Shown in pieces: positions 1-64,000 of a stretch of DNA of 64,000 bases. Each line of letters starts with the position of its first letter. The first letter of the stretch is position 1. The notes below the pieces were generated by a model. The model made no database searches and was not told the DNA's origin. It saw only the letters and a list, made by a program, of their open reading frames with translations. This DNA is from Henckelia pumila (lineage: Eukaryota > Streptophyta > Magnoliopsida > Lamiales > Gesneriaceae), in the NCBI RefSeq assembly GCF_033568475.1, contig NC_133122.1, positions 140,561,402-140,625,401 on the forward strand. The letters are read 5' to 3'. A program made the position numbers and the translations under genes.

Positions 1-215
1 TTTAGTCTTTTTTTTCATCTCATTTGTTAACCATTTATCCCCAAATTTTAGGGTTATGTTCTTCGCGATGTCTCTGTTAATCCGTATTAGTTTCACGAAA
101 TTTTTGAATTATTCATTATTGCTTACGTGTTTTTGAGTATTTTTTCTCATCTCATTTGTTAACCCTTTTTCCCCTCAAAAAATTCTAGGGTTATGTTCTT
201 GGCCATGTAGTTATT
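1..215. repeat. Imperfect tandem duplication at the window edge
   Basis: A block with 'ctcatttgttaacc', a C-run, and 'agggttatgttctt' occurs near 20-75 and again near 148-205, about 130 bp apart. It lies upstream of the Ulp1-like pseudogene and is probably leader or intron sequence of that transposon gene. The start is cut by the window edge. Confidence 0.5.
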
Positions 216-399
216 CATTCGTTTCTATTATATTTTTTCTAGGGTTCTGATGATATGATAATTCGTAAATTTAAAGTGAATTATTACTTTTGTTAAAAAA
301 AATTTTGATACTGAAATTGATTTTTTTGTTGTCTTGTTTACTGATTATGTATAAACTTGTAAGTTTTGTGTCTTATTTTTGTTTTTATTTATTTAGGAA

Positions 400-3300
400 T
401 TGTTATTGAAGGAAAAAAATTGATGATTTTGCGAAGAAAGAAAGTGTTAAAGAATATTGTAGTCGATGCTCTCCTATTATGTTTAAAGATGTGACGATAG
501 AATTAAAACCAAAAATAGGGGAACAACAGAGGATTAGGATAACAGATACTCCTCGTGGTAATTGGATGGACATGCCCGAACTCGCAACCAGCAGCCGTAG
601 GATTGATTTCATCTTGAATAGATTTAAGGTTAATTCATGCTCTTTGATTGTGGGTGATGATATTAAGATTTCTTTCACTCCAAGAGAGTTTTCAGTTATT
701 CTTGGTTGCAAAATTTTGGCCAACCAGTGGATTTGGATCTGAAAATGGAGTCTAAATTTCTTGCTCGGCAATTTGGAGGACATCTGGGCAGAGCAAAGCG
801 AGCCGAAATCCATGAAAAACTTATTTCTCTTGCATGTAGTGACAGTGAGTCAGAGATTGATGATTTGTCAGACTTTACATTTTGTTTATATTCAATTGTG
901 CAATATTTTCTACGGGGAAATTATTATACCCCTAGTTTTATATTCTCTTATCTTGATGACTTGACCACATTTTTTGACTATGCTTGGGGCGATGCTGCAT
1001 TTTCGATATCTTTGTCGATCAATACGCAACATCAAAAGTAAAAGTTATTTAGATGGATGCACTGTTAGGTTGATGGAACGTATTGTTTCTGTTTAGTTTA
1101 TATTAAATACTACTGATTTATTTTTAGGCTTGGGTGTATGAAAGGATTCCTTCATTGGTTGTTCCTCGTAGTTTAAAAATGTTCCCTCGGTTGTTTCGAT
1201 GGGGTGACAGTAAGATTCCTTTGAAGACTGCCAAAGCCGAATCATTATTGAAATCTATAGATTCAACGAAGGTAATTGTTAAGGATGCAATATGTTTATG
1301 TCATTTTAAATCTTGTTTGAATTGACACTATTTTTTTATATTTTCATGATACAGATTCTTTCGATATATCCATTTGATGAGGAAAAAAAGTTTTTGGAGC
1401 CGACAAAATTTAACATTGATTCAATAAGGGTGGATAACATTGTGAGAAAAGAAGTGGACGAGATAAAAAAAGCGGTTATGTGTTGAATTGAGGAATTGCG
1501 AGGAGCAAAAAATGCTTGTTGATAAAGAAGTTCACGAGTTTGAATCAGATTTTCAATTGAAGAGTAAAAATGAGTGTGGAGTTGTGATCGAGGAGTACGA
1601 GACTTCTGAGAAAGATGAGGACGAGGTTGATTTAGTTTTTCATAGTTTGCATTGAATGATATTGTTTCAGATATTTTTGAAAGAAGAAATGAAATGAAAT
1701 GATATGAGATAATTTATTTTAAGTGAATTTTGGAATTATTATTTGTTGATCTTGGAACTGATTACAGGTTTTACTTGCAAGTTAATTTGTATGAAATTGA
1801 GAAAGAAATTAATGAGGGTGTAGGTACTGATTCAAGAAATGTATCATGTGATTCGAGTCAGATTAATGCTTTGTTGCTGAATGTTGTTACTAATATTCAA
1901 AAAGAAAACAATGATGACGTAAGAGGTGATAAAGAAAATGATGATTCTGGCACCTCTGATTTGAACAAAGGTGTGAATTGTGCTGGCACTCCTTAAAAAA
2001 ATGAAATTGTAGGCTGTGAGAATGTTTCTAAGACAGGTGACAATAGCAAAGGTTTGAGCTATGTTTCTAATGAGGTTGGAGCGTACAATGGTGTGGGATT
2101 TGAAAATGGTTCTAAAATAGGTGATGATAGCAAAGGTGTGAGTTGTGGTGCTACCTCTCATGCGGTCAAGGAAAAAGATGATGCGTTAATATCTGAATAT
2201 GATTATGAAAATGGTGATAATAGCAAAGTTATGAGTTCCAACTCTACCTTTGATGCGGTCAAAGGTAACACTCTTGGGGTAGGAGTTGAGCAAATCCCAG
2301 CTATTCAATCTTCAATTGTGGATACGGTGAGGACAAGGGTTGATCGCAAGAAGAAAAGAAAAGCACCGATGTTTGTGACACCGCCTAGTTCGACGCCCAG
2401 ACCTAAGAGGAAGTGCAAAAAGCTGGTTTGACTATCAATTTATCGTAGTTTATGTTCTGCTGTATATATATATATACTAACCATTTCATTTATGTTTTTT
2501 TCAATTGTGTTCTTGTGTAGGATAACATAATTGAGTGTATTGATTATAATAGCAATAGTCCAGTAGAGGATGATCTACTGAGATACAAAGATAGACTCGA
2601 TTACTTTGGCCATGAAGAAGCAACTGAGGAAGAGAAAAATTTATTGGCAAACTATCTTTCTAGGGAGGCTTTGAAGTACGTTCTTTATTTAATAATTTTG
2701 ATTTTTGTTTCTAATATATATAGATATATATATTTTCATGTTTTAATACAAAAATATATGTACATTCTTATATGTAGTGTCATCATTTGGGAGGACAACG
2801 CAGTATTTTTGGAAGGAAAAAGTTTTGTGAATTTATGTTTGGTAAACCTGTTGATTTCGAAATCATTAATATTTATATGCAGATTATGCAAAAAATAGTC
2901 AGGAAAATAGGTCTGAGATATTTTGCACGGACACAACGGTTTAGGTTCGTAGCAATCCAAATGTTTTGATATTATTATGATCATGTTTTGCATGGACACA
3001 AATATGAGGTTTTGGTTTCTGTGGTTTGTTAGAGGAAAGTCTTTTCTTAGTTGAAGAAAAGAGGCAGTAGATGTAAGTTGCGTAGCGATGATGATTATGC
3101 CGCCTTTGTTGCCAGTCTGACAGTTTACACGAGGGGAAGACTTCAAATGTTGAATGAGGAACTATTTAGAAGATGTAAATATATAATTTTCCCTCTGAAT
3201 CAAAAGTGGCATTTGTTTCTACTTGTTTATAGAACTTCCGACGGTGTATTTAGAATTTGAAACTCAATGCATGACCCAACTGCAAATGAAACTGCCACCG

Positions 3301-3527
3301 TTTATGTGAGTAAACACTATGACCATTTTACATTGTATATTTGATATTGAGAATCAGTTTTTAAAAAATATAGCTTTTGCAGGCTACGTTTTTGGTTGGA
3401 TGCATCCGCTCCCAATCAGATTTTGTTGTGGACAACGAGTCATTGGTGAGAGTAGCATGTTGTGATCAAGATGACACACTTGAATGCGGCATCTATACAT
3501 GCATGTGGATCGAGTGCTTGGCACGTG
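400..3527 (+). pseudogene. Ulp1-like (C48) cysteine protease of MULE type, 5' portion, broken
   Basis: Several exon-like blocks read in order. The first (about 400-720) carries the N-terminal domain seen upstream of Ulp1 in plant MULE genes, ending in SFTPREFSVILGCK. A one-base frameshift near 712 moves it into the next block (706-1041; LYSIVQYFLRGNYYTP and FFDYAWGDAAF). A further block at about 1129-1269 has YERIPSLVVPRSLKMFPRL; next come 1354-1486, acidic low-complexity sequence (1730-2431) and a lysine-rich end. A block at 2521-2674 precedes the protease domain. The domain itself shows the catalytic His region QKWHLFLLVY (about 3207-3236), the Asp region NSMHD after an in-frame TGA (3258-3260), and the Cys region ECGIYTCMWIECLA just before the Athila insertion. 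Family members cleave SUMO-like conjugates. This copy has stops and a frameshift and is unlikely to be active. Exon limits are approximate. Confidence 0.7.
3523..3527. repeat. Target-site duplication, left copy (ACGTG)
   Basis: ACGTG here matches ACGTG at 15321-15325 immediately outside the 3' LTR. A 5-bp duplication is normal for Ty3 elements. The Ulp1 reading frame continues across the restored site. Confidence 0.75.
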
Positions 3528-3975
3528 TTAAGTTTAATTAAAATTATGATTATTTTAGTGTTATTAAAATTACTCAAGCTACAGAGGTCATAATGGAGTA
3601 ATCTTAAAACCTATAGAATCACAAAAGAGGCATCTTCAACTTTGTAGAAGACAAGAAATTCCAAAAACTTCATTAAGATGATCAAAATAATCAAACATCA
3701 AAATGAAGACAGATTTACTTTTACTATGACCAGCTTGGAGTAAAAATATCATAAGTATTTCATATTTTATCCAAAAGGGGTGAATGAGTTGTCAAAACAC
3801 ATCTACAGACAAAGGGCTGCGTGTTATATGTTTTGTGCAGAAGCAAAATCGGAAGTCCAAGGCATCAAACATGCCAATTAAAGTTGGGTCAATGTATTGA
3901 CATTCAAGGAGATAAGCACCCACCAACTTTACTATTCCATATTTAATGAGTCTTGGACTCTTTCTCTTATTTGGC

Positions 3976-3983
3976 CTATAAAT
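3976..3983 (+). promoter_or_regulatory. TATA box of the 5' LTR
   Basis: TATAAATA in the sequence GGCCTATAAATAGATG is conserved in the 3' LTR at 14079-14086. Its place in the first third of the LTR is where the U3 promoter is expected. Confidence 0.6.
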
Positions 3984-4478
3984 AGATGTGTTGTAAAAGC
4001 TTTGTAGTGTGCAAGAGTGTAGAAAAGTCCTTATTTGTAAAATAAATATTGTGTGTGTGAGAATAAAAGTTTGAGTGTGCATATTTCTCAAGTTCAAGTA
4101 TGAAATTTATTTTATCCTTACTCTTGAGTTTCATGTTCATGGCAAGCTAAATCTTTTTATGTCAAGGTGAAAAGGTTTCATTGTTGGTCAAGTAAGATTG
4201 TTTATATTTTGTATATTCTTTTCTTTTATATTTTTATTTTTACTAATTGATCTTTATTTATAGGTATAATTTTGAATGATTTGTTTTTATCTATTTACAT
4301 CAAATGCTTGGTACCTTGAATGTGGTTACCTTGATTTGTTGTCAAATATGATACAATAAATACTACAATAATTATATACTATAAATATATGTATCTATTT
4401 ATAATAAAGTCATATATATTATTTAGACGATAGCGTGACACTGTCGGTTGTTCTAAATAATATATTGTGATTTGAACT

Positions 4479-4625
4479 AACATTTACTTTCTTGCATCTA
4501 ACTTTTACTTTATCGCAACTAACATTTACTTTTCCGCATATAACATTTACTTTTCCGCAACTAACATTTACTTTCTCGCATATAACATTTATTTTTTCGC
4601 AACTAACATTTACTTTATCGCATCT
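4479..4625 (+). repeat. 21-bp minisatellite, 7 units, inside the 5' LTR
   Basis: Units follow the pattern AACATTTACTTTYYCGCAACT or end in ATAT/ATCT; seven 21-bp units fit exactly, followed by AACATAAAG. The same array is in the 3' LTR (14581-14727). Confidence 0.85.
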
Positions 4626-5224
4626 AACATAAAGTCATGTATTTTATTTAGACGATAGCGTGGCTCTGCCGGTTGTTCTAAATGAAATATTGTGATTTGA
4701 TCTAACATTTACTTTTATGTCAATTTATATTTATGCATTTATATATATATTATGGGTACCATGTATTAAATATCGGCTGATATTAATATAGTGGGAACTA
4801 TATTATATGATATACTTGTTTAAATATTTAATTGTTCTTTTTATGTTTATATTTATTCATCTATATATATATTATGGGTACCATGCATTAAATATCGGTT
4901 AATCTGATATTAATATAGTGGGAACTATATTATATGATATACTTGTTTAAATATTTCATTGTTCTTTTATGTTTATTCTTATTTTAGTTTCTTTTATTTA
5001 TTTTTATTAAGCAATCTTAAATAAACCAACAATGAACCTTTGAAACCTTGACAATTTTATAATTTGTATATTTGAAGTTTCATAATAATATTTCCATCTA
5101 TAATATATCATGCTAAAATTAAACTTACAGCATCCTCTCCGTGGATCGATCTTGTACTCACGAGTATATTACTTGCAGACAACCTACACTTGGGTGAATT
5201 ACAATTTAAGTTGTAGCAAGTTTT

Positions 5225-5241
5225 TGGCGCCGTTTCCGGGG
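5225..5241 (+). promoter_or_regulatory. Primer-binding site, tRNA-Asp type
   Basis: TGGCGCCGTTTCCGGGG is complementary to the 3' end of plant tRNA-Asp except at one base (T where G is expected in CGTTGCC). It lies six bases after the 5' LTR and primes minus-strand DNA synthesis in this family. Confidence 0.85.
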
Positions 5242-5298
5242 AGGTATAAATTAAGTTTAATTTTGTTATTATGTAAATAGTATGTTTTTTTTAATTGT

Positions 5299-7722
5299 AT
5301 GATTAATTGGAGTCGTAAACAAAGTAGTAGACTTGTTCGAGTAACTAAAAATATTTTAAACATGGACGATAATTCTAATAATCAAGATAATAATAATAAT
5401 AATAATAATAATCATCAAGAACATGAACAACCAAGAACACTTAGGCACCATATGAATCCAATAAGAACTAGTACACCATCTTGTTTAGTTTTTCCTCCTG
5501 ATGCATCTAATTTTAATTTTAAGCCACAAGTCATTCAACTTTTACCAAATTTTCATGGCTTAGATTCTGAAAATCCATATTTGCATTTAAGAGAATTTGA
5601 GGAGATTTGCAACACTTATAATGATCAAAATTGTAGCATGGATACTGTTCGATTAAAGCTTTTCCCTTTTTTCTTAAAAGATAAAGCTAAAACATGGTTG
5701 CAAAATTTGAGATCAAGTTCAATAAGATCAATGGAAGAAATGCAACAACAATTTCTAAAAAAAAATTTTCCTTCCCATAGAACAAACTCTTTTAAAAGAT
5801 AAATTACAACTTTTTTTCAAAAATAAGGGGAAATATTTTATCAATGTTGGGATAGATATAAAGAGTTACTTAATACATGCCTGCATCATGGTTTTGAAAT
5901 ATGGAGGATAGTTTCTCACTTTTATGAAGGTTTAATACCTAAAGATAGGCAAATGATAGAATTCATGTGTAATGGAACTTTTGAAGATAAAAACCCAAAT
6001 GAAGCTATAGAATATTTGGAGTCATTAGCAGAAAATGCTCAAAATTGGGATAATATAGGCTCAATTGAACCACCAAGTAAAACCAATAATTCAACAAATG
6101 GGGGTGGTATTTATCATCTTAAAGATGATGTAAATGTTCAAGCTAAACTTGAATCTTTAGCAAGAAAAATCGAGTCATTAGAAATGAAAAAGAGTGATCA
6201 ATTAAAAAATGTTCAAGACACACATGATCATCTTACAAAAAATTGTCCTACTTTGCCTTCATTTAAAGAATGTCTCCATGAACAAGCCAATTATGTTAAC
6301 AATTTTAAAAAACCAACATTAGATCCTTTTTCAAAAACATATAATCCTGGTTGGAGAAATCATATTAATTTAATTTGGAGGAATGATAATAATACACAAC
6401 CTTTACAAAAACCTTTTCACAATAACCAAAGTCATCAAGGTTATGCTCCTTATATCCCACCTCCAAGAAAACATTTTGAAGATGAAATTCATGCATACAT
6501 TCAAAAGCAAGAGTCTATCAATATTCAAAACATTCAATCTATGAATGATTTGAAAGAAACTCTTGCAAAATTTGCATCTGCACTTAATATTCATGAAAAA
6601 GGAAAATTTCCATCTCAACCACAACCTAATCCTAAAAATCAAAATCAAGAAAAATTTGATCAAGTAAAATCTGTTATTACTCTTAGAAGTGGTAAAATAG
6701 TTAATGATCCATATAGTGATGAAAACAAAGATCAGTCAAACTCAAAGAGTAAGGATGAAAATCTTGATACTTTCGAGAAAGATGATACTTTGAGTCCTAA
6801 GATTAAGAAAGTTGATGATAAATTATCTGAAATAATATGTGAGTCAAATAAACATATTCCTTTCCCTCATGCATTAGTTAATAATAAAAAACAAAAAAAT
6901 GATTCTGATATTTATGAAGTTTTTAAACAAGTAAAAATAAATATTCCATTATTAGATGCTATTAAACAAGTGCCTTCTTATGCAAAGTTTTTAAAAGATT
7001 TATGTAATGTGAAAAGAAAATTGCATGTAAAGAAGAAAGCATTTTTAATTGAGCAAGTAAGCTCTATTATTCAAAATAATTTTACCTTGAAATATAAAGA
7101 TCCCGGTTTTCCAACAATTTCATGTATTATTGGAAAAAATAAAATTAAAAAAGCTTTGTTAGATTTGGGAGCAAGTGTGAATTTAATTCCTTATTCAGTT
7201 TATGAAAAGCTTAAGTTGGGAGATTTAAAACCTACATCTGTCACTCTTTTACTAGCCGATATGTCAATCAAAATACCTAGAGGTATCGTAGAAGATGTGT
7301 TAGTTCAAGTCGATAAATTCATATATCCTGTGGATTTTATTGTCTTGGATACACAACCAATAGAAGTACATAACAAAATTCCAGTAATATTGGGACGTCC
7401 ATTTCTAGCAACTTCAAATGCTTTAATTAATTGTCAAAAGGGAATAATGAAATTGTCTTTTGGAAATATGACTTTAGAACTTAATGTGTTCAATTTATGT
7501 AAACAACCAAGTATTAATGAAGATGAAGATGATAATGCAATAGAAACAATTGTGGAAGAAAATAGACACCAAGAAAACTTAAATCAACAATCTGAAGTTT
7601 GTTTAGTGGAAATTTTTGATTCAAAAAATGTTTTTAAATCAAAGTTATTTGAAGAAATTCATGAACTTGAAGAAGTAAAAGAAAATGATCATCCAAAACT
7701 TGAATTAAAACCCTTGCAATAG
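5299..7722 (+). pseudogene. gag: gag-protease region of the Athila-type element
   Basis: One continuous frame is broken by two TAA codons (5800-5802 and 5824-5826). The N-terminal part is asparagine-rich, followed by the Athila gag core (VIQLLPNFHGLDSENPYLHL, then LKLFPFFLKDKAKTWLQNL). After the stops the frame resumes with WDRYKELLNTCLHHGFE, a coiled segment, and SKTYNPGWRNH. The aspartic protease motif ALLDLGASVNLIPYSVY and the later VILGRPFLATSNALI lie in the last third. DLGA in place of DTGA is usual for this branch. Gag packages the RNA and the protease matures Gag-Pol. The frame is lost at about 7715-7725, where it should run into the RT. I start at the first ATG after the primer site; an alternative ATG precedes MDDNSNNQ. 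Confidence 0.8.
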
Positions 7723-7724
7723 AA

Positions 7725-10587
7725 CTAAAATATGCTTTTCTTGGTGAAAATCAAACATATCCTATTGTAATATCTTCTACCCTCTTACCAAAACAAGAAG
7801 AAGATTTAATAACATTACTTAAAAAACACAAAAATGCAATTGGATGGACTTTGCAAGATATAAAAGGTATAAATCCTTTAATCTGCACACATAGAATTCA
7901 CTTGGAAGAAAATGCTAAAACATATCAACAACCACAAAGAAGATTAAATCCACACATGAAAGAAGTTGTTAAAAATGAAGTTTTAAAACTATTAGATGCC
8001 GGAATTATTTATCCAATCTCGGATAGTAAATGGGTAAGTCCAACACAAGTAGTACCAAAAAAATCAGGCATCACTGTTATAAAAAATGAAAAGGGAGAAT
8101 TATTACAAGCTAGGATTCCATCTAGTTGGCGTATGTGCATTGATTATAGAAAATAAAATGATGCAACTAGAAAAGATCACTTTTCGTTACCATTTTTAGA
8201 TCAAATTTTAGAGAAAGTGGTAGGTAATCCTTATTATTGTTTTCTTGATGGGTATTCGGGGTATTATCAAATACCAATATCATTAGAAGATCAAGAAAAA
8301 ACTACTTTCACTTGTCCGTTCGGAACTTTTGCTTTTAAAAGAATGTCATTTGGTTTATGTAATGCCCCGGCTACTTTTCAAAGATGCATGCTAAGCATTT
8401 TTAGTGACATGATTGAAGAATTTGTGGAAGTTTTTATGGATGATATAACTGTTTTTGGAAACTCATTTGAAAACTGTCTTAAAAATTTGGAAGAAGTTTT
8501 AAAAAGATATGAAGAAAAAAATTTTGTTTTAAATTGGGAAAAATGTCACTACATGGTTAAATCCAGAATTATGTTAGGGCATGTCATATCTGAAAAAGAA
8601 ATTGAAGTTGATAAAACTAAGGTTGATGTTATTGCTAATTTACCATCACCAAACACGATCAAAGAAATTCGATCATTTTTGGGTCATGCGGGATTTTATA
8701 AAAGATTTATAAAAAATTTTAGCATAATATCGAAACCAATTTCAAATCTTTTAACAAAAGATGCACAATTTGAATGGACTCAAGAATGTGAAACTGCTTT
8801 TAAAAAGATAATTAATGTTTTAACTACATCACCTATTTTACAACCTCCTGATTGGTCTTTACCATTTGAATTAATGTGTGATGCAAGTGATTATGCTGTA
8901 GGAGCCGTGTTAGGACAAAGAAAAGAAGGTAAACCTTATGTGATCTATTATGCAAGTAGAACCTTAAATAGTGCTCAAATCAATTATTCAACAACTGAAA
9001 AAGAATTACTTTCAGTAGTGTTTGCATTAGATAAATTTCGATCCTATTTAATTGGTTCTACTACTATTGTTTACACTGATCATTCTGCCATAAAATATTT
9101 ATCAAATAAACAAGATGCTAAGCCGAGATTAATAAGATGGATTTTGTTGTTACAAGAATTTGATCTTGTAATAAAAGATAAAAAAGGAAAAGAAAATGTA
9201 TTAGCCAATCATTTATCAAGAATAATTTCTGAATCATCTCAAAATGAAATACCAATAAATGAAAATTTTCCGGATGATCAACTATTTTATGCTACTACTA
9301 TGCCTTGGTTTGCTAATATTGTAAATTTTCTTGTGACAAATAAAATGCTTTCTCATTGAAGTTCACAAGATAAAACAAATTCTTGAAAGAGGTCAAAATT
9401 TTATTGGGATGATCCTTATTTGTTTAAGTATTGTCCTGATCAAATTTTTCGACGATGCATACCCGACAATGAGGTAAGTAGTGTCATTAAATTTTGTCAT
9501 TCTGAGGCATGTGGAGGTCATTTTTGTCAAAGAAAACAGCTGCAAAAATCTTTCAATGTGGATTTTATTGGCCTTCTTTATTCAAAGATACACATTCATT
9601 TTGCAAATCTTGTGAAAATTGTCAGAAAATAGGTTCAATTTCAAAACGAAGCATGATGCCTTTAAATCCAATCATGATTATTGAAATATTTGACAGTTGG
9701 GGAATAGATTTTATGGGTCCATTTTCATTATATTTTGGATTCACTTATATTTTAGTGGCTGTCGATTATGTTTCAAAATGGATTGAAGCAATTGCATGTA
9801 GAACTAATGATCATAAAGTTGTGATAAAATTTTTGAAAGAAAATATTTTTAGTCGATTTGGAATACCTAGAGCTATAATAAGTGATGGGGGGAAGTCATT
9901 TTATAAATAAATCATTTTTTTCGTTGTTAAGAAAATATGGTATTACACATAAAGTTTCTACTCCATATCACCCTCAAACGAATGGTCAGGTTGAACTTGC
10001 AAATAAAGAAATAAAACAAATTTTGAAAAAAAACAGTCAATCCAAATCAAAAAGATTGGTCTTTAAGATTAAGTGATGTATTATGGGCATATAGAACTGC
10101 ATTTAAAACATCATTGGGTATGTCATCATATAGATTAGTTTTTGGAAAGCATTGTCATTTACCTGTTGAAATTGAACATAAAGCTTATTGGGCAATTAAA
10201 GCGTTTAATACTAATTTAGATGATGCATCTAAATTAAGAAAATTGTAATTAAATTAACTAGAAGAATTAAGAAATGATGCATATGAAAATGCAAAGATTT
10301 ATAAAGATAAAACAAAAGCATTTCATGATAAAAATATTATGAGAAAATCTTTTGAAATTGGACAAAAAGTTTTACTTTATAATTCTCGCTTGCATTTGTT
10401 TTCAGAAAAACTTAGATCGCGGTGGTCTAGACCATTTATTGTTAAATTTGTCTATCCTCATGGTTCTGTTGATGTTGAAAATCCTAAAAATAATAATGTA
10501 TTTAAAGTTAATGGGCAAAGACTTAAACCGTTTATAGAAAATGAAGTTCTTAATGAAGAGTTTATGCCTTTATATGATCCAACTTAA
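7725..10587 (+). pseudogene. pol: pol region (RT, RNase H, integrase) of the Athila-type element
   Basis: Domains in order are: the RT start (LKKHKNAIGWTLQDIKGINP, then WRMCIDYRK); a TAA at about 8154-8156 where the family has leucine; the RT core with [14 protein letters not shown] and the active-site FMDD (near 8437); RNase H ([46 protein letters not shown]); and integrase with a zinc-binding part ([10 protein letters not shown], then [10 protein letters not shown] in another frame), the first Asp in WGIDFMGPF, the second in ISDGG, and Glu in [16 protein letters not shown]. The C-terminal stretch (10339-10587) ends LYDPT. At least four frameshifts or stops (near 8155, 9358, 9560-9630, 9890, 10060, 10246) make the product non-functional. 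Confidence 0.85.
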
Positions 10588-10735
10588 TTGTTACTTATAT
10601 TTTTATTTTATTTTTGCATAATTGAGTTCACTTCCCGGTTAAGTGGCGGATAACGGTACTCCGTGACTACTTTTAGTCGGTTTTATTTCAATTTCCCAAA
10701 ATAATTGAATATATATATATATATAAATATATATT

Positions 10736-11287
10736 ATGGATGAAGATATCAAAAAACTTGGTAAATATTTTCCATCTGTTTCTAAAAAAGTTCTGAGAAT
10801 GATTTATGAAGGCAGATGTGAAAGATTGAGAATGCTTATGCAAAAAGGAATCCCGGAGGATATTCGTCTTATAATTGAAGCCAAGGTTCGATTAGGTGGT
10901 GAAGTTTCAAAATTTTTACTTGTTCGAAATATGTCTGAACTAGGTAAAAGTACCTATGCGAAGAAAAGAAGGGCTAAAAGGTTAGATGTTTGTCATAATT
11001 GTGCCAGATGGACTTGTAATAGACAATGCAGATCTTTGGGATATGTTTCCACAAATAGAGAAGATAAAATTGATTTCATTAAGAATGGGCTGAGTAAAGA
11101 GTCATTGGATGATATCTCATTGACTCTTGAGACGCATTCTAGTGGAGATGTACAAGGTCAACTTCTCCGTTTATGGAAACTATTCCAAGCGCAGCGTCAT
11201 GGTGATGGTCTTGGGAATCTGACTAAAAAAGACCCTATTTGCCAATTTATAAGAAAATTGGATGGTAAGCCAACCCTCGACTCATAA
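10736..11287 (+). CDS. Extra retrotransposon ORF, 183 aa, cysteine-rich; resembles plant-virus nucleic-acid-binding proteins
   Basis: This is an uninterrupted frame from ATG to TAA, about 150 bp after pol. Around residues 62-87 is a block Gly-Lys-Ser-Thr-Tyr-Ala followed by KKRRAKRL and cysteines spaced CxxCx4CxxxC (CHNCARWTCNRQC). It continues with an Asn and DFIKNGLSKE. A helical, basic N-terminal half ending in a Ser/Thr-Tyr-Ala-basic block, then a C4-type finger, then a hydrophobic 'DFI..G' segment is the layout of the small cysteine-rich nucleic-acid-binding proteins of carlaviruses and relatives, several of which act in silencing suppression or transcription control. That match is pattern recognition from the sequence, not a search result. 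The last ~80 residues are acidic and amphipathic and have no family I recognise. It is the only intact ORF in an otherwise broken element. Alternatives are a highly diverged env-like ORF or an unrelated captured host zinc-finger protein. Confidence 0.55.
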   Translation: MDEDIKKLGKYFPSVSKKVLRMIYEGRCERLRMLMQKGIPEDIRLIIEAKVRLGGEVSKFLLVRNMSELGKSTYAKKRRAKRLDVCHNCARWTCNRQCRSLGYVSTNREDKIDFIKNGLSKESLDDISLTLETHSSGDVQGQLLRLWKLFQAQRHGDGLGNLTKKDPICQFIRKLDGKPTLDS

Positions 11288-11475
11288 ATATTGAAGGAAA
11301 ACTGTGAGCCACGATCACATCACTGTTTATACGCATGCATGTTATTATTATATATTATTTTTTTTTACTATTTTCATCATTTTGTTCACATCTGTATTCC
11401 TATTTCTGTCTTATTCCTTGTTTTCCTTATAAAATCACTCAACTCTCTCTATATTTTTGAAAAGAAAAAAAAAAC

Positions 11476-12114
11476 ATGATAGGATCTTCTTCACAAAAAT
11501 TGAAAAATATTTGTGTCTTTTGTGGTTCTAATACTTGAAAGAATGAAATATTTGTTGATGCAGCAATTAATTTTGGAAAAAAGTTAGCAGAGAGAAAAAT
11601 TCACTTGGTTTACGGAGGAGGCAATATTGGGTTAATGTGATCTATTTCAACAACAGCTCATCTTGGAGGTAGTCGGGTTTTGGGTATTATTCCTACAGCT
11701 TTAGCTGAAGGAAATATTACAGGTGTTCCGGTTGGGGAAGAGTTGAAAGTTTCATCAATGTACGAGAGAATAACTAAAATGATAGAAAATTCTGATGCTT
11801 TTATTGCCTTACCTGGTGGTTTTGGTACTTTAAAAGAAATTTTTCATCTTGTGTCTTGGGCACAACTTAATATCCATAATAAACCTGTTGGCTTGTTGAA
11901 TATCAATAACTATTATGATGGTTTGTTGACTTTTCTTGATGTAGCCGTGGAACAAAATTTTATTTCAGAAAATTCACGAAGGATGCTCATCTCTGCTTCG
12001 AATGAAGACCAATTAATTGATGATCTCCAAGCTTTTGTTCATCAACCTGATTCAGCTATAACAAAGATCAATTGGTCTCAACCAACTAGTAAGAAAAGAA
12101 AACTGGATCATTGA
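11476..12114 (+). pseudogene. LOG-family cytokinin riboside 5'-monophosphate phosphoribohydrolase, intronless copy inside the retrotransposon
   Basis: The frame from ATG 11476 to TGA 12114 spans 212 codons, the normal length of plant LOG proteins. It contains the N-terminal Rossmann strand (ICVFCGSNT), YGGGNIGLM, the signature PGGFGTLKE with its Glu, and WAQLNIHNKPVGLLN. LOG enzymes release active cytokinin bases from nucleotide precursors in the cytosol and nucleus. Two in-frame TGA codons (11536-11538, and 11638-11640 directly after GLM) break it. Each is a single-base change from a plausible sense codon. In the canonical Met-x-x-Arg-Lys-x-x-Met segment this copy reads MYERITKM, so Lys is Ile. 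The C-terminus is basic (KKRKLDH). Host LOG genes have several introns; their absence points to capture through an RNA intermediate. A short ORF starting at 11680 could still make the C-terminal two thirds. Confidence 0.85.
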
Positions 12115-13495
12115 TTCAACATGTCATGAAATGGTTTGTGTTTGTTCCTCATCTTCAATAATTTCAGGTGATATCTCTTTCATCATGTACTCTTTATTTT
12201 TCTTTAAAAAAATTAAAAACAATGTCATATTCAGGTTTGGGGGAGGGTTTATCCTTAAAAAAAATTAAATTTAAAAAATATATATTTCTATAATAATATT
12301 TATTTTTCTTTTTCAATGGCAGAGTAAGGAGTCAAAAACTCCTGACACGCATTAGTTTTTATTTATCATCTTATCACAATAGATTAGATTTTAATATTCC
12401 GTATATATTTAAATTGCAAACTACTAAGAAAATGAAATCTTTTTGTATAGATGTTTATTTAATCTTCTTTTTATCAATTTAATAGAAAATATATAATTGA
12501 TGGAATATAAGTTATAAATAATATATAATTGTGTGTTTTCAAATAACATATTTTCTAAAACTTTTATGAGTATATAATTAAAGTGATATTGATTGAATAA
12601 ATAATAACATGTATAATTGAGGGAATTAATTTGTAAAAGTGCAATAGTTACTCACATAAATTTTGTGAGTGAGGGGTAAGAACTGATAAAACAACTTATA
12701 AGCTTTTATTGATTATTAAAAAATGGTTGATTACTAGATTAAACCCATTTTGAAAAAAAAAAGAAAAAAAAAATTGGCTGCAAAGTTGTTTGAAGTTTGA
12801 TTGTAAAGATGTCGAGTATTAATATCTCTACTATAATTATTAATGTAATAGATTTATCTCATAAAAAATAAAAAAATAAACTTTGAAAAAAAAATGTTAC
12901 ATTTTCAAAGTTTATTGGAGGTATTTGATTATGTAAAAACAATTTTGCAGCCAAGCAAAAAAAAAAACAAAAAAACAAAAAAAAAATGGGTTTATTCTTT
13001 GTAAATCATCTTATCTTATTTTCAATATTAGGTTATTTGATTGTCTGCTTTACTAGCCATTTTCAAAGAGTGTATAATTTTCTTCCAACTCCATGAGTGA
13101 AAAACAGCTATATATGAAATACTTTAACCCGAGAGAATATGGAGTTGAGACTTTTACATTAATATTCCTGATTATATACAAGTTATGAAAATGATTTCTA
13201 TTATCCTTTTAATTATATTATTCTCAAAGTTTTTAGAAAATATTTATGTAAAAAAAATTATATATATTTAATATTTTGATATTGTGTGAAATATATATGT
13301 ATAGCCCATCCAATTACATATTAATATATTGGTTGATAATGAGATTTATAAATAAACATATGATCTCCTCACAAGTGTGTTTTTAAAATTTCAAAGTTTG
13401 CAAATTTGAATATATATATTAAGGAATAAAAATCTAACTTGTGATTTTATGATATTTTATGATATTTTATTACTAAGGGAATAGTAATTAGCCGG
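12115..13495. other. Non-coding 3' part of the Athila interior
   Basis: No ORF of note. A purine tract GTTTGGGGGAGGG at about 12234-12247 resembles a polypurine tract but lies 1.26 kb before the LTR, so it may be a secondary or ancestral tract. The rest is very AT-rich and holds the foldback at 12742-12992. Confidence 0.5.
12742..12992. mobile_element. Foldback / MITE-like insertion with TA flanks
   Basis: TAAACCCATTTT at 12740 is mirrored by AAAATGGGTTTA ending at 12994. Inside it, TTGGCTGCAAAGTTG (near 12774) pairs with CAATTTTGCAGCCAA (near 12940), and AAACTTTG pairs with CAAAGTTT in the centre. The whole segment can fold into one long hairpin. The TA at both borders suggests a Tc1/mariner-type MITE, but a simple inverted duplication is possible. 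Confidence 0.5.
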
Positions 13496-13503
13496 TTTGG
13501 GGA
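13496..13503 (+). promoter_or_regulatory. Probable polypurine tract
   Basis: TTTGGGGA directly precedes TGTGATGAAAC, a suitable TG start for the 3' LTR. Plus-strand DNA synthesis starts at such tracts. The position fits the length difference between the two LTRs. Confidence 0.5.
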
Positions 13504-15320
13504 TGTGATGAAACTTAAAATTTGTAATTATTTATATGTTGAAAAGTGTGTTTTAAAATTTAAGTTTAATTAAAATTATGAAGTTGTATTATTTTAGTGT
13601 TATGTGTTTATATTTAAATATTTTACTAAAATGTTGTATTTTACGGTTTGCACAGGTTTGGTAAAAATAAAATTACTCAAGCTACAAAGGTCATAATGGA
13701 GTAATCTCAAAACCTATAGAATCACAAAAGAGGCATCTTCAACTTTGTAGAAGACAAGAAATTCCAAAAACTTCATTAAGATGATCAAAATAATCAAACA
13801 TCAAAATGAAGACAGATTTACTTTTACTATGACCAGCTTGGAGTAAAAATATCATAAGTATTTCATATTTATCCAAAAGAGGTGAATGAGTTGTCAAAAC
13901 ACATCTACAGACAAAGGGCTACGTGTTATATGTTTTGTGCAGAAGCAAACTCGGAAGTCTAAGGCATCCAACATGCCAATTAAAGTTGGGTCAATGTATT
14001 GACATTCAAGGAGACAAGCACCCACCAACTTTACTATTCCATATTTAATGAGTCTTGGACTCTTTTTCTCATTTGGCCTATAAATAGATGTGTTGTATAA
14101 GCTTTGTAGTGTGCAAGAGTGTAGAAAAGTCCTCATTTGTAAAATAAATATTGTGTGTGTGAGAATAAAAGTTTGAGTGTGCATATTTCTCAAGTTCAAG
14201 TATGAAATTTATTTTATCCTTACTCTTGAGTTTCATGTTCATGGCAAGCTAAATCTTTTTATGTCAAGGTGAAAAGGTTTCATTGTTGGTCAAGTAAGAT
14301 TGTTTATATTTTGTATATTCTTTTCTTTTCTATTTTTATTTTTACTAATTGATCTTTATTTGTAGGTATAATTTTGGATGATTTGTTGTTATCTATTTAC
14401 ATCAAATGCTTGATACCTTGAATGTGGTTACCTTGATTTGTTGTCAAATATGATACAATAAATACTACAATAATTATATACTATAAATATATGTATCTAT
14501 TTATAATAAAGTCATATATATTATTTAGATGATAGCGTGACACTGTCGGTTGTTCTAAATAATATATTGTGATTTGAACTAACATTTACTTTCTCGCATC
14601 TAATTTTTACTTTATTGCAACTAACATTTACTTTTTCGCATATAACATTTATTTTTCCGCAACTAACATTTACTTTCTCGCATATAACATTTATTTTTCC
14701 GCAACTAACATTTACTTTATCGCATCTAACATAAAGTCATGTATTTTATTTAGACGATAGCGTGGCTCTGCCGGTTGTTCTAAATAAAATATTATGATTT
14801 GATCTAACATTTACTTTTATGTCAATTTATATTTATGCATTTATATATATATTATGGGTACCATGTATTAAATATTGGCTGATATTAATATAGTGGGAAC
14901 TATATTATATGATATACTTGTTTAAATATTTAATTGTTCTTTCTATGTTTATATTTATTCATCTATATATATATTATGGGTATCATTTATTAAATATCGG
15001 TTAATCTGATATTAATACAGTGGGAACTATATTATATGATATACTTGTTTAAATATTTCATTGTTCTTTTATGTTTATTCTTATTTTAGTTTCTTTTATT
15101 TATTTTTATTAAGCAATCTTAAATAAACCAACAATGAACCTTTGAAACCTTGACAATTTTATAATTTGTGTATTTGAAGTTTCATAATAATATTTCCATC
15201 TATAATATATCATGCTAAAATTAAACTTACAGCATCCTCTCCGTGGATCGATCTCGTACTCACGAGTATATTACTTGCAGACAACCTACACTTGGGTGAA
15301 TTACAATTTAAGTTGTACCA
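13504..15320 (+). repeat. 3' LTR of the Athila-type element
   Basis: Matches the 5' LTR from 13560 onward and probably begins at TG 13504, after the purine tract. It ends TTGTACCA at 15320, followed by the target duplication. The TATAAATA (14079-14086) and the 21-bp minisatellite (14581-14727) are conserved. The exact start depends on whether the first 56 bp were lost from the 5' LTR; the alternative start is 13549. Confidence 0.8.
14581..14727 (+). repeat. 21-bp minisatellite, 7 units, inside the 3' LTR
   Basis: Same unit and copy number as 4479-4625. The equal copy number shows that it predates the insertion. Confidence 0.85.
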
Positions 15321-15325
15321 ACGTG
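15321..15325. repeat. Target-site duplication, right copy (ACGTG)
   Basis: This pairs with 3523-3527. It directly follows the LTR terminus TTGTACCA. Confidence 0.75.
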
Positions 15326-15429
15326 ACACGGATATAATGTGGGAGTATCAAAAAGATGTCACGATGAGTGCTTATCGAGCCCGTGTTGCAGCTTCTATAT
15401 TATCCGATGCGAATGGATTATTGAAATAG
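15321..15429 (+). pseudogene. 3' end of the Ulp1-like gene, displaced by the Athila insertion
   Basis: Directly after the 3' LTR the sequence repeats ACGTG and continues in frame with the Ulp1 block that ends at 3527. The frame reads Arg-Asp-Thr-Asp, then IMWEYQKDVTMSAYRARV, and ends at a TAG (15427-15429). Removing the retrotransposon and one ACGTG copy joins the Cys-motif exon to this tail without a frame change. This shows that the two pieces were one gene before insertion. Confidence 0.75.
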
Positions 15430-15498
15430 TTATTAGTTGTGTGAATGTTTGATGGTGACAACCATATGCACGTTTTGATGGTGGCATGCATATGCACA

Positions 15499-15530
15499 TT
15501 TTGGTTTTGGTTTTGGTTTTGGTTTTATTT
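15499..15530 (+). repeat. TTTTGG microsatellite
   Basis: Five near-perfect TTTTGG units occur 70 bp after the Ulp1 stop. The 61-aa frame through it (a run of Trp-Phe) is an artefact of this repeat. Confidence 0.7.
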
Positions 15531-15659
15531 TGACGGTGATAGCCAGATGCCAATTTCACATTTCGAAATTTTCATTCCATGTAATAGACTAAAAATGTTA
15601 ATGCTTGTAGTATTCCATGTAGTAATCTGAATGTACGAGTATTTACAAACTCTATATAG

Positions 15660-17290
15660 TGCAGGTACATATGACATATTAGGTACAAATTCATGCATAA
15701 TAGATAAACTTGATCGTAATAAATTTATGAGGTACAAATGCATGCCTATAGGGTACACTTGAGCTCTTTTATAGGTACAGATCCCGGGAAACCAAGCACA
15801 CTCAGTAATAATTGATCGGTTGTAGATAATTTAATTTTCCAAGTACGCATCATAAGCCTACGAGGTACAGATGCATTAATAATAGGTACAATTTAGCTTT
15901 ATATTGAGTACATATGAGAGTAAATCAAGAACACATAAATGTGTTTAAATATTTGATGAATGTAAATAATTTCATTTCACAAGTACACATACTAAATTTA
16001 CGAGGTACAAATGCATGCTTATTGGGTACACTTGATCTCTTATACAGGTACAGATCCTTGGAAACCAGGCACACCCAGTAATTTTTGACCAGTTGTAGAT
16101 AATTTAATTTTCCAAGTACGCATCATAAGCCTACGAGGTATAGATGCATGAATAATAGTACAATTTAGCTTTATATTCAGTACACATAAGAGTAAATCGA
16201 GAACACATAAATGTGTTTAAATATTTGATGAATGTAAATAATTCCATATCACAAGTACACATAATAAATTTACATGGTACAAATGCATGCCTATTGAGTA
16301 CTCTTGATCTCTTATACAGGTACAGATCCTTGGAAACCAGACACACTCAGTAATTTTTGATCGGTTGTAGATAATTTAATTTTTCAAGTACGCATCATAA
16401 GCCTACGAGGTACAGATGCATGAATAATAGGTACAATTTAGCTTTATATTCAGTACACATGAGAGTAAATCGAGAACACATAAATGTGTTTAAATATTTG
16501 ATGAATGTAAATAATTCCATTTCACAAGTACACATAATAAATTTACAAGGTACAAATGTATGCCTATTGGGTACACTTGATCTCTTATACAGGTACAGAT
16601 CCTTGGAAACCAGGAACACTCAGTAATTTTTGACCGGTTTAGATAATTTAATTTTCCAAGTACGCATCATAAGCCTACGAGGTACAGATGCATGAATAAT
16701 AGGTACCATTTAGCTTTATATTCAGTACACATGAGAGTAAATCGAGAACACATAAATGTGTTTAAATATTTGATGAATGTAAGTAATTCCATTTCACAAG
16801 TACACATAATAAATTTACGAGGTACAAATGCATGCCTATTGGGTACACTTGATCTCTTATACAGGTACAGATCCTTGGAAACCAGGCACACTCAGTAATT
16901 TTAGACCGGTTGTAGATAATTCAATTTTCCAAGTACGCATCATAAGCCAACGAGGTACAGATGCATGAATAATTGGTACAATTTAGCTTCAAATTCAGTA
17001 CACATGAGTGTAAATCGAGAACACATAAATATGTTTAAATATTTGATGAATGTAAATAATTTCATTTCATGAGTATACATAATAAATTTACGAGGTACAA
17101 ATGCATGCCCATTGGGTACACTTGATCTCTTATACAGGTACAGATCCTTAGAAATCAGGCACACTCGGTAATTTTTGACCGGTTGTAGATAATTTAATTT
17201 TCCAAGTACGCATCATAAGCCTACGAGGTATAGCTGCATGAATAATAGGTACAATTTAGCTTCAAATTCAGTACACATGAGAGTAAATCG
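15660..17290. repeat. 272-bp tandem repeat array
   Basis: The anchor AAGTACGCATCATAAGCC recurs near 15840, 16114, 16386, 16658, 16931 and 17204, so successive copies are about 272 bp apart. Each unit also contains AGGTACAGATGCATGAATAA, AGAACACATAAATGTG and GGTACACTTGATCTC, and is rich in the short motif GGTACA. Related ~70-aa frames on both strands are by-products of the repeat. The first unit is more diverged. It lies inside the inferred MULE. Confidence 0.9.
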
Positions 17291-18440
17291 AGAACAACAT
17301 CGAGTATATATGAATGTGAGTCGAGCACATTCATGTATATGATATGTTTACATAAGTATGAAACATGTGATCAAATTCTTTGAAATTACTAGAATTCTTT
17401 ATGGATTGTGCTCTATAGTATGAAATAAGTTTTGAACTTCATTGTAACTAGTACAAGAATGTATATGATATGACTTCATGTAGTGACCACAAATATCCAA
17501 TGCATGTAATGACATGTTGAAATATGTTTCACATACTTAAATATCTGAGTTTTTAGACATGACAAGGTTGAATAATTTCAAATCCAAAGTATTGAATCTC
17601 ACAAGTACACATAATAAATTTATGAGGTACAAGTGCATGCCCATTGGGTACACTTGATCTCTTATACAGGTACAGATCCTTGGAAACCAGACACACTCGG
17701 TAATTTTTGACCGGTTGTAGATAATTTAATTTTCCAAGTACGCATCATAAGCCTACGAGGTACAGATGCATGAATAATAAGTACAATTTAGCTTCAAATT
17801 CAGTACACATGAGAGTAAATCAAGGACAACATTGAGTATATATGAATGTGAGTCGAGCACATTCATGTATATGATATGTTTACATAAGTATGAAACATGT
17901 GATCAAATTCTTTGAAATTACTAGAATTCTTTATGGATTGTGCTCTATAGTATGAAACAAGTTTTGAACTTCATTGTAACTAATACAATAATGTATATGA
18001 TATGACTTCATGTAGTGACCACAAATATCCAATGCATGTAATGACATGTTGAAATATGTTTCACATACTTAAATATCTGAGTTTTTAGACAGGACAAGGT
18101 TGAATAATTTCAAATCTAAAGTATTGAATCTCACAAGTACACATAATAAATTTACGAGGTACAAATGCATGCCTATTGGCATGGGTATACTTAATCTCTT
18201 ATACATGTATAGAACCTTGGAAACCAAGCACACTCGGTAATTTTTGACCGGTTGTAGATAATTTAATTTTTCAAATATGCATCATAAGCCTATGAGGTAC
18301 AAATGCATGAATAATAGGTACAATTTGGCTTCAAATTCAGTTCACATGAGAGTAAATCTAGAACACATAAATATGTAAATATTTGATGAATGTAAATAAT
18401 TTCATTTCATAAGTACACATAATAAATTTACGAGGTACAC
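17291..18440. repeat. Higher-order (~536-bp) repeat units, two copies
   Basis: After the sixth anchor the spacing doubles: anchors at about 17204, 17740 and 18275. Each longer unit is a 272-bp-type core plus about 265 bp of other sequence (GTATATATGAATGTGAG and CTTCATGTAGTGACCAC occur near 17303/17839 and 17467/18007). The two inserts are almost identical, so the whole 536-bp unit was duplicated recently. Confidence 0.85.
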
Positions 18441-18652
18441 ATGCATGATTATTGGGTACACTTGAGCTCTTCTTTAGGTACAGATAATGGGAAACCAGGC
18501 ACACTTAGTAATGCATGCCTATTGGATACACTTGAGCTCTTCTATAGGTACAGATCATGGGAAACCAAGCACACTCAGTAATGCATGCCTATTGGGTACA
18601 CTTGAGCTCTTCTGTAGGTACATATCGAGGGAAACCAAGCACCTTCAGTACA
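18441..18652. repeat. 70-bp tandem repeats, three copies
   Basis: GTACACTTGAGCTCTTCT recurs at about 18456, 18526 (ATACACTTG) and 18596 with 70-bp spacing. The unit is a sub-part of the 272-bp unit (GCATGCCTATTGGG to GGGAAACCAAGCACACTCAG), so a fragment was amplified separately. Confidence 0.85.
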
Positions 18653-18942
18653 TATTGCTGGACAGTTGTACAACCCATTATTATATTATTATACCTTGGA
18701 TATTATTTCATAACAGCTGTAGAATCTAGCAGCTTTATCCATCCTTTTTACACATGCATATCTCACCCACTTCAACTCATTGAATGTTGACCAACCAAAT
18801 TTTAGACGGCTCAATCCTACTACTTCATACATTTTTTCTTCAAGGATTTTCTTTGGTGCTTTCCGAATTCATCGAGGTATGTGTTTCTTCAAATATTTTT
18901 GAACATCGTCCTCTCAGCTCACGAAGGAATTGCGATTGCAGA

Positions 18943-19353
18943 ATGGAGTACAAGGATGCACCACAGTTCCAATGTGGTTTTGGGAAAATGATTTTAAGAC
19001 AAGCTGGAACTCGTGCTACCCGACCGGGAAAGTATTATTACATTTGTCCTTGCGATCTTTGACACAAAAATCGATTTTATTGGTGTGATGAATATCATGG
19101 TGATATACACGAAACCACGACAAATTCCAACAAGAGCACAACAATGAATCCGAGTTATGGTGAATCACCGGATCAACAATCATCATCCACCTCGGCACTT
19201 GGTTTAACTGAGTTGCTTGATCACCAACTCCATAAAAGCAATGGCATGATGGGTGTTTACATTGCACGAATATGTTGTTGTTTCGGTTGTTCATGTTTTC
19301 TCATTGCAGTTGTTCTCCTTCTAGTTTTTCTCATTTTTTTAATGAGATATTGA
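18943..19353 (+). pseudogene. Small GRF-type zinc finger / transmembrane ORF, interrupted
   Basis: From ATG 18943 the frame has FQCGFGKM, then RPGKYYYICPCDL, a TGA (19060-19062), then NRFYWCDEYH. This order (Cys-Gly near the start, a Gly-Lys-Tyr-Tyr-x-Cys-Pro block, an aromatic-Trp-x-Asp-Glu block) fits the plant GRF zinc finger. It ends with a Cys-rich hydrophobic helix (ARICCCFGCSCFLIAVVLLL) before TGA 19351-19353. Small GRF proteins with a C-terminal membrane segment are common near plant MULEs. The internal stop suggests a pseudogene or readthrough. Function is unknown. Confidence 0.55.
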
Positions 19354-19559
19354 TGAATGAAACTAATCTTTTATTTTAGTACTAATTTGGATATCATATT
19401 TGGAAAACTTATTGTTCGTTAGTTGTATACCCAATTTGGGTTCAAGGATACCTTATATTAGAAATTACTATACATAATTTAGCTATATTTGTACTTATTG
19501 TTTGGTCTCAAATTCAACATGCTATTGTACTTGTAAAAAAACTATGGTGCTAAAAAACA

Positions 19560-19580
19560 CAGACACACACACACACACCA
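19560..19580. repeat. (AC)n microsatellite
   Basis: An AC run of about nine units lies in the AT-rich spacer between the GRF ORF and the transposase end. Otherwise 19354-19819 holds nothing I can identify. Confidence 0.8.
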
Positions 19581-19819
19581 TCACATTAATCAACCTAATA
19601 ACACAGAAAAAATCAAACACAACAATATCAAAAAATTTCCATAATACAAATTCGTCTTAATATTACAACACAAAAGTTTGTCCACAAATCAAAAATGTTC
19701 TCAAAAATTAAACCACAAATAAGAGTTCAACTACTTGAAGATATCAAAGCAAAACACAAGAGTTTTGTTTTGAATCCCTCAAAACAAAACTTCCAAAAAA
19801 TGTCATCAAAATGAGGCTA

Positions 19820-22664
19820 TCAAAGCAAAATACCACCAATGCTACGACCAGAACGTGTATGCCTCTTCTTTGGTAAATCCACGGATGATTGTACTTCATT
19901 CATCCTCTTCTTCCTGTGAAAATGTAAACACAGTGTATGTCAATAGTGTGTGTCATATAATCTAGGTTAGAAAGCAAAATAACTAAGCAAGCAAGACATA
20001 TAACTGCACTAAACAGTAAGACTGCTTCAAGGAAAAGTAAAAAAAAAAAAAAAACCTATTCTATAGCTTCTTTGCAACTGCATCTATCATGTCCTCGCTT
20101 ACGACAACGACCACACTTTGCAACACGTGTTTCAACCTGGTACGGTATCCTCTTAGTCTTCCTAGGACCTGGCTGACTGTGTACATCAGGAGCATTGATT
20201 ATAGATCCTTCACCAATACTGTCCTCATTCATGTCAAATGTAGATATGTGATTAATAATTCCTTTGTACGCTTGACGATACATATCAATGTGAAAATACC
20301 AATCATAGAAAGAGTAGAGCAACAAAGAATTCTACTTAATAGTTGCACAAGAATGCTTGCACGGTAACATGTTGATCTCTCAAGCTCTACATGAACAACT
20401 CCAATCATTCAAATCAACAGCAAATGATTTATCACCATCAACTACCTCAAATTTCTAACCACAAGATCTGTGAACTATCAAGTTTTGAGATTCAATATAT
20501 GTGCTTGTAAGAGTTTTCTCCTTCTTTGGGTTTAATTCTTGAACCATGGCTAAGGTTGTTTCACAACACTGGTGCATCATATTCATGATTTGAACACGTA
20601 TACGATCCATCATATCCACAATTGGAAGATAACGTGCTAGTTTAACCCAATTATTCCAAGATTCAGCCATGTTATTATTCACGACACCCCAACGTTTTCC
20701 ACGAAACAAAGCATTCGCCCAACTTTTAGGTTCTGAATTTGTAATAAACTTTCTTGCAAGAGGCATGGATTCTAAGATATTGTTAATGTGTTGCATAAAC
20801 TCCTGATGAGAAGGGTCATATGCAGCCTTTTTTAAACACAGAAGACCAATGCTTCTTGATGTGTAGCGGATAGCTTCGCATAACCTACAATAACAACGAA
20901 ATTAATGCATTATTACATCAAAATAAAAAATAATAGACTTCTAAAAATTCATATTGAAAATAATTACTAACCTGCTTCACAAAATTGTCCACCAAGTGCC
21001 TCAAACAATAAGCATGGTGACTACCAGGAAATAATAAATTAACAGCCTTGATGATACCAGAATGTCTATCAAAGAAGAAAGTGAAATTTTTGAATCCACT
21101 GATATGTTGTGAAAGCAGAACACTTCTCAAATTAATACAAAATCATTCCCAGTTACAATCATTCTCGGCATCCACTACAGAATATGCCAATGTAAAAAGA
21201 TCATCATTAGCATCCTTTCCCACAGCAAGTAGGATGCTACCTTTATACTTGTTTTTGATATGAGTGTCATCCAAAAAAATTATTGGTCTACAACCTGTGG
21301 CAAAACCACTAGCACATGCATTGAAACAAATGAATAAACGTTTAAATTTATTAGTTAAAACATCAATCTCGTACTCTGCCACACTTCCTGGATTTGTTTC
21401 TCGAACATTACGACAATACCATCTCAACTTATCATAACAATCCTTTTCAGTACCATAGATATCATGCATCGCTAATTCCTTGCCCTTCCAAATCTTGCGG
21501 TACTCTAATTCTACTCCATAATCCCTACGTATATCTTTCAACAATAAAGATGGACGATAATATGGCTTTGCCCTTAATTTTTCTTTCATAAAATTTGCAA
21601 CCCAAGTTGCATCAGGTCTTGAATGTCCTCTGCCACATAAATTATCTTCTCCACATGTATGTTGTAAATTTCATTTTTGAATACCAAATAGATTGTCTTT
21701 TTTATGTCTAGAAGCATAAATTCTTCATTTGCAATTTATTTCACTACAAACAACAATAATCTTCTTGCTATCATTTTTCTTATAACAAAATGACCGTCGA
21801 GTTGCAACAGAATAATTTTTAATATACGTTCGAAATTCTGTAGCATCCTTAAATGTCTGCCCTTGTCCGCGAATGCAATATAACCAAGATTCAAGTGAAT
21901 TTTGTACGGGGATTTGTTCAACCTCAATATCACTTCTAGATTGTCTATCATCTTCTTCAGCCCTTACGAATTTAATATTCATAAATTCAGAATTCAACAT
22001 ACTACGACAAATGTATTGCACATATATAAAACTACTACTTCGAACTTAAAAATGTAGAAATAATTTCATACGCATCATCATGATTGAAAAAAGAACTTAA
22101 AGATGTACAAACAATTTATTAGCTCAATCATGTTTCATAAAGGACTAACCAACTAATATAGAGTTAAAAAATTAATATTTTGAGTTAAAAGATATATAAA
22201 CAATTTCACCTGCAAATTCATGCTTCACATGAATTACAGAAGCAAACCGATTATAAAAAATCAACACCAATAAGGTCGATCATAGGGCAGAATAATGAAG
22301 GATAAGATGTATTTTACCTCTCCATATTGAATCCTCCTCGAATCTGGTCTTTCAACTCAGCCCTCAATTCGATCACACTCAGCTTCATACACATGTGAAG
22401 ATGGATCATATTACGGACATCATCGTTATCATTTAAGGTAACGTACATATTATGCTGGGGAGCTAGGTATTGTAATGACATAGACAGATGATTTATTTCT
22501 TCATATTTGCTAGACAAGCTCAAAAATATATCCTCCAAACTACATCTACTAAAAATTGAGATGACAAAAAGTTGACCTTTGCACTTACAGGTATCTAAAA
22601 ACGCAAGGTTGGAAGAAGACCCAACTCCAGATTCCATTCTACCGACAATAGGGCTTTTCTCCAA
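19820..22664 (-). pseudogene. MULE (MuDR-type) transposase, broken
   Basis: Reading leftwards from ATG 22664, an N-terminal PB1-like domain (22664-22314) has MYVTLNDNDDVRNMIHLHMC. After an intron, 22021-21725 has the Mu DNA-binding domain (GQTFKDATEFRTYIKNYSV). After a stop near 21680 comes KPYYRPSLLLKDIRRDYGVE and the DDE core: LDDTHIKNKYKG (first Asp), [12 protein letters not shown] (second Asp) followed by HHAYCLRHL, and NNNMAESWNNW (Glu). A SWIM-type finger (SCSC, then LPCKHSCATI) lies near 20350-20430 and a Cys-rich CGRCRKRGHDRCSC ends the 20056-20325 block. A last exon may run from about 19913 to the TGA at 19820-19822 (DLPKKRHTRSGRS). Stops near 21680, 20390 and 20335 make it inactive. 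Catalytic residues are all recognisable. The enzyme would cut and paste MULE ends in the nucleus. Confidence 0.85.
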
Positions 22665-24800
22665 TTAATCAACGATGAAACCTTCTTGAAGCTTCTTTGA
22701 TTTTTCGTAGCATTCAGCCGAGATTGTGTTACAAACCTCGAACTCGACTCCTAAAAAACGAAGATGACTTCCAGAGTTCCAATTTAGGGTTGCTTATTGT
22801 CTGCCTTCTTGCCCAATTTTCCAGCGTTCATGAGAATTCTTGGGTGGGATTGTCAAGGAAAATTGGGGTATGGTAAAATGAGTAGAAATCGACGAAAATG
22901 GGGTGACCTGAAAATGGGAAAATTGATCGAGAAGAAGGTGACGACGATGAGATTTAGGAGAGAGGAGGGAGTTGGGAATCGTGATGTAGATAAAGAGATT
23001 GTATAAGGTTTGTATAATGTATTTAGGGAATTTAACATTTAATTTTTAATGTATTATGTATTTAGGGAGTTTAAAATAAAAAAATTAATGAAATAGGTAG
23101 TGCAAACTCATTTTTTCTGACACATGGACTGTCCACAAACTTTTGTTTGACCATGTGTATTTTATCACAATTCACCCTTATTTAAATTATAACAAGTATC
23201 AAAAATTAAATTTTATAACAAGTTATCAAATAATTTATAATAATTAAAAATACAAAATGTTCTGCATTCAACAACAGTGAATTATTTCAACCAAAAAAAA
23301 AATCAATTTGTTACTTCATAGATATCATTTTTTATCTCCACATATCACGTTGAATAATTGTTTATAAATATATATTTTATAATAAACTTGTTTTTGTAAA
23401 GTTGTCTCTTCTCAGTAACATCAAAATTATCTTCTTTTATTTTAAGAGCAGAGGACAATTTCAATTGCATTTCTTCAGTTGAATTGGAACTTTAAATTAA
23501 TAAGTGTACTATGGAGTAATTTTAAGATTGAATTATATTTATCCTATTTCAACCCAAAAGCTTAAGTGATAGGAGGAGTTAGGTGGTGATCGAGAAGAAG
23601 ACGAATTCCAACAACAAAAAAAGAGCGTGTGGGGTCGATCATCCATGAAAAATATTCATGCATATGCTAATTAGTCCAATTAATATTAAATAATATTTTC
23701 AAAACCGTGTTTTTTTTTCTATTTTAATAAACAGGCATTCCAAAATTGTCAATAATCCCACTTCATAGTTTCTAAAGTTCAACATAATTTACCCAACATA
23801 TATCAAAGTAGCCCTTTTCTTATCTAGACGATTTGTATAAAATTCGTTTTCAATTGGTCTCTCATATTAGAATTGACTTGATTTGATCTTTCAATGTTAC
23901 TTAATGCATGTTAATAAAAAAATCATATATCATTGGTACAAATCTCTCACAATTATTGGCATTGGAGTCCAATCTATGAAACATGGGAAAAAAAGAAAAT
24001 AATGGCCGCGCGCTAAGAATGGGGAAATTACGAATTTGGTTTCATATAATATGTCTAAGGTTTCATTTTTCATTCTACAAGTTTTCAAGTCAAAATATAG
24101 TTCAATTAGATTGTATATATACCGCATGTGTGATTAATTAATAATTAAGAAATTAATTGATAATTATTATTACCGAAAAAAGGCGCAAATGAAAGGATTA
24201 ATTAGGATCGAATTGAGTTTTACCTAAGAAGGTTCCATGCATGCAACCATATCTTAAAATGAAGTACCTACCAATTAAGATTCTCGTAGCTTTCTCCATT
24301 CACACTTGAGTGGGAGGAAAAAAGTTTGAGTTGAATATTATACTTCATTACCGATTAAACATAATTTTAACGTGTGTGTGTAGTACTCTCGATCAGTTAG
24401 GCCTCCCAAGTTAACTATATTTGCTAAATGTAATTGAAGCCATATATATAGAACTAATGAAATCACAAAAATTAGCTAGATTAATATTGATCATAGATGA
24501 TAAGATTACGTAACTCCCCTGCGTCTTTGTATATATGAAATGATCTTAATATATATAATCATTAATTCATCAAGAGATTATTAATTAAAGTATTAAAAAT
24601 TTCAAAGGCCCTTAGCTTAATCCAAGCTAGCTAGCTAGTGTGTTCTGTTATAGAGACCAGATGGAACATAAAGTTGCTGGCTTTCGCTGTCATGGATGAT
24701 TATTATTAAGTGTTTTGAATAATATATATGCATGCGTTTCCAAGTTGAAGGCTTGACGTAATGGCATTGGAACACTATACAATACGTACACACCTATTGC
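22665..24800. other. Intergenic: MULE right flank and peroxidase upstream region
   Basis: 22665-23010 is less AT-rich and may be transposase leader. The ORFs there look like chance. 23100-23175 contains GACACATGGACTGTCC and ACCATGTGT, possibly near the MULE terminus, but without the other end this cannot be tested. 23180-24800 is AT-rich and holds no gene I can recognise. Confidence 0.4.
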
Positions 24801-24804
24801 CAAC

Positions 24805-24812
24805 TATAAATA
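24805..24812 (+). promoter_or_regulatory. TATA box of peroxidase gene 1
   Basis: TATAAATA in CCAACTATAAATACG lies 103 bp before the ATG. This is a standard distance for a plant promoter with a short leader. Confidence 0.6.
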
Positions 24813-24907
24813 CGTGTTGTAGTAAGTGAGTAACCATAATTGTCCACAGAAACATACATAAAAGTCTTTGCAGTTTCTGTGATAATACTTACCATATTTA
24901 GCTAGTC

Positions 24908-26265
<1,358 letters not shown>

Positions 26266-27525
26266 TTAGAAGATTATTCATGATTCGTATTGTATGTGGT
26301 TTAATACTTCAAAATTTTGTCTTTCATCGTTCGTTTCTGCTAGCTTGTTGAAAAAAAATAAGTTGATGTTCAACTAAAGGACATTAGCATAAATTATTTC
26401 CCATTTCTCGTTATTTAGTCTGTGACTTTGATCAGACGCATGCAATACAAAGATATATATTAAATTTTAATATAACATATGGGCAAAATTGCACTTTTTG
26501 GACATGTATATTTGTACGTATGTTGTTTTGTGACTTTCTATATATGATGTCAAATCAGTTTTAGTCATTTGTTTTTGCTTTTTAACAATTTTAACATTTT
26601 TTTATGGGGAGTGTCGAGTGTCAAAACTTTGTCGGCACCATATTAGTTTCACGTCGGAGAAAGAACTACAATTGAAAAAAAAAATGAAGAAAGCAAGCTA
26701 AAAGCTTAAATTAGACAAATAAATGATCGAAGTGACAAAGATATATGACCAAAAATACATTTTTCTAAAATATGATTAAAAGTTTATATATATATAATAT
26801 AACTATGTTAGACTAAATATTTTCTCATTAAAAGTTATTATATAGTTGTTTTTATATGATTTATTTTTCAATAAAAATAAAAATATTAGGGAATTAAGGG
26901 GCAATTTACGGATGGGGTAATACAAGAACGTGATCTTGGACAAAATTTCGAAAACTAACACTCCAATGTGTATTTGAGTCCATTCAAATGTACACAAGAG
27001 AGTCATTTTAAAAAAAAAAAAAATTATGTTTGACCAAAGTTATTTTCCTAACTGTCCATCCAAGATAGATCCTTTTTAAGTTAAAGAGGATAAAACAGGG
27101 TCAGAAGAATCGAATTAATCTTAAGGAAAATTGATTTCATGTTTTAAATATGTATTGCTACCAATTAGTGACTTAAATTTGTCAACTAATGGCGAAAAGT
27201 AGAAAACCGCGTACCATAAAGTTTGCCACTGTTTAGAGTAAAAAGAAAAGGAAAAGAAAGGAGATTTAAAAAATTAAAGCAGGATGATTTTACTTTGTCG
27301 GGTCAACTTTTGCTCATAATTAAAGAATCATGTAATCGTGTACGCAAATGATATTAGTTAAACCAACTAATTAATTAAGTCTTAGACAATGGTCAAAGCG
27401 AAATTATACAGTATATATATAAATCCCAATTAATTAAGCTAAATTAATATATGCTCAGGAAACGGTCGTTTATAGAAATGATGCTAAAAGTCGACCATTT
27501 GCATGCCATGCATAGAATTCGAGGC
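26266..27525. other. Intergenic, AT-rich, with a dispersed repeat
   Basis: About 26480-26770 runs from GGGCAAAATTGCACTTTTTG to GACCAAAAATACATTTTTC, with a GTCGGCACC/CACGTCGGAG centre. It is the same type of sequence as found at 35765-36055 and in intron 2 of peroxidase 2, probably a degenerate MITE. No gene is seen in the rest. Confidence 0.4.
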
Positions 27526-27533
27526 CAAATAAT

Positions 27534-28251
27534 TAGGGGTGGAATCGGGTCGGGATCCGTCCCGTAACCCCCTTACCCGATTCCCGTCCCGATAGGAATT
27601 GGGATATTTTTTTTCTCCCGATCCCGCACCCGAGATGTGTCGGGACCCGAATGTTCGGGATCCCGAACATTCGAGATCCCGTCGGGTCGGGAGATGGTAA
27701 TCCCGAATAATATTTTTTTAAAAAAAATCTAAGAAAATATTTTTTTGAAAAAAATTTATGAAAAAAATCAAACAATTTCTTAATACATTAAATAAATTAA
27801 AATTTCTTTATATATAACCATTAAAAAACTAAAACATTTTTTTAGTACATTACAAATAAACTAAAACAACTACTTGATTAATAAAAAAACATATAATTAT
27901 TCATAATAATAAAAAATAAAAAATAAAAAATTATAACTCAATGTTAATATTAAAAAAGATAAATATAAAAAAATTATATGGTATATAATTATAAAACATT
28001 AATATTAAAACGTAAAATTAAAAAAAAATTATTTTTTTAATTAAAAAATATTATTAAAAAAATTATTTTTATATTCGGGTCGGGTCGAAAATCCCGTCGG
28101 GAAGGGTTGCCAATCCCGATCCCAACATTGATCGGGTCGGAAAAAATCCCGAACACTCGGATCAGGACAAGTTCGGGACGGGAAATAATCGGGACGGGAA
28201 CGGGTTGGGAATCGGGACAGGTCGGGATTTTTGTAAAATTTGTCACCCCTA
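27534..28251. mobile_element. Non-autonomous hAT element, 718 bp
   Basis: The element starts TAGGGGTG and ends CACCCCTA. It is flanked by a perfect 8-bp duplication CAAATAAT (27526-27533 and 28252-28259). Both subterminal regions are packed with CGGGTCGGGA / TCCCGAT-type motifs in opposite orientation, while the centre is almost pure A/T. An 8-bp duplication and clustered subterminal motifs are hallmarks of hAT elements. No transposase is encoded, and the frames inside are artefacts of the repeats. Confidence 0.88.
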
Positions 28252-28264
28252 CAAATAATGATAA

Positions 28265-28294
28265 CTAGCAACCTGGACACACGCGTTGTGTGTG
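28265..28294 (-). mobile_element. Helitron 3' terminus, copy 1
   Basis: + strand CTAGCAACCTGGA is followed by CACACGCGTTGTGTGTG (28278-28294). On the - strand this is a hairpin (7-bp arms, one mismatch, 3-nt loop), then CTAG, with an A on the + strand side as expected for insertion at AT. Confidence 0.7.
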
Positions 28295-30294
28295 TAACAA
28301 ATGAATAAGTAATTGTTGTTTGCAATTTTTGTAAATTTAAGATTAATTCAAAATTTAATTCAAGTACTTTGTTGATTGCGTAAATAATATCCGAAATTCA
28401 AAAGTACGACAATTTAATCTCAAATTACAAATTATTATGACAATTTTTTAAAAAAATTATACTTATCAAGTAAGAAATTAGATATATATGCAGTGACATA
28501 AACTCCAATAAGAAAAATTAAGAGTCAATATTTAATACAAACTGATGTGAAAATTTTGCAAATTCACTACTTGGAATCCAAAAGATCAAAATGAGTTTCC
28601 ATCTTGAATTCAATAGCTCTATGTCACTGAAGGTTGGAGTCAATTGAATCTGGTTGCATATCCTCAGTTCGTTGAATGTGTTTGAAATTTAAACAATGAA
28701 ATCTCAATATTTTAGTGCAAATTTGTGGCTATCATTCACCATTTCAGTAGTTCAAGCAGCATTAATCCCATCCCACCTTCAAAATATCAAAAAAATAAAA
28801 AGCAAGTTTAGCCTACTAATAGAACTACAAATAAATCCATCCGAAAGAAAGTTTTTGTACTTAAACATATATTAATCCAATTAGGTTCCCATCAAACAAT
28901 CTATGTAATTATTACTTGGGCAACAAATTATAATCACTATAACTCATTAGAACTTTAAAAGGATAAACACAACAATCAATTAATACATCCAATACCCCAA
29001 ATTAACAAAAGAATTACGCAAAATTTTAAATGACAGCATTTTATAGGCTCACTCCGTCAATCTGGAATTCAAAGTTGGCAGCAAACTACATTAATGCAAC
29101 TCATACTTGAAAATTATATGAAAATCGATAATACTAAACCACCGGATCGATTACAAAAGCAAAAGTAATACATATAGTCACATAACAATGACATCCACTA
29201 AAAATCAAAATCAAAATAAGTTATATTAGAAAATTATATATCCTTTTAAAAATACAAAAAATATCCACTTAACAATGAGGATATTCAATTTAGCCTGATA
29301 TTTTTCCGATTTCTCCAAATCTAGTGAACAAACCATCTATTTCCCAATCGCGAGAAGAATAAATAAATGAACCATCTATTTCTAGTTGCAATATTGCAAA
29401 TTCAGTTAAAAGAAAATATATAACTTTTTCCACAAAATTTTTAAATGGGTTTAATCCGTGATTTTTCCATGTTAGAACTTCCATACTGTCCCGACATCGA
29501 TAAGAGAGATTTTATTCGAGAAGGATAAGAAATTACTCGCGAGTTCTTCCTTGAAGCTCAACAAGGAGTGTTGAATTAACTATGTGTAGTGGTTGGATTT
29601 TGCCCCCTTCCGCTGGTCTTTCGTCCATTGCCTATGATCTCAGCCCGTCTGCTGCTAGGTCCGGGAATGGAGAAACGACCCATGCGAGCACGAACCAAAA
29701 GAAGGCCCCAAAATTTATACCCTGCTCCTACTAATCAAAAGAGCTTAAATTATCGCATAAATTATCTTTTGTTTCTTTTTTGTGTTCAGATTGTTAATTT
29801 CTTAGTATACTTGGGATGAAAATACGAAGTGACCGTGGTTTGAGCTTTTATTTTGAATAAAATATATCTTTTCTAACTAATAAACAAACAACAAACTCAT
29901 GTCCCTTACCTCAAGTGTGATTAGTTACACAAAAAACGTAATTATCATTCCAAATGTAATCTCAAGAACAGCACTCAATTCTTGAATTTCTCATATCTCA
30001 AACTAATTATTCTGGACTAAATGATGCCATGAAAGAGACCATTTTTCATGGTCGACCAAGTAAAGTTGAAATTTTGAAAGTTCAGGTTTCAATACAATGG
30101 AAAATAAATCACTTTGAGACAACTTGATCTTGGAAAAAATACACCTAAAACAGGTTACAGTTTCCAACTTTTGACATTGCCAATTAAAATATATGATTTT
30201 AGTATGAAAAACATAATAAATTGTTAGACAACCATTAGTCCTATCAAATTCTCATTGGAATATTTTATACCAAAATATGAATTCTTAATAAATA

Positions 30295-30324
30295 CTAGCA
30301 ACCCGGGCACACGCGTTGCGTGTG
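30295..30324 (-). mobile_element. Helitron 3' terminus, copy 2
   Basis: CTAG at 30295-30298 and a perfect hairpin CACACGC-GTT-GCGTGTG (30308-30324). Equivalent to 28265-28294 but with intact arms, so this end looks the more functional of the two. Confidence 0.75.
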
Positions 30325-32301
30325 TAACGAAATGAATAAGTAATTGTTGTTTAAAATTTTTGTAAATTTAAGATTAATTCAAAATTTAATTCAAGTACTT
30401 TGTTGATTGCGTAAACAATATCCGAATTTGAAAAGTACGACAATTTAATCTCAAATTACAAATGATTATGACAAATTTTTTTAAATTTATACTTATCAAG
30501 TAAGAAATTAGATATATGTGACATAAACTCCAATAAAAAAAATTAAGAGTCAATATTTAACACAAATTGATGTGAAACTTTTGCAAATTCACTAATTGGA
30601 ATCCAAAAGAAAATGAGTTTTCATCTTGAATTCAATAGCTCTATGTCACTGAAGGTTGCAGCCAATTGAATCTGGTTGCATATCATCAGTTCGTTGAATG
30701 TTTTTGAAATTAAAACAATTAAATCTCAATATTTTAGTGCAAATTTGTGGCTACCATTCACCATTTCAGTAGTTCAAGCAGCAATCTCATCCCACCTTCA
30801 AAATATCCAAAAAAAAAAACAAAAAAAACAAGTTTTGCCTACTAAGAAGTACAAATAAATCAATCCGGAAGAAAGTTTTTGTACTTAAACATATATTAAT
30901 CCAATTAGGTTCCCATCAAACAATCTATGTAATTATTACTTGGGCAACAAATTATAATTACTATAACTCATTAGAACTTTAGAAAGATAAACACAACAAT
31001 CAATTAATACATCCAATACCCAAAATTAACAAAAAAATACGCAAAATTTTAAATGATAGCATTTTATAGGCTCACTCCGTCAATCTGGAATTCAAAGTTG
31101 GGAGCAAAATACATTAATGCAACTCATACTTGAAAATTATATGAAAATCGATAATACTAAACCACCGGATCGATTACAAAAGCAGAAGTAATACATATAG
31201 TCACATAACAATGACATCCAGTAAAAATAAAAATCAAAATAATTTATATTAGAAAATTATATATCCTTTTAAAAATTACAAAAAATATGCACTTAACAAT
31301 GAGGATATTCAATTTAGCCTAATATTTTTCCGATTTCTCCAAATCTAGTGAACAATCCATCTATTTTTCAATCACGAGAAGAATAAATAAACGAACCATC
31401 TATTTCTAGTTGCAATATTGCAAATTCAGTTAAAAGAAAATATGTAAATTTTACCACAAAATTTTTAAATGGGTTTAATCCGTAGTTTTTTTATGTTAGA
31501 ACTTCCATACTGTCCCGACATCGATAAAAGAGATTTTATTCGAGAAGGATAAGAAATTACTCGCGAGTTCTTCCTTGAAGCTCCACAAGGAGTGTTGAAT
31601 GAACTATGTGTAGTGGTTGGATTTTGCACCCTTCCGCTGGTATTTCGTCCATTGCCTATGATCTCCGCCCGTCTGCTGCTAGGTTCGGGAATGGAGAAAC
31701 GACCCATGCGAGCACGAACCAAAAGAAGGCCCCAAAATTTATACTCAGCTCCTACTAATCAAAAGAGCTTAAATTATCGCATAAATTATTTTTTGTTTCT
31801 TTTTTGTGTTCAGATTGTTAATTTCTTAGTATACTTGGGATGCAAATCCGAAGTGACCGTGGTTTGAGCGAATAAAATATATATTTTCTAACTAATAAAC
31901 AAACAACAAACTCATATCCCTTACCTCATGTGTGATTTGTTACACGAAAAACGTAATTATCATCCCAAATGTAATCTCAAGAACATCACTCAATTCTTGG
32001 ATTTCTCATATCTCAAACTAATTATTCGGTACCAAATGATGTCATGAAACCGTTTTTCATGGTCGACCAAGTAAAGTTGAAATTTTGGAAGTTCAAGTTC
32101 CAATACAATGGAAATAAATCACTTTGAGACAACTTGATCTTGGAAAAAATACACCTAAAACAGGTTACAGTTTCCAACTTTTTACATTGCCAATTAAAAT
32201 ATATGATTTTAGTATGAGAAACATAATAAATTGTTAGACAACCATTAGTCCTATCAATTTCTCATTGGAATATTTTATACCAAAATATGAATTCTTAATA
32301 A

Positions 32302-34335
32302 AGGTAATAAATTGTCAGACAACCCATATAAAAGAGACATACATTTGTATCTTGTTGATTCTCCACTTTGGGACAAACTTGTTTGTCCTTCATAAACATA
32401 ATGAAACGCCAAAGGATCTTCTGCATAAATCTTCATTTTTTGGTTTGGTTACTTTTCTTCTTGAATCTCCAAAAATGTATCATAGTGTCAATTACATTAA
32501 TATGTTGAAAGTTCATCCAATCCAACAAAACGACTCTACTTTAACAAATTCTTAGCCAACAATTGTGTCAACAATTCTAATGAAAAATTCAAAAAACAAG
32601 TGCATTCATTTTCTATCTACGACTATCCAATATTTATGACCTAATACCAGAGACACGTATTAATCATTGACTTTAAGTTATTGGAACTTAATACGTAAGA
32701 AAAGAAAATGCGAAAAAAAAACAAAAAAAGCTCATTTCATATAAAAACACATTGTAATGGCAGTCGAGGTAAACACGGCAGAGTAGAATCAAACCCAACA
32801 AAATTGGTTACATTACTTGGATTTACAGAATATTACAGAGTTATATCCATCATACTAAAACCAGTATTACACATTTAATCCAATAATATTCTTATAAAAT
32901 TATTGAGCGAATTCAATCAACTTGAAATTGAAAGCGTAAACATAAATAATAAAATTAAATCCTCATCAAAGTTGAATCATATAAAGTAACTATTTTATGT
33001 CCTAAAATCAAACGATTGTTACTCACCGATTGTACGAACTGCTTCGTAAAAACCAAACAATAATAAAATCAATTGGAGTCTTTGATGAAATCTCTTATTT
33101 TTGTACAATTTTGAAGAAGAATAAAAAGAAGCGAAGCGGTACGGTGTGGAAGGGTTTCTTATTGAGAGCGATGGATTTGACTCTTGTATTGGGTGGATGT
33201 CCTCGGTTTTGGAGGAGAGAGTAGAAGCAGTTAATTAATTTATATGAATTTCAGATAATTGAAGGAATAAAATTTTAAATCCAAAAATACATTCGATGAA
33301 TTTCAGATAATTTAAGGAATAAAATTTTAAATTCAAAAATGACACACCAACGTACAAAGACAGTTTGTATAATAGACTCATCTTAAATTAAATAGTAAAA
33401 GATAATAAATTGTCAGACAACCCATATAAAAGAGACATACATTTGTATCTTGTTGATTCTCCACTTTGGAACAAACTTGTTTGTCCTTCATAAACATAAT
33501 GAAACGCCAAAGGATCTTCTGCATAAACCTTCATTTTTCGGTTTGGTTACTTTTCTTCTTGAATATCCAACTTGAAATGTATCATAGTGTCAATTACATT
33601 AATATGTTGAAAGTTCATCCAATATCCAACAAAACGACTCTATTTTAACAAATTCTTAGCCAACAATTGTGTCAACAATTCTAATGAAAAATTCAAAAAA
33701 AAAAAACAAATGCATTCATTTTTTATCTACGACTATCCAATTATGACTTGATACCAGAGACACGTATTAATCATTAACTTTAAGTTATTGGAACTTAATA
33801 TGTAAGAAAAGAAAATGCGAAAAAAGAAAAAAGAAAAAAGCTCATTTCATAAAAAAAACATTGTAATCGCAGTTGAGGTAAACACGACAGAGTAGAATCA
33901 AACCAACAAAATTGGTTACATTACTTGGATTTATGGAATAGTACAGAGTTATATCCATCATACTGAAACCAGTATTACACATTTAATCTAATAATCTTCT
34001 TATAAAATTGCCCAGCGAATACAATAACTTGAAATTGAAATCTTAAACATAAATAATAAAATCCTCACCAAAGTTTAATCATTGAATTAGTAACTATTTT
34101 TATGTCCTAAAATCAAATGATTGTTACTCACCGATTGTACGAACTGAAACAGTATAACTTCGTAAAAACCAAACAATAATAAAATCAATTAGAGTCTTTG
34201 ATGAAATCTCTTATTTTTGGTCGATTTTGAAGAAGAATAGAAAGGAGCGAAGCGGTTAGGTGTGGAAGAGTTTCTTATTGAGAGCGATGGATTTGACTCG
34301 TGTATTGGGTGGATGTTCTCGGTTTCGGAGGGGAA
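32302..34335. repeat. Direct repeat B, two ~0.93-kb copies
   Basis: TAATAAATTGTCAGACAACC starts both copies (about 32304 and 33405), which run to GGTGGATGT(C/T)CTCGGTTT near 33210 and 34325. The ~170-bp spacer between them contains a further tandem duplication. Confidence 0.85.
33245..33341. repeat. ~52-bp tandem duplication in the Helitron spacer
   Basis: ATGAATTTCAGATAATT plus the following ~30 bp (AAGGAATAAAATTTTAAAT) occurs twice, at about 33245 and 33297. Confidence 0.8.
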
Positions 34336-36530
34336 TTATTTACGAATTTAACCTTCATTTCCACACCACTTAGAAAATAACCTCTTCTTTTTTATTTAAT
34401 TATTTTTACTATTTTACCCTTCTAAAATAATCCTATCCATAAACAATTGCAAAATTAATTATTTGGCTACTACTCTTCGTTTGACTTTCATACACCATAT
34501 TATTTCTCATTCCAAAAATAATTCCCAACGGTTTTTGATAATGACACACAACGCACATCAAATATTAATTGAATGAAAAAAAGACAATAATTTAAATATA
34601 TTCAATGCAATAAATATTAAATCAAATTTTAGTATAATCAAAACTTGATCTCATATCAGAATGAATTAATGAACCGTGTTAAAATGACATAAACACAATT
34701 TACTTTAATCATCAACATAGCTGTAACTTGTCATTTTTTTACAATACACATATGTCCATCTATTAAGATTATTCATTTAAAGAGAGTTCAAATCCCTAAA
34801 CATTTTATGTGTGAAGAAAATTGTCATTTTTTAAATTAAATTAAAAAGAACATTATTTTAGTTAAAATTATTTATTTTCCTCTTGTATCCAAATACTCAG
34901 ATACATAAATGCCCCTTCGACATCTATTAGTTATTCGTTCAAATGCTTCAGAAACTCAAGAATTAAAAAAAATACTAATAATATACTAAGTAAAATGGCA
35001 TCAATCCTACACAAATTAATATTAGTAGAAGTTTTTTTAAGGGAAAAACAAACTTCATTCTATAATATCATACAATGTACAACTTCTTTTAACCAAAAAA
35101 GAAATTCGGAAAGTTCATTCCATAAAATATAAAATATTAGTAGAAGTTTGTCCTACTTAATTGACTTTTTTTTTTATTCAAGTTTAATGAATAAAAAAAA
35201 TCGTATTATAGCATAAGAGATATACGTAGTAATATTTCACTTTCTTCCACAATAATAATATTTTTTTGTATTCACTATCAACACGTTATTATTGATATTC
35301 GAATCTTCACAAAATTAATAGATGGAGGATAATTAAATGAGAATATCATAAACGTAAGTAAAATGGCTGCATGTTGCGATGATCAGTGAACAATAACAAG
35401 AGTTTGAGTTTTTTTTTTTTTTTTTAGCTAGGGAAATCTATATAAATATAAAAGAATTTTTTTTGACGTAATAATATGAAAGAATTTTAGAAAAAATAAG
35501 TGTAATAAAAAAATTTGGAAGAATCAATAGACTGAAGTGGACAATAAATAATAGGAAGTCGCCAAAAAAATACCGTGCGGGAAAAAAATAGGATTTTGGG
35601 TTAATTGAGATTGAGTCATCCGTAAGGGCAATTTTGATATAAATTATATTATAATTTTAGATGAAGGTTAGTTTACAAAATAAAAAATTCAGAAGGTAAA
35701 AAATCTAAGAAATGAGTGAGAGAAGGTTATTTTTCAAATTGTCCCGTTGAAAATATATATTAGGCAAATGTTTTTTTTATCCAATAACTTGTCCGTTTTT
35801 TAGTTTTATCCATTAACTTTTCAAAGTTTGGTTTTGTTACTCTAACTTTTAATTTTTAGTGGTTTTAATCCAATTGCCGACATGACAGCTATACACGTCA
35901 GCATTTTTCGGTGTCATGTTGTCATTTTCCAATGTCACGTCAACATTTGGACCATAATGCCCAAAAACTAAAAGTTAGTGTACCAAAATCAAAATTTGAA
36001 AAGGTAATGGACCAAAACAAAAAAAGGACAAAGTTATTGGACCAAAAAAATATTTTTAGATTATATTATAACTAAACACCAAGAGGGATCGAACCAAAAA
36101 TGGGAAGAAAAAAAAGAAAAAGAAAAGGCATTCCACAGTCTAGATATATATTCGAATAATATTCGCAATATATACTTGGCTATTAATGAAATGAAACTAA
36201 CTAGCTGGAGTCAAGTTAATTTGTAGATTAATTAACATGAATTTTATTACAATTATACGTACCATGCAAGGTAACTTGCTTGTGAGTTCTATTGACCATA
36301 TCAAATTAATTAAGGAAGCAGATCAGTAGACGAAATCTGTTCAACCATCGGATGTATATATTATCCCACAAGTAACCCATATGACTCCTTCAAATTCAAA
36401 ATTATTTTATTTAATTACTTGGGTAATTCAACCAAAAATCCATGCATGCATTAATATTGATACGAAGTCATAGGAGAAAGTTTCTCAGGGAGCAGTTTGA
36501 TTATATATTTAACTATTTTATAATCTTTCC
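34336..36530. other. Intergenic region upstream of peroxidase gene 2
   Basis: AT-rich; no gene seen. It holds the MITE-like sequence at 35765-36055. Nothing else is recognisable. Confidence 0.4.
35765..36055. mobile_element. MITE-like element with ~50-bp terminal inverted repeats
   Basis: The left segment (TTTATCCAATAACTTGTCC, then TTTTATCCATTAACTTTTCA) is mirrored on the right by TGAAAAGGTAATGGACC and GGACAAAGTTATTGGACC. The centre has several CACGTCA/TGACGTG-type motifs. No clear target duplication, so the superfamily is open. Confidence 0.55.
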
Positions 36531-36536
36531 TTGAGA

Positions 36537-36553
36537 TACTATATATATATAGT
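36537..36553 (+). promoter_or_regulatory. Possible TATA region of peroxidase gene 2
   Basis: ACTATATATATATAGTCC lies about 100 bp before the ATG at 36650. The TA repeat makes the exact box uncertain. Confidence 0.4.
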
Positions 36554-36649
36554 CCCAACTCCATCAAATCAGCATGCAACAACAAATATTTCACACAATT
36601 ATAATCTGATTCTTCCTCTATATCTCTGAAACAATTATATATATTGAAA

Positions 36650-38045
36650 ATGGTTTCACGTAGCTGCTTGTATATTGGGGCCTTGACTATGTTCTCATTT
36701 GTAGCCATTGTGATTTCGGGCCCTCTCGATCCAAATTTCTACGATAAAGTATGCCCACAGGCTCTGCCAGCCATCAAACGGGTCGTGTCCGAGGCTCTGC
36801 GCCAAGAAAGGCGCATGGGAGCTTCGTTGTTGCGTCTGCATTTTCACGACTGTTTTGTCAATGTAAATATATACAACATATATATTTTCATCAACATATT
36901 AATATATATGTGCATGCAAGTTCAAAATTTTCATTGATTATATATATATATATATATATTACAGGGTTGCGATGGTTCCATTCTTTTGGACTCGACTTCA
37001 AGCTTCACTAGCGAGAAGTTTTCTTTGGCTAACAACAACTCGGCTAGAGGGTTTGAAGTGGTGGACAGAATCAAGTGGGAGGTGGATAGAGTTTGCGGGC
37101 GTTCGGTGGTGTCCTGTGCCGATATTTTGGCAGTCGCAGCTCGTGACTCAGTTGTTGTTGTAAGTATTACTTGTATATAGGAAAAACTGCAATTTTAGGT
37201 TCTTATTTTTGACAATTTTAATTAGTACTTTTTTTTCGAAAATGCTTACGTGGCACTATACATGTCAGCTCCACATCAGCACTGCATTGATGCCTCATCA
37301 GCGCCACATCGGAAAAAGGACTAAAATTACCAAAAAAAAACAAAGATAACGAACTAAAACTGAAATCTGAAAACATAGAGGACTGATCAAATCGCAAAGT
37401 GCTAAATATACAGGACCAAAATTATTTTTTTTCTCCATATATATTACATGATGAATCATTAATGATGATCATATATATTCATGATATATATTGCAGCTAG
37501 GAGGGCCAGACTGGAAGGTACCGCTTGGAAGAAGAGATTCGACCACAGCAAGTATTACTAGAGCAGACGCAGATATCCCGGCACCATTCATGACTCTTCC
37601 TCAGTTGAAGGACAATTTCAAGAAACAAGGCCTGGACGTGAAAGACTTGGTGGTGCTCTCCGGTGGCCACACGTTGGGATTCTCTCAGTGCCGCGCCTTC
37701 AGAAGTCGCATTTACAACGACACAAACATCGATTCGGGCTTTGCGAGACAGCTACAGGTCATTTGTCCTCGTGTTGGAGGTGATTCCAACCTTGCTCCTT
37801 TGGATCCCACGCCTGCCCTTTTCGACACCAAATATTTTAGTTACTTGACCACGAGGAAGGGACTGTTGCAGTCGGATCAAGCGTTGTTTAACGGAGGTGA
37901 AACGGATTCTCTTGTGAAGGAGTACAGCTCGGACCTTGATGATTTTGCTGAGGACTTCGCGCAGTCGATGATCAAGATGGGTAATATCAAGCCACTGACG
38001 GGCAATCGAGGCCAGATTCGATCGAATTGCCGGAGGGCCAACTAA
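36650..38045 (+). CDS. Class III secretory peroxidase (gene 2), three exons, 318 aa
   Basis: Exons: 36650-36862, 36965-37159, 37497-38045 (957 bp; all phase 0; GT-AG introns). The N-terminus [20 protein letters not shown] is a signal peptide; the mature part begins near [13 protein letters not shown]. Distal His [10 protein letters not shown], calcium site [13 protein letters not shown] before intron 2, [10 protein letters not shown], proximal His [10 protein letters not shown], and C-terminal NCRRAN are all present. Role as for gene 1: wall-localised, haem- and H2O2-dependent oxidation of phenolics. The third intron, which gene 1 has within the SG-SHT codons, is absent here. Intron 2 (337 bp) is enlarged by a repeat. 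An ATG-less upstream extension (TTG, 36644) is not used as start. The coding strand shows no breaks. Confidence 0.93.
37185..37435. mobile_element. Degenerate MITE-like repeat in intron 2 of peroxidase gene 2
   Basis: GGAAAAACTGCAATTTTAGG to GGACCAAAATTATTTTTTT, with CATGTCAGCTCCACATCAGC inside, resembles the repeats at 26480-26770 and 35765-36055 in composition and ends. It accounts for most of the intron. Confidence 0.45.
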
Positions 38046-39204
38046 TTCATGATACTTGATCATGAGTACGTACCAAGATGTTGCTGATCAGTAATTCTTG
38101 AAGCTGGTCGGTTTTATGATCATTTTTCATTTCTTTTCCGATCCCTTAGTATTCATTTTATATATGATAAAATAAACTCTGCCCAAATATTAATTGATCA
38201 GTGGTATTGTTATTGTTGTTATATAATTATGGACAAACATGTGCTTTACTTCAAAGGTAACCAACCCATCAGTTGTATTTATTAAATTACCTATTAATTT
38301 ATTTTGATTCGTATAATATCATGCATCATATATATGTTGATTAATATATAGGGAAAAACATAGGGTAAAATGGAGCTGTGATTTCCATTAATGTCCCGAT
38401 TATGTTTTGTTTTGTTTTTTTTTTTAATTAAAGGTGGCAATAGCCATTAATTTTATTGATATATAAGAGGAAACATTAATTACAAGGAGAGGATAAATTC
38501 TCAATAATGAAAACATGAAATGCATGCTAAGTGCCTAGCTAAAACATAAAGTGGATCGGAGTTAAATAAACTAATTAATTAAAGAACAAGCTGCCTAGCT
38601 AGATGATCAAAACAAACAAAACTAAGTCTTCCGAGGCCTGAGATTGTAACCCGAAGTTGTTATGATCTTCAACGCTTCTTCTTCATCAGAGTCCAGTCGA
38701 TGTTCGTAAGATGACTCATGAGCAAAAGTACTCTACAATAATATTTATCATCCCAATAATTAGTACATATGTACAATCTCATAGTTATTGTACTATATAT
38801 ATAGTATATTCAAGGTCTTATCTATGCACTTTGCATGAGTACAGAAATAAAAAAAATGATAGAATAATTATAAAATATAAATTATATTAAAATAAAGATT
38901 GTTTATCACGCACGTGTTAATAAAATCTTTAACCAACCGTTGACTTGAAGGACATCTACTCTAATAGTTATATATAGTAAATAATGTTATTGGAAATGTT
39001 ATATACTTATATAGGAAATTTCTCGATTCACTTAGCTTGTTCAAATAAATACGCAAGCACCTAGTTTTATTATCAAAATTTATATAATAGTATGCATCAT
39101 ATGTTTGATGCAATGTAATTAGAAAGAAATTAATATTTCTGAATTCATTGGAATCGTTTGTAACAATCGTTTTAATATTTCGATCAATATATATAATTGC
39201 TCTG
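38046..39204. other. Intergenic region downstream of peroxidase gene 2
   Basis: AT-rich 3' flank. The only coding-like piece is the possible - strand exon at 38622-38732. Confidence 0.4.
38622..38732 (-). CDS. Possible orphan last exon, 36 codons
   Basis: On the - strand, after an acceptor-like TATTATTGTAG, 111 bp read in frame to a TAG: STFAHESSYEHRLDSDEEEA, then LKIITTSGYNLRPRKT. The composition is protein-like (acidic run, basic C-terminus) and unlike the surrounding AT-rich DNA. I cannot find upstream exons on the right; the chromovirus at 39269-48466 may have separated them. I do not recognise the protein. Could be a chance frame. Confidence 0.35.
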   Translation of the reverse strand, partial: STFAHESSYEHRLDSDEEEALKIITTSGYNLRPRKT

Positions 39205-39209
39205 TGGTG

Positions 39210-39211
<2 letters not shown>

Positions 39212-39268
<57 letters not shown>
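39212..39268. repeat. (TA)n(TG)n microsatellite at the retrotransposon border
   Basis: About 20 TA units followed by about 8 TG units run into the LTR start TGTGAGG. TA repeats also resume after 48466, so the chromovirus probably inserted into a TA tract. Confidence 0.85.
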
Positions 39269-39272
<4 letters not shown>

Positions 39273-41916
39273 AGGACCTCGATTCTAATCAACTAATTTT
39301 AAATAGTAAAACAATCATCGACAAATAAATGAGCCAATTTTTTTTTTTATTAAAGGAACAGTGCCTCGCTCGAGCGGTAGAAAAATATTCGGCTCGAGCG
39401 AGACCATCTCGGGCTCAACTATAAAAATCAATTTTAAACTCGTTCTTCGACATACATCAATTCTAAGAATAATCGGGGTATAAAAATACATGCAGTATTA
39501 TAAATCAACAATAAAAGCATGCTTCAATAAATAAGCGAGTTCTAAAAATTATTCGACTCTAAATCGACGCCTCACATCTATCATTCGATCCCAAGCTAAC
39601 CATGTCGACTCTGACTAGCTCTTGCCCCTGTTGTCAAGTACACATACAAAACAAGACAACAGCCGGATAACTCCGGTGAGAATAAAATCCCAATAAAAGC
39701 GACGTAACATGCAATATCAAATAAATATGTCAAAATCTTGTTATAACATAAACATTCTTCGATGATAAATAAATATGAAATGCATGTGCTTAAAAATCGG
39801 GATTATCAAATCGGATAATCAAGGGAGACTCGATACTTCGGTTGGGATCCCGAGAACAAGATATCGTATCAACTCACCTACGCTTCCGATCGGGGTGGCA
39901 ATACGTATCTCAATCCTCTAGACTTCGAGCAACTATATTGAGTATTCGGGTCGCTAGGCGTAACTCAACAACCTAGGCCACTCAAATATAGCTCCCGAAT
40001 CATCTAAATCCTATCGGGAAAACTTAGCCCATTTCAAAATCAATGGATTTAGGCTCAAGATGAATGCACATGAAACAGATGCAATTAAATCAAATTAAAA
40101 CGACAATTCTATTTATTCAGACATCAAAATATCGTAGATGTCATCTCATTAATTCATATATTCAAAATCATGAATATAATATCAAAAATCATTGAAATAA
40201 TTCCAAATAAGCAAACTCATGCTTTTCAATTCGAATATATGCATCAATTAATTCAAACAATTTCATATAGACAAAATCATGTCTTTTAAGTAATATCGAA
40301 ATCAATTAATCAGTCAAATTCTCATTCAATATCAAATAATCAAATAAACATGCAAGTATGTGATTTTAATCGGAAACTCGAGAACCTCATTCTCGCTCGA
40401 GTATTCATTTCCTTCGAAATCCACATCAGCTCATACCTCAATTTTCCAGTCTGAAAAAGCTCAAATCCTTACACTGCTGATTTCTGCCTCTAATTATCAT
40501 CGACTAGCTTTCAATCTGCGAAAAATCATATAATGATCAAAAGTCAACCTTAGTCAACTGTGGTCAAACTTTGACCAAAAATTTCTGAACTTTAATGCGC
40601 TCTCACCGCTTAACGATTTTGAATCTCGACTCAAAACTTGGATATTTGAATTCATCTCGTTGAGACGATCAAAATTTGGTAACACATCGATGGTCGCCGA
40701 AAAATTTGGGGGAGGCGGCGACGCGGCGGCGATGAGCAAATCAACTCCAAAAATTCTGAATTTTGGCATGGTTGTAGATCTCGACGAGACGATTCCAACC
40801 ATATAAACCACGACTGGAACGGAGGTACGACACGGCAGCGATCGGAGAAAAACAGGGCGGCGGCGGTGGCGGTTTAAAAACTCCGATCTGCACCAAATAT
40901 GCTGAAATAATCTACCAAAAGCTAGGGATATGTTCTACCCATCATCTACTATCATTTAGCAACTCGAAAACTAACAAAAACGAGCTCGAAATCGCAAAAT
41001 CAAATCGAAGAAGACGATGAACAGTACCGAGAAACTTCTGTGCAGATTTTGTCCGTTCATTCTCACTTTTCCAGTGATCCAACCGTCCGATCTTTGATTT
41101 CTTTACACCAATAGCTTTGTCTGGATGTTGGCTACAAAGTGACTAATCAGATCTTTGATCGGAGCTCCGGTGAATGTCCAGAAAAATCAAAAACATTGAC
41201 TGATATAGTACCCACGAAAATTCTGTGCAGAACTCGTCTGTTATTTCTCATTTTCCTGGCGATCCAACCATTGGATTTTCGATTTATTTATACTAATAGA
41301 TTCATCTTGATCTTGGCTACAATCTGACCGTTCGGATCTTCGATCGGGTCTTCGGTGAATGGCCGGAAAAATAAAAAAACTACGGCTGCTACAGTAAAGT
41401 CGAGAAAATGGGAAAAATTGGGGAAAAAATCTTGATCCGTGTTTTCTCAGTGTGATTTTTCTATTTATATTAACCCGATATTTTCGGGTCTTGAACTAAT
41501 TTATTTGATACCCAACTGGTAAAAATTAGTCCTAAATCTGATATTTTCCGGTACATGCACCCAACATCAATAACATCATTTTTCTGAAATTATACACTTT
41601 GACCAATCAATTGAACTCATAAATTTCTAATTTAATTTCTAAGTTCAACTTAGACTCGGACCAGTCATCTCAGTCAATATTTTCCCAAATTAAATTTATC
41701 TGGCATAAATAATTATTTTTATTTTGATATCTCAATAATTATTTCAAAATGCCAAATAATACTAGATATCCAGAAATAGTCAAATTAATTGATTAACTTG
41801 TATATGTATTTTATAAATACACTCTATAATCTCATTAGCAATAATAATTATTTCATCAACTCAATAATTATTTTAATTGCTAATTAATTCGATAATTAAT
41901 TTTTTGGGGCGTTACA
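39269..41916 (-). repeat. Chromovirus LTR (left copy; 3' LTR in element orientation)
   Basis: 2648 bp, nearly identical by eye to 45815-48466. It contains an inverted repeat CTCGCTCGAGC (39365-39375) / GCTCGAGCGAG (39392-39402) and a GC-rich patch near 40680-40870. The - strand ORF at 40554-40811 is shared by both LTRs and has no recognisable domain. Confidence 0.9.
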
Positions 41917-41932
41917 ATTCTCCCCCTCTAAG
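41917..41932 (-). promoter_or_regulatory. Polypurine tract of the chromovirus
   Basis: + strand ATTCTCCCCCTCTAAG is, on the - strand, a purine run directly before the LTR start TGTAACGCCCC. This is the plus-strand primer in this family. Confidence 0.75.
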
Positions 41933-44900
41933 AATTGATTTCGTCCTCGAAATCGCATGCAATCTGAGCACATCAGATAAAGATCTGAAAGAATCTGTAC
42001 TCAATCTTATTGCAATAAAGAAATTCGGATATCTCTAACTCATATCATGTTCTATCTTCCAAGTGATTTCTTCGACCTTCTTTAAGTCATTATACTGAAA
42101 CAACTAGAATTGACTTGTTCTAGAACTACTTCTCTTTCGGTACGTAATCTGTATCTGTCATCGGTTATCGATCAATCAAAGTAGTTCAAAGTCTCATTCA
42201 ATTCAGTCTCATCTCGCCAAAGTATAAAGGAACGAATCTTGTTCCATTATTAAAGTCTGAATCAAGACTTACAACTCTGACACATCTGTCTCGCACTGTT
42301 CTGATTCTATTCGGAATCATAATCACTTTCTCTGACATCTATGACCACATCAGGTCAAATCGTACTCTATCGCTGATGTATTTCATAATCATCATTCTCG
42401 AAATGAGAATAAAATTTGCAGTACTCATCGTATCTCGCTTCGAAAAGAGTCATCTCTAAACTTCTCTGGTATTTGTTCAAATCAGAACAATCAACCAAAT
42501 CATGAATCTAGCCAACTAGTGCAAACTCTAGCACTACGGCTCGTGGAATATCCTCCCAAAACCATGAACATTCTGATCTAGCTTTCTGTCGGTCTGAAAT
42601 AATATATTATACTCTGATAAGGCGAGGAAAAAAAAGTTTCTTGAATATCTAACTCTGACCTAAATTCAGTTATCAGATTTTAGCTGTCTGTCAGTTGATA
42701 GTGGATCAACCAAGAATACTTCGAAATCCTTTAACGAGTCAACAATTCCATCTTCAATCGATCAATCTTAATCTAGACTCAATACACAGTTTAGAATTCA
42801 GAGAAAACTTATGTCAATCAGACAGTTCCTAATATCCCAAACTCATATACTGAGTTAATCTTAATCAAATCGATATTCCTCTAATTTCTTCAAGTAAAAA
42901 TTCGATCAATCAACATTTCGCAAAATTCCAAAATTCAATATCGGAAAGTTCTTTCTTCAATATCATTTCGTAGGATCACATATTCATCTGCGAGTCACAA
43001 TATGTTCTCGCAATCATGGAGCAATCACAAATCAAAACTCAAAAATTATCATCAAATTCTTCCCAATAACCATCAAATAATCGATCAGTAAGGCAAGTTT
43101 AAATCCCAAAATTTCTCATTCGATCATAAATCGTAAACAACATCGTATTAATCTCACCAATTGAAAGAACAACACTCGGGTATTCATCTATATGCTCTGG
43201 AACTTATTTAGTACTAGTTACACTAATTCAAGTTTCTTCTTCTTCTAATTCTCTCTTTTTGATCTCAAGTGTTAGTAATTCTTGCAATTGAGTTCGAATG
43301 CTGAAAAGAAGATGCAACATCTCTACTAACACTGCAATTCCAGTCTTATTTCTAAATTCAAAATTCTGCTCTTAGTCCACCAATAAAAATTTACCGCAAA
43401 GTTCCATAAATTCCCGAACAATCATCACAAAATCCAAAGAACAAAAGATAAATCCGTTATCATTGATTCATCGAGTAAATCATATCAATTCTTCTGAATC
43501 ATCTGAAATATTCTTAAATCCTAGTCGAATCCACTGCAATTTGTTTCAAAATTTCTCAAAATACCTAAAATTGAACGATTTTCGGACATAATCTTTATCC
43601 GGATCGGTCAAACACTAAATTCAGATAGTGCTATCAATCTCTATCAGTTACGAGCCAACAAAATCGTATATACTGAAGATATAACTCAATTCATCAATGA
43701 CTCTGAGAGTCAGAATCAAATCAATATCAACGAAAATCGCTAAATTCATGATTATCAATAGAAAGAATTCTGGACAACAAACTCTGCTAAGTGAAAACAA
43801 CTCACTTGCATTTCAAAATCGTGGGTGAATACTTCATATCAGGCTCGAAGAATAAGGAAAACGAGCCAATCAATCAATATAAAATCAAGTAATCACTCAT
43901 CAACAGGTACGACATAATGCCCATCATCAAGACAAACCAAAATCATGGTTGCCAACGTGGCCTCAATCACGAGGAGTCCGCACGCACTCATCGATTAGGA
44001 CTCAGTCCTAAGGCATATTCGAATGTCGCAACAAATAAATCTAGATCACCAAGAAATCAGATAATCAAAATTCACCCGAATCAATATCAATGTCCAGAAA
44101 GAAATTTCAATTTCTCAATAATTACGAATTTCTGAAATTCAGACTCGGAATTTCAATCGATGTCAAATGGCAATAATTATCAAAGTCAACGTCATGCGAA
44201 TCAAAGTTGCATAACTAAAATAGGACTCAAGAATCTTCAGATTAATCGAAGAAAGGCTCAACTGTAACTGAATTCGGTGTCATCCCAAAAACACTAATTT
44301 CATCCTCTTATTCTATAGAAAAAATATTTTCTCCTCAACATTTCTCAAATTCATGTCTTTCCAAAATATCAATCATAATAACTCCTCAAACCAATTCAAT
44401 ACTAGAAATTCATACAAGTTTTCTTAAGACCCAATAAAACATTATTTTCCCAAATAACAATATTGGTTACATCAATGAAATCTCGATATCATCGATTGGG
44501 ACCTAATCGAATTTTCAAAATATTCAATTAATCCTAATATTCCCAAAAGTTTAACATAAAAGTGCTGATATTCTTACATTCACAAATAACTTTCAAAAAT
44601 ATTGCAAACTTAGATCAATTCTCAATAATTCAATCATTTATCAGCATCTAATCACAATAGATCCAAGCAATCGGACACAGTCTGTTCATTCATATATATC
44701 AATCTCATAATGCTATAAATATAAACATCAACTCAAAAGACATAATCAACTTAATGTCCTTACTGAGTACATCGGGATCTCAATTCATTTCTACTCAATC
44801 TCTTATTAACGAACACAATCAAGTTTATCATTCCTGATAAATCTATCGTCTATTCCGAATGGGCGTTTTGAAACATCTAGTTTTGATCTCAGAGTATTAT

Positions 44901-45797
44901 AAAACACTCACTCAAAACTTACACCACATTATTCAAATCAACGAGTCAGGATCAATAAATTCTTACCTCGAGAATTCTTACAGGTTCATTACAATGGATG
45001 ATCAAATCTGATCTCGTTCTGAAATTTTATGAAATCCTTAATATCGAAGTTCTATCTCTGTTCTGTCTAAAGGTTCATCTGACGCAAATCAATTCAAACA
45101 TTGCTAAAGATTAAAATATCAACTCTTACCTCGATCAATCTAAGCCACAATAAACTTCGAGTGGTTTTTAATTCAATTTCCTCAAGAAGGAACATCATTT
45201 ATTCATATTCTAGATCATCTCATCTTTCATCAATACCATTTCTCAATTTCTAGAGTATACAATTCTTCGCTCAACAAGGAGATTTAGTTGATAACGTCAG
45301 AGATATAACAATTCAGAATATCATAATAAAATCTCACTTGCCATCATACTCTCCTCAACAAATTCATGAACATAAAAATCTTTCCAAAACGTCAATTCTC
45401 ATAGCGAGCAATCTAATCATCACAATTCAAATCTGGTTTGCTAGCTATCTTAACCATATCGGCTTAACAATTATAATCTCAAATAATCACAAGCACAAAT
45501 CTCGAAATATCAAAATCATCAACTCTGTTTCGATCATCCTCTAATCATCATACTCATGTAATCGCATGAGTGTTTAAATTCTCATCTCGAATTCAGTTCT
45601 GATACTCTTTCATATAATGCATGCTTTTAAAATCAATTCACATAATCAAATAGGCACATAATTCTGAATCAGTAAAGCATGCTCGCATGTAATTCAAGTA
45701 ATCAAACAATGAAATTAATCACATGTGAAATAAAATAATTCAAGCAGACTCGATCTACCCCACTCACTCACTTCTATTCTAGTCCAAGAATCTTATC
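41933..45797 (-). pseudogene. Degenerate chromovirus interior
   Basis: The only coding trace I can read is the chromodomain-side tail at about 42110-41990 (QYNDLKKVEEITWKIE, then a stop and RYPNFF). The rest is full of stops in all frames, and the interior is shorter than the ~5-6 kb expected for an autonomous element. Confidence 0.6.
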
Positions 45798-45809
45798 GCT
45801 CTGATACCA
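45798..45809 (-). promoter_or_regulatory. tRNA-iMet primer-binding site of the chromovirus
   Basis: + strand GCTCTGATACCA is the complement of TGGTATCAGAGC, the usual tRNA-iMet site. It lies five bases inside the right LTR. Confidence 0.85.
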
Positions 45810-45814
45810 CTTAA

Positions 45815-48466
45815 TGTGAGGACCTCGATTCTAATCAACTAATTTCAAATAGTAAAATAATCATCGACAAATAAATGAGCCAATTTTTTTTTTTTTTAAA
45901 GGAACAGTGCCTCGCTCGAGCGGTAGAAAAATATTCGGCTCGAGCGAGACCATCTCGGGCTCAACTATAAAAATCAATTTTAAACTCGTTCTTCGACATA
46001 CATCAATTCTAAGAATAATCGGGGTATAAAAATACATGCAGTATTATAAATCAACAATAAAAGCATGCTTCAATAAATAACCGAGTTCTAAAAATTATTC
46101 GACTCTAAATCGACGCCTCACATCTATCATTCGATCCCAAGCTAACCATGTCGACTCTGACTAGCTCCTGCCCCACCTGTTGTCAAGTACACATACAAAA
46201 CAAGACAACAGCCGGATAACTCCGGTGAGAATAAAATCCCAATAAAAGCGACGTAATATGCAATATCAAATAAATATTTCAAAATCATGTTATAACATAA
46301 ACATTCTTCGATGATAAATAAATATGAAATGCATGTGCTTAAAAATCGGGATTATCAAATCGGATAATCAAGGGAGACTCGATACTTCGGTTGGGATCCC
46401 GAGAACAAGATATCGTATCAACTCACCTACGCTCCCGATCGGGGTGGCAATACGTATCTCAATCCTCTAGACTTCGAGCAACTATAATGAGTATTCGGGT
46501 CGCTAGGCGTAACTCAACAACCTAGGCCACTCAAATATAGCTCCCGAATCTTCTAAATCCTATCGGGGCAACTCAACCCATTTCAAAATCAATGTATTTA
46601 GGCTCATGATGAATGCACATTAAACAGATGCAATTAAATCTAATTAAAACGACAATTCTATTTATTCAGACATCAAAATATCGTAGATGTCATCTCATTA
46701 ATTCATATATTCAAAATCATGAATATAATATCAAAAATCATTGAAATAATTCCAAATAAGCAAACTCATGCTTTTCAATTCGAATATATGCATCAATTAA
46801 TTCAAACAATTTCATATAGACAAAATCGTGTCTTTTAAGTAATATCGAAATCAATTAATCAGTCAAATTCTCATTCAATATCAAATAATCAAATAAACAT
46901 GCAAGTATGTGATTTTAATCGGAAACTCGAGAACCTCATTCTCGCTCGAGCATTTATTCCCTTCGAAATCCACATCAGCTCATACCTCAATTTTCCAATC
47001 TAAAAAAGTTCAAATCCTTACACTGCTGATTTCTGCCTCTAATTATCATCGACTAGCTTTCAATCTGCGAAAAATCATATAATGATCAAAAGTCAACCTT
47101 AGTCAACTGTGGTCAAACTTTGACCAAAAATTTCTGAACTTTAATGCGCTCTCACCACTTAACGATTTTGAATCTCGACTCGAAACTTGAATATTTGAAT
47201 TCATCTCGTTGAGACGATCAAAATTAGGTAACACATCGATGGTCGCCGGAAAATTTGGGGGAGGCGGCGACGCGGCGGCGATGAGCAAATCAACTCCAAA
47301 AATTCTGAATTTTGGCATGGTTGTAGATCTCGACGAGACGATTCCAACCAAATAAGCCACGATCGGAACGGAGGTCCGACGCGGCGTCGATCGGAGAAAA
47401 ACGGGGCGGCGGCGGTGGCGGTTTAAAAACTTCGATCTGCACCAAATATGCCGAAATAATCTACCAAAAGCTACGGAAATGTTCTACCCATCATCTACTA
47501 TCATTTAGCAACTCGAAAACTAACAAAAACGAGCTCGAAATCGCAAAATCAAATCGAAGAAGACGATGAACAGTACCGAGAAAATTCTGTGCAGATTTCG
47601 TCCGTTCATTCTTACTTTCCCGGCGATCCAACCGTCCGATCTTTGATTTCTTTACACCAATAGCTTCGTCTGGATGTTGGCTACAAAGTGACCGATCGGA
47701 TCTTTGATCAGTACTCTGGTGAACGTCCAGAAAAATCAAAAACTTTGACTGCTACAGTACCCACGAAAATTCTGTGCACAACTAGTCTGTTATTTCTCAT
47801 TTTTCCGGCGATCCAACCGTTGGATTTTCGATTTATTTATACCAATAGATTCATCTTGATCTTGGCTAGAATCTGACCGTTCGGATCTTTGATCGGGTCT
47901 CCGGTGAACGGCCGGAAAAATAAAAAAAAACTACGGCTGCTACAGTAAAGTCGAGAAAATGGGAAAAATTGGGGAAAAAATCTTGATCCGTGTTTTCTCA
48001 GTGTGGGTTTTCTATTTATAGTAACCTGATATTTTCGGGTCTCGGACTAATTTATTTGATACCCAACTGGTAAAAATTAGTCCTAAATCTGATATTTTTC
48101 GCTACACGCACCCAACATCAATAACATCATTTTTCTGAAATTATACGCTTTGACCAGTCAATTGAACTCATAAATTTCCAATTTAATTTCTAAGTCCAAC
48201 TTAGACTCGGACCAGTCATCTCAGTCAATATTTTCCCAAATTAAATTTATCTGGCATAAATAATTATTTTTATTTCGATATCTCAATAATTATTTCAAAA
48301 TGCCAAATAATACCAGATATCCAGAAATAGTCAAATTAATTGATTAACTGGTATGTGTATTTTATAAATACACTCTATAATCTCATTAGCAATAATAATT
48401 ATTTCATCAACTCAATAATTATTTTAATTTCTAATTAATTCGATAATTAATTTTTTGGGACGTTAC
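45815..48466 (-). repeat. Chromovirus LTR (right copy; 5' LTR in element orientation)
   Basis: 2652 bp, from TGTGAGGACC to CGTTAC. The terminal A found in the left copy is replaced by T here. It shares the inverted repeat (45911-45921 / 45938-45948). A likely promoter cannot be placed with certainty. Confidence 0.9.
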
Positions 48467-49031
48467 TATATATATATATATATAGGTATAGACACACGTG
48501 TTATATATGCAACATCCATTAATTTATATTGGGATCGATAGGCGCCGTGGACCCTATGGTAGCTGCAAGTTCTTTTCGTTCTTCATTTCATTGATGATAA
48601 ATATTAATGTGTTTCTTCCTTCTTCGTCACCATTATTTATCATTTAATAAATGTTGAAATTTAGATTTTTTTTAGGTTGTCTTTTTTATTAAAAAAAAAT
48701 GGAATTTCCTGCCAATATTTGGAATTGTTTTTTTTCCTTTGGCCTTATAACTGAAATCTTGAAATCATGAAAAAATATGAAACCGTCTCACACATTAATT
48801 TTTGTTAGATAGATTTGATCTTATTTGACTCATAAAAAAAATATTATATATTACTTATATTGCAATATTATTTTTCACCATAAATATGAATTAAATCGAC
48901 TCATATATCACATATATTTGTGTGTGTGCTACCGTCTCCCAACCAAGAAACTTCATTCAAACAGTGTCGGTTCACCTACTTTAGAGTTTATTTGTCTCTT
49001 AATATTGCTTATTCTTTTCTTTGTAAAGTAT
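48467..49031. other. Intergenic
   Basis: AT-rich, with no supported gene. GAAACCGTCTCACACATTAA near 48780 resembles one end of the MITE at 49041. Confidence 0.4.
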
Positions 49032-49040
49032 ATTAATATA

Positions 49041-49245
49041 AGAGTAAAACTCGTATGAGACAGTCTCATTCGTGAGACGGGTTAACCCTATTCATAATTT
49101 TTTTTTATGGATAACTCTATCCATATTTATAATAAATATAAGTAATATTTTTAGTATAAAATGTAATACTTTTTAATGAATAACACATATAAGAGACTCG
49201 TCTAAAAAAAATGACCCTTGAAACCGTCTCATATGAGTTTTTCTC
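49041..49245. mobile_element. 205-bp MITE with 9-bp target duplication
   Basis: Left end GAGTAAAACTCGTATGAGAC and right end complement GAGAAAAACTCATATGAGAC form ~27-bp inverted repeats with few mismatches. ATTAATATA flanks both sides (49032-49040, 49246-49254). A 9-bp duplication suggests a MULE-type MITE. The flank is AT-rich, so a chance match is possible. Confidence 0.65.
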
Positions 49246-50020
49246 ATTAATATATTGGAGCATATTGGAGCAATGCGCTATGTTCATTTAATATATATTA
49301 TTTTATTTTATATACTTTAAGTAGATTTATTTCACATAAATATTATAATATTTTGTGGTCATGGACTTTTATAATTTGAGAAGGACAATTCTATATAAAA
49401 AAAAACGTCATTAATAAAATCTGGAAAATTTTCATACTTATTAATAAATAAATTAGTGCATCTTGGCTCATGACACACGCATAAATATAAAAAAAATTGT
49501 GTAAAATATTTTTTTAAAAAAATATAGTGATTATATTAAAATTAAAAAATAAAAATGGTTTTTACAATAAATTTTTATATTATGCATGATATTATTATTT
49601 AAAAATTCATAAGTGTTGATAAAATATATAAATAAATAATTTTATTAGGATATGGTAGTTATATATGATATACAATTTTACTAAAATAATTTCTTATGGT
49701 ATCTGTTTATTAAATAGAAATGGAATAGTTTTGTAATTTGAGGAGATGAGTACTCCTTTTTGTTTATCAAAAAACGCAACATCATAAACAAACGCAACAT
49801 CACATTAAAATTGATTATTCTAAGTAGAGCTGGCATATCAGATCAAAATACCGAGTTTTCGGTATATCGTACCGAAATATTTTCGATATACAGATATTTT
49901 TTCGATATACCGAATTTTTTTTCAATATCTATATGTTATAAATATGGATTTTTTCCGTACCAAAATTTCATAATTTCGATAGTATCAGTATAAATTTTTT
50001 AATAACCATATTTTTTATAT

Positions 50021-50606
50021 TGTTGGTATCAAAGCGTAAGATGTGCTTTGATTGCGCAGCAATATATCAGCAATCGAATGTAATCACGCGATCAAACCAA
50101 TCGAAAAACAATACAATAATGCATGAATGAAATCAAAGAACAAGAAGGTTTATAGTGGTTCGAATCGAATTGATTCTACGTCCACTTTTGGCCCAAGAAA
50201 CCAAGGATCCACTCAATCAGTAAATGTATCTTGATTACAATTGCAATCAACTCAAGAGATCCAAGATCGATCACCAGAAAATAGAGAAGCTCGCATTCAA
50301 GACAAATCATCAAGAAAGGAAAAGACTCTCACTAATGTTTTCTCTCAATGCACGGCATATGCTTCCTCTATATTCTCTATGCCAAAAAAACCGATCAGGA
50401 ATACTGTGTTGTATCGACCTTTTAATGCCTTGATCACCTACAACTCATCTCCATGCAAGGCTCAATAAACCAGCAGCAACAGAAGAAGTTATGGTAGTTA
50501 CAACTGCTTCTGAACTCATCTCTCATCTGTCGTGGCATCCAGCTCAAAGTGTTGCATGTAATGTGGCATCCAACTCAAGTTTATTCTAAGGCAATCCAAT
50601 ACCACA
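50021..50606 (-). repeat. copia LTR, left copy (3' LTR in element orientation)
   Basis: TGTTGGTATC to CCAATACCACA, same length as 54635-55220. Short ORFs inside it occur in both LTRs and are not genes. Confidence 0.92.
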
Positions 50607-50657
50607 AATCTTCACCTTGGATTTCCTTAGAATCTTGGACCAAAACAAAACCATTTC

Positions 50658-53600
50658 CTAAGATGTTTCTAATAACATCCCAACATTGATCTTATTCAAA
50701 CAATGCTGGAATTTGGTTTTGGCCAGAGGTTTGGTAAGCATATCAGCAGTGTTTTCATCTGTGGAGACTTTTTGTAACTTCACTTCTCCTTGCTCCACCA
50801 TATCCCTTATGAAATGTAAACGAATATCAATATGCTTCGTCCTCTCGCGGTGCATAGGATTCTTGGTTAGGTGTAATGCGCTTTGGCTGTCAGTGTAAAT
50901 CAACACTTATATCTTCTTTCGTAACAACTCAGACAAGATCACTTTCAACCACATTCCCTCCTTAACTGCCTCAGTAATAGCAACATACTCTGCTTCTGTT
51001 GTGGACAAAGCCACTATAGCTTGTAGTGTCCAACTGATCACACATCCATTATAGATGAAAGTATATCCTGTTATGGACCTTCTTTTGTCAAGATCCCCTG
51101 CATAATCAGCATCCACATATCCTACCAATCCTTCTTGAGAATTGCAAGCTCCACCATAAACAAGACCATTACTCTTGCTTCCATTTAGGTACCTCAAAAT
51201 CCATTTAACAGCCTCCCAGTGAATCTTTCCTGGTTTAGCCATGAATCTACTCACTAAAATCACAGCATAAGCTATATCTGGTCTTGTACAGACCATGGCA
51301 TACATTAGGCTGCCGGTGGCATTGGAATATGGTATCCTTTCCATGAATGAAAGTTCCTCCTCTAATTTTGTACATTGATCAGAAGATAATCTGAAATGGT
51401 TTGCCAATGGTGTAGTAACTGCCTTTGATTGAAGCATTCCAAACTTGGTTACAATCTTGTGGAAATAATCTGATTGATCAACATGTAGGAGTCTATCTCT
51501 TCTCTTTCTCCTTATGTTCATACCAAGGATCTTTCTTGCAGACCCTAAGTCCTTCATCTCAAATTCTGATTTGAGATTATCTTTGAGCTTCTTGATCTCC
51601 ATTCTTTCTTCACATGTTATTAGCATGTCATCAACATAAAGTAGTAGATAAATGATGGAACATCCAGGTGCCATCTTGTAATACACACAGCTATCAAGTT
51701 CACTCCTCTTGAAAGAATTACAGATCATGAAGCTGTCAAATCTTCTATACCACTGCCTTGAGGATTGCTTTAAACCATAAAGTGACTTCTGTAATAGACA
51801 CACTTTGGATTCTTGCCCTGGTACCTCAAAACCCTCAGGTTGTCTCATGTATATAGTCTCACTTAGAGTGTCATGGAGGAAAGCTGTTCTTACATCCATT
51901 TGGTCAAGCTCCAGCTCTAGCTCAGCTGTCAAGGGAAGAAGTATCCTAATGGATGTGTGTTTGACCACTGGTGAAAATATCTCAGTGAAATCGACTCCCT
52001 CCTTTTGTGTAAATCCCTTGGCCACTAGCCTAGCCTTAAATCTATTCTGCTCAACCCCTGGAGTCCCCTGTTTGATCTTGAAAATCCATTTGCTTCCTAC
52101 CACCTTTCTGTTTTTAGGAGGCTCCACCAGTTTCCATGTTTCATTCTTCTTTAAAGAATTTATTTCTTCAAACATAGCTGCCTTCCATTTATCCCTATGT
52201 TTGCCATTTATTGCCTCTTTAAAAGAGGCAGGCTCATCTTCATTTAGATCCTCAGAGACATTTAGAGCATAAGCAATCAAATCTGCATAGCCATATCTTT
52301 CTGGTGGTTTGATTTTCCTTCTAACCCTATCTTTGGCAAGTGCATAATCATCCAAATCAGATTTATGATCATGATGATCAGTGTCTTGGTCCATAAATTC
52401 ATCTGTGAATGACTGAGGATGGTTTTCTTGTGATTCCATCATAACATGCTCATTTTGATTCGATGGCTTTTCTGATCCAGCCATGACATCATTTGATGAG
52501 TCATCCAGCATCTCATCTTCCTTGAAAGTAATGTCCCTGCTTATTACAGCCTTTCCACCCCCATTTTTTGAGATCCATATTCTATATCCTTTGGTGCCTT
52601 CTGGATATCCTAGGAATCTACACTTCTTGGCCCTTGCTTGCAATTTTCCCTCATTTACATGAATATATGCAGTACATCCAAATATTCTGAGTGATTGGTA
52701 ATCTCCAAGCTTACCTGACCAAACTTCAGTGGGAGTTTTAAACATTAGAGCTGCAGAAGGGCATTTGTTAATAAGATGACATGCTGAAGCTGCAGCCTCT
52801 CCCCAAAAACTTTCAGGGAGCTTTGCATTGGATAACATGCATCTTACTCTTTCAAGCAATGTCCTATTCATCCTCTCAGCAAGTCCATTCTGCTGCGGTG
52901 TATGCCTCACAGTGAGATGCATTGTTATTCCATTCCTTTTACATAGATCATTAAATTCCTTATTGAGATACTCTAAACCGTTATCAGTTCTAAGCCTTTT
53001 AATTCTCTTCCCTGACTGGTTTTCCACCAAAGCTTTCCAATCTTTGAACTTCTGCAGAGCCTCACTTTTGTGTTTCATGGTATATAGCCATACTTTTCTG
53101 GAGTAATCATCTATAAAGGTAATGAAATACCTTGAGCCTCCATGAGTCTGGTTATTGGCAGGCCCCCATATGCCCGAATGTATATAATCCAATGTACCTT
53201 TTGTGGTGTGCTGTCCCCTTTTGAACTTCACTTTTGTCTGCTTTCCTAGGACACAATGCTCACAAAAATCCAACTTGCTTATCTGATCCTTGCCAAAAAC
53301 CCCTTTTTTGTTTAATTCAAACATTCCTTTCTCACTGATGTGGCCCAATCTAGCATGCCATAATTTCATTTTATCATTATGAGAGTTAGCATTCATAGCA
53401 TAATCATCTGTGCAGGACCTTCCTTCCAATACATATAGTCCATTCTTTCTGATCCCTTTCATCACAACCATCATACCTTTGGTGACAGTTAGGACCCCAT
53501 CCTTGGCTTTAAACTCATAGCCTGATTGTTCCAGCGTTCCAAGGGATATTAAGTTCCTCTTGAGGCCCGGCACAAACCTGACTTCTGTCAAGGTTTTACA

Positions 53601-54606
53601 GATGCCATTCTTGAGTTTCAACTTGATATTCCCTATGCCTTCAACTTGACAAGCTACATTGTTTCCCATAAGAACTTTTCCTCCATCAATTCTTTTGAAA
53701 CAATCAAACCATTCCTTACATGGACTCATGTGGAAAGAACATCCTAAGTCAAGAATCCATTCATTTTCACACTTCCCGGTGGTGACCAGAAGAACATCTG
53801 CACTCTCATAACCTTCTTCAGCCACAGCCACATCTCCTGATGTTGATCCTTTATCATCATGTTTTTTGTTTCTTTCAGGGCAATCCCTTCTAAAATGCCC
53901 TTCTTTTTGACATAAGTAACATCTCTTTTTAAACTTTGTCCTTGATTTTGATCTCGATTTTCCTCTTGGCTTAAAATCCCTCTTATCTGATCTGCCTCTA
54001 ACAAACAATCCCTGGCTTTGATCATCTGTAGTGGTCCCAAGTTTCTTGTTCAATTCCTTCGACCTCAATGCAGCATGTACTTCTTCCAAAGTTATAGATT
54101 CTCTACCATAGATCATCGTATCTCTGAGATTATCATATATATATATCAGGAAGTGATCTTAGTAGCAGCAGGGCCTGATCTTCATCTTCAACTTTGATCT
54201 CAATATTTTCAAGATCTAAAATGATTTTGTTAAAATCATCTATGTGATCTTCGATTGATTTTCCATGTTGCATCTTGAACGTATATAGTTTTTTCTTGAG
54301 GAAAAGTCTATTTGCCAGGGACTTCGTCATATATAGATGCTCGAGTTTCAACCAGATTGCTGCCGCAGATGTTTCCTTCGAAACTTCACGCAATACCTTA
54401 TCACCTAGGCTCAATATCAGGGCACTATGGGCCTTAACAAGAACGTCTTTCTTGTCTAATTCTTTCACCATCTCGGGCATATGCTCATCTCCCAGGAGTG
54501 CATCTTCAACTCCGTTCTGCACCAAGAATGCCCTCATCTTCAACCTCCATAAACCAAAATCATTCTTGCCCGTAAATTTCTCGATATCGAATCGTGTGGT
54601 GCCCAT
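50658..54606 (-). pseudogene. gag-pol: copia gag-pol polyprotein, nearly intact
   Basis: Gag starts at 54606 (MGTTRFDIEKFTGKNDFGLW) with the UBN2-type gag core. The frame breaks at about 54130, where the TA-rich run ATATATATATGATAA replaces a shorter one: four extra bases would explain the shift. The main frame (54116-50907) has the zinc knuckle CYLCQKEGHFRRDC, protease WILDLGCSFHM, integrase HHCC plus DDE (FIDDYSRKVWLY; RTDNGLEYLN; Glu in HTPQQNGLAERMNR), RT with YVDDM, and RNase H start VGYVDADYAGD and TTEAEYVA. An in-frame TAA (near 50907) precedes YTDSQSALHL and KHIDIRLHFIRD, ending at 50658. DLGCS in place of DSGAS in the protease is odd and may impair it. The lineage resembles Tork-type elements but was not tested. 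Confidence 0.9.
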
Positions 54607-54620
54607 TTTGAATCTTCAGT

Positions 54621-54631
54621 CTCTGATACCA
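54621..54631 (-). promoter_or_regulatory. tRNA-iMet primer-binding site of the copia element
   Basis: + strand CTCTGATACCA is the complement of TGGTATCAGAG, three bases inside the right LTR. Confidence 0.85.
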
Positions 54632-54634
54632 GTT

Positions 54635-55220
54635 TGTTGGTATCAAAGCGTAAGATGTGCTTTGATTGCGCAGCAATATATCAGCAATCGAATGTAATCA
54701 CGTGATCAAACCAATCGAAAAACAATACAATCATGCATGAATGAAATCAAAGAACAAGAAGGTTTATAGTGGTTCGAATCGAATTGATTTACGTCCACTT
54801 TTGGCCCAAGAAACCAAGGAATCCACTCAATCAGTAAATGTATCTTGATTACAATTACAATCAAATCAAGAAATCCAAGATCGATCACCAGAAAATAGAG
54901 AAGTTCGCATTCAAGACAAATCATCAAGAAAGGAAAAGACTCTCACTAATGTTTTCTCTCAATGCACATCATATGCTTCCTCTATATTCTCTATGCCAAA
55001 AAAACCGATCAGGAATACTGTGTTGTATCGACCTTTTAATGCCTTGATCACCTACAGCTCATCTCCATGCAAGGCTCAATAAACCAGCAGCAACAGAAGA
55101 AGTTATGGTAGTTACAACTGCTTCTGAACTCATCTCTCATCTGCCGTGGTATCCAGCTCAAAGTGTTGCATGTGATGTGGCATCCAACTCAAGTTTATTC
55201 TAAGGCAATCCAATACCACA
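54635..55220 (-). repeat. copia LTR, right copy (5' LTR in element orientation)
   Basis: 586 bp, TGTTGGTATC to CCAATACCACA. It drives the - strand gag-pol. The differences from the left LTR are scattered substitutions and one-base indels near 54790 and 54820. Confidence 0.92.
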
Positions 55221-55256
55221 TATACAATATACCGAAAAACCATCCCTAACTCTAAG

Positions 55257-56100
55257 TCCATTGACGACCTTAACATATATATATAGATGTAGGCATATAG
55301 CTAGGTAAATAACTTATATCTGAACATGTTGACTTAAGAAAATGAGATGTGAATTAATTTTTACATGTTAAATCTAATATTTAGGAATGACAAAAATCGA
55401 TAACCCTAGTCCAAGTTTATTTCTAAAATCATTTGCCCTTATTTCTAACATCTAGGGGAAAATTAAAATTTGCAATTTTTCTGGTTCTAGATTGTTATGA
55501 AAATGATATATATATATAGTGGGACAATATCGGAAAAATGATTGAAGTGTACAAGTAATTTTCGATTTTCTTCAAGGTTATGGAAGTAGCAAATAAGAGC
55601 GTTCGCACATGCAGAGAATCCAAATAAGAAATAAGTGTCAGAAAAATAATCAATTTGATATATAACCAACGTATATAATTTTTCCTTTTACATTAAACTG
55701 ACTGCTGCGGTACTCATACTTTGCAAATATTAACTGTCTAATTTCACAGTGATCATCCAATTACGCCCAACACAATTTGCACCACTACTACAAGTAAAAT
55801 ATATATATATATGAGCTAGCTAGCTACCTATATATATCCTAACTACTTTCACATGTAATATTAGGAATTATAGATGAAATACAACAAAGGGCGATGAATG
55901 AATCCAGAGACCACAAACCACAAGAAAAATGAAAAGCAAAAGCCAACCCAAGACACGATCAATAAAGTAATAATTATAATATTGCATCATATATATATAT
56001 ATATATATATAGACTATAGTAGTAATTAATATAAGGAAAATTAATTGAAGACCTTAGGCAAACTCCAGCCCGGATACTCGATGGATCCCATCACAACCCT
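55257..56100. other. Intergenic, 3' flank of the DUF688-like gene
   Basis: AT-rich with TA microsatellites near 55800 and 55990-56010. No gene seen. Confidence 0.4.
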
Positions 56101-56550
56101 CTAGAGAACCCAGCTCAAAAATCGTCTGGGCTTGTGAAGATCCGCAGTAACTGGTGTGATTCCTGAATCAGAAAACCAAGAATTGGAAGACGACGATTTG
56201 GAAAGAGAAGAAGATGGAGAGTGGGACTTATTATGCTTCTTGTTGGGATTCATTATAATTCTCCTTAGTAGAGTGTGTAGCAGCAGCTTGGACCCGGAGT
56301 AGCACTTCTTCTTGGAGTAGTTGCCGGAATTGGTGGCGTAGTAGGATGGCGGAGGGGTGAGAGGAGGAATGGTAATAAGATTTTGGGGATATTGTTTTGG
56401 GGTACCAGGACAAGTCTCCCACATGAATGGAACTGCACCGGAAACATCACCATAGTAGAGTACTCTAAAAGAAGGGTTGTCCTTTGATAGAAACTTGGCA
56501 TTATCATGCAGCTTCATTCTCAAATCAAAATCAGGGCTAACACAAGCCAT
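56101..56550 (-). CDS. DUF688-like small plant protein, 149 aa, single exon
   Basis: The ORF starts MACVSPDFDLRMKLHDNAKF at 56550. It has the block GAVPFMWETCPGTPK at about residues 38-52, which resembles the 'PF-WE-PGTPK' signature of plant DUF688-type proteins. A Pro-rich PPLTPPPSYY, a basic helix (KKKCYSGSKLLLHTLLRR), a Ser-rich low-complexity stretch, and a C-terminus RFLSWVL follow. The role of this family is not established; members are small and mostly plant-specific. A TATA-like ATATATATAAAC on the - strand lies ~100 bp upstream (about 56646-56660). No breaks. Overlapping shorter frames on the same strand are shadows. Confidence 0.75.
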   Translation of the reverse strand: MACVSPDFDLRMKLHDNAKFLSKDNPSFRVLYYGDVSGAVPFMWETCPGTPKQYPQNLITIPPLTPPPSYYATNSGNYSKKKCYSGSKLLLHTLLRRIIMNPNKKHNKSHSPSSSLSKSSSSNSWFSDSGITPVTADLHKPRRFLSWVL

Positions 56551-56645
56551 CTTTGTTTTTAACTACTTGTGTTTTCAATTCAGAGAAATTAATTATATAT
56601 ATCTTGAAAGGAATATTATTCCCTTACATATCTCAAACTTTATAA

Positions 56646-56660
56646 GTTTATATATATGTA
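56646..56660 (-). promoter_or_regulatory. Possible TATA region for the DUF688-like gene
   Basis: Reads CATATATATAAAC on the - strand, ~100 bp before the start codon. TA-rich sequence makes the exact position uncertain. Confidence 0.4.
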
Positions 56661-57676
56661 GCCAGGCACGTATATTTATACATCAGTACTACTTGAGCTA
56701 GCCATTTTGACTTTTTTTTTTTTTTATCAACTGTTGGGGGAAGTTTAGGGACGTTAATTTGCTCTCATTGTTAATAATTTATATTATATTAGTCAACAAT
56801 ATTACATTTTTTCTAATTTATTATGTACTTAACAATCGCAGCATTTTGATGAAAAGTCAAGAATGAAGCTGTCTCTTTCGTGTGATTATTGGCAGCATGA
56901 AAAGGTGAATTTGGGATTTAGAACAGCATGAAAGGTGCGAATTAGATCGAAATCAACTTGCCATTGATGATATATCGATGCATCATATTACGTGATACAA
57001 TCGTTATCTAATAAGCTTATCTCTATGCATGATGCCATATGAGATTGGTGAAGGGGGTTAATTGTGAATTTGGGGAATTTTCATGTCATGGAAATAATAT
57101 ATATAATTAATTATCTCCCGGTCCGATCCGTAACGAGAGAGGTCAGGATTCAAACTCTGGTGAAAGCCAAATATCTCCACCTCTTGTAATTTAAAAAAAA
57201 AAGAAAAAGAAAAAAGGCAAATAACTTATATATATTTCTACAATTATATATATATAATCAATAACGATTATATGAAATGTCGTATATATATTATTACAAG
57301 CCAACGTATGTATAGATATATCAATAATCAATTCTAAAGGGGTTATATACTAGCTAATAGATCACATTTGAATCATGCATCTCAAATTAACGTAAGCGGT
57401 AAGTGTCATGTAGGGCCTTTGATAGTACTGATTTGATTTCTTTTATGATTAATCCCTCGTTAAGTAGTCTATTTTAATTTTGCAGAGAATTTTATTCCAT
57501 TTTTTCTTCACTGGAGTTAATAAATGAAAAATATGCTAAATTATGAACAATCAGGGTGTTGAAATGCGTTGGTAGCTGAATAATTTATCATGCAATAATG
57601 GTCCTCAAGGATTCGGATTGATGGAAGAATTAATGAACAAGTTGCTTGGCTAATTAACTAGGTTCACTCAAACAAC
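56661..57676. other. Intergenic
   Basis: AT-rich, no gene or repeat that I can support. Confidence 0.4.
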
Positions 57677-57679
57677 TAA

Positions 57680-57803
57680 GGTAGTATTTTGTAGAGTTTT
57701 TAGAAAACATTTATCAGCTTTTATTTAACAAAATTTTGAAAATTATGAAAATTTTGTAAGAAAAGTCGAAAATTGCTTCCTAGAAGCTCTTCCAAACACT
57801 ACC
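57680..57803. mobile_element. Tourist-like MITE, copy 1 (124 bp)
   Basis: GGTAGTATTTTG at the left pairs with CCAAACACTACC at the right, and the interior is palindromic. The flank TAA is duplicated (57677-57679, 57804-57806). A 3-bp TWA duplication is typical of PIF/Harbinger MITEs. The same family recurs at 63214. Confidence 0.8.
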
Positions 57804-57846
57804 TAAGTATCTTATAATAAATTTTCATCAATACGTTACTGCTAAG

Positions 57847-58724
57847 CAGGGGCGGAGCCAGAACTAAATACAAGGGGGGCCAATAGCAAACTCAAGAAAG
57901 ATCAAATATTTATTATATATAACAATAAAAATTTTAAATATATTATATTTGTATCAAATACTACATTAATATTCATTATAAAAAATTATAAATATATCAT
58001 TATTTCTCGAATCTATTAGAATTTAAAAATTCTCTTTGCAAATCACGAAAAATCATCTACTACTACAAGTGAACTATATCGAACTTTTCATAAATTTGAT
58101 TCTCAATATACAATAGCAAACAATCATTAAGAATTTCACCTTTCATCATACTATGAAGCATAATTCTGACTATATTTATAATATAATTACATATTTAAAA
58201 AAAATAAAGAAATCAATATATTTCAAAATATTAAGAATACCCTCGAGTACATGTTAGAAATAAATGAAACAAAGAAAGTTATTCTAAAAATCGCGTAATA
58301 AAACATTAATGACAATGAATTTTTTTTTTAAAAAAAAACACGTCTCACAAAAATTTAAAAGCGAAATATAATTCAAGAGAGTAAAAAAAATAAAAGAAAG
58401 GAACACACCTTTTATTTTGTATCCTTTAAACAAGATGAAGAGAAGGGGAGGGAAGATAAGAAAAAATTAAAGACCAAATATTGCATGAAAAAATTGAGGT
58501 TGTCATTCGATAAATTATATTTCTCAGTTTTGTAAAATTAATTCAAATAAATAAAAATATATTACTATTTTGAGAGGATAAATAAAGTTATATACAATTT
58601 TTTAGATGAAATACTAACAAAATTACAACACATATATATATATATATAGAACTAAAAAAAAAAAAGTTGGGGGGAGGGAAGGGGGGGCTAAGGCCCCCCA
58701 ACCCATAACATGCCTCCGTCCATG
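57847..58724. mobile_element. Non-autonomous DNA transposon candidate, 878 bp
   Basis: Left end CAGGGGCGGAGCCA, right-end complement CATGGACGGAGGCA (11 of 14 equal). A G-rich run with GGGGGGCTAAGGCCCCCC lies near the right end. The AT-rich middle has no ORF. The flanks (ACTGCTAAG / ACTATAAG) are only partly alike, so the target duplication and superfamily are unsure. Confidence 0.45.
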
Positions 58725-58957
58725 ACTATAAGATGTTAGTAAGATTATCAATAATAAAAAATAATCAATCGCTACAACAAAAATTGGATACAGTGACATT
58801 TGTGGGATGACATTTTTTATAGAGTGTTGGCTAAAATATTTTGTAATGAAACTTGTGGAGAAAAAAAAATTAATTTCATAAAATATAGAACATAATAAGC
58901 TACCCCTATAGTGCATTTTTACAATGTCATTAAATATTAAGTTTTTATTATCTCAAT

Positions 58958-59419
58958 TAGGGGTGCAAACGAACAGAGTCGGTTCGTGAGCTTTACGAGT
59001 TCACTCGATAAATATTTGATTCGTACTTATCGAATTCGAGCCGAATTCGAACATGTTCGAACTTTTTATTGAGCCGAGCTCGAGCCAAAATTATTTTGTT
59101 CGATAGTTCGCAAATAGTTCGCGAGCCTTAATATTTAATTAATATAATATAATTATATAATAAATATATATACATTTCGAACTTTTTCGAACATTTCGAG
59201 CTTTTTGAATTTTGAGTCATAATATCCGAGTAATAGTTCACGAATAGGTTCGAATGTTTCGAGCCGAACTCGAACTTCATTTCGACCCGAGCTCGAGCCA
59301 AAATATTTGAAATTATCGAGCTTCGAATCAAGCTCGAACTCGAATATACTTTTATCGAGCCAATTCGAGCTTTAAAATTTTACCATTATTCGACTCGATT
59401 CGATTCGTTTGCACCCCTA
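58958..59419. mobile_element. Non-autonomous hAT element, 462 bp, TIR TAGGGGTGCAAACGAA
   Basis: The first 16 bases TAGGGGTGCAAACGAA are perfectly inverted at the end (TTCGTTTGCACCCCTA). The 8-bp flank ATCTCAAT is perfectly duplicated (58950-58957, 59420-59427). The interior is filled with TTCGAGC/GCTCGAA-type motifs. Its first 8 bases match those of the element at 27534. Confidence 0.92.
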
Positions 59420-59569
59420 ATCTCAATCCCTCCATTATTTTTTCAATTCCCTCCACCTTTTCCTTTTTATTATCTCAATCCCTCCATTTATTTTTTCAAT
59501 TCCCTCCACCTTTTCCCTCTCAAAAACACGTATACATTTAACTCTAAACACTTACACACACATACAAGT

Positions 59570-59924
59570 AGTGTTCTAAAAAGTTCGCTTAAGCGACGCT
59601 TAATCTCGCTAGCTTAAACTTTAATACGTTTAAGCTCGATTAAGCGACCGCTTTTTAGAACGAAAGATTTTAATTATTTGTTTTTAAAAATGAAAATATT
59701 TTTATAAATATGTATATTTATAGTTTAGAAATTAAATTATCTATTAAATCATATATTTATGGTTAATCTAACATTTTATTTAATGTTTGTCTTAAAATAA
59801 TTAAAATTATAGTAAAAATTGTAAACGTTTTTTCACTCTTAAAGTCGTTCTAAGCTCGCATAAGCTTGAAAAGCTTGAACCTTGACCTCCACATTTCGAC
59901 GCGCATTTTTTTAGAACCTTGCTG
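59570..59924. mobile_element. hAT-type MITE, 355 bp
   Basis: Left AGTGTTCTAAAAAG and right complement CAGCAAGGTTCTAAAAAA share GTTCTAAAAA. ATACAAGT is perfectly duplicated at 59562-59569 and 59925-59932. Subterminal GCTTAAGCGA / TAAGCTCG motifs are in inverted clusters. The left end looks slightly shortened (about 4 bp). Confidence 0.75.
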
Positions 59925-60002
59925 ATACAAGTCAATATTAATATCAATATCAATATCAAAATTATTAATTCTTATTATTAATCTTAAAACTTAAAAGAGT
60001 TA

Positions 60003-60034
60003 AAAAAAAAAAAAGAAAGAAAGAAAGAAAGAAA
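60003..60034. repeat. (GAAA)n microsatellite
   Basis: A-run followed by about five GAAA units. It directly precedes the possible 5' leader at 60035. Confidence 0.8.
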
Positions 60035-60039
60035 ACCCA

Positions 60040-61188
60040 GCCTAAAGCCCCATTCCCGTCGCCTCTCAATCTCAGCCATCTCCTACCTTTGGTTTTCGCC
60101 GCCGCCGCCGCCGCCGCATGTACACTACCGGAGAGGTTTCGACGACCTCTGTTCCAGCAACCTAAGCGTTAAAGCTTTCGATTATGTCCTAAATCACAAG
60201 AAAGAAGCTTTACCCTGTTTCGCGACTGGAGCTGCGCATCTTCTTCTTCGCGATTTCGTCCACTTTTCTAGCTGTTATTGAGCAGGTATCTCATTTTATC
60301 ATTGTTTCTCTTACGCGCACAGATTAAGACGTGTCTCATGTTGTGGGTTCTTCATATTTTTTGGATTTAAACATTCTCTTCGTGTATTGGTTTGTATAAT
60401 CGAGAATATGGAGAAGGAGATGGAGTACATGGTAGAAAACAAACTCGATTTCAAAATTTCAAACAATGTGAATCGATTTCAAAATTTCTACATCTAAAAA
60501 CCAATAGCTCTATTATTAAGTTTTGTTCCTCAATTTTTCTTTGGCATATAATTGTTACAACTTTTATATTCACATTTCAGTGGTTTGAGGAGGCCCTATT
60601 TCTTCATTTTTAGCTAGAAATTGGAAACCTCGTGTCACATTATTTATCACCTTCGTTTTGTTTTGTTTCTGTTTTAAGGTATGAATGCTTTATTCTACAG
60701 CGTGAGAAGTGAATGAAATTTTATATAGTTATAAATTATTCGAGGATTGTACTCTGTAAAAATGCTTGCAACTTCCATGAAATTAACAAGTTAAAGTTTA
60801 TTTATTTTTGAATTTGATTGTTTCCATTTTATTTAGATCTTGGGTGAATTAAATTCATGTGTGAACTTCGGCCATGATTATGCTACTAGGGAATATTCAC
60901 TTCTGAAGCAGCTGATATATGGTGTTTTTAACGTGTTAGTTGTCAGAAGGCATTCATTTTAGATCCCACTGTCTCATAAATATGAAGATTGCGCTATTAG
61001 CCATGAATCTATTTGGACCTTTCCTTCGCAGTAGGACTTTACCATGTGTTTTCAGGAACTCTCTTGCTCTTACTCTTAGTCCTAGTTTTATGTTAAATTT
61101 TACAACCCAAACAGCCAGCTTAGAAACACTTACAACCGGGTTAGTAGGAAAGAAAGATGCTACATGTCAAGGATGGCATTGGATATGA
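60040..61188 (+). CDS. Candidate 5' end of a host gene (two-exon), low confidence
   Basis: 60040-60286 is more GC-rich than its surroundings, has a (GCC)n run at 60097-60117, and ends GAGCAG|GTATCT, so it looks like a 5' leader exon with a donor. A second exon may start after TTTTAG (60961-60962) with an ORF from ATG 60981. That frame reads MKIALLAMNLFGPFLRSRTL and ends WHWI-TGA at 61188; it begins basic and hydrophobic, like a mitochondrial presequence. GTAAG follows the TGA directly, so the frame may be cut short by a mutation or wrongly phased. I do not recognise the protein. It may be an abandoned gene start or a short-ORF transcript. Confidence 0.3.
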
Positions 61189-61589
61189 GTAAGATTTTTA
61201 AGATTTTTAACATTCATTTTCTTGCTTACTGTTCTATAATGTTTATCGAGTATAACTGGAAGGTAGCTTTCAATTCATCATGGTCCACGCCTTACGTTTT
61301 TTTTTTTAGCCTCCATCTCTGCTTCTCTGCTGCTCCTTAAACTTCATTTGTACCTTGGCTAAAATTCTGGAATTATTAATTTATAATTACAAAAGAGGGG
61401 GATAATATTTCGTCTTTCATTTTATTATATATATAGATATTTTCAACATCAGATTGATTATCCTTCAATGTATTTAAGTCATGTTTCGACAGTGTTTGCA
61501 AGACTTTATTTTAAATATTTCTCACTTTTTGCTTATAATTTTCAAACATTTCACCGTCAGAGTAATGAAAGACTGTAGCACTGGTGACG

Positions 61590-63150
61590 CTAAGTCGTGT
61601 CACGCCCAAATTACCCAACTCAAATCAGATAACAAAATATGCAGTAGTGTGAGTAGGGATCGTTTCCGAAAGTAAAATTTAAATAGTGTTCTTAAAATAC
61701 TGAAAATAATAAAAAGGGTTTTTTGGATTTTTAAAAACTACTAAGCAAAAATTAAAATAAGAACTATCAATAAACTAACGAGACTTGGTATCGGTCGACT
61801 ACACCCTTGAAATTATTCATTCGATCATCGATTCCCTAAAAATAATTAATTCACATTGAATATTCATAATTGGAAATTTAATTCCTGTTTCACCTTAATT
61901 TTAGTTAACTAGACACCAGCGTTCTAAGTTAACCCTTACTCCATAAATTAACCCAATACCAGCGATTATATTTAAATCCACGGTAGCATTCAAATGAGTA
62001 AAACTGATGAATCTAGACAACACAAATACCAACAATTGTATTTAATCTAGTCAATTGTTGTTCCTACGATTTAACAAATTCAACAGCCGAAACAATTACG
62101 GATTTGAGTTCTAATTTAGCAATAGATTGTATAGCAAAATTCTAAGGTGATCAATCCTAAAATCTCACATACAAGCATGACAATCAATCCAAAACAACTC
62201 TTGATACGTAATTTGGAATTAAACAATAGAAAACTGAATCTCACAAATAAAATAACTCAAGGGTTTGTCTTTCTCAACCAAGTTCTAAAACTTAGTCAAC
62301 AATATTCATGAATTTTGTAGAAAAATTCATGAAAGAAAATTAAATCTAATAAAAGAGAAAAAACCTAGCCGCCAAGAGAGTTCTTCATGCTTTCTACCGT
62401 CCAAAGATTATTCAGAATCATTCTCAGACTCTAAAATTCGAGATAAATATTTTAATTAAGGCTAGAGTCCTTAAAAATAAAAATTCATAAATTACAGATT
62501 TTTTCACGAACAGACCGTCTCGCTCGATCGCTAAAGATTGACCGATCGAGGGAGAATACCGCTCGATCGGTTGAAGTTTACCGATCGAGCTGCCATCTTC
62601 TCTTGCAAATCTGTACGCACACAGGACCTGCGCAAACGCGCATCTTCAAACCTTCCCATGCGCAAACAAGTAGCGCAGATGGCCAGAACCAAGCGCAAAC
62701 GCGCATGATCTTCTTCAACCACGCTCTAAGTAGCGCAGTCGCGCTTCAACTTCTTCCTTCAGCGCATCATTCACCTTCAATTCTTGCGCAGATCACAAGC
62801 TGCTCTACTTCTTCAATAATTTTGCTGCGTAGCTTCATCGTCTCATGCATGCTGCGCAACAGCTTTGTTCTTTCTCGATTGCGCAGGTCTTCAACATGCA
62901 AGTACTCCAATCTTCTTCTGCTTTTTACTCAACTTTTCTCCTTTGTTCCTATGTTAAACAAAAGACAATGATTAGGAACTATCCAATGCATTTAATCAAT
63001 CAAAATACACCTAATCATCACAAATTAACTCAATCAAACATAGAAAAATACATCACATCAAGCACAGTAGCAGAGATATACATTTTGGGCCTTGCCTTGA
63101 ATTTGCTTGGTGATTTGGGGTTGCAATCCATGAAAGTGGGCCTATAATTT
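61590..63150. repeat. Probable LTR-type repeat or solo LTR fragment
   Basis: TGTCACGCCCAAATTACCC and AGTAGGGATCGTTTCCGAAA near the start are like sequences found in plant Ty3 LTRs. The middle (62520-62590) has two CG-rich hairpins, followed by many GCGCA words (62625-62890). I cannot find a matching end or target duplication, so the limits are rough. The ORF at 62603-62971 has no recognisable domain and is probably an artefact. Confidence 0.4.
62522..62590. repeat. CG-rich inverted repeats in the LTR-like region
   Basis: GCTCGATCGGT (62561-62571) is perfectly mirrored by ACCGATCGAGC (62580-62590) around an 8-base loop. CTCGATCG (62523-62530) / CGATCGAG (62543-62550) forms a second hairpin. 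Confidence 0.75.
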
Positions 63151-63213
63151 GTTCAGCCCAAGATTAAAAATAAATTTGCTTCAGCACACGAAAAGCTTAG
63201 TCCAAACTACTTA

Positions 63214-63339
63214 GGTAGTGTTTGAAAGAGCTTGTAGTAAGCACTTCTCAGCTTTTCGTTAACAAAATTTCACAAAATTTCAAAATTTTGTTAATGAAAA
63301 ACTGATAAGTGCTTCCTAAAAGCTTTTCCAAACACTACC
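63214..63339. mobile_element. Tourist-like MITE, copy 2 (126 bp)
   Basis: GGTAGTGTTTGAAAGAGC at the left, AAGCTTTTCCAAACACTACC at the right, palindromic interior. TTA is duplicated at 63211-63213 and 63340-63342. Same family as 57680-57803. Confidence 0.85.
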
Positions 63340-63342
63340 TTA

Positions 63343-64000
63343 CACTGATCATACAATTGGATTTGGATGTCAAATTTTTACATACAAAACCATCTCCATT
63401 TGAACTGCAATTTGCTCAATTACATAAAATCTACACTCCATAATCAATTACAATTCTTCGTAATTTTTTTTTAAAAAAGGGATATACCTTCCAATTTTTG
63501 TTTTGTGGATGCTTATGTGGCAAAATACTAATAAATAATAAAGGATACCTTAACCACTTCACTAATATCTACTTTTAACGTGTTAGCACCAAAAGAAGCG
63601 AACTCGTGTCATTCTCTATTAGAAAAAGCGTCACGAGACCACACCAAAAAAAACACGTTATAACTTATAATATCTGACATGATATAGATACTAATAAATT
63701 AAGCCAGCGAAAACGCGAGAAGAAAAATACCTTTACCGAACCCAAATTGTAGGTGAAATAAAGAGTACATCGAGAGAGATTGTTGGTGATGTATTTGTTA
63801 TTCTTGAATTTCAAAAAATAAAAATTAAGGTGGGAATTGCATGATTAAATTTGTATTTAAAAGGGATATTATGTATATTCTCAAAACAAAAGAGTGAAAC
63901 AAAAAAGTTCAATGAGTGACCACTGTGATGTTTTTTGATCTGTGAGACGGTTTCACAAAAGTCCTACTCAAATATGTTATACTCCAATAAAAAAAAGAGA
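63343..64000. other. Right window edge, no gene seen
   Basis: AT-rich. TCTGTGAGACGGTTTCAC near 63940 resembles the terminal motif of the 49041 MITE; the element would continue beyond the window. Confidence 0.35.

Follow-up and report, generated by a model that had tools for sequence, protein, structure and literature searches.

A gypsy retrotransposon family of Henckelia pumila pairs a virus-type cysteine-rich ORF with a LOG-family gene in the env position

The role of ORFs in the env position of plant retrotransposons is an old open question. Steinbauerova et al. are said to have described, in 2011, two Athila-like elements similar to LOGL4. A LOG-type YgdH domain has been found in gypsy consensuses from two Citrus species and also, under a looser filter, from Populus trichocarpa, in a paper that cites Steinbauerova et al. 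2011 and gives its results as in line with theirs (PMC9289625), and Athila-lineage gypsy elements carry sense extra ORFs between pol and the 3' LTR (PMC7264820). LOG in gypsy elements is already known from print. Extra ORFs that occur family-wide and are proposed to aid the element against host control have been described in orchid gypsy elements, which acquired an RNA demethylase (PMC9289625), and in sunflower Tekay/Athila elements (PMC11728184). The cysteine-rich proteins (CRPs) of carlaviruses have a basic nuclear signal in front of a C-X2-C-X12-C-X4-C finger, suppression of silencing is reported for them (PMC8839810), and the CRP of chrysanthemum virus B induces a host regulator tied to cell proliferation (PMC8839810; PMC9650830 cites the same work).

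The family described here resembles the Athila-lineage elements in its LOG-type domain and its sense ORFs at the 3' end. It differs in that, in another plant, a pair of CRP and LOG genes is the standing state of a whole family, of which at least 150 copies were scored, whereas the descriptions of those elements, in the portions at hand, include no CRP, pairing, tail, copy-number or selection analysis (PMC9289625, PMC7264820). The orchid and sunflower ORFs belong to other protein families and, as far as the same portions go, form no pair of a virus-like gene and a hormone gene (PMC9289625, PMC11728184). A literature search of incomplete coverage, taking in few subscription papers, returned no report of a carlavirus-type CRP in retrotransposons, of the CRP-LOG pair or of the LOG tail. 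Judging from sequence, we put at about one in two the probability that this is a gypsy family of Athila type whose two accessory genes, a standing feature of its env position, shift the state of the host cell.

The element lies in a window of 64,000 nucleotides (contig NC_133122.1, positions 140,561,402 to 140,625,401, forward strand), by which we mean the whole stretch of DNA analysed; its features are collected in Table 1.

Table 1. Coordinates of the element's features, as positions in the window.
Feature	Position	Strand	Basis
5' LTR, without about its first 160 bases	3554..5222	+	repeat families D4/D5, LTR-LTR alignment; exact end judged by eye
Primer binding site region, TGGCGCCGTTTCCGGGGA	5222..5255	+	directly after the 5' LTR
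Broken gag and protease region, ORFs 5299-5802 and 5953-7722	5299..7722	+	PF03732, PF13650
Broken pol: reverse transcriptase, RNase H, integrase	7851..10587	+	PF00078, PF17917, PF00665, PF17921
CRP, intact 183-aa virus-type cysteine-rich ORF	10736..11287	+	ORF list, Pfam, relatives
TATA-like box and leader upstream of LOG, putative internal promoter	11428..11475	+	TATAAAA in 60/60 full spacers
LOG-family gene, intronless, from its ATG; two in-frame stops in the window copy	11476..12114	+	PF03641, alignment to other copies
3' LTR	13504..15324	+	alignment; both ends judged by eye (TG...CA)

Gag, protease, reverse transcriptase, RNase H and integrase, identified with Pfam, follow one another between the LTRs in gypsy order, which is the Ty3/gypsy layout. 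The primer binding site is, we assume, of the tRNA-Asp type, a type linked to Athila. Assigned on domain order and on the TGGCGCC primer site 3' of the 5' LTR rather than on a reverse transcriptase reference tree, the Athila label fits the element. Neither a chromodomain nor a further RNase H family was among the Pfam hits of the six ORFs scanned; a second, archaeal-type RNase H marks Tat (PMC6317226). Alignment of the LTRs (3565-5219 against 13668-15321) gave 97.8% identity over 1655 bases. Plant DNA accumulates substitutions at 0.7-1.3e-8 per site and year, and at these rates the insertion is roughly 0.8-1.5 million years old. Each LTR also holds a 21/42-bp tandem array (4477-4630, 14579-14732) followed by a 127-bp duplication.

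An earlier note on this DNA had described an intact 183-aa ORF and a full-length LOG-family copy, both on the element's own strand between the end of pol and the 3' LTR, in an element that is itself dead. This description holds. The CRP frame is open and lies above both Pfam cut-offs given below, the LOG copy runs over 639 bases on the same strand 188 bases further on, and, because gag and pol are split over several ORFs while LOG carries two in-frame stops along with a changed PGGxGTxxE signature, the window copy is dead.

The window CRP scored 27.2 bits against PF05515 (Viral_NABP, curated cut-off 23) and 24.2 bits against PF01623 (Carla_C4, curated cut-off 20.9), and each of the two models matched 20 of 22 aligned CRP relatives (E <= 0.01). 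A basic, nuclear-signal-like patch, KKRRAKR, directly precedes a C-X2-C-X4-C-X3-C finger, and this finger is kept in 54 of the 55 open family copies. Among the 22 aligned members 32 positions are invariant, C94 and C98 among them. C86 and C89 are near invariant, K76-K81 vary little or not at all, and a conserved C-terminal block lies around LGNLTxKDPVCQFxRKLDGK. Passing both cut-offs and having a basic patch before a four-cysteine finger, the element CRP is like the cysteine-rich proteins of carlaviruses and allexiviruses. In contrast to carlavirus CRPs, whose finger has the longer spacing cited above (PMC8839810), it has about 182 aa with a longer, conserved C-terminus, and it sits in an LTR element. 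The comparison with carlavirus-type proteins in the earlier note is borne out by the Pfam scores and the patch and fails on finger spacing and C-terminus. By its sequence, the element CRP is not a standard carlavirus CRP, though it may work like these proteins or share their descent. AlphaFold models of the CRP were poor (mean pLDDT 56 and 68 in two runs), and Foldseek with the better model returned no viral match at E <= 0.001 and no PDB match at E <= 10; a garlic virus nucleic-acid-binding fragment ranked fourth among viral matches, with an E of 6.4, and was not counted. Viral contigs, scanned with alignments of both proteins, yielded no confirmed relative. A lone insertion of a carlavirus fragment was considered and ruled out, since the CRP relatives are element genes and the finger spacing is different.

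The CRP could instead be a structural, nucleocapsid-like RNA-binding protein with no part in host control, LOG alone acting on the host or being a later addition. None of the forward frames of the window gag-pol shows a zinc knuckle, so the RNA-binding finger of the element may come from the CRP; the window gag is broken, however, which makes the absent knuckle weak evidence, and with its basic patch before the finger the CRP resembles plant-virus regulators, not retroviral knuckles. We regard a nucleocapsid role as the main rival to an effect on the host cell, if a rather unlikely one. The roles may also be mixed, with the CRP serving replication and LOG serving host-cell state.

The LOG gene lies above the cut-offs of PF03641 and TIGR00730 (117 bits against PF03641 for its 3' part, 11680-12111); of the proteins with a solved structure, Arabidopsis At2g37210 (PDB 2a33) is its best relative. 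Against the NCBIfam equivalog NF058542 for the cytokinin enzyme, a model that names prokaryote proteins, it scored 122.9 bits with a cut-off of 300. The gene is 97.5-98% identical in DNA to seven other copies over its full length; six of these are open throughout and the seventh is stop-free and one codon short. PGGFGTLEE is exact in 43 of the 46 open family LOGs, and as an enzyme LOG is catalytically plausible. It shares with plant LONELY GUY enzymes the two domain models, the PGGxGTxxE signature and 52% identity to an Arabidopsis LOG entry. It differs from them in being intronless, in falling into a clade of its own and in a basic C-terminal tail, with LxLxL in most relatives, that replaces the ordinary end. 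A TATA-like box, TATAAAATCACTCAACTCTCTCTA, lies 48 bases 5' of the LOG ATG; it may serve LOG as an internal promoter or be a remnant of the captured gene.

We searched the plant's own genome (885 Mb; the four largest contigs seen were 183-234 Mb) with both proteins. The CRP search returned 504 first-look candidates. Scoring the best 150 gave identities of at least 95% throughout, and 127 of these copies have no internal stop (counted by hand from the rows). With the 3' part of LOG there were 423 candidates, and 145 of the best 150 had no internal stop; because both lists hold best matches, intactness is biased upward. The family thus has at least 150 scored copies, a figure that best-match lists do not fix from above. 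Matching the two separately made lists gave 117 same-strand CRP-LOG pairs, 931-962 bp apart and always in the order CRP then LOG, the evidence for these covering the 144-residue LOG part of the query. Reading the other 33 CRP copies revealed a full LOG in 27, a partial one in three and none in three; of the LOG copies with no listed CRP, 11 of 33 were read, and nine had a full CRP, one a partial CRP and one none. The 78 loci read reduced to 74 distinct copies once four that shared a place had been removed. In these copies, chosen for similarity and so biased upward, CRP was open in 55, LOG in 46 and both in 36. LOG was open in 15 of 40 copies picked by their CRP and damaged or missing in 25, and CRP was open in 24 of 34 picked by their LOG.

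Because both genes recur across the genome in the same order and spacing, chance is excluded, and the copy counts rule out a single accidental insertion. The earlier note had proposed that an ancestral element may have carried the two genes as a module; the pair is neither lacking from other copies nor confined to this insertion, with 117 + 27 of the best 150 CRP copies carrying LOG, and copies with both genes intact exist, as the biased sample shows. Constant adjacency was found in nearly all family copies read and breaks down in three of the 150 CRP copies and in a contig from another source (L079, below). CRP plus LOG is confirmed as the standing state of the family, more strongly than had been claimed. 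The near-universal pair in the sampled copies, together with relatives in other plants, therefore has the look of a kept toolkit and not of a passenger.

Signs of selection differ between the genes. For LOG in copies picked by their CRP (34 rows with LOG), the ratio of replacing to synonymous changes (N/S) was 1.02 among singletons (23 synonymous, 83 replacing, 5 stops), 0.98 among variants in 2-3 copies and 0.19 among those in at least four (6 synonymous, 4 replacing). Singletons differed from the variants in at least four copies with p = 0.012, for 10 shared variants; set against all variants seen twice or more, they gave p = 0.28. For CRP in copies picked by their LOG, N/S was 0.65, 0.52 and 0.45 in the same three classes, which was not significant. 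Over all copies, where the LOG and CRP sets include copies picked by the same protein, the values were 1.57, 0.48 and 0.18 for LOG, 0.67, 0.56 and 0.24 for CRP and 0.75, 0.78 and 0.25 for the integrase end. Pairwise pN/pS within the family was only moderate (CRP 0.42, LOG 0.48, integrase 0.67). Decay after insertion is near neutral, and variants that pass through replication seem to be filtered; within the family the case for constraint is a fair one in LOG and a weak one in the CRP. Between plants the CRP is by contrast clearly constrained, as estimated against L079 (dN 0.236 and dS 0.695 by NG86; 0.203 and 2.521 by YN00). The comparison of dN and dS that the earlier note had suggested for each ORF came out accordingly in part: it is borne out for shared LOG variants and for the CRP between plants, and not for the CRP within the family.

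CRP relatives in the database amounted to 229 proteins. The best 120 listed have 54-78% identity and mostly about 182 aa, and named sources among the matches listed are Populus x canadensis, Xanthoceras, Acer, Rhamnella and Orobanche. Among 360 fetched proteins gag-pol sequence occurred in two: a Rhamnella protein (P0082) has 111 residues of an integrase end fused to the CRP, and in a Xanthoceras protein (P0122) 38 residues from a gypsy protease region (55% identity, E 1e-9) lie between parts of LOG. The integrase end of the first is 70% identical to that of L079, a 3.3-kb contig in which a 466-aa gypsy integrase frame is followed by a CRP. L079 is filed under a Candidatus Nomurabacteria assembly, yet it is plant-like and is probably plant contamination in a public prokaryote genome. 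No LOG was detected on it by tblastn with eight LOGs (best E 0.22) in the 983 bases left beyond the CRP, and, as far as this one contig reaches, the pair is not obligatory, a point that also favours the nucleocapsid role for the CRP discussed above.

LOG relatives were collected by a database search with an intact family LOG (best 120 of 8000 scored), and 33 were placed on a tree with the family's own. Thirty-one LOG rows form one clade with support 100/99, and outside it stand 24 ordinary LOG3-like proteins, Arabidopsis At5g11950 and a bacterial LOG. The tree carries a warning of some long branches; adding P0186 and P0219 (both Xanthoceras) and P0208 lowers support to 90/88. Several clusters of LOG relatives are large, for example 327 members in Pterospermum, and many-member clusters are what a transposon gene would show. 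Both genes might be passengers, of no use to the element, that a master copy captured once and multiplied along with itself. The family copies are only a few percent diverged, so that the pairing in this genome could be due to one recent master, and the CRP has no significant filter within the family; against this, CRP relatives in other plants are in frame at the identities given above with dN well under dS, and the LOG relatives, which form an old clade, have preserved frame and signature. Passengers are therefore very improbable, an explanation already strained.

For the pairing across species, a CRP (P0017) and a LOG (P0184) from the same source lie on contigs that are both 4511 long. The LOG groups with Populus LOGs on the tree (99/97), and the CRP resembles, by eye, the Populus CRP P0019. 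Equal lengths above 3 kb coincided by chance in 0.8% of trials (jgi rows, lengths jittered by about 10%). Two other lengths, 905 and 2128, are likewise equal between CRP and LOG contigs; the first (P0098 or P0065 with P0204 or P0138) leaves no room for both genes, and the second concerns P0093 and P0131. Therefore coincidence also arises by chance, and we regard the 4511 pairing as suggestive. Both gene families are present in Populus and Xanthoceras. The two genes might also have arisen separately in different elements and come to lie side by side through a common permissive 3' region. The CRP without adjacent LOG in L079 speaks for this, as does a cross-species pairing that consists of one equal length and of joint presence in those two genera, but the LOG rows of the 31-row clade share one origin on the tree and the order CRP then LOG is fixed in the plant's own genome; we consider separate origins improbable.

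The tail sets the element LOGs apart. LxLxL occurs in 98 of the 120 best element-LOG relatives and in none of 120 ordinary LOG3-like proteins, and a basic patch, scored as a pattern in the last 30 residues, in 107 of 120 against one of 120. These lists are best matches to two queries and the shares describe the lists, not all LOGs, the ordinary types sampled being 120 database LOG3-like proteins and, beyond them, At5g11950. Typical ends are KKRKLDLTLRL, KKRKLNLTLSL and KKLRLDLSLRL, the layout of a nuclear signal plus an EAR repressor motif. The window family keeps the basic patch and lacks LxLxL, 43 of its 46 open copies ending KKRKLDH, and ends without LxLxL in the window lineage and four relatives are KKRKLDH, KKRKLDD, KKRKFM and KKRKIL. 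LxLxL needs three changes on the LOG tree, which fits one gain and two losses. With the motif absent from the window family, co-repressor docking cannot be essential. LOG might have been retained for its scaffold and tail, that is for nuclear co-repressor docking and not for cytokinin; the skew of LxLxL towards the element relatives is what this would lead one to expect, yet 43 of the 46 open family copies have an intact catalytic signature and the window family lost LxLxL while showing signs of LOG constraint, so that we hold it to be more improbable still than separate origins. Populus entries named LOGL10 (P0151, P0173, P0192) end in the basic-LxLxL tail and probably belong to transposons, their annotation being that of host hormone genes; annotators should beware that LOG entries of tree genomes, such as these, probably include transposon genes.

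Under the reading that the two genes shift the state of the host cell, the CRP, a small zinc-finger protein, would bind nucleic acid in the nucleus and, by analogy with carlavirus CRPs, dampen silencing or turn host genes towards cell growth. The basic patches of CRP and LOG could bring both to the nucleus; LOG, taken there by its tail, would have active cytokinin made in the same cell and in most lineages would also dock a TOPLESS-type co-repressor through LxLxL. Under their joint action the host cell would come to divide, be less silenced and resemble a meristem cell, and in this state new element copies could reach the germ line. A wider claim is more tentative, and we would bet somewhat against it: that in a retrovirus-like lineage of plant retrotransposons, present across several eudicot families, env gave way to an effector module made of a plant-virus-type zinc-finger protein and a captured cytokinin enzyme with a nuclear signal and, in most hosts, a co-repressor tail. 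If true, selfish DNA would reprogramme the hormone state and silencing of the host cell from within, like pathogen effectors, and transposons would create the cell state they need through hormone control and virus-type proteins. Since these env-position ORFs are recognisable, occur in several plants and are open in many copies, their role is now testable.

Elsewhere in the window, a copia element at 50907-54606 on the minus strand has an open 1069-aa pol frame and a 157-aa gag frame, and a MULE transposase-like fragment lies at 21143-21589, also on the minus strand (PF10551, below the curated cut-off). Two plant peroxidase gene parts (25846-26265 and 37491-38045) are probably exons of neighbouring genes. 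A 273-bp tandem array (15717-17296; 5.8 copies, 93% matches) starts about 390 bases 3' of the 3' LTR, and a 70-bp array of similar sequence follows at 18441-18650; both look like satellite DNA.
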